Below, in pieces: positions 1 through 64,000 of a DNA stretch of 64,000 nt. The DNA comes from Anaerolineaceae bacterium (GTDB lineage: Bacteria; Chloroflexota; Anaerolineae; Aggregatilineales; Phototrophicaceae). The stretch lies in contig JAPOVC010000010.1 of the NCBI GenBank assembly GCA_026708325.1, forward strand, positions 34,370 through 98,369, read 5' to 3'. The translations under genes and the position numbers were made by a program. A model generated the notes under the pieces. That model did no database searches. It saw only the letters and a list, made by a program, of their open reading frames with translations, and was not told the origin of the DNA. Every line of letters begins with the position of its first letter. Position 1 is the first letter of the stretch.

Positions 1-142
1 CACAAGATTGACATTGGGACATTGCAGGAGGCGTCCCAGTCGTCCTGAAGCCGCCGCCGCAGTCCTTGCGGGCCATGCGCGCCTGGGCTGTCCGCCAATG
101 ACTTTTCCTGAATGACGCACTCCTGACCTGAGGAGAACATCG

Positions 143-565
143 ATGCGAGTGATGGTGCTCGCAAAAGCCACTAGAGAAAGCGAAGCCGGACTCTTGCCCT
201 CCACGGACCTGCTGGAAGCCATGGGGCGCTTCAACCAGGAACTGATCGATGCCGGTATCATGCAGGCTGGTGAAGGCCTGAGACCTTCCAGTGAAGGTGT
301 GCGCGTAATCTTCGACGGAGAGACACGCACAGTTCAGGACGGCCCCTTCGAGGCCATCAGCGAACTGGTCGCCGGTTTCTGGATCTGGCAGGTGAAAGAC
401 ATGGACGAAGCCCTGACCTGGGCAAGGCGCTGCCCCAATACCATGCCAGGGGGCGGCGAACTGGAGCTTCGTCCGCTCTTCGAGGCCACAGACTTCGGCG
501 AGGCCATGACTCCCGAACTCAGGGAACAGGAAGAAAAGCAGCGGCGGGCCCTGGCAGACGGGTGA
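143..565 (+). CDS. YCII/DGPF-domain protein
   Basis: A 140-residue protein of the YCII-related (DGPF) family, a small ferredoxin-like fold often found as a stand-alone enzyme-like or regulatory domain of unknown substrate. The family motif is visible as VQDGPFEAISELVAGFWI at about residues 63-80, followed by the typical helix 'DMDEALTWARRCP'. The ATG at 143 is preceded by a good Shine-Dalgarno sequence (gaggag at about 130-135), which fixes the start. It stands alone, upstream of the thioredoxin-like gene, with no strong operon link. Family membership is secure; the biological role is unknown for most members and cannot be read from this context. Confidence 0.88.
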   Translation: MRVMVLAKATRESEAGLLPSTDLLEAMGRFNQELIDAGIMQAGEGLRPSSEGVRVIFDGETRTVQDGPFEAISELVAGFWIWQVKDMDEALTWARRCPNTMPGGGELELRPLFEATDFGEAMTPELREQEEKQRRALADG

Positions 566-674
566 AACAACGGGGTCTGCGACTCTCTCCCCGGCAAAAC
601 GGAAGCCATTAGACCAGGCCGCGCAGGGTCTCTGCCTCCATGCGTTGCATGCACGCCAGGTGCGGGAATTGAAG

Positions 675-680
675 TACAAT
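675..680 (+). promoter_or_regulatory. TACAAT -10 box, leaderless promoter of the thioredoxin-like gene
   Basis: TACAAT ends six bases before the ATG at 687, so initiation at the usual distance would begin the mRNA at or next to the start codon. No Shine-Dalgarno sequence precedes that ATG. The same geometry occurs before the MarR gene at 25123. Confidence 0.5.
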
Positions 681-686
681 AGGCCG

Positions 687-1541
687 ATGCTCAACTTTCG
701 ATGCTCTGTAAGTTTGGTCTGGCGCGCCCTCCGTACTGCCCTGCTGACCCTGTTGACAGCCGCCTGCACCATGCCGGCCGCGCTGGACAACTTTCTTGCC
801 GACGTCCAGGCTGTCCCGGAAGGCGAATCAGTCGCCGCGCCCGCGGACCCAACCCCCCTGCCCTTCGTCGCGAACCTGCCGGTCATGGGCATCGCGCCGG
901 AACTGCACGACGGCGCATGGTTGAACACTTCCACGCCATTGAGCCTGGCCGGTCTGCGCGGCAAGGTCGTCGCCCTGGAGATGTGGACCTTCGGGTGAAT
1001 TAACTGTATCCGGGTGATCCCCTCGTTGAGGGGATGGCATCAGCAGTACGCAGACCAGGGTCTGGTCGTGATCGGCAACCACTATCCCGAATTCAACTTC
1101 GAGCGCGACATCAACGCCGTGAGGGAGTCCCTGGTCCGACTTGACGTCCCCTACCCCGTGCTGCAGGACAACGGCCGCGAGACCTGGAACGCCTACAACA
1201 ACCGCTTCTGGCCCGCCCTTTATCTTATCGACAAGCAGGGCCGCATCCGCTACCGCCACTTCGGCGAAGGCCGCTACGAGCAGACGGACCAGGCCATCCG
1301 CGACCTGCTGCGCGAGCCCTGGGACGCTTCCGCCAGCCCGGCAGCGCCATTACCGCCTGGCCTGACGTCGACGGATATCCTCAACGTGCGCAGCGGCCCG
1401 GGTCTCGACCACGACATCATCGGCCTCGTCTCGCCGGGCGAGGTCTATCAGCGCCATGGCGAACAGGAGGGCTGGTACCGCATCCGCCACCAGGGCCGCG
1501 AAGGCTACGTTTCAGGCGAGTATGTCACGCTCAGCGGCTGA
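687..1541 (+). CDS. Thioredoxin-like lipoprotein, probable selenoprotein (UxxC), with C-terminal SH3 domain
   Basis: The reading frame runs from ATG 687 to TAA-less stop TGA at 1539-1541 and is interrupted only by TGA at 996-998. Read through, it gives 284 residues: an N-terminal hydrophobic segment with a lipobox-like LTAAC, a thioredoxin-fold domain of the TlpA/DipZ C-terminal type (about residues 75-215), and a bacterial SH3 domain (about 225-284, with ILNVRSGPG and GYVSGEYV). The TGA is residue 104 in the context WTFG-U-INC-IRVIP, exactly where relatives carry the first cysteine of WT(Y/F)xCINC; Cys107 is the resolving cysteine. A SECIS-like hairpin follows at 1017-1035. The frame stays open for 180 codons after the TGA with conserved domain sequence, which argues against decay. 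Likely an exported thiol-disulfide oxidoreductase or reductase tethered to the membrane. The alternative is a nonsense-mutated pseudogene. Confidence 0.82.
996..998 (+). other. In-frame UGA, probable selenocysteine codon (residue 104)
   Basis: The TGA replaces the first Cys of a thioredoxin CxxC motif, giving U-I-N-C. Upstream frame (687-995) and downstream frame (999-1541) are the same frame, so no frameshift is involved. Confidence 0.8.
1017..1035 (+). promoter_or_regulatory. Bacterial SECIS-like hairpin
   Basis: ATCCCCTC (1017-1024) pairs perfectly with GAGGGGAT (1028-1035), an 8-bp stem closing a GTT loop. The loop begins with G and lies 26 nt after the UGA, within the 16-37 nt window and loop-G rule known for bacterial SECIS elements. 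It lies inside the coding sequence, as bacterial SECIS elements do. Confidence 0.75.
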
Positions 1542-2019
1542 ACCCCGCGCCATCCAGGACTCTTACCACGACGACATCGCCATCTGCATGGGCTGCGGGC
1601 GGCAGAACCCGCAGACCCTGGGAGTCCGCACTTTTTGGGACGGCGCGGAGGGCGTCTGCCACTTCACGCCGGCCGACCATCACACGGCCTTCCCCGGCGT
1701 GGTCTATGGCGGCCTGCTCGCCAGCCTGATCGACTGCCACAGTATTGGCACGGCCATCGCCGCCATGTACGACGCCGAGGGGCGCGCGCCGGGCACGGAG
1801 CCGGAGATTACCTGCGTCACCGCCAGCCTGCAGGTCGATTATCTGAAACCGACGCCGATGGGCGTGCAGCTCGAGTTGCGCGCGCAGATTGAAGAGTTGG
1901 CCGCGCGCAAGGTAATCGTCCGCTGCAACCTGCGCGCCGGCGATGAGGAGACCGTCCGCGGCCGCGTGATGGCGGTCCGGGTCAGCTCACGTGCGGGAGG
2001 TGGCGATGAGAATGTTTGA
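1522..2019 (+). CDS. PaaI-family acyl-CoA thioesterase (hotdog fold)
   Basis: A 165-residue hotdog-fold thioesterase of the PaaI/YigI type, expected to hydrolyse an acyl-CoA thioester in the cytoplasm. The family core is visible: a short Cys-bearing lead (CMGCGRQNP), then HHTAFPGVVYGGLLASLIDC, in which the Asp near the helix is the usual catalytic acid, and the strand VDYLKPTPMG typical of the second half. The ATG at 1522 lies inside the last codons of the thioredoxin-like gene (20-base overlap) and gives a normal family length; an upstream in-frame ATG at 1456 would add 22 residues of atypical sequence. The overlap implies co-transcription and perhaps translational coupling with the selenoprotein candidate. 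Substrate unknown. Confidence 0.85.
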   Translation: MSRSAAEPRAIQDSYHDDIAICMGCGRQNPQTLGVRTFWDGAEGVCHFTPADHHTAFPGVVYGGLLASLIDCHSIGTAIAAMYDAEGRAPGTEPEITCVTASLQVDYLKPTPMGVQLELRAQIEELAARKVIVRCNLRAGDEETVRGRVMAVRVSSRAGGGDENV

Positions 2020-2085
2020 CTTATGAGCCAGGGAATACTACAATTCGGTTAAACATTTGTTCTATGTTGAATTGGGGTTTGCAAT

Positions 2086-2661
2086 ATGACGGACAGAGAG
2101 GGCTTTACCTACGAGTTCCCTGAGATGTCCCCTACAGAAAGACTGAAGGAACTCATCCCCTACATCGCAGAGAAGCTACAGGATGACCCTGCATTTGGGC
2201 GCGTGAAACTCGCGAAAATCATTTACTTTGCCGATATGGAATCTTTCAGGCTGCATAGACGGCCTGTGACTGGATCTGCCTGGTCCCGCGACAATTTCGG
2301 CCCACTTCCCAAGTCCTTCCTGCAAACCCTGGACGCACTGAAGGCCGAGGGAAACATCACCGAGTGTGAACGGGAATATTTTGGGCGTACGCAAAAGCGA
2401 ATCGAAGTGCTTTCAGAACCATCTCTTGACCTGCTCACAAACAAGGAACTGGATATTGTAGATCGCGTTATCGAGAGATTCGCGGACTGGAATGCGAGTC
2501 AGTTGAGCCACCAGTCACACGGTGTTGCCTGGCGCCTCTCAGAGGGCGAAAGGTACATCCCCTATGAGTATTCCCTGTATTCTGATGAGCCCTTGACTGA
2601 TGAAGAATTGAGGCACGCACGGCACCTGGCTCAAAAATACAGGGATTGTGACTTTGCCTGA
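2086..2661 (+). CDS. Panacea-domain (DUF4065) antitoxin-like protein
   Basis: A 191-residue protein whose N-terminal half matches the Panacea domain (DUF4065, phage GepA/SocA-like): the pattern GRVKLAKIIYFADMESFRLH at about residues 41-60, then PVTGSAWSRDNFGPLPKSF, corresponds to the family's 'KLxKLLYfadf...G.p.tG..y.....GPvp'. Panacea proteins are known as antitoxins that neutralise many unrelated toxins encoded next door. Here the next gene overlaps its 3' end by 14 bases. Base composition is visibly poorer in G+C than in neighbouring genes, consistent with recent acquisition. It starts at ATG 2086 after an AT-rich leader. The antitoxin role is inferred from family and gene order. Confidence 0.8.
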   Translation: MTDREGFTYEFPEMSPTERLKELIPYIAEKLQDDPAFGRVKLAKIIYFADMESFRLHRRPVTGSAWSRDNFGPLPKSFLQTLDALKAEGNITECEREYFGRTQKRIEVLSEPSLDLLTNKELDIVDRVIERFADWNASQLSHQSHGVAWRLSEGERYIPYEYSLYSDEPLTDEELRHARHLAQKYRDCDFA

Positions 2662-2977
2662 GTACCGGGTCAGATTCACAGAGGAATGTAAACGGAAACT
2701 CGAACTCCTGGCTTCACCGGAAGCGCTGGGTGAAGCACTTGCGACAGTTCTCAAAGACCTCGAGAACATGCCTTACGAACTGGGCGTCACACATATTGAG
2801 CAAGAAGATGGAAGACGCATTGTCATCAGGTTCGTCAAGACCGAACTTTATGTCAGCGAATATGGCGTCATTCAGCCCTTGACCCTCTTTTTCGGCATCA
2901 GCGAAAGTCGAAAACTGGTTTTGGTACTGGACGTGTTGGGCGCGTCCGGCTTTGGTCTGGACCCAGGCAGCCCCTAG
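2648..2977 (+). CDS. Putative toxin partner, RelE/ParE-like
   Basis: A 109-residue basic protein with a GTG start at 2648, inside the last five codons of the Panacea gene. The layout YRVRFTEECKRKLELLA, a central helix with LKDLENMPYELG, and strands ending VLVLDVLGASGFG resemble the RelE/ParE toxin fold (mRNA interferase or gyrase inhibitor), but I see no decisive catalytic signature. The overlap with a Panacea antitoxin is the main reason for calling it the toxin. Its last codons overlap the convergent sulfatase gene by four bases. It shares the lower G+C of its partner, so the pair probably arrived together. Alternative: an uncharacterised partner protein with no toxin activity. Confidence 0.6.
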   Translation: MTLPEYRVRFTEECKRKLELLASPEALGEALATVLKDLENMPYELGVTHIEQEDGRRIVIRFVKTELYVSEYGVIQPLTLFFGISESRKLVLVLDVLGASGFGLDPGSP

Positions 2978-4371
2978 CTGAAAAACCTCTGCGGCGGGCC
3001 GGTATCGACCGCGAAGGCCAGGGCGTCGAAACTGCGTTGCAGCAGGTCCATGCGCACTGACGCGTGCGCCGGATCATCCCAGCGATTGTCGAATTCGCCC
3101 GGGTCTTCCTGCAGGTCGTAGAGTTCGCCCAGGGCATGACCGTGATAGCGCACCAGCTTGTAGCGCCGGTCGCGGTACATGGTGGCGTAGCTGCCCTCGA
3201 AGCCGCGACCATTGTCCAGCAGCGTGCGATAATACTCGCAGCGCACGAAGTCGCGGTGATGCTGCGCATCGGCCCTTCCACTCAGGATGGGCCACAGCGA
3301 GCGCCCCTGCGTCCCTTCCTGCGCTTCCAGACCGCATGCGTTAAGCAGGGTGGGGAAGATGTCGGTCAGTTCGGTCAGGGCACTGCTGCGCAGCCCGGCC
3401 TGCACCTTTCCGGGCCAGCTCCAGATGAGCGGCACGCGCACCAGTCCCTCGTAAAAGCGACAGCCCTTCATCAACAGGCCGTGGTCGCCCAGGGTCTCGC
3501 CGTGGTCGCTCGTGAACAGAATGAGCGTGTTCTCGCGTTGACCGCTGCGCTCCAGCGACCCCAGCAAGCGGCCCACCTGGTCGTCCAGTTGTTCAATCAT
3601 GCCGTAGTAAGCCGCCTGCACACCGCGCGCGTCGAATTCGTCGGGATGTCGTACGTCACTCTGAAAGTCGATCGCTGACAGCGCCCGCTGCGCCTCAAGG
3701 TCGCTCTTGCGAAAGAGCGGGCCCGGCATGTCCGCCGGATCGTAACGCTCCAGGTACTCGCGCGGCGGCGTGAAAGGCGGGTGCGGGTAGTAGTAGTTAA
3801 TGCTCAGTAGCCAGGGCTGGTCGGGCGGCCGTTCGGTCTCGATAAAGTCGATGGCGCGCGTGGTACACCAGGTCTCGCGATGCAGCTCGACGGGAAAGCC
3901 CGTCATGTCCTGGCAGAGTTCACCCAGGTCCCGCCCCTGCGCAGCGACCCAGTCCCTCCAGGCATGACCGACGGGCCAGTCGTCGCGCGGCGCGTGGCTC
4001 CACTCGAAGACGCGGTAGCCGTCGTCCACCGGCCGCGGCTCGAGGCGTTTGAAGCCTCCGGCCAGATGAAACTTGCCGACAAGGCCACAATCGTAACCGG
4101 CGTCGGCCAGCAACTTGCTGATCAGGGGCGCGCCTTCCCCCCAGACGGTGTTGCCGTTGCAGGTGCCGTGCACGGTCGAGGGATAACGACCGGTCAGGAA
4201 GCTGGCGCGACTGGGCGTGCAGATCGGGCTCTGGCAAAAGGCGTGGTCGAAGGCCGCGCCTTCGCGCACGAGGCGGTCGATGTTGGGCGTGCGGATGTGC
4301 GGGTTGCCCAGCGCGGCAATGGAGTCCCAACGCTGCTGGTCCGTGCAAATCCAGAGAATGTTCGGACGCAT
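2974..4371 (-). CDS. Sulfatase of the alkaline-phosphatase superfamily
   Basis: A 465-residue sulfatase that should hydrolyse a sulfate ester. The start RPNILWICTDQQRWD carries the metal-binding aspartate (Asp11). CTPSR at residues 51-55 is the sulfatase signature CxPSR, whose cysteine must be oxidised to formylglycine. TGRYP follows directly. Further metal ligands lie in the FTSDHGETLGDHG segment. No signal peptide is visible, so it acts in the cytoplasm or the start is misjudged; ATG 4371 fits the conserved N-terminus exactly. It is transcribed alone, convergent with the toxin gene. The nearby FGE-fold protein at 12457 lacks the cysteines needed to activate it, so maturation must depend on another enzyme. 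Confidence 0.9.
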   Translation of the reverse strand: MRPNILWICTDQQRWDSIAALGNPHIRTPNIDRLVREGAAFDHAFCQSPICTPSRASFLTGRYPSTVHGTCNGNTVWGEGAPLISKLLADAGYDCGLVGKFHLAGGFKRLEPRPVDDGYRVFEWSHAPRDDWPVGHAWRDWVAAQGRDLGELCQDMTGFPVELHRETWCTTRAIDFIETERPPDQPWLLSINYYYPHPPFTPPREYLERYDPADMPGPLFRKSDLEAQRALSAIDFQSDVRHPDEFDARGVQAAYYGMIEQLDDQVGRLLGSLERSGQRENTLILFTSDHGETLGDHGLLMKGCRFYEGLVRVPLIWSWPGKVQAGLRSSALTELTDIFPTLLNACGLEAQEGTQGRSLWPILSGRADAQHHRDFVRCEYYRTLLDNGRGFEGSYATMYRDRRYKLVRYHGHALGELYDLQEDPGEFDNRWDDPAHASVRMDLLQRSFDALAFAVDTGPPQRFFS

Positions 4372-4416
4372 GCCCCTGCCCTCCTCAAAGTAGCGCGATT
4401 GTAGCGCAGGGGATGT

Positions 4417-4866
4417 CTACATCTCCGCGCTGTCGAGGATGAGCGTGACCGGACCGTCGTTGTGGATGACGACCTGCATGTCTGCGCCGAAGACGCCGCA
4501 GGCCACCTGGCCGATGCCGGCCTCGCGCAGCTTCTCCGCGTAACGCTCGACCAACGGCTCGGCCAGGTCCGGCTTGCCGGCGCGGGTGAAGCCAGGTCGG
4601 CGACCGCGCTTCATGTCTGCGTAAAGCGTGAACTGCGAAATGACCAGCACGCCGTAGCCGAGGTCCAGGGCGGAGCGGTTCATGCGGTGCTGGTCGTCGC
4701 GGAAGATACGCAACTGGGCCGTCTTTTGCGCCAGGCGGTCGACCTCGGCCGGGCCATCGTCCAGCGCGATGCCGACCAGCGCCACCAGGCCGCTGTCAAT
4801 GGCGCCCACCAGCTCACCCGCCACGTGCACCTCCCCGCGGGTGACGCGCTGCAAAACGACGCGCAT
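4417..4866 (-). CDS. dtd: D-aminoacyl-tRNA deacylase
   Basis: A 149-residue Dtd enzyme, which removes D-amino acids (and mischarged Gly from tRNA-Ala) from tRNA. The start MRVVLQRVTRGEV, the SQFTLYADMKRGRRPGF segment (catalytic SQxxL motif at about residues 79-83) and the C-terminal NDGPVT motif that forms the cross-subunit Gly-cisPro are all present. Family length is about 145-150, so the ATG at 4866 is right; it shares one base with the stop of the upstream DinB-like gene (TGATG junction), showing translational coupling. Longer in-frame extension upstream is not supported. Confidence 0.95.
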   Translation of the reverse strand: MRVVLQRVTRGEVHVAGELVGAIDSGLVALVGIALDDGPAEVDRLAQKTAQLRIFRDDQHRMNRSALDLGYGVLVISQFTLYADMKRGRRPGFTRAGKPDLAEPLVERYAEKLREAGIGQVACGVFGADMQVVIHNDGPVTLILDSAEM

Positions 4867-5402
4867 CAGCCCTGGGCCGACATGTCGCCGGGAGTTGGGT
4901 GCAGGCCCTCGGCGATGCGCAGGGCGCGCAGTCGGTCCAGCCAAAAAAAGTACAGGAACTCCTGCACGGCCTGCTCGACGGTCAGGGTCTGGCCAGTGGG
5001 GGCATAGGTCAGGCGCTTGCTGAAATCATCGACGGCGAGTTGCAGGACGAATGCTTCCTGGTCCGGCAGGGCGGCGCGAATGCCCTCTGCGCTGCTTTTC
5101 ATCAGGCGACGCCGGAAAAAACGTTGTTGCCAGCCCGTAGCCCGCTCCCAGGTGCGGGCGGAAAAGGGGAATGGCAGGTTCCAGATGGCCAGTTGAACCT
5201 GAAGCAGGTGGAGGCGGTCCATCCACTGCAAATGGCCCAGGATGGCCGCCAGCGACCAGCCATCGTGCCGCGCCTCGTACCAGCGCGCCTCGGGCACGAT
5301 CGAGCGCATGGCGATGAAGGATTCGCGCACTTCACGCATCCGCGCGATGAATTGAAGACGGTCTTCCTCGTCATCCAGAAAGCGATAATCGCGCCGGGTC
5401 AT
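4866..5402 (-). CDS. DinB-like four-helix protein
   Basis: A 178-residue protein with the helical layout of the DinB/YfiT-like superfamily: the segment GWSLAAILGHLQWMDRLHL corresponds to the helix that carries a metal-ligand histidine in that fold, and the C-terminal VQEFLYFFWLDRLRALRI resembles its last helix. DinB-like proteins are metal-dependent thiol-S-transferases or damage-inducible proteins, but only one clear histidine motif is seen, so activity is uncertain. ATG 5402 is preferred over TTG 5408. It is the first gene of a two-gene unit with dtd (TGATG overlap). Confidence 0.55.
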   Translation of the reverse strand: MTRRDYRFLDDEEDRLQFIARMREVRESFIAMRSIVPEARWYEARHDGWSLAAILGHLQWMDRLHLLQVQLAIWNLPFPFSARTWERATGWQQRFFRRRLMKSSAEGIRAALPDQEAFVLQLAVDDFSKRLTYAPTGQTLTVEQAVQEFLYFFWLDRLRALRIAEGLHPTPGDMSAQG

Positions 5403-5483
5403 GACCAATGCCTGAACGGGTTGACTTCATCTTACGCCTGGCCAGGGGCAGCGTCAACAACTTGCGCGCAACCCTTCGCGGCG

Positions 5484-5489
5484 TAAAAT
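5484..5489 (+). promoter_or_regulatory. TAAAAT -10 box upstream of the kinase-like gene
   Basis: TAAAAT at 5484-5489 lies 25 bases before the ATG at 5515, which has its own ribosome site (AAGGAGG, 5504-5510). No convincing -35 hexamer is seen. Confidence 0.35.
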
Positions 5490-5514
5490 GGACGCGTTGC
5501 CGCAAGGAGGCTGC

Positions 5515-8500
5515 ATGGCGGACAGTCTGTTCGACAACCGCTATCGCTACGACCACATTTACCCCCGTGGCCGCTCCGGCGAGACCCTGCGCGCCTTCGA
5601 TTCCCGGGCCCAGGACCGGCCGGTCATCATCAAGCGACCGGCGCCCAACGATGCCCCGCCCATTCGCGCCGGCCAGGAAGTCAGCATACTGAACGAGCGC
5701 CGGGCCCTGCAGCGCCTGTCCGGCCACCCGGTGCTGACCGAACTGCTCGGCTCCGGTCAGTTTCCGATCGGCGGCATGCCCCATCAGTACATCGTCATGG
5801 AACGCGCCGTCGGCGACATCGTCGGCGACACGGTTCTGGCGCTCAAGGCCAACGGTCAGTACCTGTCGGACCTGGAATTGCTGGTCATTCTGGACAGCCT
5901 GCTCGACCTGCTTCAAACAGCCCACGAGCGCGACATCGTTTACAACGACGTGGACGCCTGGCATTTGTTCTGGGACCGCGACGCCTGGCGGCTCAAGGTC
6001 ATCGACTGGGGCAACGCCGTCCTGCTTGAGGGGGACGAAAGCACGCCGCAGGGGGTAAGCCGTCAATCGGACGTCGGCCAGGTGGGAGAATTGCTCTACT
6101 TCCTGCTGACCGGCGGACGTCGCATTGAGTTGCCGCGCGACGCCGGCAATGACTTTCGCGCGGATTTCGGCCCGGAAGCGGAACGCGTATCAACCCGCCT
6201 GCAAAGTATTGTCAGCCGTGCGGCGCACCCCCGATTGCAATTGCGTTATCCGGACCTCGCTACCCTGCGAAAGGACCTCGCCGACTTTCGCGCCCCGCTG
6301 CAACGCGAGCGCGACATGGTTCTGAACCGCGTCAGTGGCAGGTTGCGTCACGACCGCAGCCGCGACGAGTTGCATGGCCTGATGCAAACTCTGGCGCCGG
6401 CTCTGGCTGCTGACCCGGGTTATCCCCAGTCTCGCGAGTTGCAAAAGGCGATAGAGGCGCGCCTGCAGGACATCGCCATCGCCGCCGACCTCGACGCGAT
6501 TCGCATCTACATGGAAAACGGCAACTGGCAGCGCAGCGCCGAACTGCTCTCCGAGCTGCGACCACGCGCGGACGGCGAGAACTCCCGTCTGGTGCGTCTG
6601 CTGGGCGATATGGCACGTCTCTTGCAGGACGCGCAGCGGGAAGACATTCCTGCACTGGTGCAGGACAGTATCGCGTTGCTTTTTGATGGCCAGGTGGCCG
6701 AGGCGGCCCAGGAACTGGTCACGCGGCATGCCAGCGAGAGCGATTACGAACTGCAATACATGCTGGCCGAGCGCATATCGGCGCACTACCCTGATGTTCA
6801 GTTGCTGCAACCCAACCTGCTGCGCGTCCGCCTGGCGATGGGGGATCTCGCGTACGCCGGCCAGCCGGTCGGCGAGCCGCAGGTCGTGCTCGATGAAGTG
6901 TTGGCGCTGCTGCAGGGAATCAACGCCAACCCGCGACTCGCGCCGGGCGTTTTGCAGGAGCGCTACGGCCAGGTCGGCGAGGGCCTGGAATCCCTGCAAA
7001 CCCTGCTGGACTCCCTGGGCGGCGGCCAGCCCTTGCCAGGCGCCGAGGGCCTGGGCGGGGCCCTGCAACGCGCCCTGATGGCCAGCCGCAGTCTGGCCCG
7101 AAACCTGCAAATCATCGGCAGCCGGGCCGCTTCCAGCCCGCGCGAGGCCACCACGGCGCTCGCCGACTGCCAAATTATCGACCCGGTCAACAACGCCTGG
7201 GCGCTGCTCCAGCGCCGCCTCGATGCGCTCTACGAGTTTTTGGGCACCTGCCAGACCTGGGTCCCGCTGGCCGACGGTTCCGGCCTCGACAACTGGCTGC
7301 GCGACACGCGCTCCGACCTGAACCCTTTCATGGAGTTTCTGACTGACCCCTTGTTCAAGGACATGGTGAGCGGCCTCGATGTCGCCACGAGTGCCTGGGA
7401 CAAATACGCCATGGCCACACTGCAGGGCAATCGCGCCAGCGCCCTGGATGCCCTCACACAGGCCTCCGAAGCCGTTCAGACGCTGAGCCCGACGCTTTCC
7501 TCCTGGTTCATACAATTGCGTAGCGTCGTTGCCGGCGCGCGCTATGTGGAGCGGCACGCCCTTTTCGGGGGCCTTGGGCGGGCGCTGGCGGATGGCTGGC
7601 AGACCTGGGACCGCGGTCAACTGGCCGAAGCGGCGCGACTGGCGCAGCGCGCCAGGGAGATTGCCCGCAACAACCCGCAGCGTGAGGCATCGGACCGGCT
7701 TGCAAGGCTTGCCGAGGCGTCGCGTATCTGGGTCGAGCGAAACGGCGTCGCCAGTGCCGAGGCCACCCGCACGGCTCTGGCGGCCGCGGAAAGCCTGTTT
7801 ACGGAGGAAGAATTGAAACTGCGCGACGACTTCGCGCAGCAAATGCCAGGAACCGACACTTTCCTCAAGGCCATGAATCGCGGCCTGGTCGACCAGGTTG
7901 ACCAGCAAAGCACGGCCGCCCTGCGCATCCTGTTCTTCTATTACCTGTTGCGTGGCGCGGAAGACGCCCAGGAGAACGACGCGAACGCGCTGGAAAATGC
8001 GGCCTTCTGGCATGAGGCCGCCTTGCGCACGCTCGGTGACGACGGGCCGCAACACGTGGCCGCGCGCTCGCTGGAGAGTTTCATCAGCCGGAGACAGGAC
8101 CTGCTGGACGCGGCCGGGCGCATCAACGAGATCAACGGGCCGGACATTCTGCCCCGCCTCGCCACCATTGCGGACCAACTGGAGGCCAACCCCCAGGCGC
8201 GCCTGCTGGCGCCGGCCATCCTCAGTCTGGCGGAATTCCAGGCGGCCCTGCGTGACTGGACCGACGGCGAGTTTCGGCCGGCCGGTGTCAAGCTCGAAAA
8301 CGCCATGAACGCCATTGATGACGCGGAGCAGGCCGCCGCCATCACCCTGACCGGATACCGCACCTGGCTGGTCTCGCTGCAGGCCGGCGCCGCCGAACTG
8401 CACACCCGGCTGCGACGCATGAACAAGGTCATTGAGGAGAAGCCCGACACGCCTGACAACGCCTTGCTGGAAGCGCATCGCTGGCTGGTCAGCGAGACGG

Positions 8501-9909
8501 AGCGATTGCTCAGCCCGGAGCAGGGCAAGACGCTGCGCCAGTGGCAAACCACCTACGAGCGTTTCCTCGCCACCCACATCGATCCGGACCTCAGTCGCAG
8601 CGCTCGTCTGACGCGCTTCAACGACCTGTTTCGCGTCATGTTTATCGACCGCCACCCGGCCTGGCCGCTCTACCGCCACTGGTTCGAACTGACCGAGCAT
8701 CAGTCGGAATTTTCGGTCGCGTCCGGCACGCAGGAAAGCCCGGAGTCCGAAGCGGCCCCCGCTCGCCAGGGGCGCCGGCAACGCGGCCTCTTGCCCGGCG
8801 GTCTGCCAGTGCTGTCGCAACCCTCGTCACCACCGCATCCTGGAGCGGAGCCGTCGGAACCGACCCTGCCACAGCCCCCGGAACCCGGGCCGGACCAGGT
8901 AGACAGGTCACCGGTCCCGTTCTCGGACGACGATGAGTTTCCGGAACTGCCGGAAAGCGCGCCGGCTCCACGACGCATATCCCGTCAGGTCACCGTGGTG
9001 ACCCTTGTCATTGTGGTGCTTGCCATTCTGGCGCTGGTATTCGTCTACGCGCCGGGCAGGGACCTGAACCCTGGTCAGGTCAGTCCGGCTGCTACGACAG
9101 TGCCCCCGATGACCCCCGGTGACGCTGCCGACGCGCCGGCGGCCGTCGTCTTGCCAGCCAGCGCCACGCCGTTGCCGGACCCAACCACTGCGCCAACGGT
9201 AGCAACGCTGGCGCCATCCGCGACGGCCGGACCCACCCGTACTGCGACACCCCTGCGGACCGCCACACCCCTGCCCAGTGTCACGCTGCCACCTTTGGGC
9301 CTCCAGGGCCGCCAAAACCTTCTGACCCTGCTGGCCGGTCTGGCCGCAGGGGATGCCCTCACCTGGCCGACGGACGCCTACAGGACCGGCGACGAGAACG
9401 GGGTCTGGCATCTTGGCCGCGAAGAACCTGCGGGTGACGGCCCCGTCGTCTTTGCGCTGACGTCGGATGCACTGGATGCGGCCTATGGCAATCGGGCGGC
9501 CACGCGCATCCGGCGCATGGAAGTCACCCTGGTTCTCGGCGAATACGACCCGACGCTGCTGCAGGAGGATTCCATCTGGTTTGGCGCAACATTGCAGAGT
9601 GCCGGCGATTCACAGATGGCCGCCGGCGCGCGGGTGCGTCTCGTGCAACCTGGCGTGATCAATCTGTCGCAGCATCGCGGAACGGAACTGCGGCCGGTCG
9701 GTCAGCGCACGGTCAACGCCGTGGTGGCCCGGCTGCGGCTTGAGCGTGACATGGACGCTGGCAGCGTACGCGTGTTCTTTAACGACGAGTCTCTTGGCGA
9801 GCCCGTCCCCATGGTGCCGGGCGAAGCCTTGCACCCTGTACTCTACGTTCAGGGCGGTGGCGTCATCGTCAGCGTCACGGACTGGCAAATAACCCTCAGT
9901 CCGGGTTGA
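5515..9909 (+). CDS. Giant membrane protein with N-terminal protein-kinase-like domain
   Basis: A 1464-residue protein. Residues about 10-270 have a protein-kinase-like fold: VIIK (Lys40, ATP site), a glutamate-rich helix after it, VYNDVDAWHLF (residues 142-152) where kinases have HRDxKxxN, and VIDWGNAV (162-169) for DFG. Lys40, Asp145 and Asp164 are kept, but the Mg-binding Asn after the catalytic loop is His150, so activity is uncertain. Residues about 280-1060 are long, helical and repeat-like. A proline-rich stretch precedes one membrane helix at about 1159-1179 (VTLVIVVLAILALVFVY). A Thr/Pro-rich stalk follows, then an extracytoplasmic beta-rich domain (about 1260-1464). The layout resembles bacterial receptor kinases with inside-N topology. 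ATG 5515 has AAGGAGG four bases upstream; ATG 5488 has none. It is transcribed alone. Confidence 0.7.
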   Translation: MADSLFDNRYRYDHIYPRGRSGETLRAFDSRAQDRPVIIKRPAPNDAPPIRAGQEVSILNERRALQRLSGHPVLTELLGSGQFPIGGMPHQYIVMERAVGDIVGDTVLALKANGQYLSDLELLVILDSLLDLLQTAHERDIVYNDVDAWHLFWDRDAWRLKVIDWGNAVLLEGDESTPQGVSRQSDVGQVGELLYFLLTGGRRIELPRDAGNDFRADFGPEAERVSTRLQSIVSRAAHPRLQLRYPDLATLRKDLADFRAPLQRERDMVLNRVSGRLRHDRSRDELHGLMQTLAPALAADPGYPQSRELQKAIEARLQDIAIAADLDAIRIYMENGNWQRSAELLSELRPRADGENSRLVRLLGDMARLLQDAQREDIPALVQDSIALLFDGQVAEAAQELVTRHASESDYELQYMLAERISAHYPDVQLLQPNLLRVRLAMGDLAYAGQPVGEPQVVLDEVLALLQGINANPRLAPGVLQERYGQVGEGLESLQTLLDSLGGGQPLPGAEGLGGALQRALMASRSLARNLQIIGSRAASSPREATTALADCQIIDPVNNAWALLQRRLDALYEFLGTCQTWVPLADGSGLDNWLRDTRSDLNPFMEFLTDPLFKDMVSGLDVATSAWDKYAMATLQGNRASALDALTQASEAVQTLSPTLSSWFIQLRSVVAGARYVERHALFGGLGRALADGWQTWDRGQLAEAARLAQRAREIARNNPQREASDRLARLAEASRIWVERNGVASAEATRTALAAAESLFTEEELKLRDDFAQQMPGTDTFLKAMNRGLVDQVDQQSTAALRILFFYYLLRGAEDAQENDANALENAAFWHEAALRTLGDDGPQHVAARSLESFISRRQDLLDAAGRINEINGPDILPRLATIADQLEANPQARLLAPAILSLAEFQAALRDWTDGEFRPAGVKLENAMNAIDDAEQAAAITLTGYRTWLVSLQAGAAELHTRLRRMNKVIEEKPDTPDNALLEAHRWLVSETERLLSPEQGKTLRQWQTTYERFLATHIDPDLSRSARLTRFNDLFRVMFIDRHPAWPLYRHWFELTEHQSEFSVASGTQESPESEAAPARQGRRQRGLLPGGLPVLSQPSSPPHPGAEPSEPTLPQPPEPGPDQVDRSPVPFSDDDEFPELPESAPAPRRISRQVTVVTLVIVVLAILALVFVYAPGRDLNPGQVSPAATTVPPMTPGDAADAPAAVVLPASATPLPDPTTAPTVATLAPSATAGPTRTATPLRTATPLPSVTLPPLGLQGRQNLLTLLAGLAAGDALTWPTDAYRTGDENGVWHLGREEPAGDGPVVFALTSDALDAAYGNRAATRIRRMEVTLVLGEYDPTLLQEDSIWFGATLQSAGDSQMAAGARVRLVQPGVINLSQHRGTELRPVGQRTVNAVVARLRLERDMDAGSVRVFFNDESLGEPVPMVPGEALHPVLYVQGGGVIVSVTDWQITLSPG

Positions 9910-9915
9910 ACCCTG

Positions 9916-10407
9916 CTAACCCGAGTAACTCCACCCGATATCCTGCAGCGTCAGGGTCGCGTCGGACTTGCCGGCGCGGTTTACACCGGCGCCAATGACC
10001 TCACCGACGATCACGTCATGATCGCCACCACTGTCAACGCTCGAGACCACGCGGCATTCCAGCCAGGCCGCAGCACCGGAAATGAGCGGGCAACCGGTCT
10101 CCGGCCCGGCAGTCGTCGAGGCGTCCTTCACCTTGTCCGGGTTCTTCTCCCGGCTCTTCGTCAGGCCCGTAATGAGCTCGGCGTCGGCCTTGTCGAAGAT
10201 ATTGACGGAGAAGACCTTGCCTTCGGCGACGATGCCATGGGTCACGGCCGTTTTGGACAGGCCAAAGGCGACCTGACGCGGCGAGAAGGAAGACTGGGTC
10301 AGCCAGTTGACCACCATCAGGTTGACGTCGTCGCCGTTGCGGGAGCCGATGGCGTAAAAGCCATAGGGAATCATGTTCAATGCATCGCGAATGCTGTCTT
10401 CAGCCAT
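9916..10407 (-). CDS. Flavin reductase-like (FMN-binding) protein
   Basis: A 163-residue split-barrel flavin-binding protein of the flavin reductase / NADH:FMN oxidoreductase family. The start IRDALNMIPYGFYAIGSRNGDDVNLMVVNW matches the flavin-binding front of the family (catalytic 'G(L/I)...T...G...n.m..sw'), then SFSPRQVAFGLSKTAVT and KVFSVNI complete the conserved core. Such proteins reduce FMN with NAD(P)H or act as high-molecular-weight rubredoxin-type partners. The ATG at 10407 has a gagag ribosome site. It is convergent with the kinase-like gene and divergent from the MFS gene; it is probably a single-gene unit. Confidence 0.85.
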   Translation of the reverse strand: MAEDSIRDALNMIPYGFYAIGSRNGDDVNLMVVNWLTQSSFSPRQVAFGLSKTAVTHGIVAEGKVFSVNIFDKADAELITGLTKSREKNPDKVKDASTTAGPETGCPLISGAAAWLECRVVSSVDSGGDHDVIVGEVIGAGVNRAGKSDATLTLQDIGWSYSG

Positions 10408-10502
10408 GTTGCCTCTCCTGGTTGCCTGAATCTGCTTCGCAAGTTTAGCAGAAGTGGCGACGCAAGTCGCCAGGGGTCGCCCTGGTCCGGGAGGACGGAG
10501 CG

Positions 10503-11702
10503 GTGAGCGACGATGGCCGTCGCCGGCAACTCTTTGCCATCGGTTTCCTGGGATTCGTGGCCCTCGGAATGCCGGTCGCGGCCCTGGGAGTCGCCTGGGC
10601 GCAAATGCAACGCAGCTTCGAGGTTTCCCTGGAATCCCTGGGCCTGGTCATGGTCGCCCTGCTGCTGGGCCGCGTCCTGGTCAGCGTCTACAGCGGTAAT
10701 CTGGCCAGTCGTATGGGCGTGGGCAACTATCTGCTGGCGGGCAGCCTGCTCATGCTGACCGGTTTCGCCGGCGTTGCGGCGGCGCCCGGACTGTTACCCC
10801 TGATCGTCTTGCACACCACACTCGGCGTGGGGGTGACGGTGCTCAATACCGGCATCAACATCCACGCCGCCGCCAACTATTCCGGCGCTCGCATGAACCT
10901 GCTGCATACCGGCTATGGTCTTGGGTCCGCGCTGGGGCCCCTGATCGTCACCCTGGTCGTCTTTCATCTCGGCCTCGACTGGCGCTGGAGCTATGTCGTC
11001 TTCCTGGTCCCGCAACTGGGCCTGACCCTGCTGCTCGCCCGCACGCGTCAATCCTGGAAATTGAACGGGAAGCCCGCGTCCGGGGAGCCCGCGCAGCCCC
11101 TGCGCCGCACCTTGCGTCTGGCGCCGGTCTGGTTCGGCATGTTGCTTTTCTTTCTGCACGGCGGCATCCAGCACGGTACGGGCGCGCTGGGCAACAGCCT
11201 GATGATCGATGGACGTGGCATCGCCCCGGACCAGGCGGGCCTGTGGGTCAGCATCTTCTGGGCCGGTCTGACGATCGGTCGCGTGCTAACCGGCGTGTTG
11301 GTCGAGCGCATCGGCAACGATCGCTTCATGCGCGTCAGCATGCTCTTGACCATCGTCGGTACGCTGCTTTTCCAGGCAAACCTGGGCGAATCCCCGACCT
11401 TCGCGGGAATCGCGCTCATCGGCTTAACCCTGGCGCCCGTACTTCCCCTGCTACTGGCGGATACACCTGGACGCGTGGGCGCGGTGCATTCGCCCAACAC
11501 AGTCGGTCTGCAAATTGGCAGCTCTGGCGTTGGAATCGCCCTGTTGCCGGCGCTTATGGCTGTGGTGGCCGATCGAGTCGGCCTCGAGACCATAGGGGTC
11601 AGCCTCGTTCTCATCGCCCTGCTGAGCTTCCTCGCGCACGAAGGCCTGCTGGCGCTGGAACGGCGCCAGGCCCTCCCCGCTTCGCTCAGCCCTGCTCGCT
11701 GA
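10503..11702 (+). CDS. MFS transporter
   Basis: A 399-residue, 12-helix major facilitator transporter in the cytoplasmic membrane. Hydrophobic segments alternate through the whole length, with a family-like motif GRVLVSVYSGNLASRMG at about 58-74 in the loop between helices 2 and 3 and a repeat of that pattern at TIGRVLTGVLVERIGNDRF in the second half. It resembles the FucP/Gal-type and 'MFS_1' sugar or drug transporters, but substrate cannot be told. GTG at 10503 follows a ggagg site. The 3' end overlaps the convergent gene at 11686 by 17 bases. Confidence 0.85.
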   Translation: MSDDGRRRQLFAIGFLGFVALGMPVAALGVAWAQMQRSFEVSLESLGLVMVALLLGRVLVSVYSGNLASRMGVGNYLLAGSLLMLTGFAGVAAAPGLLPLIVLHTTLGVGVTVLNTGINIHAAANYSGARMNLLHTGYGLGSALGPLIVTLVVFHLGLDWRWSYVVFLVPQLGLTLLLARTRQSWKLNGKPASGEPAQPLRRTLRLAPVWFGMLLFFLHGGIQHGTGALGNSLMIDGRGIAPDQAGLWVSIFWAGLTIGRVLTGVLVERIGNDRFMRVSMLLTIVGTLLFQANLGESPTFAGIALIGLTLAPVLPLLLADTPGRVGAVHSPNTVGLQIGSSGVGIALLPALMAVVADRVGLETIGVSLVLIALLSFLAHEGLLALERRQALPASLSPAR

Positions 11703-12342
11703 ATTCCAGCACGATGAGATTCTGGTCGCATTGCTCGCTGGTCACTATCTGCATGAATTCGGAAAGCGGACTGCCGCCCTGACTGCGCACTTGCAGCGAC
11801 CAGGGCGCCAGCAGCGGAACATCACCGAGACGCAACTCGAAGTTCCCTCGGGAATCCGTGGTGCCGCTCACTTCGAGGTCGCTGTCGACCTTGTCCGCGA
11901 CGACCAGCAGTCCGGCTGCACCGCTTCCGTTCCTGCGCACAACCCTGCCGGCGACGCCCGACCAGTCGCAACGACCCCTGCCCGGCACGTAGTCGATGGA
12001 GGCCGGGTCCAGGGTGAAGCGCAGGCCAGGCGGCAGCGCTGTGTGGGTCGCCGTGGCCTGTGGCACGATGGAAACGGGCGGCGGCCGGGTCGAGGTCGGG
12101 CGGGGCCGCAGGGTGGGCGTGGCGCTGGCTTCCGCGACTACTCGCAGGGCAGGCGGGCGGGCGGAACCGGACGAAAACAAAATCAGCCCGGAGAACAGCA
12201 CAATCAGGCACACAACCAGCAACAGGGCCAGGGGCCAGGGCGCCTGGCCGCGCCGTTCCTGGCCGCCGGCAGGAGGTCTGCTTCCGCCCTCCGATGCCTG
12301 CCGCGGGGGCGGGGCTGAAGCCGGGTCGTCCGAAGGTCCCAT
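11686..12342 (-). CDS. Membrane-anchored protein with carboxypeptidase-regulatory-like domain
   Basis: A 218-residue surface protein. After a proline-rich cytoplasmic lead, one hydrophobic helix (WPLALLLVVCLIVLFSGLIL, about residues 40-59) anchors it. A Thr/Pro-rich stalk (TPTLRPRPTSTRPPP) follows, and the C-terminal part (about 115-215) has the pattern GVAGRVVRRNGSGAAGLLV ... TTDSRGNFEL of a carboxypeptidase regulatory-like (transthyretin-like) beta-sandwich. Such domains are usually binding or structural modules on the cell surface. ATG 12342 gives this compact architecture; the frame is open further upstream but runs into the divergent FGE-like gene. Function unknown. Confidence 0.7.
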   Translation of the reverse strand: MGPSDDPASAPPPRQASEGGSRPPAGGQERRGQAPWPLALLLVVCLIVLFSGLILFSSGSARPPALRVVAEASATPTLRPRPTSTRPPPVSIVPQATATHTALPPGLRFTLDPASIDYVPGRGRCDWSGVAGRVVRRNGSGAAGLLVVADKVDSDLEVSGTTDSRGNFELRLGDVPLLAPWSLQVRSQGGSPLSEFMQIVTSEQCDQNLIVLEFSEQG

Positions 12343-12456
12343 CACCAAAGTATGCAATGCCCTGAGCGCAGCGCAAGCACTTACCCGGCCTTGTGGCCTG
12401 ACCCCTAAGACTTTAGGATAACCGCAGCAGGATACGGCAGCGGCAGGGGACAAGGC

Positions 12457-13818
12457 ATGGCGCGAGGAAGGTATCGTCCGGCGACCAGCGCGCGCAGGAG
12501 CGGCTGCGCCTGGCAATGGCTGATCATCGGCCTGGCGCTGGGATTCGGCTGCGCCATCACCCTCTTGCTGGGCGGAATGGCGCTGGGTCAGGTCACCCTT
12601 GACCTCGGCATACAGCCCACCGATACGCCGGTCGTCGTCGTCATCACCGCCACGCCCCTGCCGGCCACGCCCACACTGCCTCCGACGAATACGCCTCCAC
12701 CAACTGCCACAATGGTCCAGGTGCAGGAGATTGACACCCCCACGCCGACGCCCGCGCCCCCGACGGCCACGCCAACACCCGAGCCAGGCAGGGGAAACCC
12801 GACGGTGCTGGACGCGCTGGAGGGTCAGTTGACCGAACTCCTGTCGGTGGCGGGCGGCACCTTTGTCATGGGCACGACGGCCCAGGAGGTGCTGGCAGCG
12901 GTTGATGCCTGTGTCGCCGAGGGCGGCAACTGCCAGCTTTCCTTCGGTGAGGATTCCAGTCCGCCCCACAGCGTCACGCTAAACGCCTACCGGATGGAGC
13001 GTACCGAGGTCACCTACACCCAGTACCTTGCCTTTCTCAACGCTCTGGGGCCCCGCAGCCATCTCAACGGTTGCGATGGCCAGGCCTGCCTTGCCACGCT
13101 CAATGAGACGGACCTGAGCAACGTGACCTTCGACAGCGTCAATTACCGCGTGCCGGGCGTCCTGGCGGACCGCCCCGTGTCAGGAGTGACCTGGTACGGC
13201 GCGCGGGCCTACTGCGAGGCCATCGCGCGCCGTTTGCCGAGCGAGGCCGAGTGGGAACGTGCAGCGCGCAGCAACGACGACCGCATCTTCCCCTGGGGCA
13301 ACCTGCGCGACGTCGCCCTGGCCAACACGAGCAGCCGGGCCGATCGGGCGCCTGAAGAACGCGGCGCGGACCCGGTCGCCAGCTTCCCCGCCGGCGCCTG
13401 GGGTCTGCACGACATGGCGGGCAACGTCGCCGAATGGGTCACCGACTGGTACTCGCCCTTCTACTACAGCCAGGCGGAGGCCGCCGGCCTCAATCCTGCC
13501 GGTCCGCCCGTTGGCACCGAAAAGGTCTTGCGCGGTGGTTCCTGGGACGCGCGCATCTTTTTTGCCCGGACGCCGCACCGTCAGAGCCTGGCGCCGGACC
13601 AGCAGGCCTTCTACGTCGGCTTCCGCTGTGCGGCGGACGTCGCCGCTCCCGGGGCTGCGACCGCCGCGGGCGTGAATCTGGCCGGTCAGGACTTCTCCCT
13701 GCTGGAGACGGCCGACGAGGACATCGGCAACCAGCCGACCCTGCAGCCCCCGCCTGAACCCCTGTCTGCGGCTTCGGAAGACAGCGACGAGCCCCTGCCC
13801 ACACTCGAGCCGGGGTGA
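12457..13818 (+). CDS. Membrane-anchored FGE-fold (SUMF1/EgtB-like) protein without FGE cysteines
   Basis: A 453-residue protein: one N-terminal membrane helix (about 20-45), a stalk starting VVVVITATPLP and rich in Thr/Pro (about 50-115), and a formylglycine-generating-enzyme-fold domain (about 125-405). Visible family blocks are GGTFVMG, YRMERTEVTYTQYLAFLN, PVSGVTWYGARAYCEAI, RLPSEAEWERAAR, GLHDMAGNVAEWVTDW, VLRGGSW and VGFRCA. In true FGE the segment after GGS(W/F) carries two catalytic cysteines; here it reads DARIFFARTPHRQS with none, so it cannot use the known copper/cysteine chemistry. It is more likely a binding or PvdO/EgtB-like protein on the outer face. The acidic tail is low complexity. 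Confidence 0.85.
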   Translation: MARGRYRPATSARRSGCAWQWLIIGLALGFGCAITLLLGGMALGQVTLDLGIQPTDTPVVVVITATPLPATPTLPPTNTPPPTATMVQVQEIDTPTPTPAPPTATPTPEPGRGNPTVLDALEGQLTELLSVAGGTFVMGTTAQEVLAAVDACVAEGGNCQLSFGEDSSPPHSVTLNAYRMERTEVTYTQYLAFLNALGPRSHLNGCDGQACLATLNETDLSNVTFDSVNYRVPGVLADRPVSGVTWYGARAYCEAIARRLPSEAEWERAARSNDDRIFPWGNLRDVALANTSSRADRAPEERGADPVASFPAGAWGLHDMAGNVAEWVTDWYSPFYYSQAEAAGLNPAGPPVGTEKVLRGGSWDARIFFARTPHRQSLAPDQQAFYVGFRCAADVAAPGAATAAGVNLAGQDFSLLETADEDIGNQPTLQPPPEPLSAASEDSDEPLPTLEPG

Positions 13819-14835
13819 TCAGACGGGCAGCGCCAGCACCGGGCCATTGACCTTGACGCCCACACGCTGACCGGCACGAAAGCGGCGGCTGTTGTCCGTT
13901 TGTGCCGTAAGGGCTGTGTCGTCCGCCAGACGTAATTGCAGGCGCTGGTGATCCCCGAAGAACTGGACTTCCTCCACCCGCACGGGTCCACCCCCGGTCA
14001 CCTGAAGCGTTTCCGGCCGCAACAGCAGGGTCACCTCCCCCGCTGCGGGTTGTCGAAGTTCCAGATCGCCAATGGCGCAGCGGGCGACGCGGCCGCTCGC
14101 CTCGGCGCCCAGAAAATTACTCTCGCCGACGAGTTCGGCCACGGCCCGGCTGGCCGGTTCGTGATAGAGGCGCCAGGGCTCGGCCACCTGCAACAGGCGA
14201 CCGGCGGACATCACCGCCACCTGGTCCGCCACACTGAGCGCTTCCTCCTGGTCATGCGTGACGAAGACGGCCGTCGTCCCCGTCGCGCGCAATATGGCGC
14301 GGACCTCCGCGCGCAAGCGGACCCGCAAATGCGTATCCAGGTTCGAAAAGGGCTCATCCAGCAGCACCAGCGCCGGCTCCGGCGCCAGGGCCCGCGCCAG
14401 CGCCACCCGCTGTTGCTGGCCGCCGGAGAGGCCCTGCAGGCTGCGCGGGCCGAATCCATCCAGCCCGACCAGGGACAGCATCGTCTCCGTGCGCCGACGG
14501 CGCTGTTCCCGACTGCCCTTCAGGCCAAAGGAAATGTTGCCGGCGACGTCGAGGTGCGGGAAAAGCGCGTAGTCCTGAAAGACCATGCCCACGCGACGAT
14601 TCTCGGGAGGCACGTGGCCCTGTGGCCCGGCCACGGCGCGCCCCTCGATGTGGATCTCTCCGCTGTCGGGGCTCTCAAAGCCCGCGATCAGGCGCAGGGT
14701 CGTGGTCTTGCCACAGCCGCTCGGCCCCAACAGGGCCAGCAACTGTCCGGCCTGTAACGAAAGGCTGAAGTCCCTCAGCGCCTGGACCGTCTCAAAGCGC
14801 TTGCCGAGATTGCGGCAGGCCAGGGCGACATTCAT
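13819..14835 (-). CDS. fbpC: Ferric-iron ABC transporter ATP-binding protein
   Basis: A 338-residue ABC ATPase with Walker A GPSGCGKTT (about 37-45), Q-loop VGMVFQDYALFP, signature LSGGQQQRVALARAL, Walker B LVLLDEPFSNLD and the H-loop FVTHDQEEAL. The C-terminal 100 residues form the TOBE domain found in the CUT1/Fbp-type importers. It is the last gene of a three-gene operon after the permease (6-base gap) and the iron-binding protein, so it should energise ferric iron import. It is convergent with the FGE-fold gene, with abutting ends. Polyamine or thiamine importers share this architecture, but the binding protein points to iron. Confidence 0.88.
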   Translation of the reverse strand: MNVALACRNLGKRFETVQALRDFSLSLQAGQLLALLGPSGCGKTTTLRLIAGFESPDSGEIHIEGRAVAGPQGHVPPENRRVGMVFQDYALFPHLDVAGNISFGLKGSREQRRRRTETMLSLVGLDGFGPRSLQGLSGGQQQRVALARALAPEPALVLLDEPFSNLDTHLRVRLRAEVRAILRATGTTAVFVTHDQEEALSVADQVAVMSAGRLLQVAEPWRLYHEPASRAVAELVGESNFLGAEASGRVARCAIGDLELRQPAAGEVTLLLRPETLQVTGGGPVRVEEVQFFGDHQRLQLRLADDTALTAQTDNSRRFRAGQRVGVKVNGPVLALPV

Positions 14836-14841
14836 GCGGGT

Positions 14842-16593
14842 TCAGCGCAAATGCACGAGGACGGCCAGGGCATGGGCGCGCGCGCGCCGCGGCAACTCGC
14901 GCAGCAGCGCGACGCCGGTCCCGGGTGCTGCGCCGGGCTGCCGTTCCCGCAGCAAAATGGCGATCAGCCCCAGGGCCGAAACCCCCAACAACAACAGGCC
15001 GGGCCCACCGATTATCGAGAGCAGTGCCTCGCTGTAGGCGGACCAGATGTGGGTAGCGAAGGTGCGCGTGCCAATGGGCGCCAGCACAAGCGTGGTCGGC
15101 AACTCCTTCATCACGCTCAGAAAGACGAGCGCGATACCGGCAAGGATGCCGGCACGGGCCAGCGGGACGTAGATGCGCAACACAACCTGCCAGGGGCGTT
15201 GACCGAGGCCGCGGGCCGCCTCCTCGAGGCGCGGACTGACCGATTCCAGGGCGCCGCGACTGGCGCTGATGGCCAGGGGCAAAAAGCGCGTGACATAGCC
15301 CAGCAGCAGCAGGGGGACCGTCTGGTACCAGGCGGGCAAATAGCGGGCGGCGAAGAACACCAGCGCCAGTGCCACGACGATGCCCGGCAACACGTTGCCG
15401 CCGTGGGTCATGGCGACCAGCCAGTGATTGAGACGACTGTGCCTGCGCCGGAGCAGCAGGGCCAGAGGCAGGGCCAGGACCCCCGCCGCCAGCGCCGCCA
15501 GCGCGCTTACGCTGGCCGTGGTTGCAGTGAGCATGCCCATATCTGGCGGGGTGACGTTGAACAGGGCCCGCCGGGTCAACCAGGAACCCAGCACGCCCAC
15601 CGGCAACGCCACGCCCAGAGCGACCAGTAGCGCGCAAAAGAGCACTGCCGGCCAGCGCCAGCGACCGATTTGTTGCAGTTCGAGACGCCGTTGCGCGCCC
15701 GCCCCGAGTCTTGCGCCGCCCCGTTGTTGCCCCAGGCGTCGCTCCAGCCACAACAGAAACAAGGTGAGCAGGATGAGCATCAGCGCCAGGATGGCGGCCC
15801 GTTCCCGATCGAAGGAACTGGTGTACTGGAGATAGATGGCGCGGGTGAAGGCATTGTAGCGCATGACCGCGACGGCGCCGAAGTCGCTGAGCGTGTAGAG
15901 AGCGACCAGCAGGCTGCCCCCGGCCAGGGCCGGCCGCAGCAGCGGCAGGGTCACCCGCCGGAAGACCTGCCAGCGGCCCAGGCCCAGGCTCCGCGCCGCC
16001 TCTTCCAGCGCCGGGTCGCTGCCCAGCAACACGGCGCGCGCCGGCAGGGCGATGAAGGGCCAGGTGATCAGGGTGATGGAGAGCCAGGCGCCGAACCAGC
16101 CGCGCATGTCCGGCAGGCGTTCAAGCGGCATCAGCGCCGCCAGCAAATCGTACAAAAGGCCGCGCGGACCGAAAGCCGCCAGTAGCGTCACGGCGCCCAG
16201 ATAGGAAGGCACGACCATGGTAAGCAGACCGGCAATCAACCAGAAGCGCCGCAGGGGAAACTCGCAGCGCGCGGTCAGCCAGGCGAAAGGCAGGCCGATC
16301 GCCAGCGCGCCGGCGACCACCGTGACCGTCAGGACGATACTGTTGGCCAGGATGGTCAGCGTACGCGGGCGCAGGGCCCAGGCGAGCCCCTCGACTCCCG
16401 CGCCAGTCGCGCGCAATACCAGCCAGGCCAAAGGCAGCAGCACGACCAGCGCAGTGACGACGGCGATGAATTGCAACGCCTGGTGTCGGTCCAGGCGCGG
16501 CAAACGCGGCAAACGCGGACCGGCAGTCATCGCTGTGTCCGCCGGCCGCGCTGCCGCAAAACGGGTGTGTCCCCGGGTCAAGTCAGTGGCCAT
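14842..16593 (-). CDS. fbpB: Ferric-iron ABC transporter permease (fused double permease)
   Basis: A 583-residue membrane protein consisting of two tandem binding-protein-dependent permease domains, the arrangement of FbpB-type iron permeases. Each half has about six membrane helices and an EAA loop: EEAARSLGLGRWQVFRRVTLP in the first half and EEAARGLGQRPWQVVLRIYVP in the second, the contact sites for the ATPase. It lies between the binding protein (40-base gap upstream) and the ATPase. The ATG at 16593 is followed by a short polar lead before the first helix; the ATG at residue 22 is an alternative start. Confidence 0.9.
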   Translation of the reverse strand: MATDLTRGHTRFAAARPADTAMTAGPRLPRLPRLDRHQALQFIAVVTALVVLLPLAWLVLRATGAGVEGLAWALRPRTLTILANSIVLTVTVVAGALAIGLPFAWLTARCEFPLRRFWLIAGLLTMVVPSYLGAVTLLAAFGPRGLLYDLLAALMPLERLPDMRGWFGAWLSITLITWPFIALPARAVLLGSDPALEEAARSLGLGRWQVFRRVTLPLLRPALAGGSLLVALYTLSDFGAVAVMRYNAFTRAIYLQYTSSFDRERAAILALMLILLTLFLLWLERRLGQQRGGARLGAGAQRRLELQQIGRWRWPAVLFCALLVALGVALPVGVLGSWLTRRALFNVTPPDMGMLTATTASVSALAALAAGVLALPLALLLRRRHSRLNHWLVAMTHGGNVLPGIVVALALVFFAARYLPAWYQTVPLLLLGYVTRFLPLAISASRGALESVSPRLEEAARGLGQRPWQVVLRIYVPLARAGILAGIALVFLSVMKELPTTLVLAPIGTRTFATHIWSAYSEALLSIIGGPGLLLLGVSALGLIAILLRERQPGAAPGTGVALLRELPRRARAHALAVLVHLR

Positions 16594-16632
16594 GCCGCAC
16601 AGTGCCGGGCGGATGGCCAGCGACGGTGTCGA

Positions 16633-17646
16633 TTACTGGTCAAGCGCTCCACTTTCCTCGATCAGGTCCAGGGTGCCGGCCAGATCGTCCAGATCGCTGA
16701 GGTCCAGGTCCGGCGTCTCGATCTCCGCCAGCGGCTTCAGTTCCGCCGCCGGCTCCATATCCGCCACCACCGGGTACTCGTAGGTCTTCGTCGTGAACCA
16801 GTTCTGGCCAACCTCCCCCAGCATGAAGCGGATCAGCGCCTCGGCCGCCTCCGGCTGGCCGCTGGTGAGCGGGATGGCCGCGCCGGCGATGTTGACCAGT
16901 GCGCCCGGATCGCCGCCGGGGAACCAGTGCAATTGCGCCGTGATAGAGGGGTCCTCGGCCAGGAAACGGAAGAGGTAATAGTGATTGACCAGGCCGGCCG
17001 CGATCTCGCCATTGATGACGGCCTGCACGATCGGCGTGTTCTTTGGGTAGACCTGCACGTCGTTGGCGATCATGTCCTGCATCCATGCCAGCGTGGCCTC
17101 ATCGCCCAGCAACTGGCGCATGGCGGTGACGTTGGCCTGGAAGGATCCGTTGGTCGGGGCCCAGCCCACCAACCCGCGCCACTCCTCGCCCGTGAGGTCG
17201 AGGATCGACTCCGGCAATTCAAGCCCGGCCATCTCCAGCGCGTCAGGGCCATAGACGAGGACGCGCGCCCGCCCACTGAGCGCCAGCCAGAGGCCGTCGG
17301 GCGAGACGAACGCCGGTTCGCTCACCAGGCCCAGCAGGTCTTCGGGCAGTTCCGTGAGCAGGCCGGCCTTCGCCAAAGCGCCAAGGGCGCCGGCATCCTG
17401 CGCGATGAAAAAGTCGGCGGGGCTGTTCTCGCCCTCTTCAATGATCTGTGAGGCAAGCCCGGCTGTGCCACCGTACAGGACCTCGATCTCGATGCCGCTG
17501 ATGTCGCTGAAGCTTTCCAGCAGCGGGCCGACGAGACTTTCGTTGCGCCCGGAATAGATGGTCAGGGCATCTTCCCGGGCCAGCGCGGGCAGCGCCGTCA
17601 GCGACAGGACCGACAGTGTGACGATGAGGACTGCAAGAGTGCGCAT
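16633..17646 (-). CDS. fbpA: Iron(III) ABC transporter substrate-binding protein
   Basis: A 337-residue exported binding protein. The signal peptide (MRTLAVLIVTLSVLSLTALPALA) has a clear AxA-type cleavage site before REDALTIYSGRNESLV, the typical mature start of FbpA-like proteins. The paired tyrosines that bind ferric iron are visible in LVNHYYLFRF at about residues 211-220, and the domain-linking segment YGGTAGLASQIIEEG fits the family. It is the first gene of the operon, so promoter and any iron-responsive operator should lie in the roughly 260-base region 17647-17910, where I see no recognisable DtxR-type palindrome. A DtxR-family regulator is encoded at 46212. Confidence 0.9.
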   Translation of the reverse strand: MRTLAVLIVTLSVLSLTALPALAREDALTIYSGRNESLVGPLLESFSDISGIEIEVLYGGTAGLASQIIEEGENSPADFFIAQDAGALGALAKAGLLTELPEDLLGLVSEPAFVSPDGLWLALSGRARVLVYGPDALEMAGLELPESILDLTGEEWRGLVGWAPTNGSFQANVTAMRQLLGDEATLAWMQDMIANDVQVYPKNTPIVQAVINGEIAAGLVNHYYLFRFLAEDPSITAQLHWFPGGDPGALVNIAGAAIPLTSGQPEAAEALIRFMLGEVGQNWFTTKTYEYPVVADMEPAAELKPLAEIETPDLDLSDLDDLAGTLDLIEESGALDQ

Positions 17647-17910
17647 GACTACTCCTTTCCAAAGGCGGTCAGGCGCGCTACCATTCCGCCTGCAACGGAT
17701 TGTTCAGCGTCGGCCCGGATCCCCCGATCGCAGAGCTGGCGCTGAACAGTTTGCCAGTATCCAGGCGCCCCCAGGCGCCCGTCAACGCCAGCAGTCAACT
17801 CCTGGTCTTCCAACACGGCGGCGCGGGTCTTAATCCCGCAATGCAGAGTCCTTGCAGGCGGTTAACCCCATTGTGATGGGCGTTCAACTTCCGGCTGCAC
17901 AGGGTGCGCG

Positions 17911-17919
17911 TGGTACAAT
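17911..17919 (+). promoter_or_regulatory. Extended -10 promoter of the ubiquitin-like cassette
   Basis: TGGTACAAT at 17911-17919 is an extended -10 element (TGn plus TACAAT) 20 bases before the ATG at 17940. No good -35 hexamer is visible at the usual distance, which is common for extended -10 promoters. Confidence 0.45.
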
Positions 17920-17939
17920 GCGGCCAGGGAGCCCGGGGA

Positions 17940-18404
17940 ATGCAGATGGCTGCGTGGTGGGGAACGCGCGCGAAAGTGTCGGCGCGCCTGCAACTGGAAG
18001 TGGCCGCCATGCGCGATACTTTTCGCGACACCTTTCGTCTGATCGTGGCCAAAGGCGACAGGCTTTACTGGGCTGGTGAGGTCGATCTGAACCTCGCCGG
18101 CATCCCGCAGCGCAGGCATACCCTGCACATTGTCTACCCCACCAGCTATCCCTCGCGCGCTGCCGAAGCCTACGTGCGTGACCCCGAAATCGTCAGCCGC
18201 AAGCACCAGTTTGAAGATGGCCAGCTTTGTCTCTTCAATCCCCGTGACGGCAAGCGCTATGGCTGGAACCCGGGTCGCTCCACGGCCGTGACGGTGGCCG
18301 GCTGGGCCGTTCAGTGGCTCTACGCCTACTACACCTGGAAGGCCACCGGCAACTGGCCTGGCCTGGAAGAGCGCATTCAGAACAATGGCAGGTCCCGTCC
18401 CTGA
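17940..18404 (+). CDS. Bacterial E2-like (ubiquitin-conjugating fold) protein
   Basis: A 154-residue protein matching the E2/UBC core: the strand HTLHIVYPTSYP at 60-71 corresponds to the E2 'F...FP..YP' region, and HQFEDGQLCLFNP at 89-101 corresponds to 'HPNxxxxGxICLxxL', placing the candidate catalytic cysteine at Cys97 and a conserved His at 89. The C-terminal helix AVQWLYAYYTWKATGNWPG matches bacterial E2-like families. ATG 17940 follows an extended -10 box and a gggga ribosome site; the longer upstream frame would overlap the promoter. It is the first gene of a tightly overlapping cassette: TGATG junction with the JAB-like gene. By analogy it would accept a small protein from the E1-like protein and pass it to a target lysine. 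Confidence 0.8.
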   Translation: MQMAAWWGTRAKVSARLQLEVAAMRDTFRDTFRLIVAKGDRLYWAGEVDLNLAGIPQRRHTLHIVYPTSYPSRAAEAYVRDPEIVSRKHQFEDGQLCLFNPRDGKRYGWNPGRSTAVTVAGWAVQWLYAYYTWKATGNWPGLEERIQNNGRSRP

Positions 18405-19453
18405 TGGCCGGCATGTCGCCACCGGAGACGACGATTCTGCCCAACCTCGTTGTTGCGCAGCGAGTGCTGGACAAGATGGCCGAGGCCGCCCGCGCCTGGC
18501 AGGCGGACGAAACCGGTGAGGCCCTGGTCGGCCTGGTGGAGCCCGGCCTGCATACCAACGGCGTGCCCGGCATCTACCTGCTTGACACGATCGCGCCGGA
18601 TGAGAGCGCGCTGCGCGACGCGCATACCTTTCAGCAGGGGGACCCGCACCAGGACGAACTGCTCTGGTGGTTGCAGGAGAACTGGCGAGCGCGTCGGCTG
18701 CGCGGCGATCTGCCGCCCAAATGGGACGTGCCCCTGCGCTATCTGGGCGACTGGCACAAACAGCCCGGCGGGATGACCCGTCCCAGCATTGGCGACCTGC
18801 GCACGGCCAGGGCCTGGCTGCGCGACGCCGACAACGGCATGGATTTCCTGCTGGCGCCCATCGTCACCTCCTGCCTGCCTGACCCCGGCCCCGCCCCCAA
18901 CCGCATCCGCGTGGACGGACAGACCCGCGTCGATTTCTGGTATCTGCAGCGCCGGCAGCGCGACTTCAACAGCATTCCGGCGGCGGTGTATCAGGACGGA
19001 CAATTGCCGCGGCTCGGCGCCGGCCCCTGGCATTTGCGAAATCCGCAGCGACTGGACCATGAATTAGATCGCCTGCTGGAAGCCGGCTTCGTCCCGTCTC
19101 CGCTCGTCTTTCTGGACTTGCTGGACCACAGCCAACTGGACGTCTGTTTCCTGCTCGGCAGACCCGGTGCGGAACAGCTCTTTCTCGTCGCCACCCCGCC
19201 GGACTACCCTGCGCATGCCGCGGAATTCCGGACGACCGCCTACATGGACCTGGACGACGAAAGCGCCTTGCACGATCGCTTCCTGCAGCGTTGGCGCGAC
19301 GCGCAACCCCTGGTCCTCACTTCAGACGGCTCCCAGGCCGGGGATCGCCTCCTGGCCGGCCAAATAGAGGAGCTGGAGCGTTCTGCCAATCTGGGCACAG
19401 TGCCGGTCGCGACGCCACCGGGAGCCGGCCCACCGTACCGGAGCGCCAGGTGA
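18404..19453 (+). CDS. JAB/MPN-like isopeptidase candidate with HxQ metal site
   Basis: A 349-residue protein. The N-terminal ~150 residues resemble a JAB/MPN metalloprotease: Glu39 in ETGEALVGL fits the catalytic glutamate, and LGDWHKQPGGMTRPSIGDL (114-132) fits the HxH...S..D motif with His118, Ser128 and Asp131. The second metal histidine is replaced by Gln120, so zinc binding may be altered. The C-terminal ~200 residues are unrecognised. It begins in a TGATG overlap with the E2-like gene and ends in a GTGA overlap with the E1-like gene. JAB proteins in such cassettes process or remove ubiquitin-like modifiers; that role here is inferred from neighbours and the residual motif. Confidence 0.7.
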   Translation: MAGMSPPETTILPNLVVAQRVLDKMAEAARAWQADETGEALVGLVEPGLHTNGVPGIYLLDTIAPDESALRDAHTFQQGDPHQDELLWWLQENWRARRLRGDLPPKWDVPLRYLGDWHKQPGGMTRPSIGDLRTARAWLRDADNGMDFLLAPIVTSCLPDPGPAPNRIRVDGQTRVDFWYLQRRQRDFNSIPAAVYQDGQLPRLGAGPWHLRNPQRLDHELDRLLEAGFVPSPLVFLDLLDHSQLDVCFLLGRPGAEQLFLVATPPDYPAHAAEFRTTAYMDLDDESALHDRFLQRWRDAQPLVLTSDGSQAGDRLLAGQIEELERSANLGTVPVATPPGAGPPYRSAR

Positions 19454-20358
19454 CCGACTGGTCGCGCGTCAGCAATTTGCTGGGCGACGAGGGCATGGCG
19501 CTCCTTGCGCGACGACGCGTCGCCATCGTCGGTCTTGGTTCCGGCGGCGGCGCGGCGGCGCTTTTCCTGGCGATGAGCGGCGTGCAGCGCTTCGTTCTGG
19601 TGGACGATGACCGTCTTGAGGAAGGCAACCTGCTGCGGCACGTCGCGGACCGTCGCTATCTCGGTCAGGCGAAGGTGTCGGCTGTCGCCGATCTGCTGCG
19701 ACAGCGCAATCCGCAGGTGCGGGTCGAAACCCTGGAGGGCCGCATTGAGCAGCATCCCGAAGCCCTGGACGACGTCGACCTGCTGGTGGTGGCCGTGGAC
19801 AACGAACCGGCGCGACATGCGCTCAACGAGGCGGCGCTGGCACGCGGGTTGACCGCCGTTTACGCGGGGGTCTACGAACGCGCCGTGGGCGGGGACGTGG
19901 CCCTGCTGCGCGCCGGGGTCGGGGCCTGTTACGCCTGCTGGGCGGCGGAACTGCGCGATGAGGAAGCGCCGCAGGACCAGCCGGACTACGGTATGCTGGG
20001 CCCGGAGGGCACCCTGGCGGCGGAACCCGGGCTTTGGCTGCACGTGACGCGGGTGGCCGCCGCGCAGGCCCAGCTGGCCCTGAATGAATTGCTGCGCGGC
20101 AGCCCGGCGTACGAACAATTGCCCGGCAACACGGTCCTGCTGGCCAATCGCGGGCTGGAGATCATCGAGGGACAGTTGACCTTGCCGCAAGGCGCCATCT
20201 GGGCCACCATCGAGCGCAAACCGGACTGTCTCGTCTGCGGCCCGGCTTTCCGCGACCAAACGGCCGCGCAGTCACAGGATGGCGCGCAGGACCTGTCGCT
20301 GGTTGCACTGCTGAACGATCCCCCCGACAGGATGCAGGTTGAAGGGAACGAGGAGTGA
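19450..20358 (+). CDS. E1-like / ThiF-family adenylating enzyme
   Basis: A 302-residue ThiF/MoeB/E1-superfamily protein that should adenylate the C-terminus of a small protein. The nucleotide site GLGSGGGAA (28-36), the acidic strand end VDDDRLEEGNLLRH (51-64) and Lys75 are the hallmarks. Four cysteines in two CxxC pairs (160/163 and 260/263) should bind zinc as in MoeB and ThiF. No separate E1 catalytic-cysteine domain is evident. GTG 19450 overlaps the JAB-like stop (GTGA). Downstream, six bases after its stop, lies a small gene whose product ends in Gly-Gly and could be its substrate. Confidence 0.87.
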   Translation: MTDWSRVSNLLGDEGMALLARRRVAIVGLGSGGGAAALFLAMSGVQRFVLVDDDRLEEGNLLRHVADRRYLGQAKVSAVADLLRQRNPQVRVETLEGRIEQHPEALDDVDLLVVAVDNEPARHALNEAALARGLTAVYAGVYERAVGGDVALLRAGVGACYACWAAELRDEEAPQDQPDYGMLGPEGTLAAEPGLWLHVTRVAAAQAQLALNELLRGSPAYEQLPGNTVLLANRGLEIIEGQLTLPQGAIWATIERKPDCLVCGPAFRDQTAAQSQDGAQDLSLVALLNDPPDRMQVEGNEE

Positions 20359-20363
20359 AGGGA

Positions 20364-20627
20364 ATGGATGACAGACCTTCCCCGGAACATGACGACCTGG
20401 AGGAGCGCCGCGAACGCCTGACTGAACAGCCGGCGCCGGAAGACGTCGAAAAGGCGCGCAATCTGGGTGGTGAGCCCGCGCCGGCCGTGACCCCGGAGGA
20501 GTTCGCGCGCCTGCAGGATGCCGGCCAGGTACACATCGACGCCCGGGGACGGGTGCGCACTGCCCGCCGCAGCGACGCCGAAGCCGGGGTTTCGCTGCGC
20601 AAGCGACGCGCCTGGTATGGTGGCTGA
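20364..20627 (+). CDS. Small charged protein ending in Trp-Tyr-Gly-Gly, candidate modifier
   Basis: An 87-residue, very hydrophilic protein, rich in Glu, Arg, Asp and Pro, ending RKRRAWYGG. I see no clear beta-grasp pattern; the first half looks disordered, recalling Pup/UBact-type modifiers rather than ubiquitin. The exposed C-terminal di-glycine is what an E1 adenylates, and the gene sits immediately after an E1-like gene and before a Nudix gene that overlaps it by 11 bases. ATG 20364 has GAGGAG eight bases upstream; GTG 20355 overlapping the E1 stop is a possible alternative. No homologue recognised. The modifier role is inference from context and C-terminus. Confidence 0.6.
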   Translation: MDDRPSPEHDDLEERRERLTEQPAPEDVEKARNLGGEPAPAVTPEEFARLQDAGQVHIDARGRVRTARRSDAEAGVSLRKRRAWYGG

Positions 20628-21279
20628 GTCCCTGGCGGACGCTGACCTCGGCATAGAGCTCGTCACGGAAGCGCTGCGCCTGCCGCAATTCGATGCAGAG
20701 GCCGCCCGTGCTCCGATGCTGCCCGAAACACGACGGTTGCATCCCCAGGTGTGCTGCGACGCCAGCGAGGCCGCCGTGCTGCTGCTGCTCTGGCCGCAGT
20801 GCGGGTCGCTGTATTTCGTGTTGACGCGCCGCGCCAGCGAACTGCGCGGTCACGGCGGGCAAATCAGCCTTCCGGGCGGCCGCTGCGAGCCTGGCGACAG
20901 CGACCACAGCGCCACGGCCCTGCGGGAAACCGAAGAGGAACTGGGCGTCCCGGCCAGCGACGTGCAGGTGCTCGGCCCTCTTGACAAAATCTACATTCCG
21001 CCCAGCAATTACCTTGTCTATCCCCTGGTCGCCGCTCTGCCTGCCCCGCCCCGCTTCCGGCCACGCGCCAGCGAGGTCGCCGAGGTGCTGCAAATTCCCC
21101 TGACATTTTTGCTTGACCCCCGGCGCAAGCGCGAGTCCCTGCAGCATCGTAACGGCCGCTCCCTGCGCATCCCCTGGTATGCCCTCGGCGGGCAAATGGT
21201 CTGGGGCGCCACCGCCATGCTGCTCAGCGAATTCGAGGGGCGCCTGCGCGCCGTGTCGCAACGGCAAACCTGCCAGTAA
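20617..21279 (+). CDS. CoA diphosphatase, Nudix family (NudL/YeaB-like)
   Basis: A 220-residue Nudix hydrolase. The NuCoA (UPF0035) motif LTRRASELRGHGGQISLPGG runs straight into the Nudix box GRCEPGDSDHSATALRETEEELGV, with the metal-binding REtxEE, the pair that defines coenzyme A diphosphatases which cleave CoA to phosphopantetheine and ADP. The later EVAEVLQIPLTFLLDP segment is also typical. ATG 20617 lies 11 bases inside the small Gly-Gly gene, so it is likely translated from the same mRNA. Nudix enzymes are not a known part of ubiquitin-like cassettes, so this may be chance operon membership. Confidence 0.87.
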   Translation: MVAESLADADLGIELVTEALRLPQFDAEAARAPMLPETRRLHPQVCCDASEAAVLLLLWPQCGSLYFVLTRRASELRGHGGQISLPGGRCEPGDSDHSATALRETEEELGVPASDVQVLGPLDKIYIPPSNYLVYPLVAALPAPPRFRPRASEVAEVLQIPLTFLLDPRRKRESLQHRNGRSLRIPWYALGGQMVWGATAMLLSEFEGRLRAVSQRQTCQ

Positions 21280-21339
21280 ATCTTCGTCCCCTTTCTGACA
21301 TTCCGTTTACGTTCCGCTTGCAGGATTCTTGTACGGGCC

Positions 21340-21348
21340 TGTGATACT
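21340..21348 (+). promoter_or_regulatory. Extended -10 promoter of hsp20
   Basis: TGTGATACT at 21340-21348 has the extended TGn plus a GATACT -10 hexamer, 38 bases before the ATG at 21387, whose ribosome site is AGGAG. A TTGCAG at 21318-21323 is a possible -35 with a long 19-base spacer. No HrcA CIRCE repeat is seen. Confidence 0.4.
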
Positions 21349-21386
21349 GCTGGCATCAGGTATGAGATGTAAACAGGAGTAGAGAC

Positions 21387-21791
21387 ATGTTGGTCCGTCA
21401 GCCCTTTCCCTTCGTACGTTTCGCCCGTCCCCTGCCCCATCCTGGCGAGGAAGCGCCAGTGCAGCGCCTGCCCGTCAACGCCTGGACCACGGAGGACTCG
21501 TTGCACGTGACGGCTTCCGTCGCCGGTCTGCGCGCGGAAGACGTCGAGATCACGCTGGACAACGACGTGCTCAGCATTCGCGGTGAGGTCCCGGCCCCTG
21601 CAGAGGACATCGATTTCGTGTTGCAGGAGCGTTTCCATGGCCGCTTTGAGCGTCGCCTGACCCTGAACGTCCCGGTCGACATCGCTGCGGCAGAGGCCAG
21701 TTGCGAGGACGGCGTCCTGAGCCTGCGTCTGCCCAAGGCGGAGGAAGTCCGTCCCCGGCGCATCGCAGTGAGCGCCGGCTCCGCGCAGTAA
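21387..21791 (+). CDS. Small heat-shock protein, Hsp20/alpha-crystallin family
   Basis: A 134-residue small heat-shock chaperone that holds unfolded proteins. The alpha-crystallin domain covers about 30-120: VNAWTTEDSLHVTASVAGLRAEDVEITL is its first strands, ERFHGRFERRLTLNVPVD the centre, and ASCEDGVLSLRLPK the conserved 'A.y.nGvL.i.lPK' end. The oligomerising C-terminal I-x-I-like motif appears as RRIAVSAG. It stands alone between its own promoter and a terminator hairpin. Confidence 0.93.
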   Translation: MLVRQPFPFVRFARPLPHPGEEAPVQRLPVNAWTTEDSLHVTASVAGLRAEDVEITLDNDVLSIRGEVPAPAEDIDFVLQERFHGRFERRLTLNVPVDIAAAEASCEDGVLSLRLPKAEEVRPRRIAVSAGSAQ

Positions 21792-21807
21792 ACCGAATAC
21801 GACATCC

Positions 21808-21846
21808 CGCCCCGATTCCAGCCGGAGTCGGGGCGATTGTCTTTCT
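21808..21846 (+). terminator. Intrinsic terminator-like hairpin after hsp20
   Basis: A 12-bp inverted repeat (21808-21819 with 21824-21835, one G-T pair) closes an AGCC loop and is followed by ATTGTCTTTCT, a moderately T-rich tail. It lies 17 bases after the hsp20 stop. Confidence 0.65.
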
Positions 21847-21898
21847 GCCTCGCCTCCGCCTGCCCTGAAAGGCGTCTAGGGACCGACCAGGGCCAGGG

Positions 21899-21904
21899 TA
21901 TACT
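21899..21904 (+). promoter_or_regulatory. TATACT -10 box of the TPR protein gene
   Basis: TATACT at 21899-21904 lies 25 bases before ATG 21930. The -35 region is not recognisable. Confidence 0.4.
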
Positions 21905-21929
21905 GAAACCGGATCAATTCGGTGTGCCA

Positions 21930-23099
21930 ATGCGCTTGCTTGCCTTAATCCCGCTGACGGTGTTGCTTCTTTTGCCTGCCCTGCCGCTCGCCGCCCAGGA
22001 GCAGACTGACGCGCAGGATGAAGCCATTTCGCTGGCCACGCTGGTGGCGCTGCCGGAATTGCTGGAGCGCGCGACGCAGGCCTCCCGCTCCGGCGACTAC
22101 CCGCAGGCCATTCTGGATTACTCGCTCTTTCTGCTCTTCAACCCGACCCTGGGTCAGGCCTGGCATGGCCGCGGGCTCAGCTACCTGCAGACCGGCGATC
22201 TGGTCCGCGCCATGGTGGATTTTGAACATGCCCTGGAATACAGCGTCGCGCCGGAAGACCGGGCGGCCGTGCTGGTGGACCGGGCCGAAATCCTGCTGCG
22301 CCAGGAGCGCTACAACGATGCTCTGGCAGACCTGGACAGCGCCATAGAGCTGTGGCCGGACGAAGTCTTCGGACGCATGTTGCGCGCGCGTCTGCACGAA
22401 ATCGAGGGGCGGCCCGGGGAAGCCATGGCCGATTACGATGAACTGCTGCTGCTCCTGCCGGAAAGTTCTGACGTCCTGGTGGAACGCGGGATATTCCATC
22501 TCCGCCTTGGCGACGTGGAAGCGGCCGCGCGCGATTTCGACGAAGCCGTTGCCCGCTTTCCGGAGGACTCCTACGCGCGCCTGGAACGGGCGATCTTTTT
22601 TGCTGAAAGTGGCGAAATCGAGGCAGCCCTTGCGGATATCGAGGCAAGCATGCAGCTGGACCCGGAGAACCTCGGGCTGTTTCTCTTTCGTGCGTCACTC
22701 CTGGGGGACAGCGGGGCCGAACGGGAATCCGCCGAGAGCTATCTGCAGTGGCTAAACAAGATTCGGCTGGACACGATCCGCCAAAGTGATCTGCTCGAGC
22801 AGGGTGACGTTACGGTCAGCATGGCGCCCGGGCGCAGCTATATCTTTTCTTTCGAAGGGCGTGAGGGCGACATTCTGACGGCCAGTGCCACCAGCCTCGC
22901 CCGCGGGGAAGTCGACCCCCTGCTGGTGCTGACGGATGCCTCCGGCGCGGCCCTCGTCGCCGACGACGACGGGGGCGGCGCCCTGGACGCCCGCATTGAA
23001 CGATTTGTGTTGCCGGCGGATGGCCGTTATCGCCTTATCCTGGGGCACGCCGGCGGCCCCTCCGAGGGGCCCCTGCGCGTGAACCTGTCACTGAATTGA
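21930..23099 (+). CDS. Exported TPR protein with C-terminal PPC-like domain
   Basis: A 389-residue secreted protein. A signal peptide (MRLLALIPLTVLLLLPALPLAAQ) is followed by about six tetratricopeptide repeats (residues about 45-270), each with the W/L-G-Y-A-F-A-P spacing, for example AILDYSLFLLFNPTLGQAWHGRG. The last 110 residues (about 280-385) resemble a bacterial pre-peptidase C-terminal (PPC) beta-sandwich, with DPLLVLTDASGAALVADDDG and GRYRLIL. Such proteins act as extracytoplasmic scaffolds. ATG 21930 is chosen because it begins the signal peptide; the frame is open 93 bases upstream across the promoter. Partner unknown. Confidence 0.82.
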   Translation: MRLLALIPLTVLLLLPALPLAAQEQTDAQDEAISLATLVALPELLERATQASRSGDYPQAILDYSLFLLFNPTLGQAWHGRGLSYLQTGDLVRAMVDFEHALEYSVAPEDRAAVLVDRAEILLRQERYNDALADLDSAIELWPDEVFGRMLRARLHEIEGRPGEAMADYDELLLLLPESSDVLVERGIFHLRLGDVEAAARDFDEAVARFPEDSYARLERAIFFAESGEIEAALADIEASMQLDPENLGLFLFRASLLGDSGAERESAESYLQWLNKIRLDTIRQSDLLEQGDVTVSMAPGRSYIFSFEGREGDILTASATSLARGEVDPLLVLTDASGAALVADDDGGGALDARIERFVLPADGRYRLILGHAGGPSEGPLRVNLSLN

Positions 23100-23117
23100 G
23101 CGAGAGGCACGCTTCCC

Positions 23118-24257
23118 CTACGCGCCCTGGTCCTTTTGCGCATCGCCGCCAATCATGCCCTGCAGTTCCTGCTGTCGCCGGAAACGTTGGTCGGCCAGTT
23201 GACGCAGGTCCGCCACCAGGTCGGATTCGTCAGTAATCTCCACGCCAATCAGCGATTCAATCGCGTCTTCCATCGTCACGATTCCCGCAGTGCCGCCATA
23301 CTCGTCAAAGGCCAGAAACAAATGCTCGCCACGCGCCGTGAATTCGTCCAGCACCGCGGCCACGCTCATGCTCACCGGCACCGGATGCAGTGGTCGCGCC
23401 ATCTCCTTGAGACGCCGGTCGTGCTCGTCACGGGCGGCCGCCATCAGCACCTCGTTGCGCAGCACAAAACTGCGGGCATCGTCGGTGGACTGGCTGAAGA
23501 GCGGCATGCGGGAATAGGGCAGGACGCGCTGGCGCTTAATCACTTCCCCGACCGTCATGTCCTCCTGCAGCGCAAACATGACGGTCCGCGGCGTCATGAT
23601 GTCGCTGACCTGCGCCGCGCCCAGTCGCAGCAGGTTGGTGAGTATCGTGTGCTCGCGTTGTTCCAGCGCCCCCTCGCCGCGGCTGATGCCGGCCAGCACT
23701 TCCAGCTCGGGCCGCGTCACCGTCGGAGTCTTCTTGCGCGGCGTCAGTAAACCCGTCAGGCGTTCAAAGGCGGTCACGAAGGGATAGAAGACGACGATCA
23801 TGCCCTGAATGACCCAGGCGACCGGCATGGCCAGCGGCTTCCAGTAGACCGCGCCGATGGTCTTGGGGATGATTTCCGAAAACACCAGGATCATCAGCGT
23901 CAGGACGACGGTGACGACGCCGAAGAGTTCGTCACCCAACAGCAGCGTGGCCTCCGCACCGGCGCCGGCCGCGCCAACAGTGTGGGCGATTGTATTCAGG
24001 GTGAGGATGGCGGTAATCGGACGGTCCACGTTTTCCTTCTGCTGCCGCAACAACCGTCCGGCGCGCCGCCCTGCCTGTACCTGGACCTCGATATGCGAGC
24101 GGGAAGCGGAAAAGAGCACGGCCTCGCAAAGCGAGCAAACGAAGGAAACAACCAGCGCGAGCGCAATGTAGAGCAGCAGTGCCGGCAGCGACCCTTCTCC
24201 GGCGGCCCCGGGCAGGGCCGTCACGGCGTAAAACTCACTTGCCTGGGCCGCTAACAC
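23118..24257 (-). CDS. CNNM/CorC-like transporter (DUF21 plus CBS domains)
   Basis: A 379-residue inner-membrane protein of the hemolysin C/CNNM family, linked to magnesium or cobalt export and tolerance. The DUF21 membrane domain covers about 25-190 with four hydrophobic segments and the conserved FSEIIPKTIGA. Two CBS repeats follow (about 215-340): VSDIMTPRTVMFALQEDMT and HLFLAFDEYGGTAGIVTMEDAIESLIGVEITDE. The usual C-terminal CorC domain seems absent. The start is GTG 24257; no in-frame ATG fits better. It lies downstream of rsmG on the same strand with a 66-base gap. Confidence 0.87.
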   Translation of the reverse strand: MLAAQASEFYAVTALPGAAGEGSLPALLLYIALALVVSFVCSLCEAVLFSASRSHIEVQVQAGRRAGRLLRQQKENVDRPITAILTLNTIAHTVGAAGAGAEATLLLGDELFGVVTVVLTLMILVFSEIIPKTIGAVYWKPLAMPVAWVIQGMIVVFYPFVTAFERLTGLLTPRKKTPTVTRPELEVLAGISRGEGALEQREHTILTNLLRLGAAQVSDIMTPRTVMFALQEDMTVGEVIKRQRVLPYSRMPLFSQSTDDARSFVLRNEVLMAAARDEHDRRLKEMARPLHPVPVSMSVAAVLDEFTARGEHLFLAFDEYGGTAGIVTMEDAIESLIGVEITDESDLVADLRQLADQRFRRQQELQGMIGGDAQKDQGA

Positions 24258-24323
24258 ATGGTTTCCAGACTGGTCGTCGGAATGCGCACAAGATAACAGC
24301 GAAGCAAATGACCTGCAAGCACT

Positions 24324-25034
24324 TCAGAGCGGCCGACGTGCGGGAGTGCCGGGTTGCCGCGGCCAGGGGGCGGGCGTCGGGGCCACCTTGTCCAGGATGA
24401 CCAGATGATGGGACTTCGCGACGCCGGGCAACTGCAGCGTCTCGATGCGATTGAGCCGGCCGCCCAGCAGCCCGATGGCCCGTCTCGCGGACTGCAACTC
24501 CTGGCGGGCGCTGCTCCCCTTCATGGCCACGCACTGTCCGCCCACCCGTGCCAGCGGCAGCATGTACTCGGCCAGCACCGGCATTCGCGCGACCGTACGC
24601 GCCAGCACCAGATCATGGGCCTCGCGTTCCGCCGGTATCTGGCCGGCCTGCTCCGCCCGCGCGTGCAGCGTGCGAACGCCCTTCAGTTCCAGCAGTTCAA
24701 TGAGGTGATCGAGGAATCGCAGCTTCTTCGCTGTGGCGTCAAGCAGGGTCAGGCGCATTTCCGGGCAAAGGATGTGCAGCGGCAGGCCGGGAAAGCCGGC
24801 GCCGGTGCCCACGTCCATCACCTGCATGCCCGCCCGCAGGGGGACGAAGGCCGCCACGGAAAGCGAGTCCAGGAAGTGCCGGACCAGCACTTCCTGCGGG
24901 TCGGTGATGGCGGTGAGGTTGACACGCCCGTTCCACAAGGCCAGTTCGTCGGCGTGGCGTTGCATCTGCGCCACCTGCCGCGCCGACAGCTCAATTTCGA
25001 ACAGTCGCGCGGCCTCGTCAACAAGGGGTTGCAT
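24324..25034 (-). CDS. rsmG: 16S rRNA (guanine-527-N7)-methyltransferase RsmG
   Basis: A 236-residue SAM-dependent methyltransferase that modifies G527 of 16S rRNA. The core is diagnostic: NGRVNLTAITDPQEVLVRHFLDSL, then the SAM-binding VMDVGTGAGFPGLPL, then LLDATAKKLRFLDHL. The ATG at 25034 is preferred over the TTG just upstream. It is divergent from the marR gene with a short shared upstream region. In many bacteria rsmG sits beside gidA or parA; here it does not. Confidence 0.95.
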   Translation of the reverse strand: MQPLVDEAARLFEIELSARQVAQMQRHADELALWNGRVNLTAITDPQEVLVRHFLDSLSVAAFVPLRAGMQVMDVGTGAGFPGLPLHILCPEMRLTLLDATAKKLRFLDHLIELLELKGVRTLHARAEQAGQIPAEREAHDLVLARTVARMPVLAEYMLPLARVGGQCVAMKGSSARQELQSARRAIGLLGGRLNRIETLQLPGVAKSHHLVILDKVAPTPAPWPRQPGTPARRPL

Positions 25035-25110
25035 CAAACAGGTCCGTTCTTCCGGGAAAGCGCGCAGTGTAGCACAGCCCCCGCACCATGCGCGGCGCGC
25101 GGCCTTTTGC

Positions 25111-25116
25111 TACACT
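25111..25116 (+). promoter_or_regulatory. TACACT -10 box, leaderless promoter of the marR gene
   Basis: TACACT ends six bases before ATG 25123, and no ribosome site precedes the ATG. This copies the arrangement at 675-687. Confidence 0.5.
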
Positions 25117-25122
25117 GAACCC

Positions 25123-25617
25123 ATGACCGGGCTTGAGCAAGACATTTCCATCTTCTGGACGCTGCTCTTTGACATCATCACCGATGCCGAAAAACGTCTG
25201 GCCGCCCATATGGCGCAGCACGGGCTCACGCCACCCCAGTTCTTCGTCCTGAAGACCCTGATCAAACACGACGGCCGTTGCGCGATCGGCCAGATTGCGC
25301 GCGAGCATCATCTGAGCCGGGCCACCATGACCGGCCTCGTGCAGCGTCTGGAGAGCGCCGACCTGGTCACCCGCCAACGTAACCCCGATGATGGACGTTC
25401 CGTCAGTGTTCAACTCACTCCCGCCGGTCAGCGTCGCTTCGAGGCAGTGCGCGATGACGTGTTCAACCAGTTGCAGGCACTGCTCGGAATGGTCAACGAC
25501 AGTGAACGCCAGGCGCTGATGTTCTTCCTGTCGCGTTACCTGGAACTGGTCAACCAGTTGTCCCCAGGCCCGGCAGCGCCGGAAACGTCGCTACAGGACG
25601 ATCGGCATGGCGGTTGA
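25123..25617 (+). CDS. MarR-family transcriptional regulator
   Basis: A 164-residue winged-helix regulator. TPPQFFVLKTLIKHDGRCAIGQIAREHHLSRATMTGLVQRLESADLVTRQRNPDDGRSVSVQLTPAG is the classic MarR pattern: the recognition helix is SRATMTGLVQRLE and the wing is DDGRSVSVQLT. Helices for dimerisation flank this at both ends. It is cotranscribed with the CNB-PH membrane protein, whose ATG lies 11 bases before its stop, so it probably regulates that operon, which also holds def. Ligand unknown. Confidence 0.92.
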   Translation: MTGLEQDISIFWTLLFDIITDAEKRLAAHMAQHGLTPPQFFVLKTLIKHDGRCAIGQIAREHHLSRATMTGLVQRLESADLVTRQRNPDDGRSVSVQLTPAGQRRFEAVRDDVFNQLQALLGMVNDSERQALMFFLSRYLELVNQLSPGPAAPETSLQDDRHGG

Positions 25618-27259
25618 TGCAGTCCTGCAGCATGTTCGCGGCGCGGACCTCTTTGCGTCGCTGAACGCCGGTCAACAGGCGGCCATCGCCTCGGCCATAC
25701 AGGCTTTCCATTGCCAGCCAGGAGACCTGCTCATGCAGCAGGACGAGGCCGCGCCGGGCCTTTTGCTGCTCGCCAGTGGCGCCGCTCAAAGACACAGGCA
25801 GGCCGCCGATGGCAGCCGGTTGGCAGGCGCCGATTTGCTGGGCGGCGACTACTGCTGTGAGGAAGCGCTGTTTCATCCCGTGCCGGCGCAGGAGTCGCTG
25901 GTCGTCAGCGCTCAGGACACCTGGGCCCTGCTGTTGACGCGGGAGGCATTGCAGGGTCTGCTGTCGCAGGACCCGTCCATTTTCGCGGCCCTGCAACGGG
26001 CAGCCGGTCCCGCCAGACAGGACGTGGCGCTCTTTCGCGGCCAACGCCGAGGTGAGCGGATTCTCACGTTGCGCCGACGGCATCCCTGGTCCTGGGCGTA
26101 CAAGGCCCTGCTGCCCGTGACCCTGGCCCTGCTGGCGCTCATCGCAGCCTCCCTTGCCGGCGAGGTGGCGCTCACCCTGGCGCTGGTTGGCGCGGGGTTG
26201 TTCCTGCCCGCCATGTGGCTGCTGTATCTCATGGCCGAGTGGCACAACGATTACCTCATCATCACCGACCAGCGGGTGATCCGGCGCGAGAAAACGATCC
26301 TCGCCTTCGAGGAAACGCTGGCCGAACTGCCGCTGGAAAGCGTGCATGAGGTCAGCTTCGACATTCCGAAGCGCGACACCTTCGCCCACGTCTTTGGCTA
26401 CGGCACCATTTTCATCCGCACTGCCGGCGACTCCGGCAACATGACCTTGCCGATGATGACCGCGCCGGAAGAATTGCAGACCCTGCTCATCCGCAACCGC
26501 CAGGAATTCCGGCGCCGCCTGCAGGAACAGGCGCAGGCCAGCCTCGATGACAACATGGACGCCCTGATGGCAGGAGAGCCCCTGTCGCCCCTGCCCGCGC
26601 CACCGGGATTCACCCGCCACGACGCGCCCGGCGTGCTCAGCACCCGCTTCAGCGACCCCCAGGGCAACGTCGTCTACCGCAAACACCTCTCGGTCTGGCT
26701 GGGGCACATCTTTCTGCCGCTGGTGTTGCTCATTGGCTCCGCCATATCCCTGCTGGTCCAGTTGATGCCGGGGGTCGTGCCGGACTTCGGCCTCGCCGGC
26801 CTGCTGGCCAGCGGCATTGGCGTCACCGCGGCGGTCCTGTGGCTCTACTGGTCGGACTGGGACTGGCGCAATGATATGCTTTTTATCGGGCAGACCACCC
26901 TTCGCATCATTCACCGGCGGCCCATGTGGTTGCAGGACTACAACGAACAGTTTCTGCTGACCCAGGTCGACAGCGTGACCATCAACCGCAGCGGCCCGCT
27001 TAACACGCTCATGGACCGCGGCGACCTGCTCATTTCGCTGATCGGCGATGACCTTGGAGCGGAGCGTAACTTCAGCAAGGTGGGCCGGCCGCACAGGGTT
27101 CAGGACGAGATTTCCGGTCAGCGGGCGGCCGTGCTGGCGCGGCGCGAGGAAAGCGAGGCGTTACGCCGGCGCGAGGAATTCGCGACCTGGATCGATGCCT
27201 GGCAGACACGTCGGCAGCTTCAGGAGCGACCGCTGACCCAGGCGGGCGATCGCCCATGA
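25607..27259 (+). CDS. Membrane protein with cyclic-nucleotide-binding-like and bacterial PH domains
   Basis: A 550-residue protein with an unusual order. Residues about 10-125 resemble a cyclic-nucleotide-binding/Crp-like sensor domain (FASLNAGQQAAIASAIQAFHCQPGDLL ... AAPGLLLLASGAAQ). Two hydrophobic helices (about 165-210) follow, then a PH-like YdbS/YdbT-type segment starting HNDYLIITDQRVIRREKTIL (about 217-310). A second helix pair lies at about 370-420, and a second PH-like segment starts NDMLFIGQTTLRIIHRRP (about 428-500). The C-terminus is charged and helical. The usual phosphate-cassette of true cAMP receptors is not visible, so ligand binding is doubtful. It overlaps marR (11 bases) and def (ATGA). 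Role unknown. Confidence 0.75.
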   Translation: MAVDAVLQHVRGADLFASLNAGQQAAIASAIQAFHCQPGDLLMQQDEAAPGLLLLASGAAQRHRQAADGSRLAGADLLGGDYCCEEALFHPVPAQESLVVSAQDTWALLLTREALQGLLSQDPSIFAALQRAAGPARQDVALFRGQRRGERILTLRRRHPWSWAYKALLPVTLALLALIAASLAGEVALTLALVGAGLFLPAMWLLYLMAEWHNDYLIITDQRVIRREKTILAFEETLAELPLESVHEVSFDIPKRDTFAHVFGYGTIFIRTAGDSGNMTLPMMTAPEELQTLLIRNRQEFRRRLQEQAQASLDDNMDALMAGEPLSPLPAPPGFTRHDAPGVLSTRFSDPQGNVVYRKHLSVWLGHIFLPLVLLIGSAISLLVQLMPGVVPDFGLAGLLASGIGVTAAVLWLYWSDWDWRNDMLFIGQTTLRIIHRRPMWLQDYNEQFLLTQVDSVTINRSGPLNTLMDRGDLLISLIGDDLGAERNFSKVGRPHRVQDEISGQRAAVLARREESEALRRREEFATWIDAWQTRRQLQERPLTQAGDRP

Positions 27260-27804
27260 CCGTGCTCGACATCATCCAGCCGGACAATCCGGTCCTGCGC
27301 CGCAAGGCCAGACGCGTCACCAGCTTCGACCGACGTTTTCAGAAGCTCGTCGACGACATGATTGAGACGATGCAGGAGGCGAAAGGCATCGGCCTGGCCG
27401 CGCCCCAGGTGGCCGTCAGCCAGCGCGTATTCGTGGCGCGCCTGCCGGATGACAGCGAGGAGGCACGTGAGGAATTCGGTGAACAGGCCGGCGTGCTCTA
27501 CGTCATCGTCAACCCCAAACTGCTGCGCGTCAGCAAGGAGACAAAAGAAGGCGTGGAGGGCTGTCTGTCCATCCCCGGTTTCATCGGCGACGTGGAGCGC
27601 CCGGTCGCGGTCACCATCAGGGGCCAGGACCGACACGGGAAAGCGCTGCGCGTCCGCGCCGAAGGCTGGCTGGCGCGCGTCTTCCAGCACGAGTTTGACC
27701 ACCTGAACGGCACCCTCTTCATCGACATCGCCACGGACGTCCGGCCGATCGAGGACGAAGAAGGCGAAGAGGACGAGACCAACGAGGACGACACAACTGT
27801 ATAG
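27256..27804 (+). CDS. def: Peptide deformylase
   Basis: A 182-residue metalloenzyme that removes the formyl group from nascent proteins. All three family motifs are present: GIGLAAPQV (44-52), EGCLSIPG (101-108, metal ligand Cys103) and HEFDHLNG (145-152, ligands His145 and His149 with catalytic Glu146). The acidic tail after residue 160 is an extension. The ATG overlaps the previous stop in an ATGA junction, so it is translated in the marR operon. Confidence 0.96.
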   Translation: MTVLDIIQPDNPVLRRKARRVTSFDRRFQKLVDDMIETMQEAKGIGLAAPQVAVSQRVFVARLPDDSEEAREEFGEQAGVLYVIVNPKLLRVSKETKEGVEGCLSIPGFIGDVERPVAVTIRGQDRHGKALRVRAEGWLARVFQHEFDHLNGTLFIDIATDVRPIEDEEGEEDETNEDDTTV

Positions 27805-27821
27805 GACCGGCTTCGCCTGCC

Positions 27822-28769
27822 TTACAACGCGTACTGCGCTTCCAGTTCATCGTAGAGTTGGCGGAAGCTGCGCCAGCGACGTTCGCTGAGGGCGCCCTCC
27901 GCCACCGCCTGGCGCACGGCGCAGCCGGGTTCGTCGCGATGGGCGCAGTTTCCGAACCGGCACTCCGCCACGAGGGGCGCAATGTCCACGTACCAGGCGT
28001 CCAGTTCCTCCGGCTCAATATCCCAGAGGTTGAGCGAGCGAATGCCCGGCGTATCGGCCAGCCACGAGTCCGGGCCCAGGCGCACCAGTTCGCTGTCGCG
28101 TGTGGTGTGGATGCCTTCCTCCCGCCGCCGGCTGATGGCTTTCACCTGGCGTCCCAGGCCCGGCTGCAGCACGTTGAGCAAACTGGTCTTGCCGACGCCG
28201 GAGGGACCGGTGAAGACCGACAAACGGCCGGCAAGTGCCCTCCGTAGCTCCCCGACTCCCCTGCCATCGAGCGCGCTGGTGAATAGCAGCGGATAGCCCA
28301 TTTGCCGATAGTCACGAAACAGCGCCTTCACCAGCGCCGGTTCCACCAGGTCCAGTTTGTTGACGACGATTCCTATGGTCTCAATGCCTGCGCTTTCCCC
28401 GGCGACCAGAAAGCGGTCCAGCAGGTTCAGGCCCGGCTCCGGACTGGCGGCGGCAAACACAAAAAGCGCCTGGTCGGCGTTGGCGACGATGACCTGCTCC
28501 CGCGTGGCCTCGCCGGCGCCGCGGTTACCGCTGGTGCGGGCGGCCCGCGCCAGCACGCTGTGGCGCTCGGCGACGGAGAGAATCGCGCCTTCATCCACGT
28601 CAACCACTTCGAAGCGTACGCGGTCGCCGATGGCCGCCACGTCCGAAGCGCTGGCCTCTTCCAGCAGACGACCGCGAAGCCGGCAACGGTACAGTTCGCC
28701 CCCTTCTGTCTCCACGTCAAAGAAACCGCTCTGGGCGCGGATCACCAGACCTTCGCGAGTCGTCTGCAT
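27822..28769 (-). CDS. rsgA: Ribosome small-subunit-dependent GTPase RsgA
   Basis: A 315-residue circularly permuted GTPase that helps mature the 30S subunit. Order: an N-terminal OB fold, G4 motif NKLD, G1 GPSGVGKTS, the switch with the GRHTT-like GIHTTRDSEL, G3 DTPG, and a zinc motif CRFGNCAHRDEPGC (Cx4CxHx5C). ATG 28769 is preceded by GGAGG; ATG 28820 lies upstream in frame but overlaps the divergent dsbA promoter, so it is less likely. It is convergent with def. Confidence 0.93.
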   Translation of the reverse strand: MQTTREGLVIRAQSGFFDVETEGGELYRCRLRGRLLEEASASDVAAIGDRVRFEVVDVDEGAILSVAERHSVLARAARTSGNRGAGEATREQVIVANADQALFVFAAASPEPGLNLLDRFLVAGESAGIETIGIVVNKLDLVEPALVKALFRDYRQMGYPLLFTSALDGRGVGELRRALAGRLSVFTGPSGVGKTSLLNVLQPGLGRQVKAISRRREEGIHTTRDSELVRLGPDSWLADTPGIRSLNLWDIEPEELDAWYVDIAPLVAECRFGNCAHRDEPGCAVRQAVAEGALSERRWRSFRQLYDELEAQYAL

Positions 28770-28811
28770 GTCCCTCCGTTTCGCTGCCGCCGCGGCTGCC
28801 AGGTCCAATGG

Positions 28812-28817
28812 TATACT
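28812..28817 (+). promoter_or_regulatory. TATACT -10 box of the DsbA-like gene
   Basis: TATACT at 28812-28817 lies 68 bases before the TTG start at 28886, in the rsgA/dsbA divergent region. The rsgA gene must be initiated from the opposite strand nearby. Confidence 0.4.
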
Positions 28818-28885
28818 CATCGCTACGATGGCGCACCTGCAATCAATCGCTATCTCGCTCGCGCCTGCCAGCCGAAGGATCCAGT

Positions 28886-29686
28886 TTGAACGACGAAAGC
28901 GGCGCTCCGGCGCCCGAAGCGGAAGAGTCCACTCCCCCGGCGGCGCCCACGCGCCAGAGTCAGCGGGTCGCAGTGCTGGTCGTCGCGGCACTGTTTGCCC
29001 TGCTGGGCTTTTTCGTCGGTCGCTGGAGCGGCGAGGCGGAACGGGAAGAGACCCGCGCCTGGCTCAATGCGACCTTGCAGGAGGAATTCGCCCGCCAGGA
29101 GACGCGTCTGCTGGAAATGATGCTCGCGGCGCGTCCGCCGGACCTGAATGACAGCAGCACCCGTTTTACCGTCAGCGCGGGCGAGGCCACGGCTCTGGGC
29201 CCGGCCGAAGCCGCCGTCGAACTCATCGAATTCGGCGACTTCAATTGCGGCTTTTGCGCGCGCTTTCACAGCGAAACGCTGCCGCAAATCCGGGAACGCT
29301 ACGGCGACCAGGTGCGCATCGTCTACCGCGACTTCCCTATTCTGGGCGAAACATCCACGGAGGCGGCCATCGCGGCCCGTTGCGCCGACGCGCAGGGCCA
29401 GTTCTGGCCCTACCATGACCTGCTCTTCGAGAATCAGGGGACGCTGGGCGAACCCGGCATCTTTCTGAATTTCGCCCGCTCGCTGGACCTCGACCCGATC
29501 GCCTTCAACAACTGTCTGGTGGAACAGCAACCCATCGAAAGCATTGCCGCGGACTTTCGCGATGCCCAGAGCCTGGGCATCCGCGGCACGCCGGCCTTCT
29601 TCATCAACGGCCGGCCCCTGCTAGGCGCGCGTGAGTTCGAGGCCTTTGCGCGCATCATTGACGAGGAACTGGCGGCGGCCGGCTAA
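28886..29686 (+). CDS. DsbA-family thioredoxin-fold protein, membrane-anchored
   Basis: A 266-residue disulfide oxidoreductase of the DsbA/DsbG-like (thioredoxin_4) family. After an acidic lead, one membrane helix (VAVLVVAALFALLGFFVG, about 31-48) and a coiled region, the catalytic domain starts with LIEFGDFNCGFCARFHSETLP, with active-site Cys121 and Cys124 (CGFC). The cis-proline loop RGTPAFFING is typical. It should oxidise or isomerise thiols in exported proteins. TTG 28886 is chosen: AAGGAT lies five bases upstream and no ATG/GTG fits. It may act together with the UxxC thioredoxin-like lipoprotein at 687, though they are not linked. Confidence 0.88.
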   Translation: MNDESGAPAPEAEESTPPAAPTRQSQRVAVLVVAALFALLGFFVGRWSGEAEREETRAWLNATLQEEFARQETRLLEMMLAARPPDLNDSSTRFTVSAGEATALGPAEAAVELIEFGDFNCGFCARFHSETLPQIRERYGDQVRIVYRDFPILGETSTEAAIAARCADAQGQFWPYHDLLFENQGTLGEPGIFLNFARSLDLDPIAFNNCLVEQQPIESIAADFRDAQSLGIRGTPAFFINGRPLLGAREFEAFARIIDEELAAAG

Positions 29687-29728
29687 GTCAGTAGACGGGG
29701 CCGCCGGCCAGTGGTAGCATGGGAACGA

Positions 29729-29803
29729 CGGGGTGTAGCGCAGTCCGGGTAGCGCGCGCGCTTTGGGTGCGCGAGGTCATCGGTTCGAATCCGATCACCC
29801 CGA
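29729..29803 (+). tRNA. tRNA-Pro (TGG)
   Basis: A full cloverleaf: acceptor CGGGGTG with CACCCCG, D stem GCGC, anticodon stem CGCGC/GCGCG with loop TTTGGGT (anticodon TGG), and TTCGAAT in the T loop. Discriminator A; the CCA end is not encoded. Confidence 0.95.
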
Positions 29804-29806
29804 CAG

Positions 29807-29877
29807 GCGGGTATGGTGTAATGGTAGCACATGACCCTTCCAAGGTCCTGGCACGGGTTCGAGTCCCGTTACCCGCT
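29807..29877 (+). tRNA. tRNA-Gly (TCC)
   Basis: Acceptor GCGGGTA pairs with TACCCGC. The anticodon loop is CTTCCAA (TCC) and the T loop is TTCGAGT. Three bases separate it from tRNA-Pro. The CCA end is not encoded. Confidence 0.95.
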
Positions 29878-29891
29878 CTGCCGACCGGCAG

Positions 29892-29963
29892 GGGACCATA
29901 GCTCAAGGGCAGAGCAGTCGGCTCATAACTGATCGGTTCCTGGTTCGAATCCAGGTGGTCCCA
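29892..29963 (+). tRNA. tRNA-Met (CAT), elongator type
   Basis: Acceptor GGGACCA pairs with TGGTCCC, and the anticodon loop is CTCATAA (CAT). G1-C72 pairing and the absence of three G-C pairs in the anticodon stem exclude the initiator. A CAT anticodon can also belong to lysidine-modified tRNA-Ile, which cannot be excluded here. Confidence 0.85.
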
Positions 29964-29981
29964 CACATTCGGAAAGAGAGT

Positions 29982-30458
29982 TCAGTCGCCGCTGCTTCCG
30001 GCAGTGAAGACCGCCAGCCATTCCTCAATTTCCTCAGGTGAGCTACGCGCATCGGGGTTCTCGCCTGGGTCGCGAGCGATCGCCTGCGGCCGTTCCAGCA
30101 GTGAGGCAAACTGCGCGCTGCTCAGGGTCTGCAGGCGCCGGTGGCGGGCGAATCCCAGCACTTCCGCGTCGGAGGTGACCACGGTCCAGGCGCGCGGCTC
30201 GGGCAGTTTTTTGATGCGTTCGCGCAACACCCGGTCTGCGCTGGAGCGCATGGAGGCGAACACGACCTGCACCGCCCGGTTGGATAGCGCGGAGCGTCCG
30301 CCCGGAACGCCGTGATCGAAAATGACGGTGCAGCCGCGACCCGTGCGCGCCGCGAAACTGCGCAGTCTTTGTACCAGTTTTGCCTCGTCATCGGGGTCGT
30401 CAAGGGCAAGATCCGGCAGCGCGCCAATGAGGTTGTGACCGTCGATGATGTAGCGCAT
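29982..30458 (-). CDS. NYN/PIN-like ribonuclease domain protein (YacP-like)
   Basis: A 158-residue protein of the NYN domain family (YacP/Rae1-like), which has a PIN-type nuclease fold. The motif MRYIIDGHNLIGALPDL at the start holds the first catalytic Asp, followed by GCTVIFDHGVPGG and the later TVVTSDAEV, which provide the remaining acidic residues. Rae1 in Bacillus is a ribosome-associated endoribonuclease; that activity is inferred only. ATG 30458 has a ggagg ribosome site. It is convergent with the three tRNA genes. Confidence 0.87.
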   Translation of the reverse strand: MRYIIDGHNLIGALPDLALDDPDDEAKLVQRLRSFAARTGRGCTVIFDHGVPGGRSALSNRAVQVVFASMRSSADRVLRERIKKLPEPRAWTVVTSDAEVLGFARHRRLQTLSSAQFASLLERPQAIARDPGENPDARSSPEEIEEWLAVFTAGSSGD

Positions 30459-30544
30459 GGGGCCCTCCCGCAGGTCAGTATAGCGGCCGCAGGAAGGGAC
30501 CTCAACGGAGATCGCGCCCTTTTGCCCGTGGCTGGCTGCTATGC

Positions 30545-30550
30545 TACACT
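30545..30550 (+). promoter_or_regulatory. TACACT -10 box of the LysM protein gene
   Basis: TACACT lies 36 bases before ATG 30587, which has a ribosome site (AGAAGAGG, 30573-30580). Confidence 0.4.
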
Positions 30551-30586
30551 TGCAGCGATTTAACTGCGCATCAGAAGAGGCAGGCC

Positions 30587-31537
30587 ATGAGCCGCTTTGC
30601 GATATCTGTAATCCTGAGCGCGCTGTCTCTGCTGCTTATTGGCTTTGCATTGGGGTTGTTGCTGGCGCCTTCGCTTCCCATAGGTCCCGCCGCCAGCGTT
30701 GACGGGTCGCAACAATTGGCCCCGGAAATCATTACCGTACCGGTACTCATCACCGCCACCATCGACCCCGATGCCTCCTTTGTGGTCGTGGTGACCGCAG
30801 CGCCGGAAGATCAAACCACAGACGGCACACCAGTCTCCGGATTGATCAACACGGCGGGAGACGGCGTCGTCGTGATGGCCGAGGGCACGGAAGAAGTCAT
30901 CGTCGTCCCCTATCCGGTCGAGGCATTCACCGAAGGTCTGCCTCCGGGTTGCGTCATGCACGAATTGCGTTCCGGCGATACACCCTACCAGCTCGCCGGC
31001 ATTTATGGCGCAGATCCGATTCTGATGCTGGAGATCAACGGCCTGACCGAGGATACGGCGCGCTTCCTGCGGGTCGGTGACCGGTTGGTCATCCCCCTGC
31101 CTGGCTGCCAGATGACGCAGGAACAGGTCGAAGGCTACCTCGCCGGCGAGTGGACCATTGATGACCTGGCCACTCCAACGCCCCAGGTAACCATCACCCT
31201 GCCACCAACGGCGGAAGCCGTCCAGCTGGAAATCACGCGCATCGTCGGGGCCGGTGACATCACCGCCGAGGGTGTGGAAATTCGCAACAACGGCGATGGC
31301 GTCGACCTGCAGGACTGGACACTGGAAGACGGCGAAGGCAAGGTCTACACCTTCCCGCAACACAGGTTGTTCGGTGGCGGCACCATCCTGGTGGTTTCGC
31401 GCAGCGGTGACAACACGCCCAACCGCTTGCACCAGGGCCTGGACGAGGCGCTGTGGAGCGAAGGCAGCGGCGTCGCCGTATTGCGCGACGCCAACGGCGA
31501 GGTGCAGGCCACCTTCAACCTGTCGGACGGCAACTGA
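30587..31537 (+). CDS. Membrane-anchored LysM and lamin-tail-domain protein
   Basis: A 316-residue surface protein. One N-terminal hydrophobic segment (about 6-27) acts as anchor or signal. A spacer with the recurring TVPVLITATIDP and FVVVVTAAP patterns follows. A LysM domain lies at about 124-170 (VMHELRSGDTPYQLAGIYG ... LRVGDRLVIPLPGC) and should bind peptidoglycan glycans. After a Thr/Pro linker, a lamin-tail-like domain covers about 212-312 (AEGVEIRNNGDGVDLQDWTLED ... GVAVLRDANGEV). These domains attach proteins to the wall or DNA/nuclease partners. It has its own promoter; the next gene (31557) begins 19 bases after its stop. Confidence 0.85.
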   Translation: MSRFAISVILSALSLLLIGFALGLLLAPSLPIGPAASVDGSQQLAPEIITVPVLITATIDPDASFVVVVTAAPEDQTTDGTPVSGLINTAGDGVVVMAEGTEEVIVVPYPVEAFTEGLPPGCVMHELRSGDTPYQLAGIYGADPILMLEINGLTEDTARFLRVGDRLVIPLPGCQMTQEQVEGYLAGEWTIDDLATPTPQVTITLPPTAEAVQLEITRIVGAGDITAEGVEIRNNGDGVDLQDWTLEDGEGKVYTFPQHRLFGGGTILVVSRSGDNTPNRLHQGLDEALWSEGSGVAVLRDANGEVQATFNLSDGN

Positions 31538-31556
31538 CAATCAGGGAACTTACAGG

Positions 31557-31895
31557 GTGACCGACTGGGCCGCGCTGGTCGAAGAGCGGCTGCGAGACGC
31601 CCGGGAAGCCGGAGCCTTCGACGGTTTGCCGGGCGAGGGCAAACCCCTGCCGCCCCTGGAGGACGCCCGCACGCCGCCGGAACTGCGTCTGGCGCACAGC
31701 CTGCTGCGCGCCCACGATCTGGCGCCGGAATGGATCACGCTGGGTGTGGATGTGGAACGTCGGCGCGCCCGCCTGCTGCGGGGTTCTCCTGACAGCGCCG
31801 GGGAAAAGGCGCGCCTCAACCGCGATATTCTGCGTTACAACCTGATGGCGCCCGCCGCCGTCCCGCGCAAGCCCCTGCTCACGCCGGACACCTGA
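31557..31895 (+). CDS. DUF1992 (DnaJC28-like) protein
   Basis: A 112-residue DUF1992 protein. The family pattern is clear: WAALVEERLRDAREAGAFDGLPGEGKPLPPL, where 'I.eA...G.fdnLpGkGkpL' is diagnostic, and the C-terminal KARLNRDILRYNLMAP matches the conserved 'N..I..yN...P'. These proteins are homologues of the C-terminal part of DNAJC28; function unknown. GTG 31557 follows a weak aggg ribosome site. It probably shares a transcript with the LysM gene. Confidence 0.88.
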   Translation: MTDWAALVEERLRDAREAGAFDGLPGEGKPLPPLEDARTPPELRLAHSLLRAHDLAPEWITLGVDVERRRARLLRGSPDSAGEKARLNRDILRYNLMAPAAVPRKPLLTPDT

Positions 31896-31915
31896 GGGCG
31901 GTCACCCATGCAGGC

Positions 31916-32113
31916 TCAGGCCTCTTCCGCTTTCTTCTCGGCAGCGGCTTCCTCACTGCTGGCGGCAGCTTCCCTGGCGCCCTGATCGAGGCCCTTGCGG
32001 AAATTGGCAACCGCACTGCCCAGTTCGCCGCCGATTCGCGATACGCGGCCCACGCCAAAGAGCAGCAGTACAATCACGAGAAGAATAATGAGTTCGGTCG
32101 GTCCCAGATTCAT
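31916..32113 (-). CDS. tatA: Twin-arginine translocase subunit TatA
   Basis: A 65-residue Sec-independent translocase subunit. The N-terminus MNLGPTELIILLVIVLLLFG is the single membrane helix with the conserved FG hinge, followed by the amphipathic helix IGGELGSAVANFRKGL and an acidic, lysine-rich tail. TatC is not in this window. ATG 32113 is fixed by the conserved start; the long frame upstream is unsupported. Confidence 0.93.
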   Translation of the reverse strand: MNLGPTELIILLVIVLLLFGVGRVSRIGGELGSAVANFRKGLDQGAREAAASSEEAAAEKKAEEA

Positions 32114-32212
32114 GCGGGATAGTCCCCTGCTGATCAACCTGGCCCAGTATACCCGTGGCGCGGCCTGGCCGCCATGTGTATTCCCGGCGCGATCCCCGCG
32201 GCGTCCCCTTGC

Positions 32213-32242
32213 TTGACAAGCGCTTCCCGCCTGTTCTATGCT
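32213..32242 (+). promoter_or_regulatory. Consensus sigma-70-type promoter
   Basis: A perfect TTGACA -35 (32213-32218), an 18-base spacer and TATGCT -10 (32237-32242), 64 bases before ATG 32306. It is the clearest housekeeping promoter in the window. Confidence 0.65.
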
Positions 32243-32305
32243 TTGGGCAGTGGCTGGCGGGGATCGCTGCCATGCACAGGGGGGAGCAAGCCAGGTGAAA
32301 TCAGC

Positions 32306-32716
32306 ATGATCGCCAACCACGTCTGGATCGAGAAGTCCGAACCGTCCGAAAACGACGCCTGCGACGTCATCGTCCGAATGGAAGATGGCAGCCACTACAC
32401 GGCGTCGTTTGTGACTCTGGCCTGGTTGCGACGACAACTGGACCTGGGATTCCATGGCGCCTGCGACCACCCCCATTGCAACCCCGTGCGCTTTGCAGCC
32501 ATCGACACCCCCCATGTACTCGTCGATGACCTGGAATGCGACACACTGCTGGACGTCATCGAATGCATGATCGACCTGGGCACCTTCGAGGGACGCTTCA
32601 CCCGTGTCAGCGGTGATGAGGCCATCCACCCCGGCGGCGTGCGAACTCCCTGCGTCACCCACGAGATGGTCACCTTCGTGATCAGCGACGTGCTGAGCGT
32701 CACCGGCGTCACCTGA
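32306..32716 (+). CDS. Hypothetical protein with conserved cysteines and histidines
   Basis: A 136-residue soluble, acidic protein that I do not recognise. Visible features: WIEKSEPSENDACDVIVRMEDGSHYTASFVTLAWL at the N-terminus, which looks like a short beta-sheet sensor region, then a cluster HGACDHPHCNPV with two cysteines and three histidines that could bind metal. It starts at ATG 32306 downstream of a near-consensus promoter and ends 80 bases before thrS. No homologue or function is claimed. Confidence 0.6.
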   Translation: MIANHVWIEKSEPSENDACDVIVRMEDGSHYTASFVTLAWLRRQLDLGFHGACDHPHCNPVRFAAIDTPHVLVDDLECDTLLDVIECMIDLGTFEGRFTRVSGDEAIHPGGVRTPCVTHEMVTFVISDVLSVTGVT

Positions 32717-32796
32717 ATCTCTCCTCCCCCATCCACGTCTCTTGCGTCGACCTGTCCCGCGCCCGAATTCCGGCCGCGCGCCATTAAAGGAAACCC

Positions 32797-34596
32797 ATGT
32801 CCAATCCTGCAGACCAGCTTTACCGCATTCGCCATTCGGCGGCGCACATCATGGCCGAGGCCATGCTGGAGCGTTTTCCCAGGGCGAAAATCGCCATCGG
32901 CCCCCCCATAGAAGACGGCTTCTACTACGACTTCGACCTGCCGCGGCCCGTCACCGACGAGGACCTGAAATGGGTCGAACGGCGCATGAAGAAAATCATC
33001 GGCGGCAACCACGCCTTCACATCCCGCGAGATAAGCGCCGACGAGGCCCGTGAACTTTTCCAGGACCAACCCTACAAACTGGAACTGATCGATGATCTCG
33101 TCAACGGCCGCGTCGACGAAAACGGCGAGCACATCGCCGCGCCGGCCGAGACCCTCACCGTTTATACGCAGAACCGCTTCACCGACCTCTGCCGCGGCCC
33201 GCACGTCGAACGCAGCAGGGAGATCGACCCCAGGGCGCTGCGCATCGCCTTTCGCCCACCCGCCGGCGCTTACTGGCGCGGTGACGAAAAGCGGCCGCAA
33301 CTGACCCGCATTTACGGCACCGCCTGGAACAACGCCGACGAATTGCAGGACTATCTTGAGCGCCTGGAAGAGGCGCGGCGCCGCGATCATCGCGTGCTGG
33401 GTGAGCGCCTGGGCCTTTTCACCATCAGTCCGCTGGTCGGCAGGGGTCTGCCGCTGTGGAAGCCGAAGGGCACCATTCTGCGCGACACGCTCGAGCGCTG
33501 GCTGCGTGACGTCCAGGTCGACAACGGCTACGAACCGGTCATGACGCCGCACATCGGCCGTCTCGACCTGTATCGGACCTCCGGCCACTATCCTTACTAT
33601 GCCGACAGCCAGTACGCGCCGCTCGAGGTCGATGACGACCAGTTTCTGTTGCGACCCATGAACTGCCCGCATCATTGCGCCATCTACCAGAGTGAAATGC
33701 GCTCCTGGCGCGACCTGCCCGTGCGCCTGGCGGAATTCGGCACCGTCTACCGCTACGAACAGTCCGGCGAACTGCACGGTCTGACCCGCGTGCGCGGCTT
33801 CACCGTGGATGACGCGCATCTCTTCGTCAGGCCCGACCAGCTGGTCGAGGAATTCCAGGGCGTGGTGCGTCTCATTCAACAGGTCTTCGGCACGCTGGGC
33901 ATGACGGACTTTTCGGCCCGCGTCGGCATTCGCGACCCGCAGAGCGACAAATACAGCGGCAGCGACGAGCTGTGGCAGAAGGCCACGGACGCCATCCTGC
34001 TGGCCTGCCGGGAGCTGGGCCTGGAGCATCGCATCGAGGAGGGCGAGGCGGCCTTCTATGGCCCCAAGCTGGATTTCATCTTTCGCGATGGCCTGCGCCG
34101 GGAGTGGCAACTGGGCACCGTGCAGGTGGACTACAACCTGCCCGAGCGCTTTGATCTGGAGTACGTCGCCAGCGACGATACCCGCCAGCGCCCGGTCATG
34201 ATCCATCGCGCGCCCTTCGGCAGCATGGAGCGCTTCATCGGCATCCTCATCGAACATTTCGCCGGCGCCTTTCCGGTCTGGCTGGCGCCGCAGCAGGTGG
34301 TCTTCATCCCCATCGCCGACCGCCACGTGGCGCCGGCGCAGGAGCTGGCCGCGCAGTTGCGCCCGGCCGGCATTCGCGCCCAGGTCGACGAGAGCCGCAA
34401 CCGCATGGGCAACAAGATCCGCCTCGCGCGCGAACAAAACATTCCCTACATGCTGGTGCTGGGCGACCGCGACCTCGAAAATGGCACGGTCAGCGTGCGC
34501 CTGCGCGATGACGAGGACCTGGGGGCCATGACCCTGGCCGAATTTGCGGCCATGGCCAGGCGCGTGATTGACGGAAAGCTGCTTACCCTGCAGTAA
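32797..34596 (+). CDS. thrS: Threonyl-tRNA synthetase lacking the TGS domain
   Basis: A 599-residue class II synthetase that charges tRNA-Thr. The editing domain begins almost at the start (HSAAHIMAEAMLERFP, then DLCRGPHVE, giving the His/His/Cys/His site). Catalytic motifs follow: the segment LLRPMNCPHHCAIYQSEM holds the zinc Cys, RLAEFGTVYRYEQSGELHGLTRVRGFT is motif 2, and IHRAPFGSMERFIGILIEHF is motif 3. The anticodon-binding domain is at the C-terminus. The usual ~60-residue N-terminal TGS domain is absent; ATG 32797, with aaaggaa before it, gives the natural start. Confidence 0.95.
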   Translation: MSNPADQLYRIRHSAAHIMAEAMLERFPRAKIAIGPPIEDGFYYDFDLPRPVTDEDLKWVERRMKKIIGGNHAFTSREISADEARELFQDQPYKLELIDDLVNGRVDENGEHIAAPAETLTVYTQNRFTDLCRGPHVERSREIDPRALRIAFRPPAGAYWRGDEKRPQLTRIYGTAWNNADELQDYLERLEEARRRDHRVLGERLGLFTISPLVGRGLPLWKPKGTILRDTLERWLRDVQVDNGYEPVMTPHIGRLDLYRTSGHYPYYADSQYAPLEVDDDQFLLRPMNCPHHCAIYQSEMRSWRDLPVRLAEFGTVYRYEQSGELHGLTRVRGFTVDDAHLFVRPDQLVEEFQGVVRLIQQVFGTLGMTDFSARVGIRDPQSDKYSGSDELWQKATDAILLACRELGLEHRIEEGEAAFYGPKLDFIFRDGLRREWQLGTVQVDYNLPERFDLEYVASDDTRQRPVMIHRAPFGSMERFIGILIEHFAGAFPVWLAPQQVVFIPIADRHVAPAQELAAQLRPAGIRAQVDESRNRMGNKIRLAREQNIPYMLVLGDRDLENGTVSVRLRDDEDLGAMTLAEFAAMARRVIDGKLLTLQ

Positions 34597-34599
34597 GGC

Positions 34600-35766
34600 T
34601 CAGTCGCGACAGATGCGCAGCAGGGCGTCGGTCTGCGATACCATGCGTTCGAAGCTGAAGCGCTCCAGACCATCGGCGGCGTTGCCGGCCAGTCGCTCGC
34701 GCAGGTCCGGCTGCAGGGCGCGTTGAAGGGCCGCCTCCAGCGCTTCACCGTCGGGCCAGGGCACCAGCAGACCGTTGTGGTCGTCCGTGACCACTTCCGG
34801 GTTACCGCAGCGGTCGCTGGCGATGACCGGCGTGCCGACCCGCAGGCTTTCCAGCAGGGAGTGGGACAGCCCTTCGTAGCCGGAATACAGCACGAACCAG
34901 TCGGCCGCCTGCATGTAGAGCGCCAGTTGCGGCCGGGCAATCCGCCCCATGAAGCGCACGCGCGGCTCCAACCTGAGCTGCTCGACCTGCCTCTCCAGCG
35001 CCGGTCGCTGCGGCCCGTCGCCGGCGATGATCAGGCGGAAGTGCGGCACCTGCGCCAGCGCGGAGAGCAGGCGGTCGATGCCCTTCCAGGGCGTCAGGCG
35101 CGCCGCAGTCAACAGCAGGGGATGGTCGTCCAGACCCAGTTGCCGCCGCGCGCCGTACTGGTCCGGCGCGGGCATGGCGGCCAGCGGCGGCAAGGCATTG
35201 GGGATGATCTGAATCTGCGTGGGCATCACACCCCAGCCGGTCACCAGGCGTCGCAACCAGTCGCCAGGCACGATGACGCGGCGGGCCCGCTGCAACTCCC
35301 GCGAACGCAGCGTTTTCTGCAGTTCGACCAGGCGCCCGTAGCGTTGGCGCTGAAAACGCTCAATGTCCTCATCCGGCGGGATCCAGCCACGCCGGATGCT
35401 GCGCTCCCAGGCCTGGTCCCCGACGATGCGGTAAACGCGCGGCGGTCCACCGGGGGGCAGTGGCAGGCCGGGCGTGGTGTGCAACACAAGGTCGGCGCGG
35501 CGCATACGGGGCCAGGCGGCTCTGGCATAGCGGGCCAGGCGCAGCGGCAGGACGCCCCGCGGAATGCGTTGCAGGGGCCAGGCTTGCCCGCCGTTTGCGG
35601 CGTCGCCGTAACTGATGACCTCCGCTTCCCAGCCCAGCGCCTGCAAGGCTGGCAGGACGTCCTGCATCCAGGTGGCCGGTCCGCCGGCCTCCGGCGGCGC
35701 GATGCCCGAAGCGACCAGCAGACGACCGGCGCGCCCTGCCTGGCTGCGCGCCTCAGGTTCAGACAT
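34600..35766 (-). CDS. Glycosyltransferase family 4 (GT-B)
   Basis: A 388-residue GT-B glycosyltransferase. N-terminal GGPATWMQDVLPALQALGW begins the acceptor domain. The C-terminal donor domain has LLLTAARLTPWKGIDRLLSAL, FRLIIAGDGPQRPALE, and GYEGLSHSLLESLRVGTPVIASDRCGNPEVV, the GT4 'EG...sllEa...G.PvvAs..gg..E.v' motif that binds the nucleotide-sugar. It likely makes a cell-surface glycan or glycolipid. Its start overlaps the ychF 3' end by eight bases. It is convergent with thrS. Confidence 0.9.
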   Translation of the reverse strand: MSEPEARSQAGRAGRLLVASGIAPPEAGGPATWMQDVLPALQALGWEAEVISYGDAANGGQAWPLQRIPRGVLPLRLARYARAAWPRMRRADLVLHTTPGLPLPPGGPPRVYRIVGDQAWERSIRRGWIPPDEDIERFQRQRYGRLVELQKTLRSRELQRARRVIVPGDWLRRLVTGWGVMPTQIQIIPNALPPLAAMPAPDQYGARRQLGLDDHPLLLTAARLTPWKGIDRLLSALAQVPHFRLIIAGDGPQRPALERQVEQLRLEPRVRFMGRIARPQLALYMQAADWFVLYSGYEGLSHSLLESLRVGTPVIASDRCGNPEVVTDDHNGLLVPWPDGEALEAALQRALQPDLRERLAGNAADGLERFSFERMVSQTDALLRICRD

Positions 35767-36838
35767 TGAAGCGGATACGGAGCACGTCGCCGTCCTGCAC
35801 CTCGTAATCGCGGCCTTCCAGGCGCAGCTGACCGGCGCGGCGCAGGTCGGCCTCGCGCCCGCCCGCGGCCAGCAGGTCCTCGCTGCGCATCACTTCGGCG
35901 CGGATGAAGCCCCGCTGCATGTCCGTGTGCACAGCGCCGGCGGCCTCGGCCGCGCCGCAACCGGCCGGGAGGCTCCAGGCGCGCAGTTCATTTTCATTGA
36001 TGGTGAAGAAGGAGCGCAACTGCAGCAACTCAAAAGAAAGCCGAATGACCACGTCCGCGCTGCGTTCGAGGATGCCGAACTCCTCCATGAAAAGCGCGGC
36101 ATCTTCACTTTCGAGGCTGGCGATTTCGGCCTCCAGACGGCAGCGCAGCGCGGTGACCACGACGCCAGGTCCGGCTGCGGGCAGGTCGACATCGCCTTCC
36201 GCCTGGGTATCGTCCACGTTGAGGACGACCAACAAGGGCTTCAGCGTAAGGAAGCCGAAGCCGCGCAGGGCGCTTCGCTGCGCGGGCGAAAGGGCGCGGG
36301 CCCGCAGCGGGCGACCGGCCTCCAGGTCCTGCTGCAGGGCGCCGAGCAACTCGCCCTCGTCATGCACCTCTTTGGGGGCGCGGCGTCCCTTGAGGCGGAG
36401 CTCGTTTTGTATGCGTTCCAGACGCGTCTCCAGCGCCACCAGGTCATGCAGCAGCAATTCGGCGTCCAGCATCTCCAGGTCGCGCGCGGGGTCTACATTG
36501 TCGTAGGGGTGAGGCACGGCCTCGTTGTCAAAGGCGCGCAGCACCAGCACAAAGCCGTCCACCTGCTCCAGTTCCTGACGGAAGCGCCCCTGAATCCCTG
36601 CCTGGCTGACGCCCTGATCAAGGCCGGCGATGTCGCTGTAGGTGACCTGAATGTGAGTCGTCTTGCGCGGCTGGTAGATGGCGCTGAGCCGGTCAACCCG
36701 TTCGTCCGGCACACTGACGACCGCCGTGTGCACCTCGAAGCGGCCCGCTGCGGCGCCGGTGGCGATGTCCTGGCCGGTCAGGGCGTTGAAGAGCGTGGTC
36801 TTGCCGCTGTTGGGCAGGCCGATAATGCCGAGGCGCAG
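35759..36838 (-). CDS. ychF: Redox-regulated ATPase/GTPase YchF, with a probable CTG start
   Basis: A 359-residue OLA1/YchF-family P-loop NTPase that binds ribosomes. The G1 loop GLPNSGKTTLFNALTG is encoded only upstream of the first ATG/GTG/TTG of the frame; the frame is open there with no standard start before the tRNA gene. CTG at 36838-36836 follows AGGAGG with an ideal eight-base spacing and gives MRLGIIGLPNSGKTT, the family start, and the family length (about 363). The C-terminus LEGRDYEVQDGDVLRIRFNV is the TGS-like domain. A GTG start at 36733 would delete the P-loop. It is adjacent to the GT4 gene (eight-base overlap). Confidence 0.88.
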   Translation of the reverse strand: MRLGIIGLPNSGKTTLFNALTGQDIATGAAAGRFEVHTAVVSVPDERVDRLSAIYQPRKTTHIQVTYSDIAGLDQGVSQAGIQGRFRQELEQVDGFVLVLRAFDNEAVPHPYDNVDPARDLEMLDAELLLHDLVALETRLERIQNELRLKGRRAPKEVHDEGELLGALQQDLEAGRPLRARALSPAQRSALRGFGFLTLKPLLVVLNVDDTQAEGDVDLPAAGPGVVVTALRCRLEAEIASLESEDAALFMEEFGILERSADVVIRLSFELLQLRSFFTINENELRAWSLPAGCGAAEAAGAVHTDMQRGFIRAEVMRSEDLLAAGGREADLRRAGQLRLEGRDYEVQDGDVLRIRFNV

Positions 36839-36890
36839 GGTCGTGGCCTCCTGTATGTCAACCGGGTGGGCCGCGTTTCCGGCCTTGACA

Positions 36891-36973
36891 TGGGGTTGGC
36901 GGGATTCGAACCCGCACGCCGGTTAGGGCAGGAGATTTTAAGTCACCCATGTCTGCCATTCCATCACAACCCC
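36891..36973 (-). tRNA. tRNA-Leu (TAA)
   Basis: On the minus strand the acceptor GGGGTTG pairs with CAACCCC, the anticodon loop is CTTAAAA (anticodon TAA), and a long variable arm (CTCCTGCCCTAACCGGCGT region) marks a class II tRNA. The T loop is TTCGAAT. Discriminator A; CCA is not encoded. Confidence 0.93.
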
Positions 36974-36983
36974 CTGTTTCAGT

Positions 36984-37889
36984 CTACCTGTCGGCCCCTT
37001 CCCGGTCAATCGGAGCGGGGTCGAGCAGGTGTCGATTGAACTGGTACTCTGGCGCCAGGGAAAGCCACAGGTGACCGCCGTGCAGAAACTCGTCCAGCAA
37101 GGCGTAAGACCACTCCTGTCCCGGATGCTGCTGCCGCACCCAGCGCCTGAAGGACACGAACAGCGGCCGGGCGAGACGAAATTGCTCGATGATAATGTGT
37201 CCCCGCAGGCCGAAGCGCTCGACGAAACCCAGACGCTGCATCTCGGCCAGCAGCCGTGAAGCGTCCACGGGCAGGCGCCGGTGCTCGACGCGCCAGCCCC
37301 CGGTATCGCCCTCCAGGACGGCGTAACAGGCATGCTGCAGGCCGTCGTGGGGCGTGCCCACCGGCCCCGGATTGATGAAATGCCACGTCGCCAGACGGCG
37401 TTCAAAGGCCATGTGGTAGTGGCCCGCCACAATGCTGCATTCGTCGGTTCCGGCCAACATGGCGAGGGCTTCGTCTTCAGCCGTGACCGCTGTGACGGTC
37501 CTGAATGGATTGCCCGGCGCGGCATGCACAACCCGCAGGGCCGGCGCATCGGCGAAGCGCAGGGACAGTTCATCCGGCATCACGGCGAGCCGCGCCTGCC
37601 AGGCCTCACCGAGCTGTTCCGCCAGAAAGTCGAGGAAGGCCCAGTCCTTGTGGGCGTTAAGGGGACTCCGGGCGACGCGATCCAGCAGGTAGTGTTCGTG
37701 ATTGCCGCGGATGACGACCCAGCCACGATCCAAGACCGCCTCCAGCACCTCCCGCGACCAGGGACCGATGTTGATCAGGTCGCCGGCGACGACGACCCGG
37801 TCAAAGTGCTCGCCCGCCATATCGGCGATGACGGCTTCCAGCGCGGGCAGGTTGCCGTGAATGTCGGACAGAACGGCCAGTCGGGTCAT
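36984..37889 (-). CDS. Metallophosphoesterase (YfcE/MJ0936-like), paralogue 1
   Basis: A 301-residue calcineurin-like phosphoesterase. The metal motifs are DIHGNLPALEAV (residues 8-19), VVAGDLINIG, VIRGNHEHYL and GHYHMAFERR. The C-terminal ~100 residues are a helical extension ending EYQFNRHLLDP that is shared with its neighbour. ATG 37889 overlaps the stop of paralogue 2 (ATGA), so it is translated in the same unit. It lies next to tRNA-Leu. Substrate unknown; such enzymes act on phosphodiesters or nucleotides. Confidence 0.87.
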   Translation of the reverse strand: MTRLAVLSDIHGNLPALEAVIADMAGEHFDRVVVAGDLINIGPWSREVLEAVLDRGWVVIRGNHEHYLLDRVARSPLNAHKDWAFLDFLAEQLGEAWQARLAVMPDELSLRFADAPALRVVHAAPGNPFRTVTAVTAEDEALAMLAGTDECSIVAGHYHMAFERRLATWHFINPGPVGTPHDGLQHACYAVLEGDTGGWRVEHRRLPVDASRLLAEMQRLGFVERFGLRGHIIIEQFRLARPLFVSFRRWVRQQHPGQEWSYALLDEFLHGGHLWLSLAPEYQFNRHLLDPAPIDREGADR

Positions 37890-38815
37890 GCGCAACAACC
37901 AGTCCCGCTCTGACCGTTCACAGGAACTTCAACGCCATCTTCCAGCAAATGACGATTGAGCTGGTACTCCGGCGGGAGATAGTCCCACAGCCGGCCACCG
38001 GACAGGAATTCAGCGGCCAGTTCAACAGATTCTCCCCTTCCCCGGTAATGCTCGACGTGCCAGCGCCGAAAGCTCGAAAACAGGGGGCGGGCCAGGCGGA
38101 ACTGCTCCACAAGCAGGTAGCCTTCCGCACCCCACCGGCGCTCAACATCCAGGCGCCTGAATTCAGCGACAAGCGGCCCGACATTGACCGGCACACGTCG
38201 AAATTCAGCCTGCCACCCGGAGTCGTCGCCGTTCAGCAGCATGTAAGCGGCATTCGTCCGTCCATCAAGGGGTGCGCCGACCGAGCCGGGATTGAGGACC
38301 TGCCTGCCCGCCAGGCGCCGTTCGAAATGAAGATGGCAATGGGCGGTGACCACGCTTTTCTCCCGGACGCCTGACAGAAGCGTACAGGCTTCCGTTTCGT
38401 CCGTATGACGGTTGATCGTCCTGAAAGGATTTCCTGCCGAGCCATGCAGGATCCGCAGCGGTGGCGCGTCGGCGAAGCGGAGTGTCAACTCGTCAGGCAT
38501 GGCAGCGACGTGGGACCGCCATTGGTCCCCCAGTTGCCCCGCCGTCATCTCCAGCACCCAGCGACTGTCTCGCCTTGCTTTCTTTCCCGGGCCCTCTTCC
38601 AAATGCTCCAGGAACAGCATTTCGTGATTGCCGCGAATGGCGACCCAGCCTGAATCGACGACCGCTTCAAGCACCTGTCGCGAGAAGGGCGCGCCGTTGA
38701 TCAGGTCGCCGGCGACGACGACCTGGTCGAATTCCTGGCCCTGCATGTCGGCGATGACGGCTTCAAGCGCGGGCAAATTGCCGTGAATGTCCGCCAGGAC
38801 GGCCAGGCGCGTCAT
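37886..38815 (-). CDS. Metallophosphoesterase (YfcE/MJ0936-like), paralogue 2
   Basis: A 309-residue tandem paralogue of the next gene, with the same layout and about half its residues identical: DIHGNLPALEAV, VVAGDLING, AIRGNHEMLF, and AHCHLHFERR, where Ala replaces the first Gly of the GHxH motif. The shared C-terminal extension ends PPEYQLNRHLLEDG. ATG 38815 overlaps the upstream glycosyltransferase stop (ATGA), and its own stop overlaps paralogue 1. The pair looks like a local duplication. Confidence 0.85.
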   Translation of the reverse strand: MTRLAVLADIHGNLPALEAVIADMQGQEFDQVVVAGDLINGAPFSRQVLEAVVDSGWVAIRGNHEMLFLEHLEEGPGKKARRDSRWVLEMTAGQLGDQWRSHVAAMPDELTLRFADAPPLRILHGSAGNPFRTINRHTDETEACTLLSGVREKSVVTAHCHLHFERRLAGRQVLNPGSVGAPLDGRTNAAYMLLNGDDSGWQAEFRRVPVNVGPLVAEFRRLDVERRWGAEGYLLVEQFRLARPLFSSFRRWHVEHYRGRGESVELAAEFLSGGRLWDYLPPEYQLNRHLLEDGVEVPVNGQSGTGCCA

Positions 38816-40242
38816 GGACGCAGGCGCGCCAGCAGCAACTGGTCGCGCAGGCTGAGGCCGGCGACCAGAGTGAAGGCCAGAAAGTAAAGCGCCAGCCAGG
38901 GGACCAACGCCGGATAGTGCGCCAGGGCGATCAGCGTGGCCGCCAGGGCATAGGCTGCCAGCAACAACTCCCCCGCCAGGGTGCGGTCGATGCGCAGGGC
39001 GTAGCGGCTGACCGCCCAGGACTGCGCAAATTTGGGCGTGCGACGAAACTCCGCGGCCCCCGCGCCAAGACCGGCCAGCACCGCCAGGGTCGCGTTGAAG
39101 GTCATGCCCGTACCCAGCAAGAGCAGCAGCGGGAAGGCGCGCAGGCGTCGCCGCCAGTCCGGATACAGCGCATACTGGCTCAGCACGTAGAGCAACAGGG
39201 GCGCCAGTGCGGCCAGCCCCAGCGGACCCGGCAGCAGCGTATGCAACTGGCCGCCGGGCAGCAGCAGCGGCGTCAGCAGCAGCATCAGCAACATCAGGGG
39301 ATGCGGCAGGTACTGGCACAGGTGCAGGGTGGCCATGATGCGTTGGGCGGGCGGCAGGGGCGCGCGCCACAGGGGCAGCAACAGACCGATCAGGGTGCGC
39401 GTGCTGCCGCGGGCCCAACGCGCCTGCTGTTGCTTCCAGGCGGCCATCTGCGGCGGCACCTCCGCCGGCACGACCACGTCCGGCAGGTACAGAAAGCGCC
39501 AACCGGCCAGTTGCGCGCGATAGCTGAGGTCAAGGTCCTCGGTCAGCGTCAGCGCGCTCCAGCCACCGGCCTCCAGGATGCAGGAGCGTCGCCACACGCC
39601 GCCGGAGCCGCTGAAGTTGATGAACCAGCCGGCCCGGTTGCGCGCCGTCTGCTCGACGATGAAGTGGCCGTCCAGCGCCAGGGCCTGACCGCGCGTGAGC
39701 GCGTTGTCGGGCCAGTTGAGGTGTCCCCAGCGCGTCTGCACCATGCCGATGCGTTCGTCCGCCACCAGATGCGGCACGGTCCGCCGCAGGAAGTCCGGCG
39801 GCGGCACGAAATCGGCGTCGAGCACGGCCACAAGGTCGCAATCCAGCTGCGCCAGGCCTTCCGCCAGCGCCCCGGCCTTGTAACCCCTGCGTTGCGAGCG
39901 TTGCAGATGCTGGATGTCCAGCCCTTGCGCGCGCAGGGAGGGCAGCATGCGGCGAATGATGGCGCTGGTCTCGTCGATGGAGTCATCCAGCACCTGGACC
40001 TTCAGGCACTGCCGCGGGTAATCCAGCGCCGCGACGGCGGCCAGCAGCCGTTCGATGACGTGACGCTCGTTGTAAACGGGTAGTTGCACGGCCACGCGCG
40101 GCCAGACCGACACCGGGGGCGGCGCCAGCGACTGGTGCCGCGTGCGCCAGTAGACCAGCAAGAGCACGGCTGTTCCCAGGGCGTGCAGAATCAGCAGCAG
40201 CGCGCAAAGCAGGTAAACCAGGCTGAGAATGCTAAGGGCCAT
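38812..40242 (-). CDS. Glycosyltransferase family 2, membrane-bound (cellulose synthase-like)
   Basis: A 476-residue processive-type GT2 enzyme. One N-terminal helix (about 1-30), then VAVQLPVYNERHVIERLL, VQVLDDSIDET (nucleotide site), LDADFVPPPDF (DxD metal site), TEDLDLSYRAQLAGW (TED) and QQQARWARGSTRT (QxxRW). Several C-terminal helices form a membrane domain, as in BcsA or ceramide-glucosyltransferase-like proteins. It probably polymerises or adds a hexose to a lipid. ATG 40242 begins the first helix. It is the first gene of a three-gene unit with the two metallophosphoesterases. Confidence 0.9.
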   Translation of the reverse strand: MALSILSLVYLLCALLLILHALGTAVLLLVYWRTRHQSLAPPPVSVWPRVAVQLPVYNERHVIERLLAAVAALDYPRQCLKVQVLDDSIDETSAIIRRMLPSLRAQGLDIQHLQRSQRRGYKAGALAEGLAQLDCDLVAVLDADFVPPPDFLRRTVPHLVADERIGMVQTRWGHLNWPDNALTRGQALALDGHFIVEQTARNRAGWFINFSGSGGVWRRSCILEAGGWSALTLTEDLDLSYRAQLAGWRFLYLPDVVVPAEVPPQMAAWKQQQARWARGSTRTLIGLLLPLWRAPLPPAQRIMATLHLCQYLPHPLMLLMLLLTPLLLPGGQLHTLLPGPLGLAALAPLLLYVLSQYALYPDWRRRLRAFPLLLLLGTGMTFNATLAVLAGLGAGAAEFRRTPKFAQSWAVSRYALRIDRTLAGELLLAAYALAATLIALAHYPALVPWLALYFLAFTLVAGLSLRDQLLLARLRP

Positions 40243-40283
40243 CGTGGCGAGTCTGGCATATAACAGGCGGGAGTCAAGGGTGC

Positions 40284-40289
40284 TATACT
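40284..40289 (+). promoter_or_regulatory. TATACT -10 box of the PhyH gene
   Basis: TATACT at 40284-40289 is in the divergent region between the GT2 gene and the PhyH gene, 30 bases before ATG 40319. Confidence 0.4.
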
Positions 40290-40318
40290 CCGCGCGGAAC
40301 TGACACAGTGTGGAATGC

Positions 40319-41092
40319 ATGATCATGGACATGAAGATGGCGCTGGCGACCTGCGGCGTGCGGTCAGACACCCTCAGCGATGCGGAGAAGGAGCGTCTTT
40401 CGCGCGACGGCTATCTGCCCCTCTACAACATCCTGCTGCCGGAGCAGGTCTACCAGCTGGGCGCGCGCGCGGACGAACTGGTGGCGGAGGAAGGCGCGGC
40501 CGCAGGCCTCGAGGTACACCAGGAGACCGGCGCCGACCGCCTTTCCGACCTCATCAACAAGGACCCGCGTTACGACGTCTGCTTCACGCATCCGCGCGTA
40601 CTGGCCGCCATCTGGCACGTGCTGGGCGACGCGGATTTCCGACTCTCCTCGCTCAATTTTCGCGCCGCCTTGCCGGGCAGCGGCCTGCAGGCGCTGCATC
40701 AGGACTGGCGCGAAGCGGTATCGCCTGACGACTATCAGGCCTGCAACTCCATCTGGCTGCTGGATGACTTCAGCGCGGCCAACGGCGCGACGCGCGTCGT
40801 GCCTGGCTCACAGCGCAGCGGCCAAATGCCTCAGGATACCCTGGAGGACCCGATGGCGCCGCATCCCGACCAACGCCTGCTGGAAGCTCCGGCGGGCACC
40901 GTCGTCATCTTCAACTCGCACACCTGGCACGGCGGCACCTTCAACGGCTCGAACAAACGCCGCCGCGCCCTGCATTCCTTTTTCTGCCGCCGCGAACAGC
41001 CGCAGCAACTGGACCAGCAACGCTATTTGCGCGAAACCACCTGGAAGCGACTTAGCCCGGCGGCGCGCTTCATCCTCGACGTAAACATGTGA
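40319..41092 (+). CDS. Phytanoyl-CoA dioxygenase (PhyH) family protein
   Basis: A ~257-residue Fe(II)/2-oxoglutarate oxygenase-like protein. The iron triad is visible as ALHQDW (His127, Asp129) and a C-terminal HTWHGG (His201 or His204), with the RVVPGSQRSGQMP and GTVVIFNSHTW strands typical of PhyH. The start is uncertain: ATGs at 40319, 40325, 40331 and 40337 all fit, and none has a strong ribosome site. It may form an operon with the sugar kinase 14 bases downstream. Substrate unknown. Confidence 0.82.
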   Translation: MIMDMKMALATCGVRSDTLSDAEKERLSRDGYLPLYNILLPEQVYQLGARADELVAEEGAAAGLEVHQETGADRLSDLINKDPRYDVCFTHPRVLAAIWHVLGDADFRLSSLNFRAALPGSGLQALHQDWREAVSPDDYQACNSIWLLDDFSAANGATRVVPGSQRSGQMPQDTLEDPMAPHPDQRLLEAPAGTVVIFNSHTWHGGTFNGSNKRRRALHSFFCRREQPQQLDQQRYLRETTWKRLSPAARFILDVNM

Positions 41093-41105
41093 TGCCGGAG
41101 CGGTA

Positions 41106-42014
41106 ATGGACAAGCGCTGGGACGTGCTGGGGCTGGGCTGCGCCGCGGTCGACGACGCCCTTTACGTTGAACGCTACCCGGCGGGCGACACCAAGATTCT
41201 TGTCCGCCGGCGCCAACGTCGCGTCGGCGGCCTGACCACCGCCGCCCTGCTGACGGCGGCGCGCATGGGCGGCCGTTGCGCCTACGCCGGCAAACTGGGC
41301 CGCGACGAACTCTCGGCCCTGGTGGAGGACGAGCTGCGCCGTACCGGCGTGGACGTCGCGCCCGTGGTGCGCACGGAGTCTGGCAGCCCCGTCCATGCCG
41401 TCGTCGTCCTGGGCGATGAGGACCACACGCGCACGATTTTCGTCCACAGAGACGACACGATGGGGGCGCACGACAGCCTGCCGCCCGCCGAAATCATTGA
41501 GGCGGCGCGTGTGCTTTTCGTCGATGCCTTTGGCCTGGCAGGTCAATTGCGGGCCGCCCGCATCGCGCGCGCCGCCGGCATGCCGATCGTAGCCGACTTC
41601 GAGCGCGGTGAAGGGCCGCTCCTGGACGAACTGCAGGCGCTGGTCGATCATCTCATACTCTCGCAGGACTTTGCCCTCAGCTGGAGCGGATGCGACAGCA
41701 CGCAGGAGGCGCTGCAGCGGCTTTGGACGCCGCAACGCGTGGCGGTGGTAGCCACCGCCGGTGAGCAGGGCAGTTGGCTGCTGGATGCCGACGGACTGCA
41801 TCACCAGCCGGCCTTCCAGGTGGATGTCGTGGACACCAACGGTTGCGGCGACGCTTTTCACGGCGCCTGGGCGCTGGCCCTGGCGCAGGGCTACCCGGTT
41901 CGCGAATGCGCCCGCATCGCCTCGGCCGCCGCCGCGCTCAAGGCCACGCAGCCGGGCCTGACCGGCATCCCGTCCCTGCCAGAAATTCAAGATTTCATTG
42001 CCCGCGCCAGTTGA
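41106..42014 (+). CDS. PfkB-family carbohydrate kinase
   Basis: A 302-residue ribokinase-like kinase that phosphorylates a sugar or nucleoside with ATP. The start WDVLGLGCAAVDDALYVERYP and GGLTTAALLTAARMGG form the substrate lid, and VDTNGCGDAFHGAWALAL near residue 240 is the second PfkB signature with the catalytic Asp (DTxGxGD, here with Cys inside). It lies between the PhyH gene (14-base gap) and an aldolase gene (about 40-base gap), suggesting a sugar breakdown pathway: phosphorylation followed by aldol cleavage. Confidence 0.9.
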   Translation: MDKRWDVLGLGCAAVDDALYVERYPAGDTKILVRRRQRRVGGLTTAALLTAARMGGRCAYAGKLGRDELSALVEDELRRTGVDVAPVVRTESGSPVHAVVVLGDEDHTRTIFVHRDDTMGAHDSLPPAEIIEAARVLFVDAFGLAGQLRAARIARAAGMPIVADFERGEGPLLDELQALVDHLILSQDFALSWSGCDSTQEALQRLWTPQRVAVVATAGEQGSWLLDADGLHHQPAFQVDVVDTNGCGDAFHGAWALALAQGYPVRECARIASAAAALKATQPGLTGIPSLPEIQDFIARAS

Positions 42015-42053
42015 GGCGCGACCTGTTTCCCACATCAGAAGGAGCGGCATCGC

Positions 42054-42812
42054 ATGGGCCTCGGCAAGCAAATTCGCATGAATCGCATCTTCGCCAACCC
42101 TTCCGGCAACCTTTGTTCGGTGGCCATCGACCATTACATCGGTTACCAGGCCGGCATCCCCGCCGGCCTGCAAAACCTGCGCAGCACCCTGGCGGCCGTG
42201 ATGGACGGCCCGCCGGACGCCGTCACCATGCACAAGGGCACGGCCGCCGCGCTTTGGGAGCCCTACGCAGGCGTTGTGCCGCTCATTGTGCAGTCCAGCT
42301 TCGTGCGTACCGACGACACGGCCATCGAACAGTTTGTCACCGTCGAGGAGGCCCTGCGCCTCGGTGCCGACGCCATCGCCGTCGTCATCTACGTGCGCGG
42401 CGACAGTGAAGTGAAGTTCCTGCGTATCCTTTCCGATACGGTGGAGGCGGGCGCGCGTCACGAGTTGCCGGTTATCTGCCACGTGTATCCGCGCGGGGCA
42501 AGCAACGAAATCGTCTACAACCCCGAGGACATCGCCTGGGGCGTGCGCTGCGCGGCCGAGGTCGGCGCGGACGTCGTCAAGACGCCCTGGTGCGGCGATC
42601 TGGCGGCCCATACGCAAATCGTGGAGCGCTGCCCGGTGCCCCTGGTGGCCGCCGGCGGGCCGCAGTCGGACACGCTGGACGACGCCCTGGCGATGTTTCG
42701 CGAGCTGCTGCAGGCCGGCGTGCGCGGCGGCGTCATAGGGCGCAACATCTGGGGCCATGAAGACGTTACGGGTACCCTGCGCGCTTTCCGCCGCGTGATC
42801 CACGGCGAGTAA
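42054..42812 (+). CDS. Class I aldolase, DhnA/LsrF-like
   Basis: A 252-residue (beta/alpha)8 aldolase of the DhnA-type fructose-bisphosphate / LsrF (DeoC/FbaB) superfamily. GADAIAVVIYVRGDSE, PVICHVYPRG, and ADVVKTPWCGD with the Schiff-base lysine, then PLVAAGGPQSDT and GGVIGRNIWGHED (phosphate site) give the fold. It begins with AGAAGGAGC before ATG 42054. With the kinase upstream it could cleave a phosphorylated sugar to triose phosphates. Exact substrate unknown. Confidence 0.87.
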   Translation: MGLGKQIRMNRIFANPSGNLCSVAIDHYIGYQAGIPAGLQNLRSTLAAVMDGPPDAVTMHKGTAAALWEPYAGVVPLIVQSSFVRTDDTAIEQFVTVEEALRLGADAIAVVIYVRGDSEVKFLRILSDTVEAGARHELPVICHVYPRGASNEIVYNPEDIAWGVRCAAEVGADVVKTPWCGDLAAHTQIVERCPVPLVAAGGPQSDTLDDALAMFRELLQAGVRGGVIGRNIWGHEDVTGTLRAFRRVIHGE

Positions 42813-42815
42813 GCA

Positions 42816-43967
42816 TTACAGCAGGCGCCCAGCACTGACCGCGCCCGGGTGACGGTCATGGAGCAGCAGATCGACGGCGCGTTCGGCGCAGCCGGCGCCG
42901 AGCGACAGGCCGTGACCGTTGAAACCGACGGCGTAGCCTGCGTTTGACAGGCCAGGCAGCCGGCCCACCAGGGGCAGACCGTCGGAAGTGAAGCCCATGA
43001 TGCCGGCCCATCGCCGCTCAACGGGAGCGTCCAGGTCCGGAAAACGCTTTCGCAGCCAGGCCTCGAGTGTGCGCTGCACCGGGTCGCTGATGCGCTCGTC
43101 GAGGCGATCGTGTTCCAGCCAGCGATTCTGCTTTCGTCCGCCACCCAGCAGCAGGCGGCCGTCAAAGGTGTCACGGTAGTACATGTATCCGTAGTCGCTG
43201 TAGCCGCAGGTGTTGAGTATCGGGCCCTGCCGGAGGGGCGCCGTAACCAGCGCCTGGCCCCGCACCGGCACAAGGTGACGCGCCAGATGCGGCAACAGCG
43301 TCGCTGACCAGGCGTTGGTGCAGACCAGCACATAACGCGCCTCGAATCGATGGAGGAGACTGTAGACGCGGGCGCACTCTCCGCCCCCGTCTTCAATGCG
43401 CCACACTTCGTTGCCGGGCAGCAATTCCGCGCCGCTCTGTTGAGACAGCGCTTGCACCAGTTCAAGGGGCTGAACGGCCGCATCACGAGGCTGTTCAATG
43501 GCAGCGTGGAAGCCACGACGCAAGGGGTCGCGCGCATGGAACTGCAGGTCGATGCCGTCAGCATCCATGGCCCGCGCCGCCTGCGCCAGGTCGCGCGCCT
43601 CGGCTTCGCTCTCGGCCAGCAGCAGGGAGCCGCGGCACTGGCGCTGCACCGCTCCGTCGGCAGCATCGATGACATGGTGGAGGTGACGATGGGTCGTTTG
43701 GGAGAGGGCCCACATCTCGCGCACCACGGGACGTCCGTAACGCTCAAGGGCGCGGTGGTAATAGCTGTCGAGGCCGGTGATCATGAAGCCGGCGTTGCGG
43801 CTGCTGGCGCCCAGCCCCAGGTCGCGCGCGTCGGTGATGGTGACCTGGCGCCCGGCGTTCGCCGCGAAGAGCGCCGCCGCGCAGCCCACCAGCCCCGCCC
43901 CGATGATCAGAAAATCAACTTCACGGACGGGCTGTTCGCCATCCGCCTGCCAGTAGGAAACGCTCAC
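42816..43967 (-). CDS. FAD-dependent amino-acid/amine oxidase (DAO family)
   Basis: A 383-residue flavoprotein of the glycine/D-amino acid oxidase family. The dinucleotide fold FLIIGAGLVGCAAALFAANAG begins at about residue 19, and GASSRNAGFM is the typical flavin-attachment-like loop. GRLPGLSNAGYAVGFNGHGLSLGAGCAERAV at the C-terminus is the second FAD contact. It oxidises an amine or a related CH-NH bond; substrate cannot be told. It is convergent with the aldolase gene, with ends four bases apart. Confidence 0.88.
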   Translation of the reverse strand: MSVSYWQADGEQPVREVDFLIIGAGLVGCAAALFAANAGRQVTITDARDLGLGASSRNAGFMITGLDSYYHRALERYGRPVVREMWALSQTTHRHLHHVIDAADGAVQRQCRGSLLLAESEAEARDLAQAARAMDADGIDLQFHARDPLRRGFHAAIEQPRDAAVQPLELVQALSQQSGAELLPGNEVWRIEDGGGECARVYSLLHRFEARYVLVCTNAWSATLLPHLARHLVPVRGQALVTAPLRQGPILNTCGYSDYGYMYYRDTFDGRLLLGGGRKQNRWLEHDRLDERISDPVQRTLEAWLRKRFPDLDAPVERRWAGIMGFTSDGLPLVGRLPGLSNAGYAVGFNGHGLSLGAGCAERAVDLLLHDRHPGAVSAGRLL

Positions 43968-43991
43968 CGCCGGGTGGCCGTTTGGTCGGCC

Positions 43992-44390
43992 TCAGGCATT
44001 GACGACCAGGGACCCCACCGCCTTGTCATGCCAGGTCTGGTTGCGCTGGTCGAAGAGGGCCCAAATGAAGCCGATCAGGAACACCGCGCCGCTGATCCAG
44101 GAGACCAGTACGCGAACGATGGCATCCCCGTCGCCGATCGGCGAGCCGTCCTCCTTGATGACGCGAATGTCCATCAGCCGCTTGCCGGGCGTCTGGCCGT
44201 CATGGCGGGTCAGGAAATACCAGCCGTAGACCAGGGTCAGCAGCATTTGCAAGGTTTCGCCCACCCCACCCATGCCCAGGCCAAGGAATATCAGGCCGGC
44301 AAGGATGCCCTGCAGGATCGCATCGACGATCAGGGCGATAAATCGCTTGCCGACAACCGCCAGTTCAACTTCCTGCCGTTTGGGTTTCAT
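43992..44390 (-). CDS. RDD family membrane protein (first copy)
   Basis: A 132-residue RDD protein. KRFIALIVDAILQGILAGLIF near the start holds the conserved R...D spacing, and YFLTRHDGQTPGKRLMDIRVI is the diagnostic 'GqTpGKrl..irv'. Three membrane helices are visible. Function unknown; some RDD proteins are Na+/H+ antiporters. The next gene upstream on this strand is another RDD protein. Confidence 0.85.
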   Translation of the reverse strand: MKPKRQEVELAVVGKRFIALIVDAILQGILAGLIFLGLGMGGVGETLQMLLTLVYGWYFLTRHDGQTPGKRLMDIRVIKEDGSPIGDGDAIVRVLVSWISGAVFLIGFIWALFDQRNQTWHDKAVGSLVVNA

Positions 44391-44534
44391 GTTCCTGCCC
44401 CTCCCCTGCCCTGACCGTTTCTGTCGGGATGCTCCCGTCGCTGATTGCCGTCAAACACGCTACGTGTGTGCGACATCCAATCTGCTTTCACTCATGATGA
44501 ACTACGCCAGACCGGGCAGCCGGTTCACGACCTG

Positions 44535-45005
44535 TCAGGGACGATCCAGGTGAGTCTGCCGCGGAATCAGGCGCGGCGGCAGGTCGCTGGTGACGACCAG
44601 GCTGTGGGCCAGCTTGTCGTGCCAGCCCTGCTGCTCGCGGTTGAAGGCCGCCCAGACAAAGCCGAGGCCAATCGACAACTGACCGAGATAGTAGCCGAGA
44701 ACCCGCAGCAAGGCCTCACGGTCGCTGAGGTCCACGCCGTTTTCGCTGATGACGCGAATGCGCAACAGGCTCTTGCCGGGTGTCTGCCCGCCGGCGCGCG
44801 TCCAGAAGAACCAGTAATAGGGCACGGTCGTTCCGATGTCGAGCACCAGGGCCAGCATGAACTCCTGCGCCAGCGTCTGGGGTGCGAGCAGGATCATGAG
44901 GAAGAGACGCAGGACCGCGAGAATGATCGTGTCGATGACCAGGGACAGGAAACGCGTCCCGATGCCGGCCAGCGGAGGCATGCCGTCGTAAGGGGCTTGC
45001 TGCAC
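44535..45005 (-). CDS. RDD family membrane protein (second copy)
   Basis: A 156-residue RDD protein with IGTRFLSLVIDTIILAVLRLF, YYWFFWTRAGGQTPGKSLLRIRV and about four helices. GTG 45005 has AGGAGG seven bases upstream, so the open frame further upstream is not used. It is a paralogue of 43992-44390, the two separated by 144 bases with no other gene. Role unknown. Confidence 0.85.
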   Translation of the reverse strand: MQQAPYDGMPPLAGIGTRFLSLVIDTIILAVLRLFLMILLAPQTLAQEFMLALVLDIGTTVPYYWFFWTRAGGQTPGKSLLRIRVISENGVDLSDREALLRVLGYYLGQLSIGLGFVWAAFNREQQGWHDKLAHSLVVTSDLPPRLIPRQTHLDRP

Positions 45006-45087
45006 CTGCGGTCCTCCTGCTGCCGATCGACCTGCGGAGTGTAGCGCATGCGCGTCGGACTGTCGCGGGGCGGGATTAGCCGGTCGT

Positions 45088-46155
45088 CTAACCAGCCTGC
45101 AAGGCTTCCAGCGCCTCGCGGGCGGCGCTGAAATTGCGGTTGACCTCCAGGGCGCGGCGGTAGTTCTCCGCCGCAACCCGCGTCTGCCCCATGCCCTCAC
45201 GCGCCTTGCCGACGTGGTACCAGATTTCCTCGACAAAGTGGCCGCCACCGTCATTCAGATTGACGTTGGCCAGGGTCAGGGTGTCCTGGTAGCGACCGAC
45301 CGCGTTGTAGGCCTCAAGGGGGCCAAACTGGTACCAGAGCATGCGAAAGGGCAGGCCGTAGCGGCGCGCCTCGTCGAAGGCGAGGGTGGCGTATTCCCAG
45401 GCCTGACGGCCATAGTCCGGCGCCAGGGCCACGTAGTTGCTGCCAATGTTGAACCACAGGAAGGGGTTTTCCGGGTCCTCCATCACGGCCAGACGCTGCT
45501 CCTCCAGGGTCCGCAGGATGTTTTGCTGCGGGTCGGCGTCCTCGCCCAGCATGGCCAGCAACTGCTGTTCCTCGACACTCTCGAAGAGCACGATGTAGCT
45601 GTAGTTGAAATGCTGCCAGTATTCGCTGATCTGGTCGTAACTGTAGGTTTTCTGCGGCCCGCGATAGCTGTCGTGCACGGTGAATTCGCGCCGGTCGTCG
45701 TCATAGCCGATCATCAGAAGGTAGTGACCCATCCAGCCAAGGTCCCCAGGTGGCGGCTCGTAGCCCTTCTCGACGATGACGGGATAACCGCCGGCGATAA
45801 ATTGCCGCAGCAGTTGCAGGTCTCCGCCACTGCGGGCGAGCGCGCGCACAGGAAGTTCAGGCACTTCGTTGTTGACGAAATCCACCATTTCCTGCGGCGT
45901 CACGTTCTTGTCTTCGCGGTTGGGCTTGAGCCAGTTGGCCGCCCGGTTCTGATCGTTGCGGTAGCCGAAGTGTGTCAGGGCATTGGTCAGGGTCGCCGGA
46001 CCGCAGTTGTTCCAGCCCTGAAACTCGAAGTTGAAGTCTGTAATCAGGACGGCGGTGGGCGTGGCGAGCGGCTCATCCTGCGCCAGGACGGTACATGTGC
46101 ACAGCAGCAGCAATGCGAGCGAAGCGACAACAGAAAACCGATGGCGGGTAGCCAT
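45088..46155 (-). CDS. Secreted C39-like cysteine peptidase with TPR tail
   Basis: A 355-residue exported protein. A signal peptide (about 1-25) precedes a papain-like peptidase C39-type domain (about 40-205): GWNNCGPATLTNALTHFG holds the catalytic Cys and MGHYLLMIGYDDDRREFTVHDS the His and Asp. The C-terminal ~150 residues contain two or three TPR-like repeats ending RVAAENYRRALEVNRNFSAAREALEAL. ATG 46155 is selected because it begins the signal peptide; the longer frame is not supported. It may process or bind an exported peptide. Confidence 0.85.
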   Translation of the reverse strand: MATRHRFSVVASLALLLLCTCTVLAQDEPLATPTAVLITDFNFEFQGWNNCGPATLTNALTHFGYRNDQNRAANWLKPNREDKNVTPQEMVDFVNNEVPELPVRALARSGGDLQLLRQFIAGGYPVIVEKGYEPPPGDLGWMGHYLLMIGYDDDRREFTVHDSYRGPQKTYSYDQISEYWQHFNYSYIVLFESVEEQQLLAMLGEDADPQQNILRTLEEQRLAVMEDPENPFLWFNIGSNYVALAPDYGRQAWEYATLAFDEARRYGLPFRMLWYQFGPLEAYNAVGRYQDTLTLANVNLNDGGGHFVEEIWYHVGKAREGMGQTRVAAENYRRALEVNRNFSAAREALEALQAG

Positions 46156-46211
46156 GTTAGTGCAGAATCTCCACGTCAGGGCCAGCCAAATTGTACACGA
46201 ATTTCCCTGGC

Positions 46212-46916
46212 TCAGGGCAAGGGCGCCACACATATCAGTTCAGCCAGGCTGTGGCCGATGATTCGGTATTCGCGGCCGATGCGCAGTTGCAACGGCCCTT
46301 CAAAGGGCGCGGTGTGAATGACCTCAAGTTCCGTATCCGGCCTTAGCCCCAGGGCCGCCAGATACTCCAGACGATCAGGCTCACGCGTCAACACGCGGGT
46401 CACGCGCAGGGCGCCACCCTTCGCTTCGACGCCGGACAGCGGACAGTCATCCATCGGCGTCAGGTCGCCGTCCTGCGCCGGAATGAGTTCGCCATGCGGG
46501 CAGCGCCGGGGCCGGCCGCTCATCTCCGCCATTCTTTCCACCAGCAGGTCGTCCAGACCGCTGCACATCCGCGTGGCCTCCGAGTGGACCTCGTGCCAAC
46601 CGAAACCCATGACACGCTCCAGAAACACCTCGGCGATGCGCTGTCGCCGCAGTTCCAGCAAGGCCACGCGCCGCCCTTCATCGGTCAGGCGGACGCCGTG
46701 GTAAGGCTCGTGACGCAACAGGTCGTCGCGACGCAGGCGCGTGATCATGCGGTTGACGACGGGAGGGCTGGCGTTCATGGATTCGCCCAGATCGCCGGTG
46801 CCGACCCAGTCACTTTCTGCGTGACGGCGGCGTTCCGCCAGGCGCCAGATTTGCGCCAGCCAGGAGCGCAGGGCCGTGCCCGGCCCCTCCGTCCCCGCAG
46901 CGGGGCTACCAGCCAT
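46212..46916 (-). CDS. DtxR/MntR-family metal-dependent regulator with FeoA domain
   Basis: A 234-residue metalloregulator. The winged helix GTGDLGESMNASPPVVNRMITRLRRDDLLRHEPYHGVRLTDEG corresponds to the DtxR recognition helix and wing, followed by the metal-binding and dimer helices (FLERVMGFGWHEVHSEATRM, with metal-ligand Glu/His/Cys-type positions). The C-terminal ~70 residues form a FeoA/SH3-like domain. Likely controls iron or manganese genes such as the fbp operon. ATG 46916 overlaps the metallophosphoesterase stop by 11 bases. Confidence 0.9.
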   Translation of the reverse strand: MAGSPAAGTEGPGTALRSWLAQIWRLAERRRHAESDWVGTGDLGESMNASPPVVNRMITRLRRDDLLRHEPYHGVRLTDEGRRVALLELRRQRIAEVFLERVMGFGWHEVHSEATRMCSGLDDLLVERMAEMSGRPRRCPHGELIPAQDGDLTPMDDCPLSGVEAKGGALRVTRVLTREPDRLEYLAALGLRPDTELEVIHTAPFEGPLQLRIGREYRIIGHSLAELICVAPLP

Positions 46917-47637
46917 ACTCCAGTCGCCTGACCAGGCGCTCCGGCAAACCCGCGCGGCGCATACGGTCCTGAACGGCGTTGACGTCATAGGCGACACGAC
47001 GGTATTCCCAGACGCCGTCCGGCAGGTCCAGCAGGGCGTAGGCCGCGCGCGGGTTCTGGTCTCGCGGCTGCCCGACGCTGCCGGGATTGATGATCTGGCG
47101 CAAGCCGTTCAGATGGCGGCGCTGGCGCGGGCCGGGCAAGACCATGTCAACCGGGCCCGGACCGTTGTGTTGTTCATAAATGACGGGTTGGTGGGTATGA
47201 CCCACCAGGCAAAAGGGCGTTTCGAAATGCGGGAAGTTCTGGGCTGCCACGCGGGGTTCAAAGATATATTCCCAGACAGGTTCGCGCGGGCTGCCGTGGG
47301 CAAGGGTGAAATCGCCGGCAACAAAGGTGGTCGGCAAGGCTTCCAGCCAGATGCGGCTGTTGCCGGAAAGCGCCTCGCTCGTCCAGGCAACGACCTGGCG
47401 CGCCTCCGGATTGAAACTGTTCAGGTCCAGCCGACCCAGGGCGGCCCAGTCATGGTTGCCGGCCAGGCAGAGATGCGGCAACTCGCGCAGGCGTTCAACG
47501 CATTCGTTGGGGTCGGGACCGTAGCCCACCACGTCTCCCAGACACCACACATAGTCCCATTGCCCGTTGGCATCTTGCAGTACGGCATCGAAGGCGTCAA
47601 GATTCGCGTGGATATCCGAGATGACCAGTATGCGCAT
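46906..47637 (-). CDS. Metallophosphoesterase (YfcE/MJ0936-like)
   Basis: A 243-residue calcineurin-like phosphoesterase with DIHANLDAFDAV, GDVVGYGPDPNECVERL, GNHDWAALG and GHTHQPVIYEQH, the complete metal-binding set. It lacks the C-terminal extension of the tandem pair at 36984-38815. It is the first gene of a two-gene unit with the metal-dependent regulator. Substrate unknown. Confidence 0.9.
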   Translation of the reverse strand: MRILVISDIHANLDAFDAVLQDANGQWDYVWCLGDVVGYGPDPNECVERLRELPHLCLAGNHDWAALGRLDLNSFNPEARQVVAWTSEALSGNSRIWLEALPTTFVAGDFTLAHGSPREPVWEYIFEPRVAAQNFPHFETPFCLVGHTHQPVIYEQHNGPGPVDMVLPGPRQRRHLNGLRQIINPGSVGQPRDQNPRAAYALLDLPDGVWEYRRVAYDVNAVQDRMRRAGLPERLVRRLEYGW

Positions 47638-47669
47638 GCATGCTCCTGCGAAACGGGGGTCCAGGCTGA

Positions 47670-48203
47670 ATGTGGCGCTATCCTACCACGTCCCACCATT
47701 TCCTGCGATGCATTGCGGCGCTGCTTCTCATGTTTCTGACGGGCTGCAACCTGGTCGCCAACCTGCCACAGGCCGACTCCCCGCAGGATGTTCCGGTGCC
47801 TACGCCACCGCTCCCGGAGGCCGATGCCAATGACGTGGTGGCGGGCATCTGCTTTGAAGCCGCACGCGACGCCGCAGGTCGGCTTTTCGTGCTTCGCGGC
47901 GCCGACGAACTGACGAACTTCTTCGATCTCGCCGACAACAGCCAGCTCTGTCGCCAGCCGGTGACGCGTCAGGCCCAGGATTTCAGTGACGGCCGTGTGC
48001 TGGCGGGCCTGTGGAGCCTGGGCCGGGGCTGCGCCGCGACGCACCAGGTCCTCCGTTGGCAACGAAACGACGGGGCGCGTCAGATCCACCTGCAATTGCG
48101 TCTGGACGTGACCGGCGACTGCGATTACGAGCTGCTGCGTCCCTGGTGGATGACGCTGGATGGTGCCCGCGAACACGACATTGTGATCGAGGTGCTGCCC
48201 TGA
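47670..48203 (+). CDS. Hypothetical lipoprotein
   Basis: A 177-residue protein with a signal peptide ending in the lipobox FLTGC at about residues 22-26, followed by a short Pro-rich linker. The remainder is a compact, cysteine-containing domain (GICFEAARDAAGRLFVL ... DVTGDCDYELLRPWWMTLDG) that I do not recognise. It is divergent from the metallophosphoesterase and convergent with the VWA gene. Confidence 0.6.
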   Translation: MWRYPTTSHHFLRCIAALLLMFLTGCNLVANLPQADSPQDVPVPTPPLPEADANDVVAGICFEAARDAAGRLFVLRGADELTNFFDLADNSQLCRQPVTRQAQDFSDGRVLAGLWSLGRGCAATHQVLRWQRNDGARQIHLQLRLDVTGDCDYELLRPWWMTLDGAREHDIVIEVLP

Positions 48204-48210
48204 AGCGGGT

Positions 48211-49593
48211 TCAACGCGCGGCGAGAATCTCGTCCACGGCGCCGGCCAGTTCACGCAGGGTACGCACAGGGTAGACGCCATCGGCGTGGCGGGCGTACTC
48301 CGTCATGTCGCTGTCGCCACTGCCCCAGGTGTGGTCGGGTTCGGGGTTGAACCAGAAGAGTCGGTGGCTGCGTCGCTGCAGGTGCTGCGCGAGATCAAGG
48401 CGCGGGTCGTTGAAGTTGTTGCGGCCGTCGCCCAGGATGATCAGCGTTGTACGGGGATCGATGCAGTCCGCGTGGCGCTCACAGAGTGTCGTCAGGCTGC
48501 GGCCAAGGTCGGTGTTGTAGTGACCGGGCGGGTTTTCGCGCATGACCCGTAACAGGGCGTCTCGCGGCTCCCGACTGGCAAAATGGTCGCTGATTTCGAC
48601 CAGATCGTCGATGAAGATGAAGCTGCTGGTGCGTGCGACCTGGTCCTGCAGCTGGTAGACCAGCATGAGCAGGAAAGCGGCGCAGTGCCGCATCGAGGTG
48701 CTCAGGTCACAAAGCAGCAACAGGGCCGGTTTCCTGCGACGCTGGCGATGCCGGATTTCCAGCGGCAGGCCGCCGTAACGCAGGCTGGCGCGCAAGGTGC
48801 GGCGCGGGTCCGGGTTGCCGGCGCGGTGCTGCTGTTGACGAAGAGCCGCGCGCGTGCGCAGGCGCGCCGCCAGACGCTGCAACTCCTCGCGAAGCGCCTC
48901 GACCTCGCTGTGGCGCAGGCGATTGAAGGGGACGTCCAGCAAATCGCCGGGCCGTTCCGGCCCACGCGCCGCCATCTGCTGCGCCAGGTTGCTGCCCACG
49001 TGCTGCGAGAGTTGTTCATTGAGCGCGCCGACGTTCTGCTGCAGCATCTCACGCAGTTGTCGGCGGGCCTCTTCGCCCATGCCCATCGCTTCCAGCATCT
49101 GCAACAATTCCCGAATGAGCTGCTCCAGTTCCGTCAGACCGGCCGCGCGGCGCATCCGCCGTTCGAACCAGCGCCGTTGCGTCAGCGATTCGCCTTCGGC
49201 CAGACCGCTTTGCTCGCCCAGTTGCTGTAACTGCGATTCAGAAAACCTCTGACCTCCCAGCAGTTGCCGCAGCAGGTCGCTCAGGGCCGCCGCGTCCCCG
49301 GCCAGCGACATAAGCGCTTCCCGCAAAACGTCGCGCTGCTCCTCCGTCATGTCTGCGGGAATGTCGCTCATGGGGGGCTGGCCGCTGCCGAAGAAGAGCG
49401 GAAAGAAATATTCAAAGACTGGCTGGTCGCGCGCTTCCTTGACCAGGGTGCTTCGCAGCGCCGCGCGAAAGCGTTCGCGCTGCGCAACGCCGACGGCTTC
49501 CAGCGCTTCACCGGCATCCTGACTTTCCGCCAGCGATACGCGCACACCCGCAGCGCGCAGGGCACGAATGAATTCGATCAGACGGGCATCCAT
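48211..49593 (-). CDS. VWA-domain protein, CoxE-like
   Basis: A 460-residue protein of the CoxE-like VWA family. The N-terminal ~230 residues are helical, and the VWA domain (about 280-440) starts LLLLCDLSTSMRHCAA, whose DxSxS motif is the metal-ion-dependent adhesion site, with FIFIDDLVEIS and TLIILGDGRNN giving the later ligands. CoxE-like proteins often partner with AAA+ ATPases of the MoxR type in complex assembly. Here it is the last gene of an operon with two FtsH-like AAA+ proteins (24-base gap). Confidence 0.87.
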   Translation of the reverse strand: MDARLIEFIRALRAAGVRVSLAESQDAGEALEAVGVAQRERFRAALRSTLVKEARDQPVFEYFFPLFFGSGQPPMSDIPADMTEEQRDVLREALMSLAGDAAALSDLLRQLLGGQRFSESQLQQLGEQSGLAEGESLTQRRWFERRMRRAAGLTELEQLIRELLQMLEAMGMGEEARRQLREMLQQNVGALNEQLSQHVGSNLAQQMAARGPERPGDLLDVPFNRLRHSEVEALREELQRLAARLRTRAALRQQQHRAGNPDPRRTLRASLRYGGLPLEIRHRQRRRKPALLLLCDLSTSMRHCAAFLLMLVYQLQDQVARTSSFIFIDDLVEISDHFASREPRDALLRVMRENPPGHYNTDLGRSLTTLCERHADCIDPRTTLIILGDGRNNFNDPRLDLAQHLQRRSHRLFWFNPEPDHTWGSGDSDMTEYARHADGVYPVRTLRELAGAVDEILAAR

Positions 49594-49617
49594 GGCACGC
49601 GGCTCACGGTTCCCCGG

Positions 49618-51492
49618 TCAGGTCGCAAGGCCGGTCTCTACTGGTCGGGCACCGCTCCCCAGGCGGGGGAAAATGTGGAATTCTTCGCCATCGCGGATGA
49701 TGGTTGGCTCCGGAGTATGGAGGCCGTGGCCGTCGAAGAAATCGCGCACCTCGTCGGAGAGCAACTCTTCCTTCTCCAGCAACAACTCGACCAGCTCCTC
49801 CATCAGGTCGTCATGCTGACGCAGGGCGATGCGCGTTTCACGCAGCACGTCCTGATAGGCCTCCTCAATGGCTTTGGCCTGCTCCGGCGACCATTTCTGG
49901 CGCGCGCCGATCAGTGGGTCGTAGACGACGGTGCTGGTTGCGCCCATGGTGCCAAGCATGCCGGCGTTGGCCATGGCGGCCAGCAGGCTGTAAGCGCGGT
50001 TCAGGTCGCGGTAGACCAGCGTGCTCTGGTTTTCCGCGCCGCAGTATTCGATTTCCGCGGCCTTGCCGGCGACGGCCACCCTGACGCGCTCCAGGAGCTC
50101 CGGCTTGATCTGCAGACCCTGGTAGGATTCCTGCGCCGGATAATGCCAGACGTGGCCGTAGTATGACCCCTGGCGCAGAATGGTGATGCGGCTGATGCGA
50201 TGCGAGGGCATGAAAAGGCGCACGGCCAGCGCCATCCCGGCCTGATAGGTCGCCAGACGCCGCCGCGCTTCCGGCGCCATGTGCTTGAGTTGCGAGCGCA
50301 GGCCCATTTCGTGTTCCGGCTTGGCGCGCATGAAGTCTTCGTAAGTGATGCGCCCGCGCCCGTCAAAGAAAGCGTAGCGCAACGATTCATTCAGCAAATA
50401 CTTGATGTCCGCCGGCGTGTACCCGGGCGTTTCGGAGGCGAGGATCGCCGCTTCCATGTCCGGGTCGTGGGCGTATCTGTCCAGATAATATTCGAAGATT
50501 TCGCGACGGCCCTCCATGTCGGGCGCGTCCACGCGCAGCTTCTTGTCGAATCGGCCAGGACGCAGCAGCGCCGGGTCCAGCGCCGAGATGCGGTTGGTGG
50601 CGCCGATGACCAGCACGCGCCGCTCCGGTTTCGGTGGCTTGCGGCGCCGGAAGGTCTTCCACCACCAGGCGCGCCATCGCGCGCGCCGTCCATGTTCCTG
50701 GCTGAAGCCGTCCATCTCGATCAACATGGTGCTCAGCACACCCATGCCGCCGGAACTGCCGCCGCCGAACATGCCGCGCAGGCCGGTGCCCCCGGCGCCG
50801 CCCTGCTCATCGCTCGTAGCCACGCCCCCGCGCGAGCCGACGGCATCGATCTCGTCGAGGAAGATGACGGCTGCGCCGTAGCGTTTCGCCAGTTTGCGCG
50901 CCTTGCGAAACAGCCCCATCACCTTCATCGGGCCCACGCCGATGAACATGGCCTGCAGGCCGGAGGCGTCCATGTAGAGAAAGGGGACCCTGGCCTCGGT
51001 GCTGATGGCCTGCGCCAGCCAGGTCTTGCCCGTGCCGGGCGGCCCCTCCAGCAGGAGGCCGTTGAGCGGCTCGCCGCCGGCCTGCTCGAAAACCTTGACG
51101 CCGCGCAGCAGCGTGACGATCTGGTGTGCCTGCTCAAGAATCTCCGGCTGGCCGCGATAGTCGTCGAAGCTGATGCCGTCGCCGCCCGTGTCGGGCATGA
51201 TGGTGTAGCTGCGCGTGCGCGCCAGAAACCAGAAGAGCAAAATGAATTGCGACACAAAGATGAGCATGAAAACCAGGATTTGCAGCACCTGGCCGGCGAT
51301 AGGGATGACGCTGCGTGTGAATTCCGCGTCGCGCAGGATGGACCAGGCGAACAGCAGGATCAAGCCGGGGATCAGGGTGCGTTTGACCAGGCGGCGGATG
51401 CGCCAGGGCAAACGGCTGCGGCGCTCGACCCAGGATTCTTCCTGTTCCCAGGAAAAGCGCTCGCGCCGTGGTTCGATCTGCGTGGATGTCAT
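49618..51492 (-). CDS. FtsH-like AAA+ membrane protein with lost protease site
   Basis: A 624-residue FtsH homologue: two N-terminal membrane segments (about 40-55 and 70-92), Walker A GPPGTGKT (150-157), Walker B VIFLDEIDAVG (209-219) and the second region GATNRISALDPALLRPGRFD, all intact. The M41 peptidase domain follows, but the zinc site is YQAGM (416-420) where its neighbour has HEAAH (430-434), so both histidines and the catalytic Glu are gone. It should be an ATP-driven unfoldase or chaperone without proteolysis, comparable to inactive FtsHi proteins of chloroplasts. It lies 59 bases downstream of the active paralogue; ATG 51492. Confidence 0.92.
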   Translation of the reverse strand: MTSTQIEPRRERFSWEQEESWVERRSRLPWRIRRLVKRTLIPGLILLFAWSILRDAEFTRSVIPIAGQVLQILVFMLIFVSQFILLFWFLARTRSYTIMPDTGGDGISFDDYRGQPEILEQAHQIVTLLRGVKVFEQAGGEPLNGLLLEGPPGTGKTWLAQAISTEARVPFLYMDASGLQAMFIGVGPMKVMGLFRKARKLAKRYGAAVIFLDEIDAVGSRGGVATSDEQGGAGGTGLRGMFGGGSSGGMGVLSTMLIEMDGFSQEHGRRARWRAWWWKTFRRRKPPKPERRVLVIGATNRISALDPALLRPGRFDKKLRVDAPDMEGRREIFEYYLDRYAHDPDMEAAILASETPGYTPADIKYLLNESLRYAFFDGRGRITYEDFMRAKPEHEMGLRSQLKHMAPEARRRLATYQAGMALAVRLFMPSHRISRITILRQGSYYGHVWHYPAQESYQGLQIKPELLERVRVAVAGKAAEIEYCGAENQSTLVYRDLNRAYSLLAAMANAGMLGTMGATSTVVYDPLIGARQKWSPEQAKAIEEAYQDVLRETRIALRQHDDLMEELVELLLEKEELLSDEVRDFFDGHGLHTPEPTIIRDGEEFHIFPRLGSGARPVETGLAT

Positions 51493-51551
51493 GTTGACAA
51501 CCCTTTCAGCAACCTTGCAGTTCGCCGGCTACAAAATTCCCGCTCTCCAGT

Positions 51552-53402
51552 TCAGTGCTGGAGTTGAGGCTGGTCGACGCGTTTTTCCTCCAGCCCGATC
51601 TGCGGTTTGGGGGTGTACAGACCGTAACGATCAAAGAACTGCTCGACTTCGCTCGAAAAGAGTTCTTCCTTTTCCAGCAGCAAATTGATCAGGGCCTCGC
51701 CCATGTCGCGATGCAGGCGCAAATCCGTGCGTACCTCGTCCAGCGCCTGCAGGAAAGTCTCCTCCATCAGCTTGCGCACCTCGCGCACGGTCTCCGGCTC
51801 GTCGGCGATGCCGAGGGGCCCGAACATGCCGGCCATTGACATTTGTCGCAGCACGAAACGCACGTTCATGAAGTCGCCGCCCACGCCAAGAGTCTGCTCT
51901 TGTTCGCCGCCGTATTCCATCTCGCCGGCCTTGCCGGCCACGGCGATGCGCAATCGCTTGAGCAGCGCCTCTTCCGTGTTGATGTACTCGTAACTTTCGG
52001 TCGCCGGCATGGGCAAGACGTGGCCCAGCGCCCCGCCCTGGCGAATGATGGTGACACGCGCGATGCGCCAGTCCGGCCGATAGAGACGCACGGCGATGGC
52101 GTGCGCCGCCTCGTGGGCTGCGAGACGGCGCCTGGCGGCCTTCGTCATGTTCTTGACCGGCTCCCGCAGGCCCATCTCGTGCTCGGGCTGGGCGAGGGCA
52201 AAATCACGGTAATTCATGGAAGTGCGCCCGTCAAAAAGCGCGTGGCGCAGGGCCTCGTTGAGCAGATACTTGATATCCGCCGGGGTATAGCGCTGCGTCT
52301 CCACGGCCAGGGTCAACGGGTCCATCGTCTCGTCATGCGCCATTTGCGACAAATAGTATTCGAAAATTTCGCGTCGTCCCTCAAGGTCCGGGATGTCGAC
52401 CCGAACCTTTTTGTCGAAACGGCCGGGTCGCAGCAAGGCGTCGTCGATGGCCTGAATACGATTGGTGGCGCCGATGGTCAGGACACGTTTGGGCGGCTGC
52501 GGGAAAGGCTTGCGCCGGATGTTGCGGAACCACCACTTTTTCTTGCGCGCCCACCAGCCATGTTCCTGGCTGAAACCGCTCATCTCCACCAGGAGGGTGC
52601 TGAGCAGCCCGGCGTTGGCGCCGCTCATCCCGCCGAACATGATGGGCAGACGCGTCGTCTGCGCCGCCCCGCTAAATTCTTCGCGTTTGCGGGCCACGCC
52701 GCCGCGCGAGCCGACGGCATCGACCTCGTCGATGAAAATGATGGAAGCGCCATACTCTTTCGCCGCGTTGCGCGCCTTGCGGTAGAGGTTCATCACCTTC
52801 AGCGGGGCGATACCGAAGAACATGGACTGCATGCCCGAACCATCGATGTAAAAGAAGGGTACGCCGGCCTCGGTACTGATGGCCTTGGCCAGCCATGTCT
52901 TGCCCGTCCCTGGCGGCCCTTCCAGCAGGAGACCGTTGAGCGGCTCTCCGCCCGCTTCCTCAAAGGCGCGCACACCGCGCACGAGAGTCACGATCTGCCG
53001 CGCCTGCGCCAGCAACTCCGGCTGACCGCGGTAGTCATCGAAGCTGACGCCCTGTGACTCGGAGCCGGGCCAGATGGTGTAGGCGCGCGCCCGCCCGAGG
53101 AACCAGAACATCAGGGCGAACTGACCGATAATGAAGCCGCCCACCAGCAGGAAGCGCCCGATGTAGGGGATGGCCGTCTCCAGAAATCCCAGCAGGCCGC
53201 GCATGAAACTGGCGTCCAGCAGGGCAATGAAAACGAACAGCAAAAAGAGATTGCGCACCATGTGTTCCGTGAAGAAGCGGCGGATGCGGCTGCGCAGACG
53301 GCGTCGCTCGTCGACAAGGGTCTCCTCGCTCTCCCAGGCGTAACGGCGGCGCTGCAGGGCCATGCGCTCGCGCGCCGGTTCGTATCGACGGATTTCGGTC
53401 AT
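51552..53402 (-). CDS. FtsH-like AAA+ zinc metalloprotease
   Basis: A 616-residue membrane-anchored ATP-dependent protease of the FtsH (M41) family. Two helices (about 48-68 and 80-104), Walker A GPPGTGKT (162-169), Walker B IIFIDEVDAVG (221-231), SRH GATNRIQAIDDALLRPGRFD. The peptidase site HEAAH (430-434) and third ligand Asp510 (VGGDFMNV) are present, so it should be active. It differs from classical FtsH in a long insertion rich in Trp/Lys between Walker B and SRH (about 277-303), shared with the neighbour. ATG 53402 has GAGGAGG eight bases upstream. It is the second gene of the operon. Confidence 0.93.
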   Translation of the reverse strand: MTEIRRYEPARERMALQRRRYAWESEETLVDERRRLRSRIRRFFTEHMVRNLFLLFVFIALLDASFMRGLLGFLETAIPYIGRFLLVGGFIIGQFALMFWFLGRARAYTIWPGSESQGVSFDDYRGQPELLAQARQIVTLVRGVRAFEEAGGEPLNGLLLEGPPGTGKTWLAKAISTEAGVPFFYIDGSGMQSMFFGIAPLKVMNLYRKARNAAKEYGASIIFIDEVDAVGSRGGVARKREEFSGAAQTTRLPIMFGGMSGANAGLLSTLLVEMSGFSQEHGWWARKKKWWFRNIRRKPFPQPPKRVLTIGATNRIQAIDDALLRPGRFDKKVRVDIPDLEGRREIFEYYLSQMAHDETMDPLTLAVETQRYTPADIKYLLNEALRHALFDGRTSMNYRDFALAQPEHEMGLREPVKNMTKAARRRLAAHEAAHAIAVRLYRPDWRIARVTIIRQGGALGHVLPMPATESYEYINTEEALLKRLRIAVAGKAGEMEYGGEQEQTLGVGGDFMNVRFVLRQMSMAGMFGPLGIADEPETVREVRKLMEETFLQALDEVRTDLRLHRDMGEALINLLLEKEELFSSEVEQFFDRYGLYTPKPQIGLEEKRVDQPQLQH

Positions 53403-53421
53403 CGGGCCGTCCTCCTCGCGC

Positions 53422-54093
53422 TCATTGTCCGCTCTGGCCAGCGGCGTCCAGCAGGAACAGGGGGTGGTTGGGCTCTCCGTTGTACAGCACACCCCCTTCG
53501 GGACTCTCGTAAAGCAGCGTGCCTTCTGCAATCAGGTCGAAGAAGTCCAGCAGGTCGCGCGGTCCTTCCAGGTAGACCAGTGCGTCCTGACGTTCGATCT
53601 CGGAGATCAGGAAGACCACGCCGGCGAAGCCGGCCCCGCTGTCCAGGGTGGAGATGTTCCACGGCGAGATCAGGTTAACGCGCAGCAGGCTGCTGCCCAC
53701 GCTTTCCGCGACCGTGCCACGCCAGGTCAACTCGATGGCGCGCTGAATGGCCGTATAGTAATCGACCTGACCCGCCGGGGACTGCGTATCGGGCACGCTG
53801 TTGGGCACAAAGAGCAAGTTGACGACGAAGGCATCCTCGCTCAGGCTGCGGCGAATCTCCACAATGTCGACGCCGACGGTGGCGGCCTCAATGCGGTCGG
53901 CCGCCGAGATCAGCGAGGGGTCCGTCGCGCCGCTCTTGTCAGCCATGACCAGGTCGATGACTTCAAGAGCGCGCAAGGCCTCGCCTTCGCCAGTTTCCTG
54001 GCCCGTCAGTACGCCCAGACCGGGCAGGGCGCTGCAACCCGTCACCAGCAACAGGGAGAGCAGCGTTAAACGTAGCAAGGCGGTCGACGTCAT
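53422..54093 (-). CDS. Hypothetical lipoprotein of the FtsH operon
   Basis: A 223-residue exported protein. The signal peptide ends in the lipobox LVTGC (about residues 17-21), predicting lipid attachment. The rest is a compact soluble domain (EVIDLVMADKSGATDPSLIS ... LDFFDLIAEGTLLYES) I do not recognise. It is the first gene of the lipoprotein / FtsH / inactive FtsH / VWA operon, 19 bases before the FtsH start, so it may be a partner or regulator of the protease at the outer face of the membrane. ATG 54093 begins the signal peptide. Confidence 0.65.
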   Translation of the reverse strand: MTSTALLRLTLLSLLLVTGCSALPGLGVLTGQETGEGEALRALEVIDLVMADKSGATDPSLISAADRIEAATVGVDIVEIRRSLSEDAFVVNLLFVPNSVPDTQSPAGQVDYYTAIQRAIELTWRGTVAESVGSSLLRVNLISPWNISTLDSGAGFAGVVFLISEIERQDALVYLEGPRDLLDFFDLIAEGTLLYESPEGGVLYNGEPNHPLFLLDAAGQSGQ

Positions 54094-54161
54094 AGCCTTC
54101 CCGTTCCGAATGGCGCCAGGTCGACGCCAGACGCCATCAGAGTGATTTTGCGCAGCAGCCG

Positions 54162-54169
54162 TATAAAAT
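54162..54169 (+). promoter_or_regulatory. TATAAAAT -10 box of the sugar dehydrogenase gene
   Basis: TATAAAAT at 54162-54169 lies 27 bases before GTG 54197, which has its own GGAGG ribosome site. Confidence 0.4.
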
Positions 54170-54196
54170 GTCATTGTAGCGTCAATCGGAGGTTTC

Positions 54197-55390
54197 GTGC
54201 AGCGTCGTCACGGACATTCAGGAAATCCTAACCTTGGGCAGTTTACACCGGCCCTGGTGCTGGCGACGCTGCTGCTGGCGGCCCTGGCCGTGCGGGGCGA
54301 GGACACGACCCGGCTGCCCTGCGATGACCGTCCAACCCTTATGGACCCGCCATGGATCGATGGTGGAAGATTCTGCGCGGAACTGGTCTACCAGTCGCCC
54401 CGCAACGAAGCCCTGGCGCTGGTGTCGCTGGCGGTTGGGCCCGATGGCACGCTTTATGCCGCCAGTCCCCTGCGGGGTGAGGTATGGGCCTTGCGCGACA
54501 GCGACGACGACCGCCTGCCGGACAGGGCGCAGCGGCTGCTTTCGGGTCTGCTTCGGCCAACGGGTATGGACTGGCACGACAATGCCCTTTACATCCTGAG
54601 TGGCGCCAGCATCCTGCGCCTGCCTGCCGGCGCGCAGCACCCCGAGCTGTTTGTCGCCAATTTGCCCCTGCAAGGCGGGCAGGCCGGCGGCGATCTGGTA
54701 GTCGGGCCGGACGGCACACTCTATGCGTCGCTGGCCGCGCCCTGCAGCCAATGCGAGCCGGGCGACGGGCCCTCCATCCTCGCCATCTCCCCGGATGGCG
54801 ACAGGCACAGCACCATGGCCCGCGGCCTGCGCCTGCCGTCCGGGCTCGCAATGCGGAATGGTGAACTTTGGGCGACGGACAGCATCGGGCGCGCGGACGC
54901 AGCGCAGGGGGACGCGCTCGACGAAATCAACCGCATTCAGGCGGGCGCCCACTATGGCTGGCCCTGGTGCAGCGGCTCACAGCGCCTTCCCGTATCCCCG
55001 GCAACGGGCGACTGCGAGGCCTTTCGGGCGCCCGCCCTTTCGCTGCAGACGGGCAGCACGCCCCTGGGCCTGGCGTATTACAATCACGATGCGCTACCCG
55101 ATTTGCGCGATTCCTTGCTGGTCACCCTGCACGGCTCGCGGCACCGGATCGAGTTGCGCGGCTACGCCCTGGCGGTCATTCGCTTCGACTCAGAGGGGCG
55201 TCCGCTGGCGCCCGAGGTCATCATTCCACAGCAATCTGGCAGCTTCAGTTTCAGCTTGAGCAAATTGAACTACCTTGGCAAGGGTTTCTGGCCGGAACGC
55301 CCGCTGGACGTCGCCATCAGCCCCGAGGGCTGGATCTACGTCAGCGTGACGGGCGGGCGGATTCTCGCCTTGCGCCAGGCAGCGCGCTGA
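54197..55390 (+). CDS. PQQ-dependent sugar dehydrogenase-like beta-propeller
   Basis: A 397-residue secreted six-bladed propeller of the glucose/sorbosone dehydrogenase family. A hydrophobic N-terminal segment (ALVLATLLLAALAV, about 19-32) serves as signal. Blades repeat LAVGPDGTLYAASP, LVVGPDGTLYAS and ISPDGD-type turns; DEINRIQAGAHYGWPWCSG is the family's 'NP......yGWP.c' region. PQQ-ligand residues cannot be confirmed by eye, so it may be a propeller without enzyme activity. GTG 54197 has GGAGG five bases upstream. Its 3' end overlaps the decayed GT39 gene. Confidence 0.85.
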   Translation: MQRRHGHSGNPNLGQFTPALVLATLLLAALAVRGEDTTRLPCDDRPTLMDPPWIDGGRFCAELVYQSPRNEALALVSLAVGPDGTLYAASPLRGEVWALRDSDDDRLPDRAQRLLSGLLRPTGMDWHDNALYILSGASILRLPAGAQHPELFVANLPLQGGQAGGDLVVGPDGTLYASLAAPCSQCEPGDGPSILAISPDGDRHSTMARGLRLPSGLAMRNGELWATDSIGRADAAQGDALDEINRIQAGAHYGWPWCSGSQRLPVSPATGDCEAFRAPALSLQTGSTPLGLAYYNHDALPDLRDSLLVTLHGSRHRIELRGYALAVIRFDSEGRPLAPEVIIPQQSGSFSFSLSKLNYLGKGFWPERPLDVAISPEGWIYVSVTGGRILALRQAAR

Positions 55391-56843
55391 GTCTTTGCCA
55401 CAGATCTGCCAACATGCCGCCGATCAGCAGCGGCCAGAGCGGCCACAGGGGAGCCTGAATGCGCGCCTCCAGGTAGTGTATCAGGGCGGTCTCAAACACC
55501 CACGCCAGGAGAATCGCTGTTGCTCCAGGATAGATCCACCGCCGGTTGAGGCATGCCCAGAGCAGCGCCGGCACTATCAATAACTTGATCAGACCAAGGC
55601 TGTCCCGCACATTGGAATAAACGACCATGGGCAATGGCCAGACGATGGCACCGTTATAGTTATCGCCTTGCTGGTTCCATGCCCGCTTGAGCATTGCGGG
55701 CTGGGAATCGTCCTCTCTGAATTCCATCCAGTGGCTGTCAGGCAGATACCAGGCGTCTCTCCAGGTCAGCATTGCAAACATTTTTGCCGGCAAGGACTGC
55801 GCAAATTGCAGGGGGTGGGCGGCAAGGGCCTCAAAAGCTACCTCAAAGAAAAGCGAGTCGGTCTCGCAGGGGCCCAGGTGGCAGAAAGGTGCGCCAAGGG
55901 ACGACATGTCGTCGTAAGTCCTGGGTACATTGTCCCCCGCTGCTTGCGCCAGAAACTTGCTTTGGACCTCGTCCGAAACCCATGGTCCCGGCCGCTGCCA
56001 GTTGGAATATGAAGCTCTGGTCCAGTCCGCTGTCTCTAACGGAGGCAATGTGCTTAGCTGGAGCAGGCGGGAGGTGGCAACGCCGTTTTCCTGGTGGATG
56101 GGGATGCCGGCATACTGAAAGGTAGCGACCACGGTCCAGCCGCCCACACAGTTCAGTCGGTAGGTACCCGTAGACGGGACGTGAATCAAAAGACATATAG
56201 CAAGACAACTGACAGACTGGACAGGCCCAGAACTGCAAAGGCGACCAGGCGTTGGCGGATGGTCAGGACCCGCAGCAGCAACAACAAGACCCCTGTTAGC
56301 GCCACAACAGGCGCGAAATTTATGCGCGCGAGTGTCGCCAGCCCCAGAATCAACCCCGCAGCGACAAAAGCTCCCTTTCTGAAGCCCCGACGCAGGCCAC
56401 GGTCCATGATCCAGACCGACAGGGTGAAACAGAACGCGACCAGCCAGACTGGCAAAATAAAGTGGGCTCACTGCAGGCCATACGGGTCCAGCAAGGTCAG
56501 CAGGGCCACCACAAGGGCCGCGCGCCGTGAGTGATGGCGGCGAACAAGGTCGTAGAGCAAGAAGGGGATCGTGGCGCACAGGGTCACCTGCACCAGCAGG
56601 ACAATGCGCTCGTCTAACCGCCCAAACAGTTGACCAACAGCCGCGACCGGCACCATGGACCAGCGCGTAGCCCGTGTTCTAACGAATGTTGCCGATCAGC
56701 AGATCGCCTTCGTGCAATTTGTCTATCAGGTATCGCTGGTACGCCTGATTGTCGTCCCCGCCACTTGGCAAGGGATACGCAAGGTACATGCCGCCGCGCA
56801 CCAGCAGGGTCAGCAGGAGCAGCAGGCGAAAGTGCGCATGCAT
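55341..56843 (-). pseudogene. Decayed membrane glycosyltransferase (GT39/ArnT-like)
   Basis: A broken gene resembling the two intact GT39-like genes just downstream. It begins at ATG 56843 (MHAHFRLLLLLTLLVRGG), runs to an in-frame TAG at 56679-56681, then shifts frame near 56660 to MVPVAAVGQLF. It meets TGA at 56468-56470 (DPYGLQ-stop-AHFILPVW), shifts frame again near 56190 after LLYVF, and finishes in one long frame to 55341 with the soluble C-terminal domain intact. Both stops fit TGG tryptophan codons changed by one G-to-A step. At least four lesions, and a visibly lower G+C than its neighbours. A sequencing artefact is unlikely to give so many. Confidence 0.75.
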
Positions 56844-56864
56844 CCGCCTTATAAGAAGGAACGC

Positions 56865-58385
56865 TCATGCCTCCGTGATCCCGTAAAGGCGCGAATGACT
56901 GCTGCGGCCCAGCAGGGGCAGGCGCTCGTCGCTTTCGCTGCCATCGTAAAGCGGCCACAGGGCGTCGCGCAGGGCCGGCATCAGGATCATGTCCGCCGCG
57001 TAACGCCGCGCTACGTGGAGGATGGTGTCGCGGTCGTCATTGGGGATCATGACCGCCTTGTAACCCATCCAGTTCATGAAGAAGGGGGCATCCGTCATCA
57101 GGATGACCTGGCCGTCCCCGTTCTGGTCGCCCAGCGACTCCACGATGGCGGCGACTTTCCGCCTTTCCTCAAGTCGGTCCGCCACCAGCGTGTATTCCGA
57201 ACGCACCAGCTGGATGGCCTGCATCAGCATGAAACCGGCGATGAGGATGGCTGCAACCTGACCCATTCGCCGCGGCCGCAGGTATGCGTCCAGCGCCCAG
57301 GCGCCCGCCACCGCAAGAAAGGGGATGAGTGCCAGCCAGCTCTTTTTGAACGAGCCGCCCATTGAGTGAAAGGGAAGAATGACACTGTAAACACCATAGA
57401 GGGCCAGCAGGAAAAGCAGGGGCGTGCACAGCAGTTGCAGGCGACCGCGATGTCGCTGGCGCAGCCACCCTCCCAGGCCGAGCAGCGCCAGCAGGGGCAG
57501 GGCAAATCCCTGGGTTGTGACCATCACGTTCAGGTTGGCCAGGGAGTGAAACGCAATGTTTTTCAGGATATTGGCCGGGCCCCAGGCGAGGAAGGACTCA
57601 AGATTGTGTTCCTGACTGTAGCTAAACTGATCGTCAAAATGGGTCAGAAAAGGCGTGTTGCCCGGGCCGGCGGGCCAGAGAGTGCCCAGGTCCTGCTGGT
57701 TGCGCCACAGCCAGGGGCTGAGTACCAGCGTCCATGCCAGCGGCAGCGCCAGCAACCAGCGCCAGGGCACCGGCCTTTCGCCGAAGCGTCGCAGCAGCAA
57801 CGCCCCGATCAACAGTGCCGGTAGCAACAGGACCCCGTCCAGGCGCGTGAGCTGCGCCAGAGCGCCACAGGCGCCCGCCAGCGCCAGTAACCAGGGCCGG
57901 TCCTGCATCCCCCGATACAGGCACAGCAGCGCCATTCCGCAAAACAGGGCGTAGCTGACGGTCGTGTCCGTGCGCACGGCGCCCAGTACAAAGTCCGGCA
58001 GAAAGAGAATCAGGGCCATGGCCATCAGTTCAGCGCTGCGCGAAAGACGCGCGACGCGCGCGATCAGGCCGGTGAATGCCACCAGGGCCGTGCTGAACAC
58101 AATGTTGGGCAGCAGGGCCGGCAGCAGACCGATGCCCAGCACCCGCATCGACAGGGCCGGCCAAACGGCAGCCAGGGGCATCCAGTAATCGACGGGGTGG
58201 GTGACGGCCGTCGGTTTCTGATGGTATTGCCAGATATAGTCGACGACGAAGCCGCGTCCCTCAGCCAGGTTACGCGCAAGGTTATAATAGTGGTTGGGAT
58301 CGAACAGGCCGGGATGTTCGGCCAGCAACGCCAGGCCCACCCTCACCAGCAGGCCCGCAACAAGAAGGAGGATGTAAGGCCGCAT
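56865..58385 (-). CDS. Membrane glycosyltransferase, GT39/PMT-like
   Basis: A 506-residue multi-pass membrane enzyme of the dolichyl-phosphate-mannose/ArnT-type superfamily (about ten helices). The first extracytoplasmic loop DPNHYYNLARNLAEGRGFVVDYIWQYH holds the acidic catalytic-loop pattern typical of GT39/GT83. GGSFKKSWLALIPFLAVAGAWALDAYLRP is a later helix set, and the soluble C-terminus carries DAPFFMNWMGYKAVMIPNDD. It should add a sugar from a lipid carrier to a protein or lipid on the outer face. ATG 58385 shares a CATG palindrome with the divergent gene. Confidence 0.85.
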   Translation of the reverse strand: MRPYILLLVAGLLVRVGLALLAEHPGLFDPNHYYNLARNLAEGRGFVVDYIWQYHQKPTAVTHPVDYWMPLAAVWPALSMRVLGIGLLPALLPNIVFSTALVAFTGLIARVARLSRSAELMAMALILFLPDFVLGAVRTDTTVSYALFCGMALLCLYRGMQDRPWLLALAGACGALAQLTRLDGVLLLPALLIGALLLRRFGERPVPWRWLLALPLAWTLVLSPWLWRNQQDLGTLWPAGPGNTPFLTHFDDQFSYSQEHNLESFLAWGPANILKNIAFHSLANLNVMVTTQGFALPLLALLGLGGWLRQRHRGRLQLLCTPLLFLLALYGVYSVILPFHSMGGSFKKSWLALIPFLAVAGAWALDAYLRPRRMGQVAAILIAGFMLMQAIQLVRSEYTLVADRLEERRKVAAIVESLGDQNGDGQVILMTDAPFFMNWMGYKAVMIPNDDRDTILHVARRYAADMILMPALRDALWPLYDGSESDERLPLLGRSSHSRLYGITEA

Positions 58386-59745
58386 GCGTCGAGTGATCCC
58401 GCGTCCCTGGGCGACAGCAGGCGATGGTAACGGCCTTGCGCGGCTGCTGCCAATGCTCATTCTGCTGGCCCTGCTGTTGCGTCTGCTTGCCGTCCTGGCT
58501 GAGGATCATGCCTACGGCTACGTCAATGACGGCAGCGACGGCCCCTGGTATCTTGCGCACGGCTACGCTCTGGTCACCGGTTTCGACAACGGACGATTGT
58601 CTGAATTTGGCGACGAATACGATGAGGGCGGCGTCATCATTGTCCTGCGCAGATTGACAACGCCGCCCCTTTACCTGCTGTTCAACGGTTTGCCGCAGGC
58701 GTTCTTCCCGCGCGAGGCAGCCGTACTGCTCATTCGTGTCTTTCAGGCCCTGGCGGGCGCGATTTCCGTCTGGCTGGTCTGGCGTCTGGGGCGCGCAGTC
58801 ACAGGGAGCGAAGGCGCGGCTTTCGTCGCCGCACTGGCAATCGCTGTCTCGCCGGCTTTCATTTTCGAAGCCACCCGCGTCACCACCGAATCACTGTACA
58901 TTTTCCTGTTGCTGGCCGCCCTGGCGCATCACAGCCATCGGCGCAAACACGTCGCCATGACCGGCATACTGCTCGGCCTGGCGACACTGACGCGGGCCGT
59001 TCTGCTGCTTTTTCCCCTTGCCCTGGCCCTGCACCTTCTTCTGGTCGATGGCCGCCGCCAGGGCCTGCGCCAGGCGCTGCTTTTGCTGGCAGCCTACAGC
59101 CTCGTCGTCGGCAGCTGGACAGTCTACAGCCTGGCGCGCTGGGACCGTTTTGTCATCGCCGGCGAGGGCATGGCGGCCTTCCTGTACATCGGGGCACTGG
59201 AACAGGGTTGGCGCGGCCCGCAGGAGACGGACAGGCAACTGGTCGAGGACATCGGCGCCATTTCCGAGGAACCACAGGCGCGTCAGGCCAACTACCTGCA
59301 GGGCGCACAGGGACGAATCTCGGCTGATCCCGTCGGCTACCTGCTTCGTCGACTCGATGAATTGACGCGCGCCACCCTGCAACCCCACGGCACAGGATAC
59401 TTCGATGGCCCACCCCTGCGGCTCATGGCAATTGAGTGGTGGCGCGAAGGGCGTTCACCCTTCGAAGTGCTGCAGTGGACAACTTCAGAGGGCTTTTGGC
59501 CCCGCCTGCTGATTTACGTCCTTCACTTCGTCGGCCTGCTGGCGGGGCTGGTCGGACTCTGGTTCAGCCGCCAACGCTGGCGCCAGAGCCTGCCCCTGGT
59601 CGCGTTCATCGCCTACACCCTGTTGCTGCATCTGGCCCTGCATGCCATCCCCCGCTACCTGTTCCCGATACTGCCCTTGTGTTGGGTCTTCGCCGGCGTC
59701 GCGCTTCTTCAGGCGTATGAGAAGTTGAAGGCATTGCGGAGGTGA
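58384..59745 (+). CDS. Membrane glycosyltransferase, GT39/PMT-like
   Basis: A 453-residue multi-pass membrane protein of the same superfamily. NDGSDGPWYLAHGYALVTGF is the first outer loop, with the acidic residues expected for catalysis, and FEATRVTTESLYIFLLLAALAHHS a conserved helix turn. Several helices follow to the C-terminus. ATG 58384 overlaps the divergent start; an ATG at 58453 (MLILLALLLRLLAVL) would leave room for a promoter and is a possible true start. The 3' end overlaps the MerB-like start in a GTGA junction, linking it to the downstream operon. Confidence 0.82.
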   Translation: MRRVIPRPWATAGDGNGLARLLPMLILLALLLRLLAVLAEDHAYGYVNDGSDGPWYLAHGYALVTGFDNGRLSEFGDEYDEGGVIIVLRRLTTPPLYLLFNGLPQAFFPREAAVLLIRVFQALAGAISVWLVWRLGRAVTGSEGAAFVAALAIAVSPAFIFEATRVTTESLYIFLLLAALAHHSHRRKHVAMTGILLGLATLTRAVLLLFPLALALHLLLVDGRRQGLRQALLLLAAYSLVVGSWTVYSLARWDRFVIAGEGMAAFLYIGALEQGWRGPQETDRQLVEDIGAISEEPQARQANYLQGAQGRISADPVGYLLRRLDELTRATLQPHGTGYFDGPPLRLMAIEWWREGRSPFEVLQWTTSEGFWPRLLIYVLHFVGLLAGLVGLWFSRQRWRQSLPLVAFIAYTLLLHLALHAIPRYLFPILPLCWVFAGVALLQAYEKLKALRR

Positions 59746-60422
59746 GCCAAAAAGCGCTGGTTGACAGGGACCAGGCCACACGCCTGCATATCTACCGCTT
59801 CTGGTGCGAACAGGGACGGCCGCCCACGGTGGCCGAAAATGCCAGCGCCTGCGATCTGGTTGAAGCTGCCGCCCTGGCCGCATGGCGCCGCCTGCACGAC
59901 GCCCATCTCATCCTGCTGGAAGCCGACGGCACAGGCATCCGCATGGCCAATCCCCTGTCAGCCGTGCCCACCAGGTTTCGCGTGCAGGTCGGCCAGCACT
60001 GGCTCTTCGCCAATTGCGCCTGGGACGCGCCTGGCGTATCCGCCATGCTGGGTCAGGACGTCGTCATCGAGGCGCGCTGCAGCCCGCGCGGCGAAGGCTT
60101 GCGCTTCAGCGTGCGCGATGGCGAGTTGCTGGCGGAAGAAGCGCTGGTGCATTTTGCCCTGCCCTTCCGCCACTGGTACGACGATTTGGTGGAGACCTGA
60201 GCGACCATCCTGCTCTTCCGGTCGGAGGAGGACATTGACGCCTGGTGTGAGCAGGTTGGCCGGGTCCGCGGCGCCGTGCTGACCATGCAGCAAACCTGGG
60301 AACTGGCGCAGGCCTGGTACCACAACCGCATGTCAACGACGTTTCGGGGTCGCAGCCCCGCCGAGGCGCAGGATCTGTTCGCATCTCTCGGTTTGCGAGG
60401 TCCATTTTGGGAAATGTCATGA
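59742..60422 (+). CDS. MerB-like (organomercurial lyase family) protein, probable selenoprotein
   Basis: The frame starts with GTG 59742 (GTGA overlap with the glycosyltransferase) and is interrupted only by TGA at 60198-60200. Read through it has 226 residues, close to MerB (about 212). Two MerB catalytic residues align: NCAWDA (Cys92, Asp95) with the Cys96/Asp99 pair, and LVET-U153-ATILLFRSEED with the segment holding Cys159; the spacing of 61 residues matches 63 in MerB. After the TGA the frame continues with family-like WYHNRMSTTFRGRSPAEAQDLF and GLRGPFWEM. A SECIS-like hairpin follows the TGA, and the final stop overlaps the next start in ATGA. MerB cleaves carbon-mercury bonds, but distant members may have other roles. 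Confidence 0.85.
60198..60200 (+). other. In-frame UGA, probable selenocysteine codon (residue 153)
   Basis: This TGA sits at the position of the catalytic Cys159 of MerB. Upstream and downstream sequence are the same frame. Confidence 0.82.
60213..60230 (+). promoter_or_regulatory. Bacterial SECIS-like hairpin
   Basis: CTCTTCC (60213-60219) pairs with GGAGGAG (60224-60230), seven base pairs with one G-T, around the loop GGTC (60220-60223). The loop starts 19 nt after the UGA and carries G at its first two positions, as in known bacterial SECIS elements; the formate dehydrogenase element of Escherichia coli also has a GGUC-type loop. Confidence 0.75.
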
Positions 60423-61519
60423 CCCTGACGATCGGTCCCGCCCAACTCCGTTACCTGCGTCTGCGCGCCCAGGGGCTTGCCGCACCAGTCAGTGACCTGA
60501 AGCAGACGCTGGCCAGGGCCCTCAGCCTGCAGGCCCAGGACTACAACGCGGCCGTTCTTGGCGTTCGGGCGCGGAGTTGCGGGCTGGTTGATGAGGATGT
60601 CCGGGAGGCGTTGATCGGCGGGGAGTTGTGCTGGACCTGGCTGATGCGCGGCACGTTGCATCTCGTTAACATGGCGGACCTTCCCTGGCTGTTGCCGCTC
60701 TTCGGCCCGCAATTCATCCGCCTGACGGCCCGTCGCTATCGCGAGCTGGGCCTCGACGAAGACACGCGGCGGCGCGCGACGGCGCTGCTGCGTCAATTCC
60801 TGGCGGATGGCCCGCAAACCCGCGCCGCCCTGAAAGACATGCTGGCGGCCGAAGGATTGCCGGTGGAGGGCCAGGCCTGCCCGCACTTGCTGCGTCATGC
60901 AGCGCTGGAAGGCGCTCTGGTCTGCGTGCCCCTGCGCAGCAGCCGTCCCGAATACCGCCTGCTCGACGACAGGGCTATGGACGGGTGGCCCGGCTGCGAT
61001 GCGGCGGCGGCGATTCTGGCCCGTCGCTTCCTGCGCGCCTTCGGCCCGGCCCGCGCGGCGGACCTGGCGCGTTGGTCCGGCCTGCCGATGCGACTGGCGC
61101 GTGCGGGCCTCGACGCGCTGGCGGACGAGGTGACGGCGGTCAACGCTGCGGGCCAGGAGGCCGTGATTGCCAGGGATCAACTTCCCTGGCTGGACGACGA
61201 GCCGCGCCACAGCTTGTACCTGCTGCCGGCTTTCGATGCCCTGCTGCTGAGCCACGTGGACCGCGACCTGGTCCTGCCAGCGGAGGTCAGCCGCGCCATT
61301 CACCCGGGCGGCGGGATCATCCGCCCTTCCCTGCTGGTCGATGGCGTCGTGCGCGGTCGCTGGCAGCTCAAACGCAGCCGCCGCTCGATGACTGTCATCG
61401 TCACGCCCTTCGTCCCCATCCCGCGGGGGCGAACGCCGCAACTGGAGGCCGAAGTCGCGGACCTTGGCCGCTTCCTGGGTCGGGATGCGGTCCTGAAACT
61501 GGAGGAGGTCGCAGCATGA
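60419..61519 (+). CDS. AlkZ-like winged-helix DNA glycosylase family protein
   Basis: A 366-residue protein of the AlkZ/YcaQ (HTH_42, DUF1006) family of three tandem winged helices. The motif ALSLQAQDYNAAVLGVRAR (about residues 34-52) contains the QxQ catalytic signature found in glycosylases that unhook DNA crosslinks and alkyl adducts. Later family segments are LMRGTLHLVNMADLPWLLPLF, LPAFDALLLSHVDRD and SLLVDGVVRGRWQLKRS. ATG 60419 overlaps the MerB-like stop (ATGA) and the end overlaps tsaD in ATGA, so all three are translated in one operon. Confidence 0.88.
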   Translation: MTLTIGPAQLRYLRLRAQGLAAPVSDLKQTLARALSLQAQDYNAAVLGVRARSCGLVDEDVREALIGGELCWTWLMRGTLHLVNMADLPWLLPLFGPQFIRLTARRYRELGLDEDTRRRATALLRQFLADGPQTRAALKDMLAAEGLPVEGQACPHLLRHAALEGALVCVPLRSSRPEYRLLDDRAMDGWPGCDAAAAILARRFLRAFGPARAADLARWSGLPMRLARAGLDALADEVTAVNAAGQEAVIARDQLPWLDDEPRHSLYLLPAFDALLLSHVDRDLVLPAEVSRAIHPGGGIIRPSLLVDGVVRGRWQLKRSRRSMTVIVTPFVPIPRGRTPQLEAEVADLGRFLGRDAVLKLEEVAA

Positions 61520-62547
61520 GCCTCCTGCTGGGCATCGAAACATCCTGCGACGAGACGGCGGCGGCCGTCGTGCGCGACGGCCGGGAGATCCTCGCCAACG
61601 TCGTCGCCTCGCAAATCGACCTGCACGCGCAATACGGCGGCGTCTTCCCGGAGCTGGCCTCACGCGCCCACGTGGAGGCCATCACGGCGGTCGTCGACGA
61701 GGCCCTGGCGCAGGCCGGGACGTCGCTGGAGGGTATGGACGCCATCGCCGTGACCCGCGGCCCGGGCCTGGTCGGATCGCTGCTGGTCGGCGTGAACTAC
61801 GCCAAGGGCCTGGCGCTGGGCGCCGGCAAGGCGCTGCTGGGCATCAACCACCTGGAAGGCCATGTCTATTCCCTGTGGCCGGGCATGCAGACGGAACCTG
61901 ACTTCCCCCTGCTTGTGTTGATCGTTTCGGGAGGGCATACCGAGTTGCTGCTGATGACCGGACACGGCCACTGGCAGCGCCTGGGCGGCACCCGCGATGA
62001 CGCCGCCGGCGAGGCCTTCGACAAGGTCGGACGCATCCTGGGTCTGCCCTTCCCCGGCGGCCCGCACGTCGAACGCGCGGCCCGTGACGGCGACCCCGGG
62101 GTCTGGCGCTTCCCCCGCGCCTGGCTGGACGGCAGCGACGATTTCAGCTTCTCCGGCTTGAAGACGGCCGTGCTGCGCGCCGCCACTGTGGACCCCAACG
62201 CCCGTCAGCCGCAGTTGCGCGCGGAGGTCTCCGTCGCGGACCTGGCGGCAGGTTTCCAGGCGGCTCTGGTCGAGGTGTTGGCGCGCAAGACGGCGCGCGC
62301 GGCGGAGCGCTGTGGTGCAAGGGCCATTCTCGTGGCGGGCGGCGTCAGCGCCAATCAGGCCCTGCGGTCGGCCCTGCGCGAAGCCAGCCCCACACCCCTG
62401 CTGATGCCGCCGCCGGAGCTGTGTACGGACAACGGCGCCATGATCGCGGCGGCCGCGCACTGGCGCTGGCTGGCCGGTCAACGCGACGGACTGGACATGG
62501 AGGTGTTGCCCCGCTGGCCGCTGGGCGCGCCTCACTCCTTCTCGTAG
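61516..62547 (+). CDS. tsaD: tRNA N6-adenosine threonylcarbamoyltransferase TsaD
   Basis: A 343-residue ASKHA-fold enzyme that transfers the threonylcarbamoyl group to A37 of NNA-... decoding tRNAs. GIETSCDETAAAVV at the start, VTRGPGLVGSLLVG, the metal histidines in GINHLEGHVYS (HxEGH-type), LIVSGGHTELL and the C-terminal CTDNGAMIAAA are all canonical. ATG 61516 overlaps the AlkZ-like stop (ATGA). Its last 16 bases overlap the convergent permease gene. Confidence 0.96.
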   Translation: MSLLLGIETSCDETAAAVVRDGREILANVVASQIDLHAQYGGVFPELASRAHVEAITAVVDEALAQAGTSLEGMDAIAVTRGPGLVGSLLVGVNYAKGLALGAGKALLGINHLEGHVYSLWPGMQTEPDFPLLVLIVSGGHTELLLMTGHGHWQRLGGTRDDAAGEAFDKVGRILGLPFPGGPHVERAARDGDPGVWRFPRAWLDGSDDFSFSGLKTAVLRAATVDPNARQPQLRAEVSVADLAAGFQAALVEVLARKTARAAERCGARAILVAGGVSANQALRSALREASPTPLLMPPPELCTDNGAMIAAAAHWRWLAGQRDGLDMEVLPRWPLGAPHSFS

Positions 62548-63875
62548 GGTGTGCCGATGGCCGCGGGCGCCCGCGCCCTGCCCACCAGACCGGCGAGCAC
62601 GACGATCGTCACGATATAGGGCGTCATCTGCAGGAACTGCGGCGGCAGGGTCACCCCCAGAATCTGGAAGCGGGTCTCCAGCGCGCTGGAAAAACCGAAG
62701 AGCAGGCCGCCGCCGAAAGCGCCAAAAGGCAGCCACTTGCCGAAAATCATGGCCGCCAGCGCAATGAAGCCGCGGCCGGCCGACATGTTGTCGTCGAAAG
62801 TACCGGTCGTCTCCAGCGACAGCCATGCGCCGGCCAGACCCGCGATGAAGCCGGCGATGATGACGTTGACCCAGCGCGTGCGAATGACGTTGATGCCCAG
62901 CGTATCGGCGGCGCGCGGGTTTTCGCCGACGGCGCGGGTACGCAGGCCCCAGCGTGTATAGAACAGGATCAAATTCGTCAGCAGCAGCAGGACGAACATC
63001 ATGTAGAAGATGGGCTTGCCGCTGAAGAACACCTCTTCCAGCACGGGGAACAAAAAGTCGCCGAAGACCGGCAGGGTGGCCAACTGGTCCAGCAGGCTGC
63101 GCAGGGGCGGAAAGGCGGCGATTTGCTCGAAGGGTACGGCCTGCAGGGTCTCCCGACCGGCGTCCTGGGCATCGAGCAGAATCTCGCGGCGCATAAAGCT
63201 GGTCAGGCCCAGGGCCAGAATGTTGATCACCGTGCCGCTGACGATCTGGTCGGTGCGGAAAGTGATCGAGAGCCAGGCGTGCAGCATGGCCATGACGCCA
63301 CCGGCAAGCACGGAAATGATGACGCCGATGAAGAGCGCCGTGCTGTTTTCCATACTCGGGGCGATCAGGGAAAAGGCCACGAAGCCGAAGGCCGCCCCGG
63401 TCAACATCATGCCCTCAATGGCGATGTTGATAACGCCGGAACGTTCGCACCAGATGCCCGCCATCGAGCCGATAACGATCGGCGTGGCGAGGCGCAGGCT
63501 GGAGGCCAGCATGCTGACGGCGTTGGTGCTGCGCCCGGCCGCCGCCAGAATGAGGATGGTGGGGAAGAGCAACAGGGCGGCCAACAGCATGGCGCGGAAG
63601 TGAAAACGCTGCAGCCGGTTACCGGGCAGCAGACCGGGCGCGCCGGCGATGACGTACCAGACGCCGACCACCAGCAGCCAGGGCCGAACGGCGATCTCCA
63701 GACCGGCCTGACGCCCGGCGGTCAGGCGGGTGATGGTATCCGGCGCCACCTGCGGCGCGGAGAGCAGCAACCACAGACCCAGCAGCACGAAGACCAGCGA
63801 AAAGATGCCGCTGCGGGTAATGCGGATGCGCTCGCGCCAGCTGCCGGCCGGTGCGGCGAGGTCCATCGTCGTCAC
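62532..63875 (-). CDS. ABC transporter permease, BPL/simple-sugar or nucleoside type
   Basis: A 447-residue permease of the branched-chain/simple sugar superfamily (BmpC/YufQ-like) with about ten helices. The conserved run SSLRLATPIVIGSMAGIWCERSGVINIAIEGMML and AVGENPRAADTLGINV with GFIAGLAGAWLSLE are typical of nucleoside (BMP-associated) importers. GTG 63875 has GGGGAGG five bases upstream and begins one base after the preceding permease stop. It pairs with that permease. Substrate likely nucleoside or sugar by family. Confidence 0.9.
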   Translation of the reverse strand: MTTMDLAAPAGSWRERIRITRSGIFSLVFVLLGLWLLLSAPQVAPDTITRLTAGRQAGLEIAVRPWLLVVGVWYVIAGAPGLLPGNRLQRFHFRAMLLAALLLFPTILILAAAGRSTNAVSMLASSLRLATPIVIGSMAGIWCERSGVINIAIEGMMLTGAAFGFVAFSLIAPSMENSTALFIGVIISVLAGGVMAMLHAWLSITFRTDQIVSGTVINILALGLTSFMRREILLDAQDAGRETLQAVPFEQIAAFPPLRSLLDQLATLPVFGDFLFPVLEEVFFSGKPIFYMMFVLLLLTNLILFYTRWGLRTRAVGENPRAADTLGINVIRTRWVNVIIAGFIAGLAGAWLSLETTGTFDDNMSAGRGFIALAAMIFGKWLPFGAFGGGLLFGFSSALETRFQILGVTLPPQFLQMTPYIVTIVVLAGLVGRARAPAAIGTPYEKE

Positions 63876-63876
63876 G

Positions 63877-64000
63877 TCAGCCTCCCCAGCCCTTTGAGAA
63901 CATCGCCGCTTCCTGCTCCTCGATGCTGGCCTGCGGCACGCGCCACAGGTAGCGGATAATGGCATCCGCAGCGATGAACATGATGATCAGCGCCTGAATG
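63877..64000 (-). CDS. Partner ABC permease, 3' end only
   Basis: The last 40 codons of an upstream gene cut by the window edge: [21 protein letters not shown], a last membrane helix, then a short charged tail ending FSKGWGG. This ending is typical of YufP-like partners of the permease at 62532-63875. The ATPase and binding protein should lie beyond the edge. Confidence 0.75.

Follow-up and report, generated by a model that had tools for sequence, protein, structure and literature searches.

The window examined here is a 64,000-nt stretch of an Anaerolineaceae genome, and it contains a MerB-family gene on the forward strand (59742..60422) that encodes 226 amino acids if an in-frame UGA is read as selenocysteine (Sec). 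The reading frame opens with a GTG at 59742 (the start site is not certain), meets the UGA at 60198..60200 (predicted Sec153), and remains open from there to a TGA stop at 60420-60422. Two codons upstream of the UGA specify the other putative catalytic residues, namely TGC for Cys92 (60015..60017) and GAC for Asp95 (60024..60026), and the part 3′ of the UGA (60201..60419) encodes residues 154-226. A predicted bacterial SECIS hairpin lies within this 3′ part at 60213..60230, with stem strands at 60213-60219 and 60224-60230 and a GGTC loop at 60220-60223, all on the forward strand. The immediate neighbors, also on the forward strand, are a glycosyltransferase-like gene (PMT_2; 58384..59745), which has a 4-base overlap with the start of the MerB-family gene, and an AlkZ-like DNA glycosylase gene (60419..61519), whose start overlaps its stop. 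Among the loci compared, these two neighbors accompany a TGA-type gene at L084 and L085 only. The neighborhood comparison, whose crude ORF picking took some antisense frames in the window, gave no family-wide conserved neighbor; synteny is local only, and no conserved neighbor points to mercury or to any other substrate. The source genome (3.3 Mb in 29 contigs, 96.5% complete) contains a single match to PF03243, which is the gene at 59742..60422.

The family match on which the first-pass annotation staked its reading is present: the read-through product scores 98.6 bits against PF03243 over residues 72-193 (gathering cut-off 27). In phmmer alignments to PDB chains (MerB2, 5c17; MerB, 3f2g), residue 153 falls on MerB Cys159, and Cys92 and Asp95 fall on Cys96 and Asp99, which bears out the placement of the UGA and its two partner residues made at first pass. 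Cys96 and Cys159 are the mercury ligands of MerB, in which Asp99 has a role in proton transfer (PMC4525700). The window protein has the first Cys and the Asp of the canonical set, with UGA in place of Cys159, and it scores below the NCBIfam MerB cut-offs (42.6 of 193 bits for NF009710; 35 of 200 bits for NF033555). Its predicted structure has a pLDDT of 96.7, with residues 154-226 modeled confidently; the model adopts the MerB fold, and the match covers most of MerB, with about 24 residues of the window protein lying beyond the aligned part. The structure alignment comprised the window protein and 44 of the best 80 loci from the genome scan described below.

The codon at the Cys159 column was compared in two sets of relatives. 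For the first, 400 genomes of the phylum were searched with PF03243; a match is present in 59, and the alignment comprises 70 of the 72 matching rows, all but G207:C82 and G280:C12 (L083), the latter missed by the profile. In these 70 rows the Cys159 column contains TGA (28), TGC (29) or TGT (13) and nothing else, while the Cys96 column contains TGC (50), TGT (10), TGA (7) or a gap (3), and TGA occurs at no other aligned column. Of the 59 genomes with a match, 24 have TGA-type genes. One of the 28 TGA rows (L081:3645-3893) is a C-terminal piece only, and is possibly a decaying copy. The second set comes from a scan of species genomes with patterns from six TGA-type proteins, in which the Sec residue was masked; we consider the best 80 of 200 relatives, and since the patterns were built on TGA-type proteins, more distant Cys-type members would be missed. 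Every one of the 80 has TGA in the Cys159 column and GAC or GAT at the position of Asp95, and the Cys96 column contains TGC (68) or TGT (12). Thus every row examined has Cys or TGA at the Cys159 column, and TGA recurs at the same codon in relatives as the first-pass annotation anticipated, this being the placement of UGA (at the Cys column of homologues) that characterizes bacterial selenoproteins. By label, 57 of the best 80 belong to Chloroflexota and 22 to other phyla (Actinomycetota, Acidobacteriota, Verrucomicrobiota, Gemmatimonadota, Planctomycetota, Calditrichota or “Deltaproteobacteria”). The two sets have at least three genes in common, and their 108 TGA rows reduce to 105 distinct ones after merging. 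L095 (5027-5640) has, besides the usual UGA, a second TGA at the position of Cys169 of the window protein (W-U-Q), which either encodes another Sec or stems from an error in sequencing, and L034 (G251:C30) has tandem MerB-like genes, one of which contains an internal TAG and Gly for the catalytic Asp.

Of the best 120 of 1975 protein-database relatives, 114 stop exactly at residue 152, one before the UGA, and the six that are full-length have Cys (4) or Trp (2) at position 153; the two Trp entries (P0022 and P0080) probably reflect a gene caller’s reading of TGA. The truncated entries, together with the C-terminal piece L081, are what would be seen if the UGA were a real stop followed by a decayed or separately translated remnant, but we regard this as extremely improbable. 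TGA stands at the site in all of the best 80 scanned loci, in the phylum set it is confined to the catalytic Cys columns, and the coding part behind it belongs to the predicted MerB fold and is under purifying selection. In pairwise comparisons among the window gene, L084 and L085, dN is lower than dS on either side of the UGA (dN/dS pairs of 0.085/0.280, 0.091/0.367 and 0.080/0.461 for residues 18-152, and 0.060/0.188, 0.102/0.626 and 0.109/0.629 after the UGA), with a downstream ratio of about 0.16-0.32. The hairpin behind the UGA, moreover, is frozen except for double changes that keep its pairs (see below). An organism-wide altered code with UGA as tryptophan or cysteine, as the two Trp entries would suggest if their gene caller used such a code, is hardly credible either, because the window gene itself and its upstream neighbor terminate with TGA, the phylum-set TGA is found in Cys columns only, and the genome has the full Sec machinery. 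On the TGA column counts, the hairpin double changes and the excess of dS over dN, we reject assembly error along with both of these readings. By comparison across relatives, we show the UGA at 60198-60200 to be a sense codon; gene finders that stop at it make a widespread annotation error.

The hairpin reported at first pass, with 7 base pairs and a GGUC loop 19 nt downstream, is found at 60213-60230 as CTCTTCC-GGTC-GGAGGAG, the loop beginning 19 nt after the UGA. Its loop, stem and spacing fit the bSECIS rules given in PMC13188914, which include a G in the first two loop positions and a distance of 16-37 nt behind the UGA. Relatives have a near-frozen version of the element, CTCTTCC-GGTC-GGAAGAG, directly 3′ of the UGA. 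The first five pairs are standard in 102 of 102 TGA sequences of the window hairpin type (a count made without L064, L071 and L073, which have other hairpins), and include double changes from C-G to T-A (3 and 4 sequences), A-T (2) and G-C (1). Among 42 Cys homologues in the same register, 36 form 0-1 pairs, three a 4-pair stem and two 8 pairs. Lys replaces Glu162 in the four sequences whose second pair is T-A. Arg160 is encoded by CGG in 84 of 84 sequences with Arg at that position, although these genes otherwise use CGC more often. The best model-type hairpins average -7.67 kcal/mol in the 105 TGA sequences, compared with -2.98 in the Cys set and -3.49 in synonymous redraws. Many relatives have upper stems of -4 to -6.5 kcal/mol, weaker than the -7.5 kcal/mol of the published model, which we take as a whole-element value (PMC13188914). 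The SECIS prediction stands as regards the bSECIS rules and conservation with double changes, but not as regards the stability of the single sequence: the 48 nt taken from the window gain nothing in folding over shuffled versions (z -0.10), 86 of 200 shuffles doing as well or better. The case for the hairpin is therefore comparative, and single-sequence folding was discarded as proof of a SECIS.

The Sec genes, on whose presence the first-pass annotation had made its reading depend, are all found in the source genome: SelA (548.8 bits), SelB (351.8 bits), SelD (370.6 bits) and tRNA-Sec (74 bits; anticodon TCA according to ARAGORN). SelD has a UGA of its own in the context U-A-S-K, and UxxK is the motif listed for Sec-SelD in PMC13188914. 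SelB is above cut-off in 50 of the 59 phylum genomes with a MerB match, i.e., in 23 of 24 with a TGA-type gene vs 27 of 35 without; in G246, which has a TGA-type gene, a 123-residue SelB fragment falls below the cut-off. Since most of the 59 genomes have SelB, the association is only suggestive (Fisher 0.069) with the G246 fragment uncounted; the value is 0.016 if it is counted. The Cys-type rows closest to the window family in the tree described below (L051, L052, L056, L057 and L065) come from four genomes, none with SelB above cut-off. Outside the phylum, SelB is above cut-off in 17 of 21 genomes, which represent 21 of the 22 loci outside Chloroflexota because L130 is from the same MAG as L116.

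A subset of MerB-like genes carries TGA in both of the catalytic Cys columns. These are seven loci of the first survey (L070 and L074-L079) and three genes (L173, L174 and L175) added from the class of G338, in which 393 genomes were searched, for a total of ten distinct genes in two groups; a search of 29 genomes in the class of G137 gave no new double-Sec gene. A Pfam scan of six of the ten places every one of them above the MerB cut-off (51.3-72.1 bits vs 27). In the FWSEEHA group, all six genes have TGCCCTT-CGTGC-AAGGGC after the first UGA and TTCTTCTGGTCAGAAGA after the second. In the other group (L070 and L075-L077) the second hairpin is of the common type and the first is weak (-5.8 to -6.5 kcal/mol); a sister gene with TGC at the first site, L068, forms an equally good hairpin (-7.3), so the first SECIS of this group is a candidate only. 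Sec also occurs in L064, within the ordinary MerB branch, and in the pair L071/L073; these three have other hairpins. A quick tree of 90 rows (the phylum rows of at least 140 codons plus 24 chosen from the best 80) requires at least five Sec/Cys changes, or six with double-Sec separate, with 31 of 87 inner branches open.

At L074:257-3556, an ECF transporter (ABC ATPase, CbiQ and an ECF substrate-specific component) precedes the two-Sec gene. At L064:1138-4575, the Sec-MerB gene follows an ArsR-type regulator, an ArsP-like permease (U-S-C) and a thioredoxin-like frame (U-P-S-C), apparently making three selenoproteins in a row. At L049, L108 and further Anaerolineales loci, genes that resemble those for HMG-CoA reductase and HMG-CoA synthase on visual inspection lie near Sec-MerB.

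Taken together, we think it probable that the window gene encodes a MerB-family protein in which the UGA at the catalytic Cys159 position is read as Sec, with Cys92, Asp95 and Sec153 as the likely organometal-cleaving triad. The comparisons strongly support the first-pass proposal of a selenoenzyme version of a MerB-like protein, as a prediction in which mercury is the inferred substrate. In the proposed mechanism, SelB bringing Sec-tRNA would bind the hairpin whose loop begins 19 nt after the UGA, and the ribosome would insert Sec. By analogy with MerB, the two chalcogen side chains would then bind the metal, and Asp95 would hand a proton to the leaving carbon. A selenolate is ionized at neutral pH, and is more reactive and a tighter mercury ligand than a thiolate; that of Sec153 could speed the attack and hold the metal product. 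From the same analogy we infer organometal cleavage by the window protein, with mercury as the likeliest metal; organyls of tin, lead or arsenic may be alternative substrates.

The fate of the product would depend on the rest of the genome. The search of the source genome at E <= 1e-100, in which 22 of 25 candidates were scored, found no MerA, and the metal product would accordingly be passed to small thiols or selenols, or would stay bound. MerA is above cut-off in 19 of the 59 genomes, and 13 of these 19 have it no more than 3 kb from a Cys-type MerB gene; for the 28 TGA rows of the phylum there is no MerA within 20 kb on the same contig, some contigs being short. This would suggest either that product release differs for TGA-type genes or that mercury is not their substrate.

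The same observations can be read in another way, in which the window protein is a MerB-fold selenoprotein with a metal-binding or redox role and no lyase activity, so that Cys92 and Sec153 would be joined as a selenenyl-sulfide or would keep a metal ion bound, with no carbon bond cleaved. The lack of a MerA at E <= 1e-100 and of a shared neighbor would fit such a role, as would a tight Hg-Se bond, which would presumably slow turnover, and one review judges most uncharacterized selenoproteins to have redox functions (PMC13188914). A plain binder, however, needs no proton donor, and the Asp95 position is Asp in 80 of 80 of the best of 200 relatives; the fold match, moreover, spans most of MerB. 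For these reasons we consider the binder or redox role unlikely, and favor a lyase. Extending the lyase interpretation to the relatives, we lean toward a large, uncatalogued bacterial class of selenium-based organometal lyases, in which the window family has Sec at the second metal ligand (in all 80 of the closest relatives that were examined) and another two MerB-like groups have Sec at both; there, two selenolates would hold the metal next to a proton-donating carboxylate. We know of no enzyme described with an active site of this composition.

Microbial methylmercury breakdown is tracked by merB gene counts. In one large survey, MerB homologues were checked for cysteine at positions 96 and 159, and MerB was reported in 7 Chloroflexi genomes (PMC8261052). 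Proteins cut at the Sec UGA would fail such a Cys96/Cys159 check, and mercury-gene surveys that require cysteine would miss them; if these proteins are lyases, the mercury-demethylating potential of environmental genomes is undercounted. Relatives in several bacterial phyla share the UGA codon and the hairpin-forming sequence behind it. Irrespective of function, the result sets right an annotation error that is widespread. A single fold that occurs with Cys, with Sec and with double Sec also provides a natural comparison for asking why an enzyme would use selenium for mercury, a metal that selenium binds so tightly.

The window protein can be compared with three kinds of known system, one of which is SaoL (NCBIfam NF040728). 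SaoL was reportedly introduced as a MerB-like organometallic lyase in a founding paper by Haft and Gwadz in 2023. The first-pass annotation did not recall a described selenoprotein family of this type; in fact the kind is already catalogued, as the MerB-like selenoprotein WP_238493467 is included in two reviews, as an alkylmercury lyase MerB-like protein in PMC9312934 and as SaoL, with the listed motif CU, in PMC13188914. Our literature search found MerB-like selenoproteins solely as this entry, and a term search of the main text of PMC2398784, PMC5029168, PMC12013277 and PMC11227280 (supplements lay outside the search) gave no MerB. SaoL resembles the window protein in being MerB-like with one predicted Sec, and in one relative, L068, the last of the 159 positions of the SaoL model coincides with the Sec column, which fits a Sec at or next to the same site as that of the window family. 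The window protein nevertheless scores 44.4 bits against the NF040728 cut-off of 140, which rules out membership of SaoL, and nine of ten relatives score 24.6-52.9 bits, with no match for L064. It differs further in the residue preceding Sec (T, vs the listed motif CU; PMC13188914) and in its immediate neighbors, which are the glycosyltransferase-like and AlkZ-like genes.

Table 1 of PMC13188914 comprises 119 prokaryotic selenoprotein families or subfamilies, with which the window gene shares a UGA at a Cys column, a loop with G first 16-37 nt behind it, and the Sec genes; judged by the names in that table, only SaoL is MerB-like, with one Sec, and there is no two-Sec MerB-like entry. With MerB itself (PDB 3f0o; MerB2, 5c17) the window protein shares the Pfam family, the predicted fold and the equivalents of Cys96 and Asp99, and differs in the Sec codon for Cys159, in scores below the NCBI cut-offs and in a source genome without MerA at E <= 1e-100. 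Judged by model score, the window protein is a member of a separate, widespread MerB-like selenoprotein family set apart from SaoL: MerB-like selenoproteins as a kind are known, and the window family and the two-Sec variants are new.
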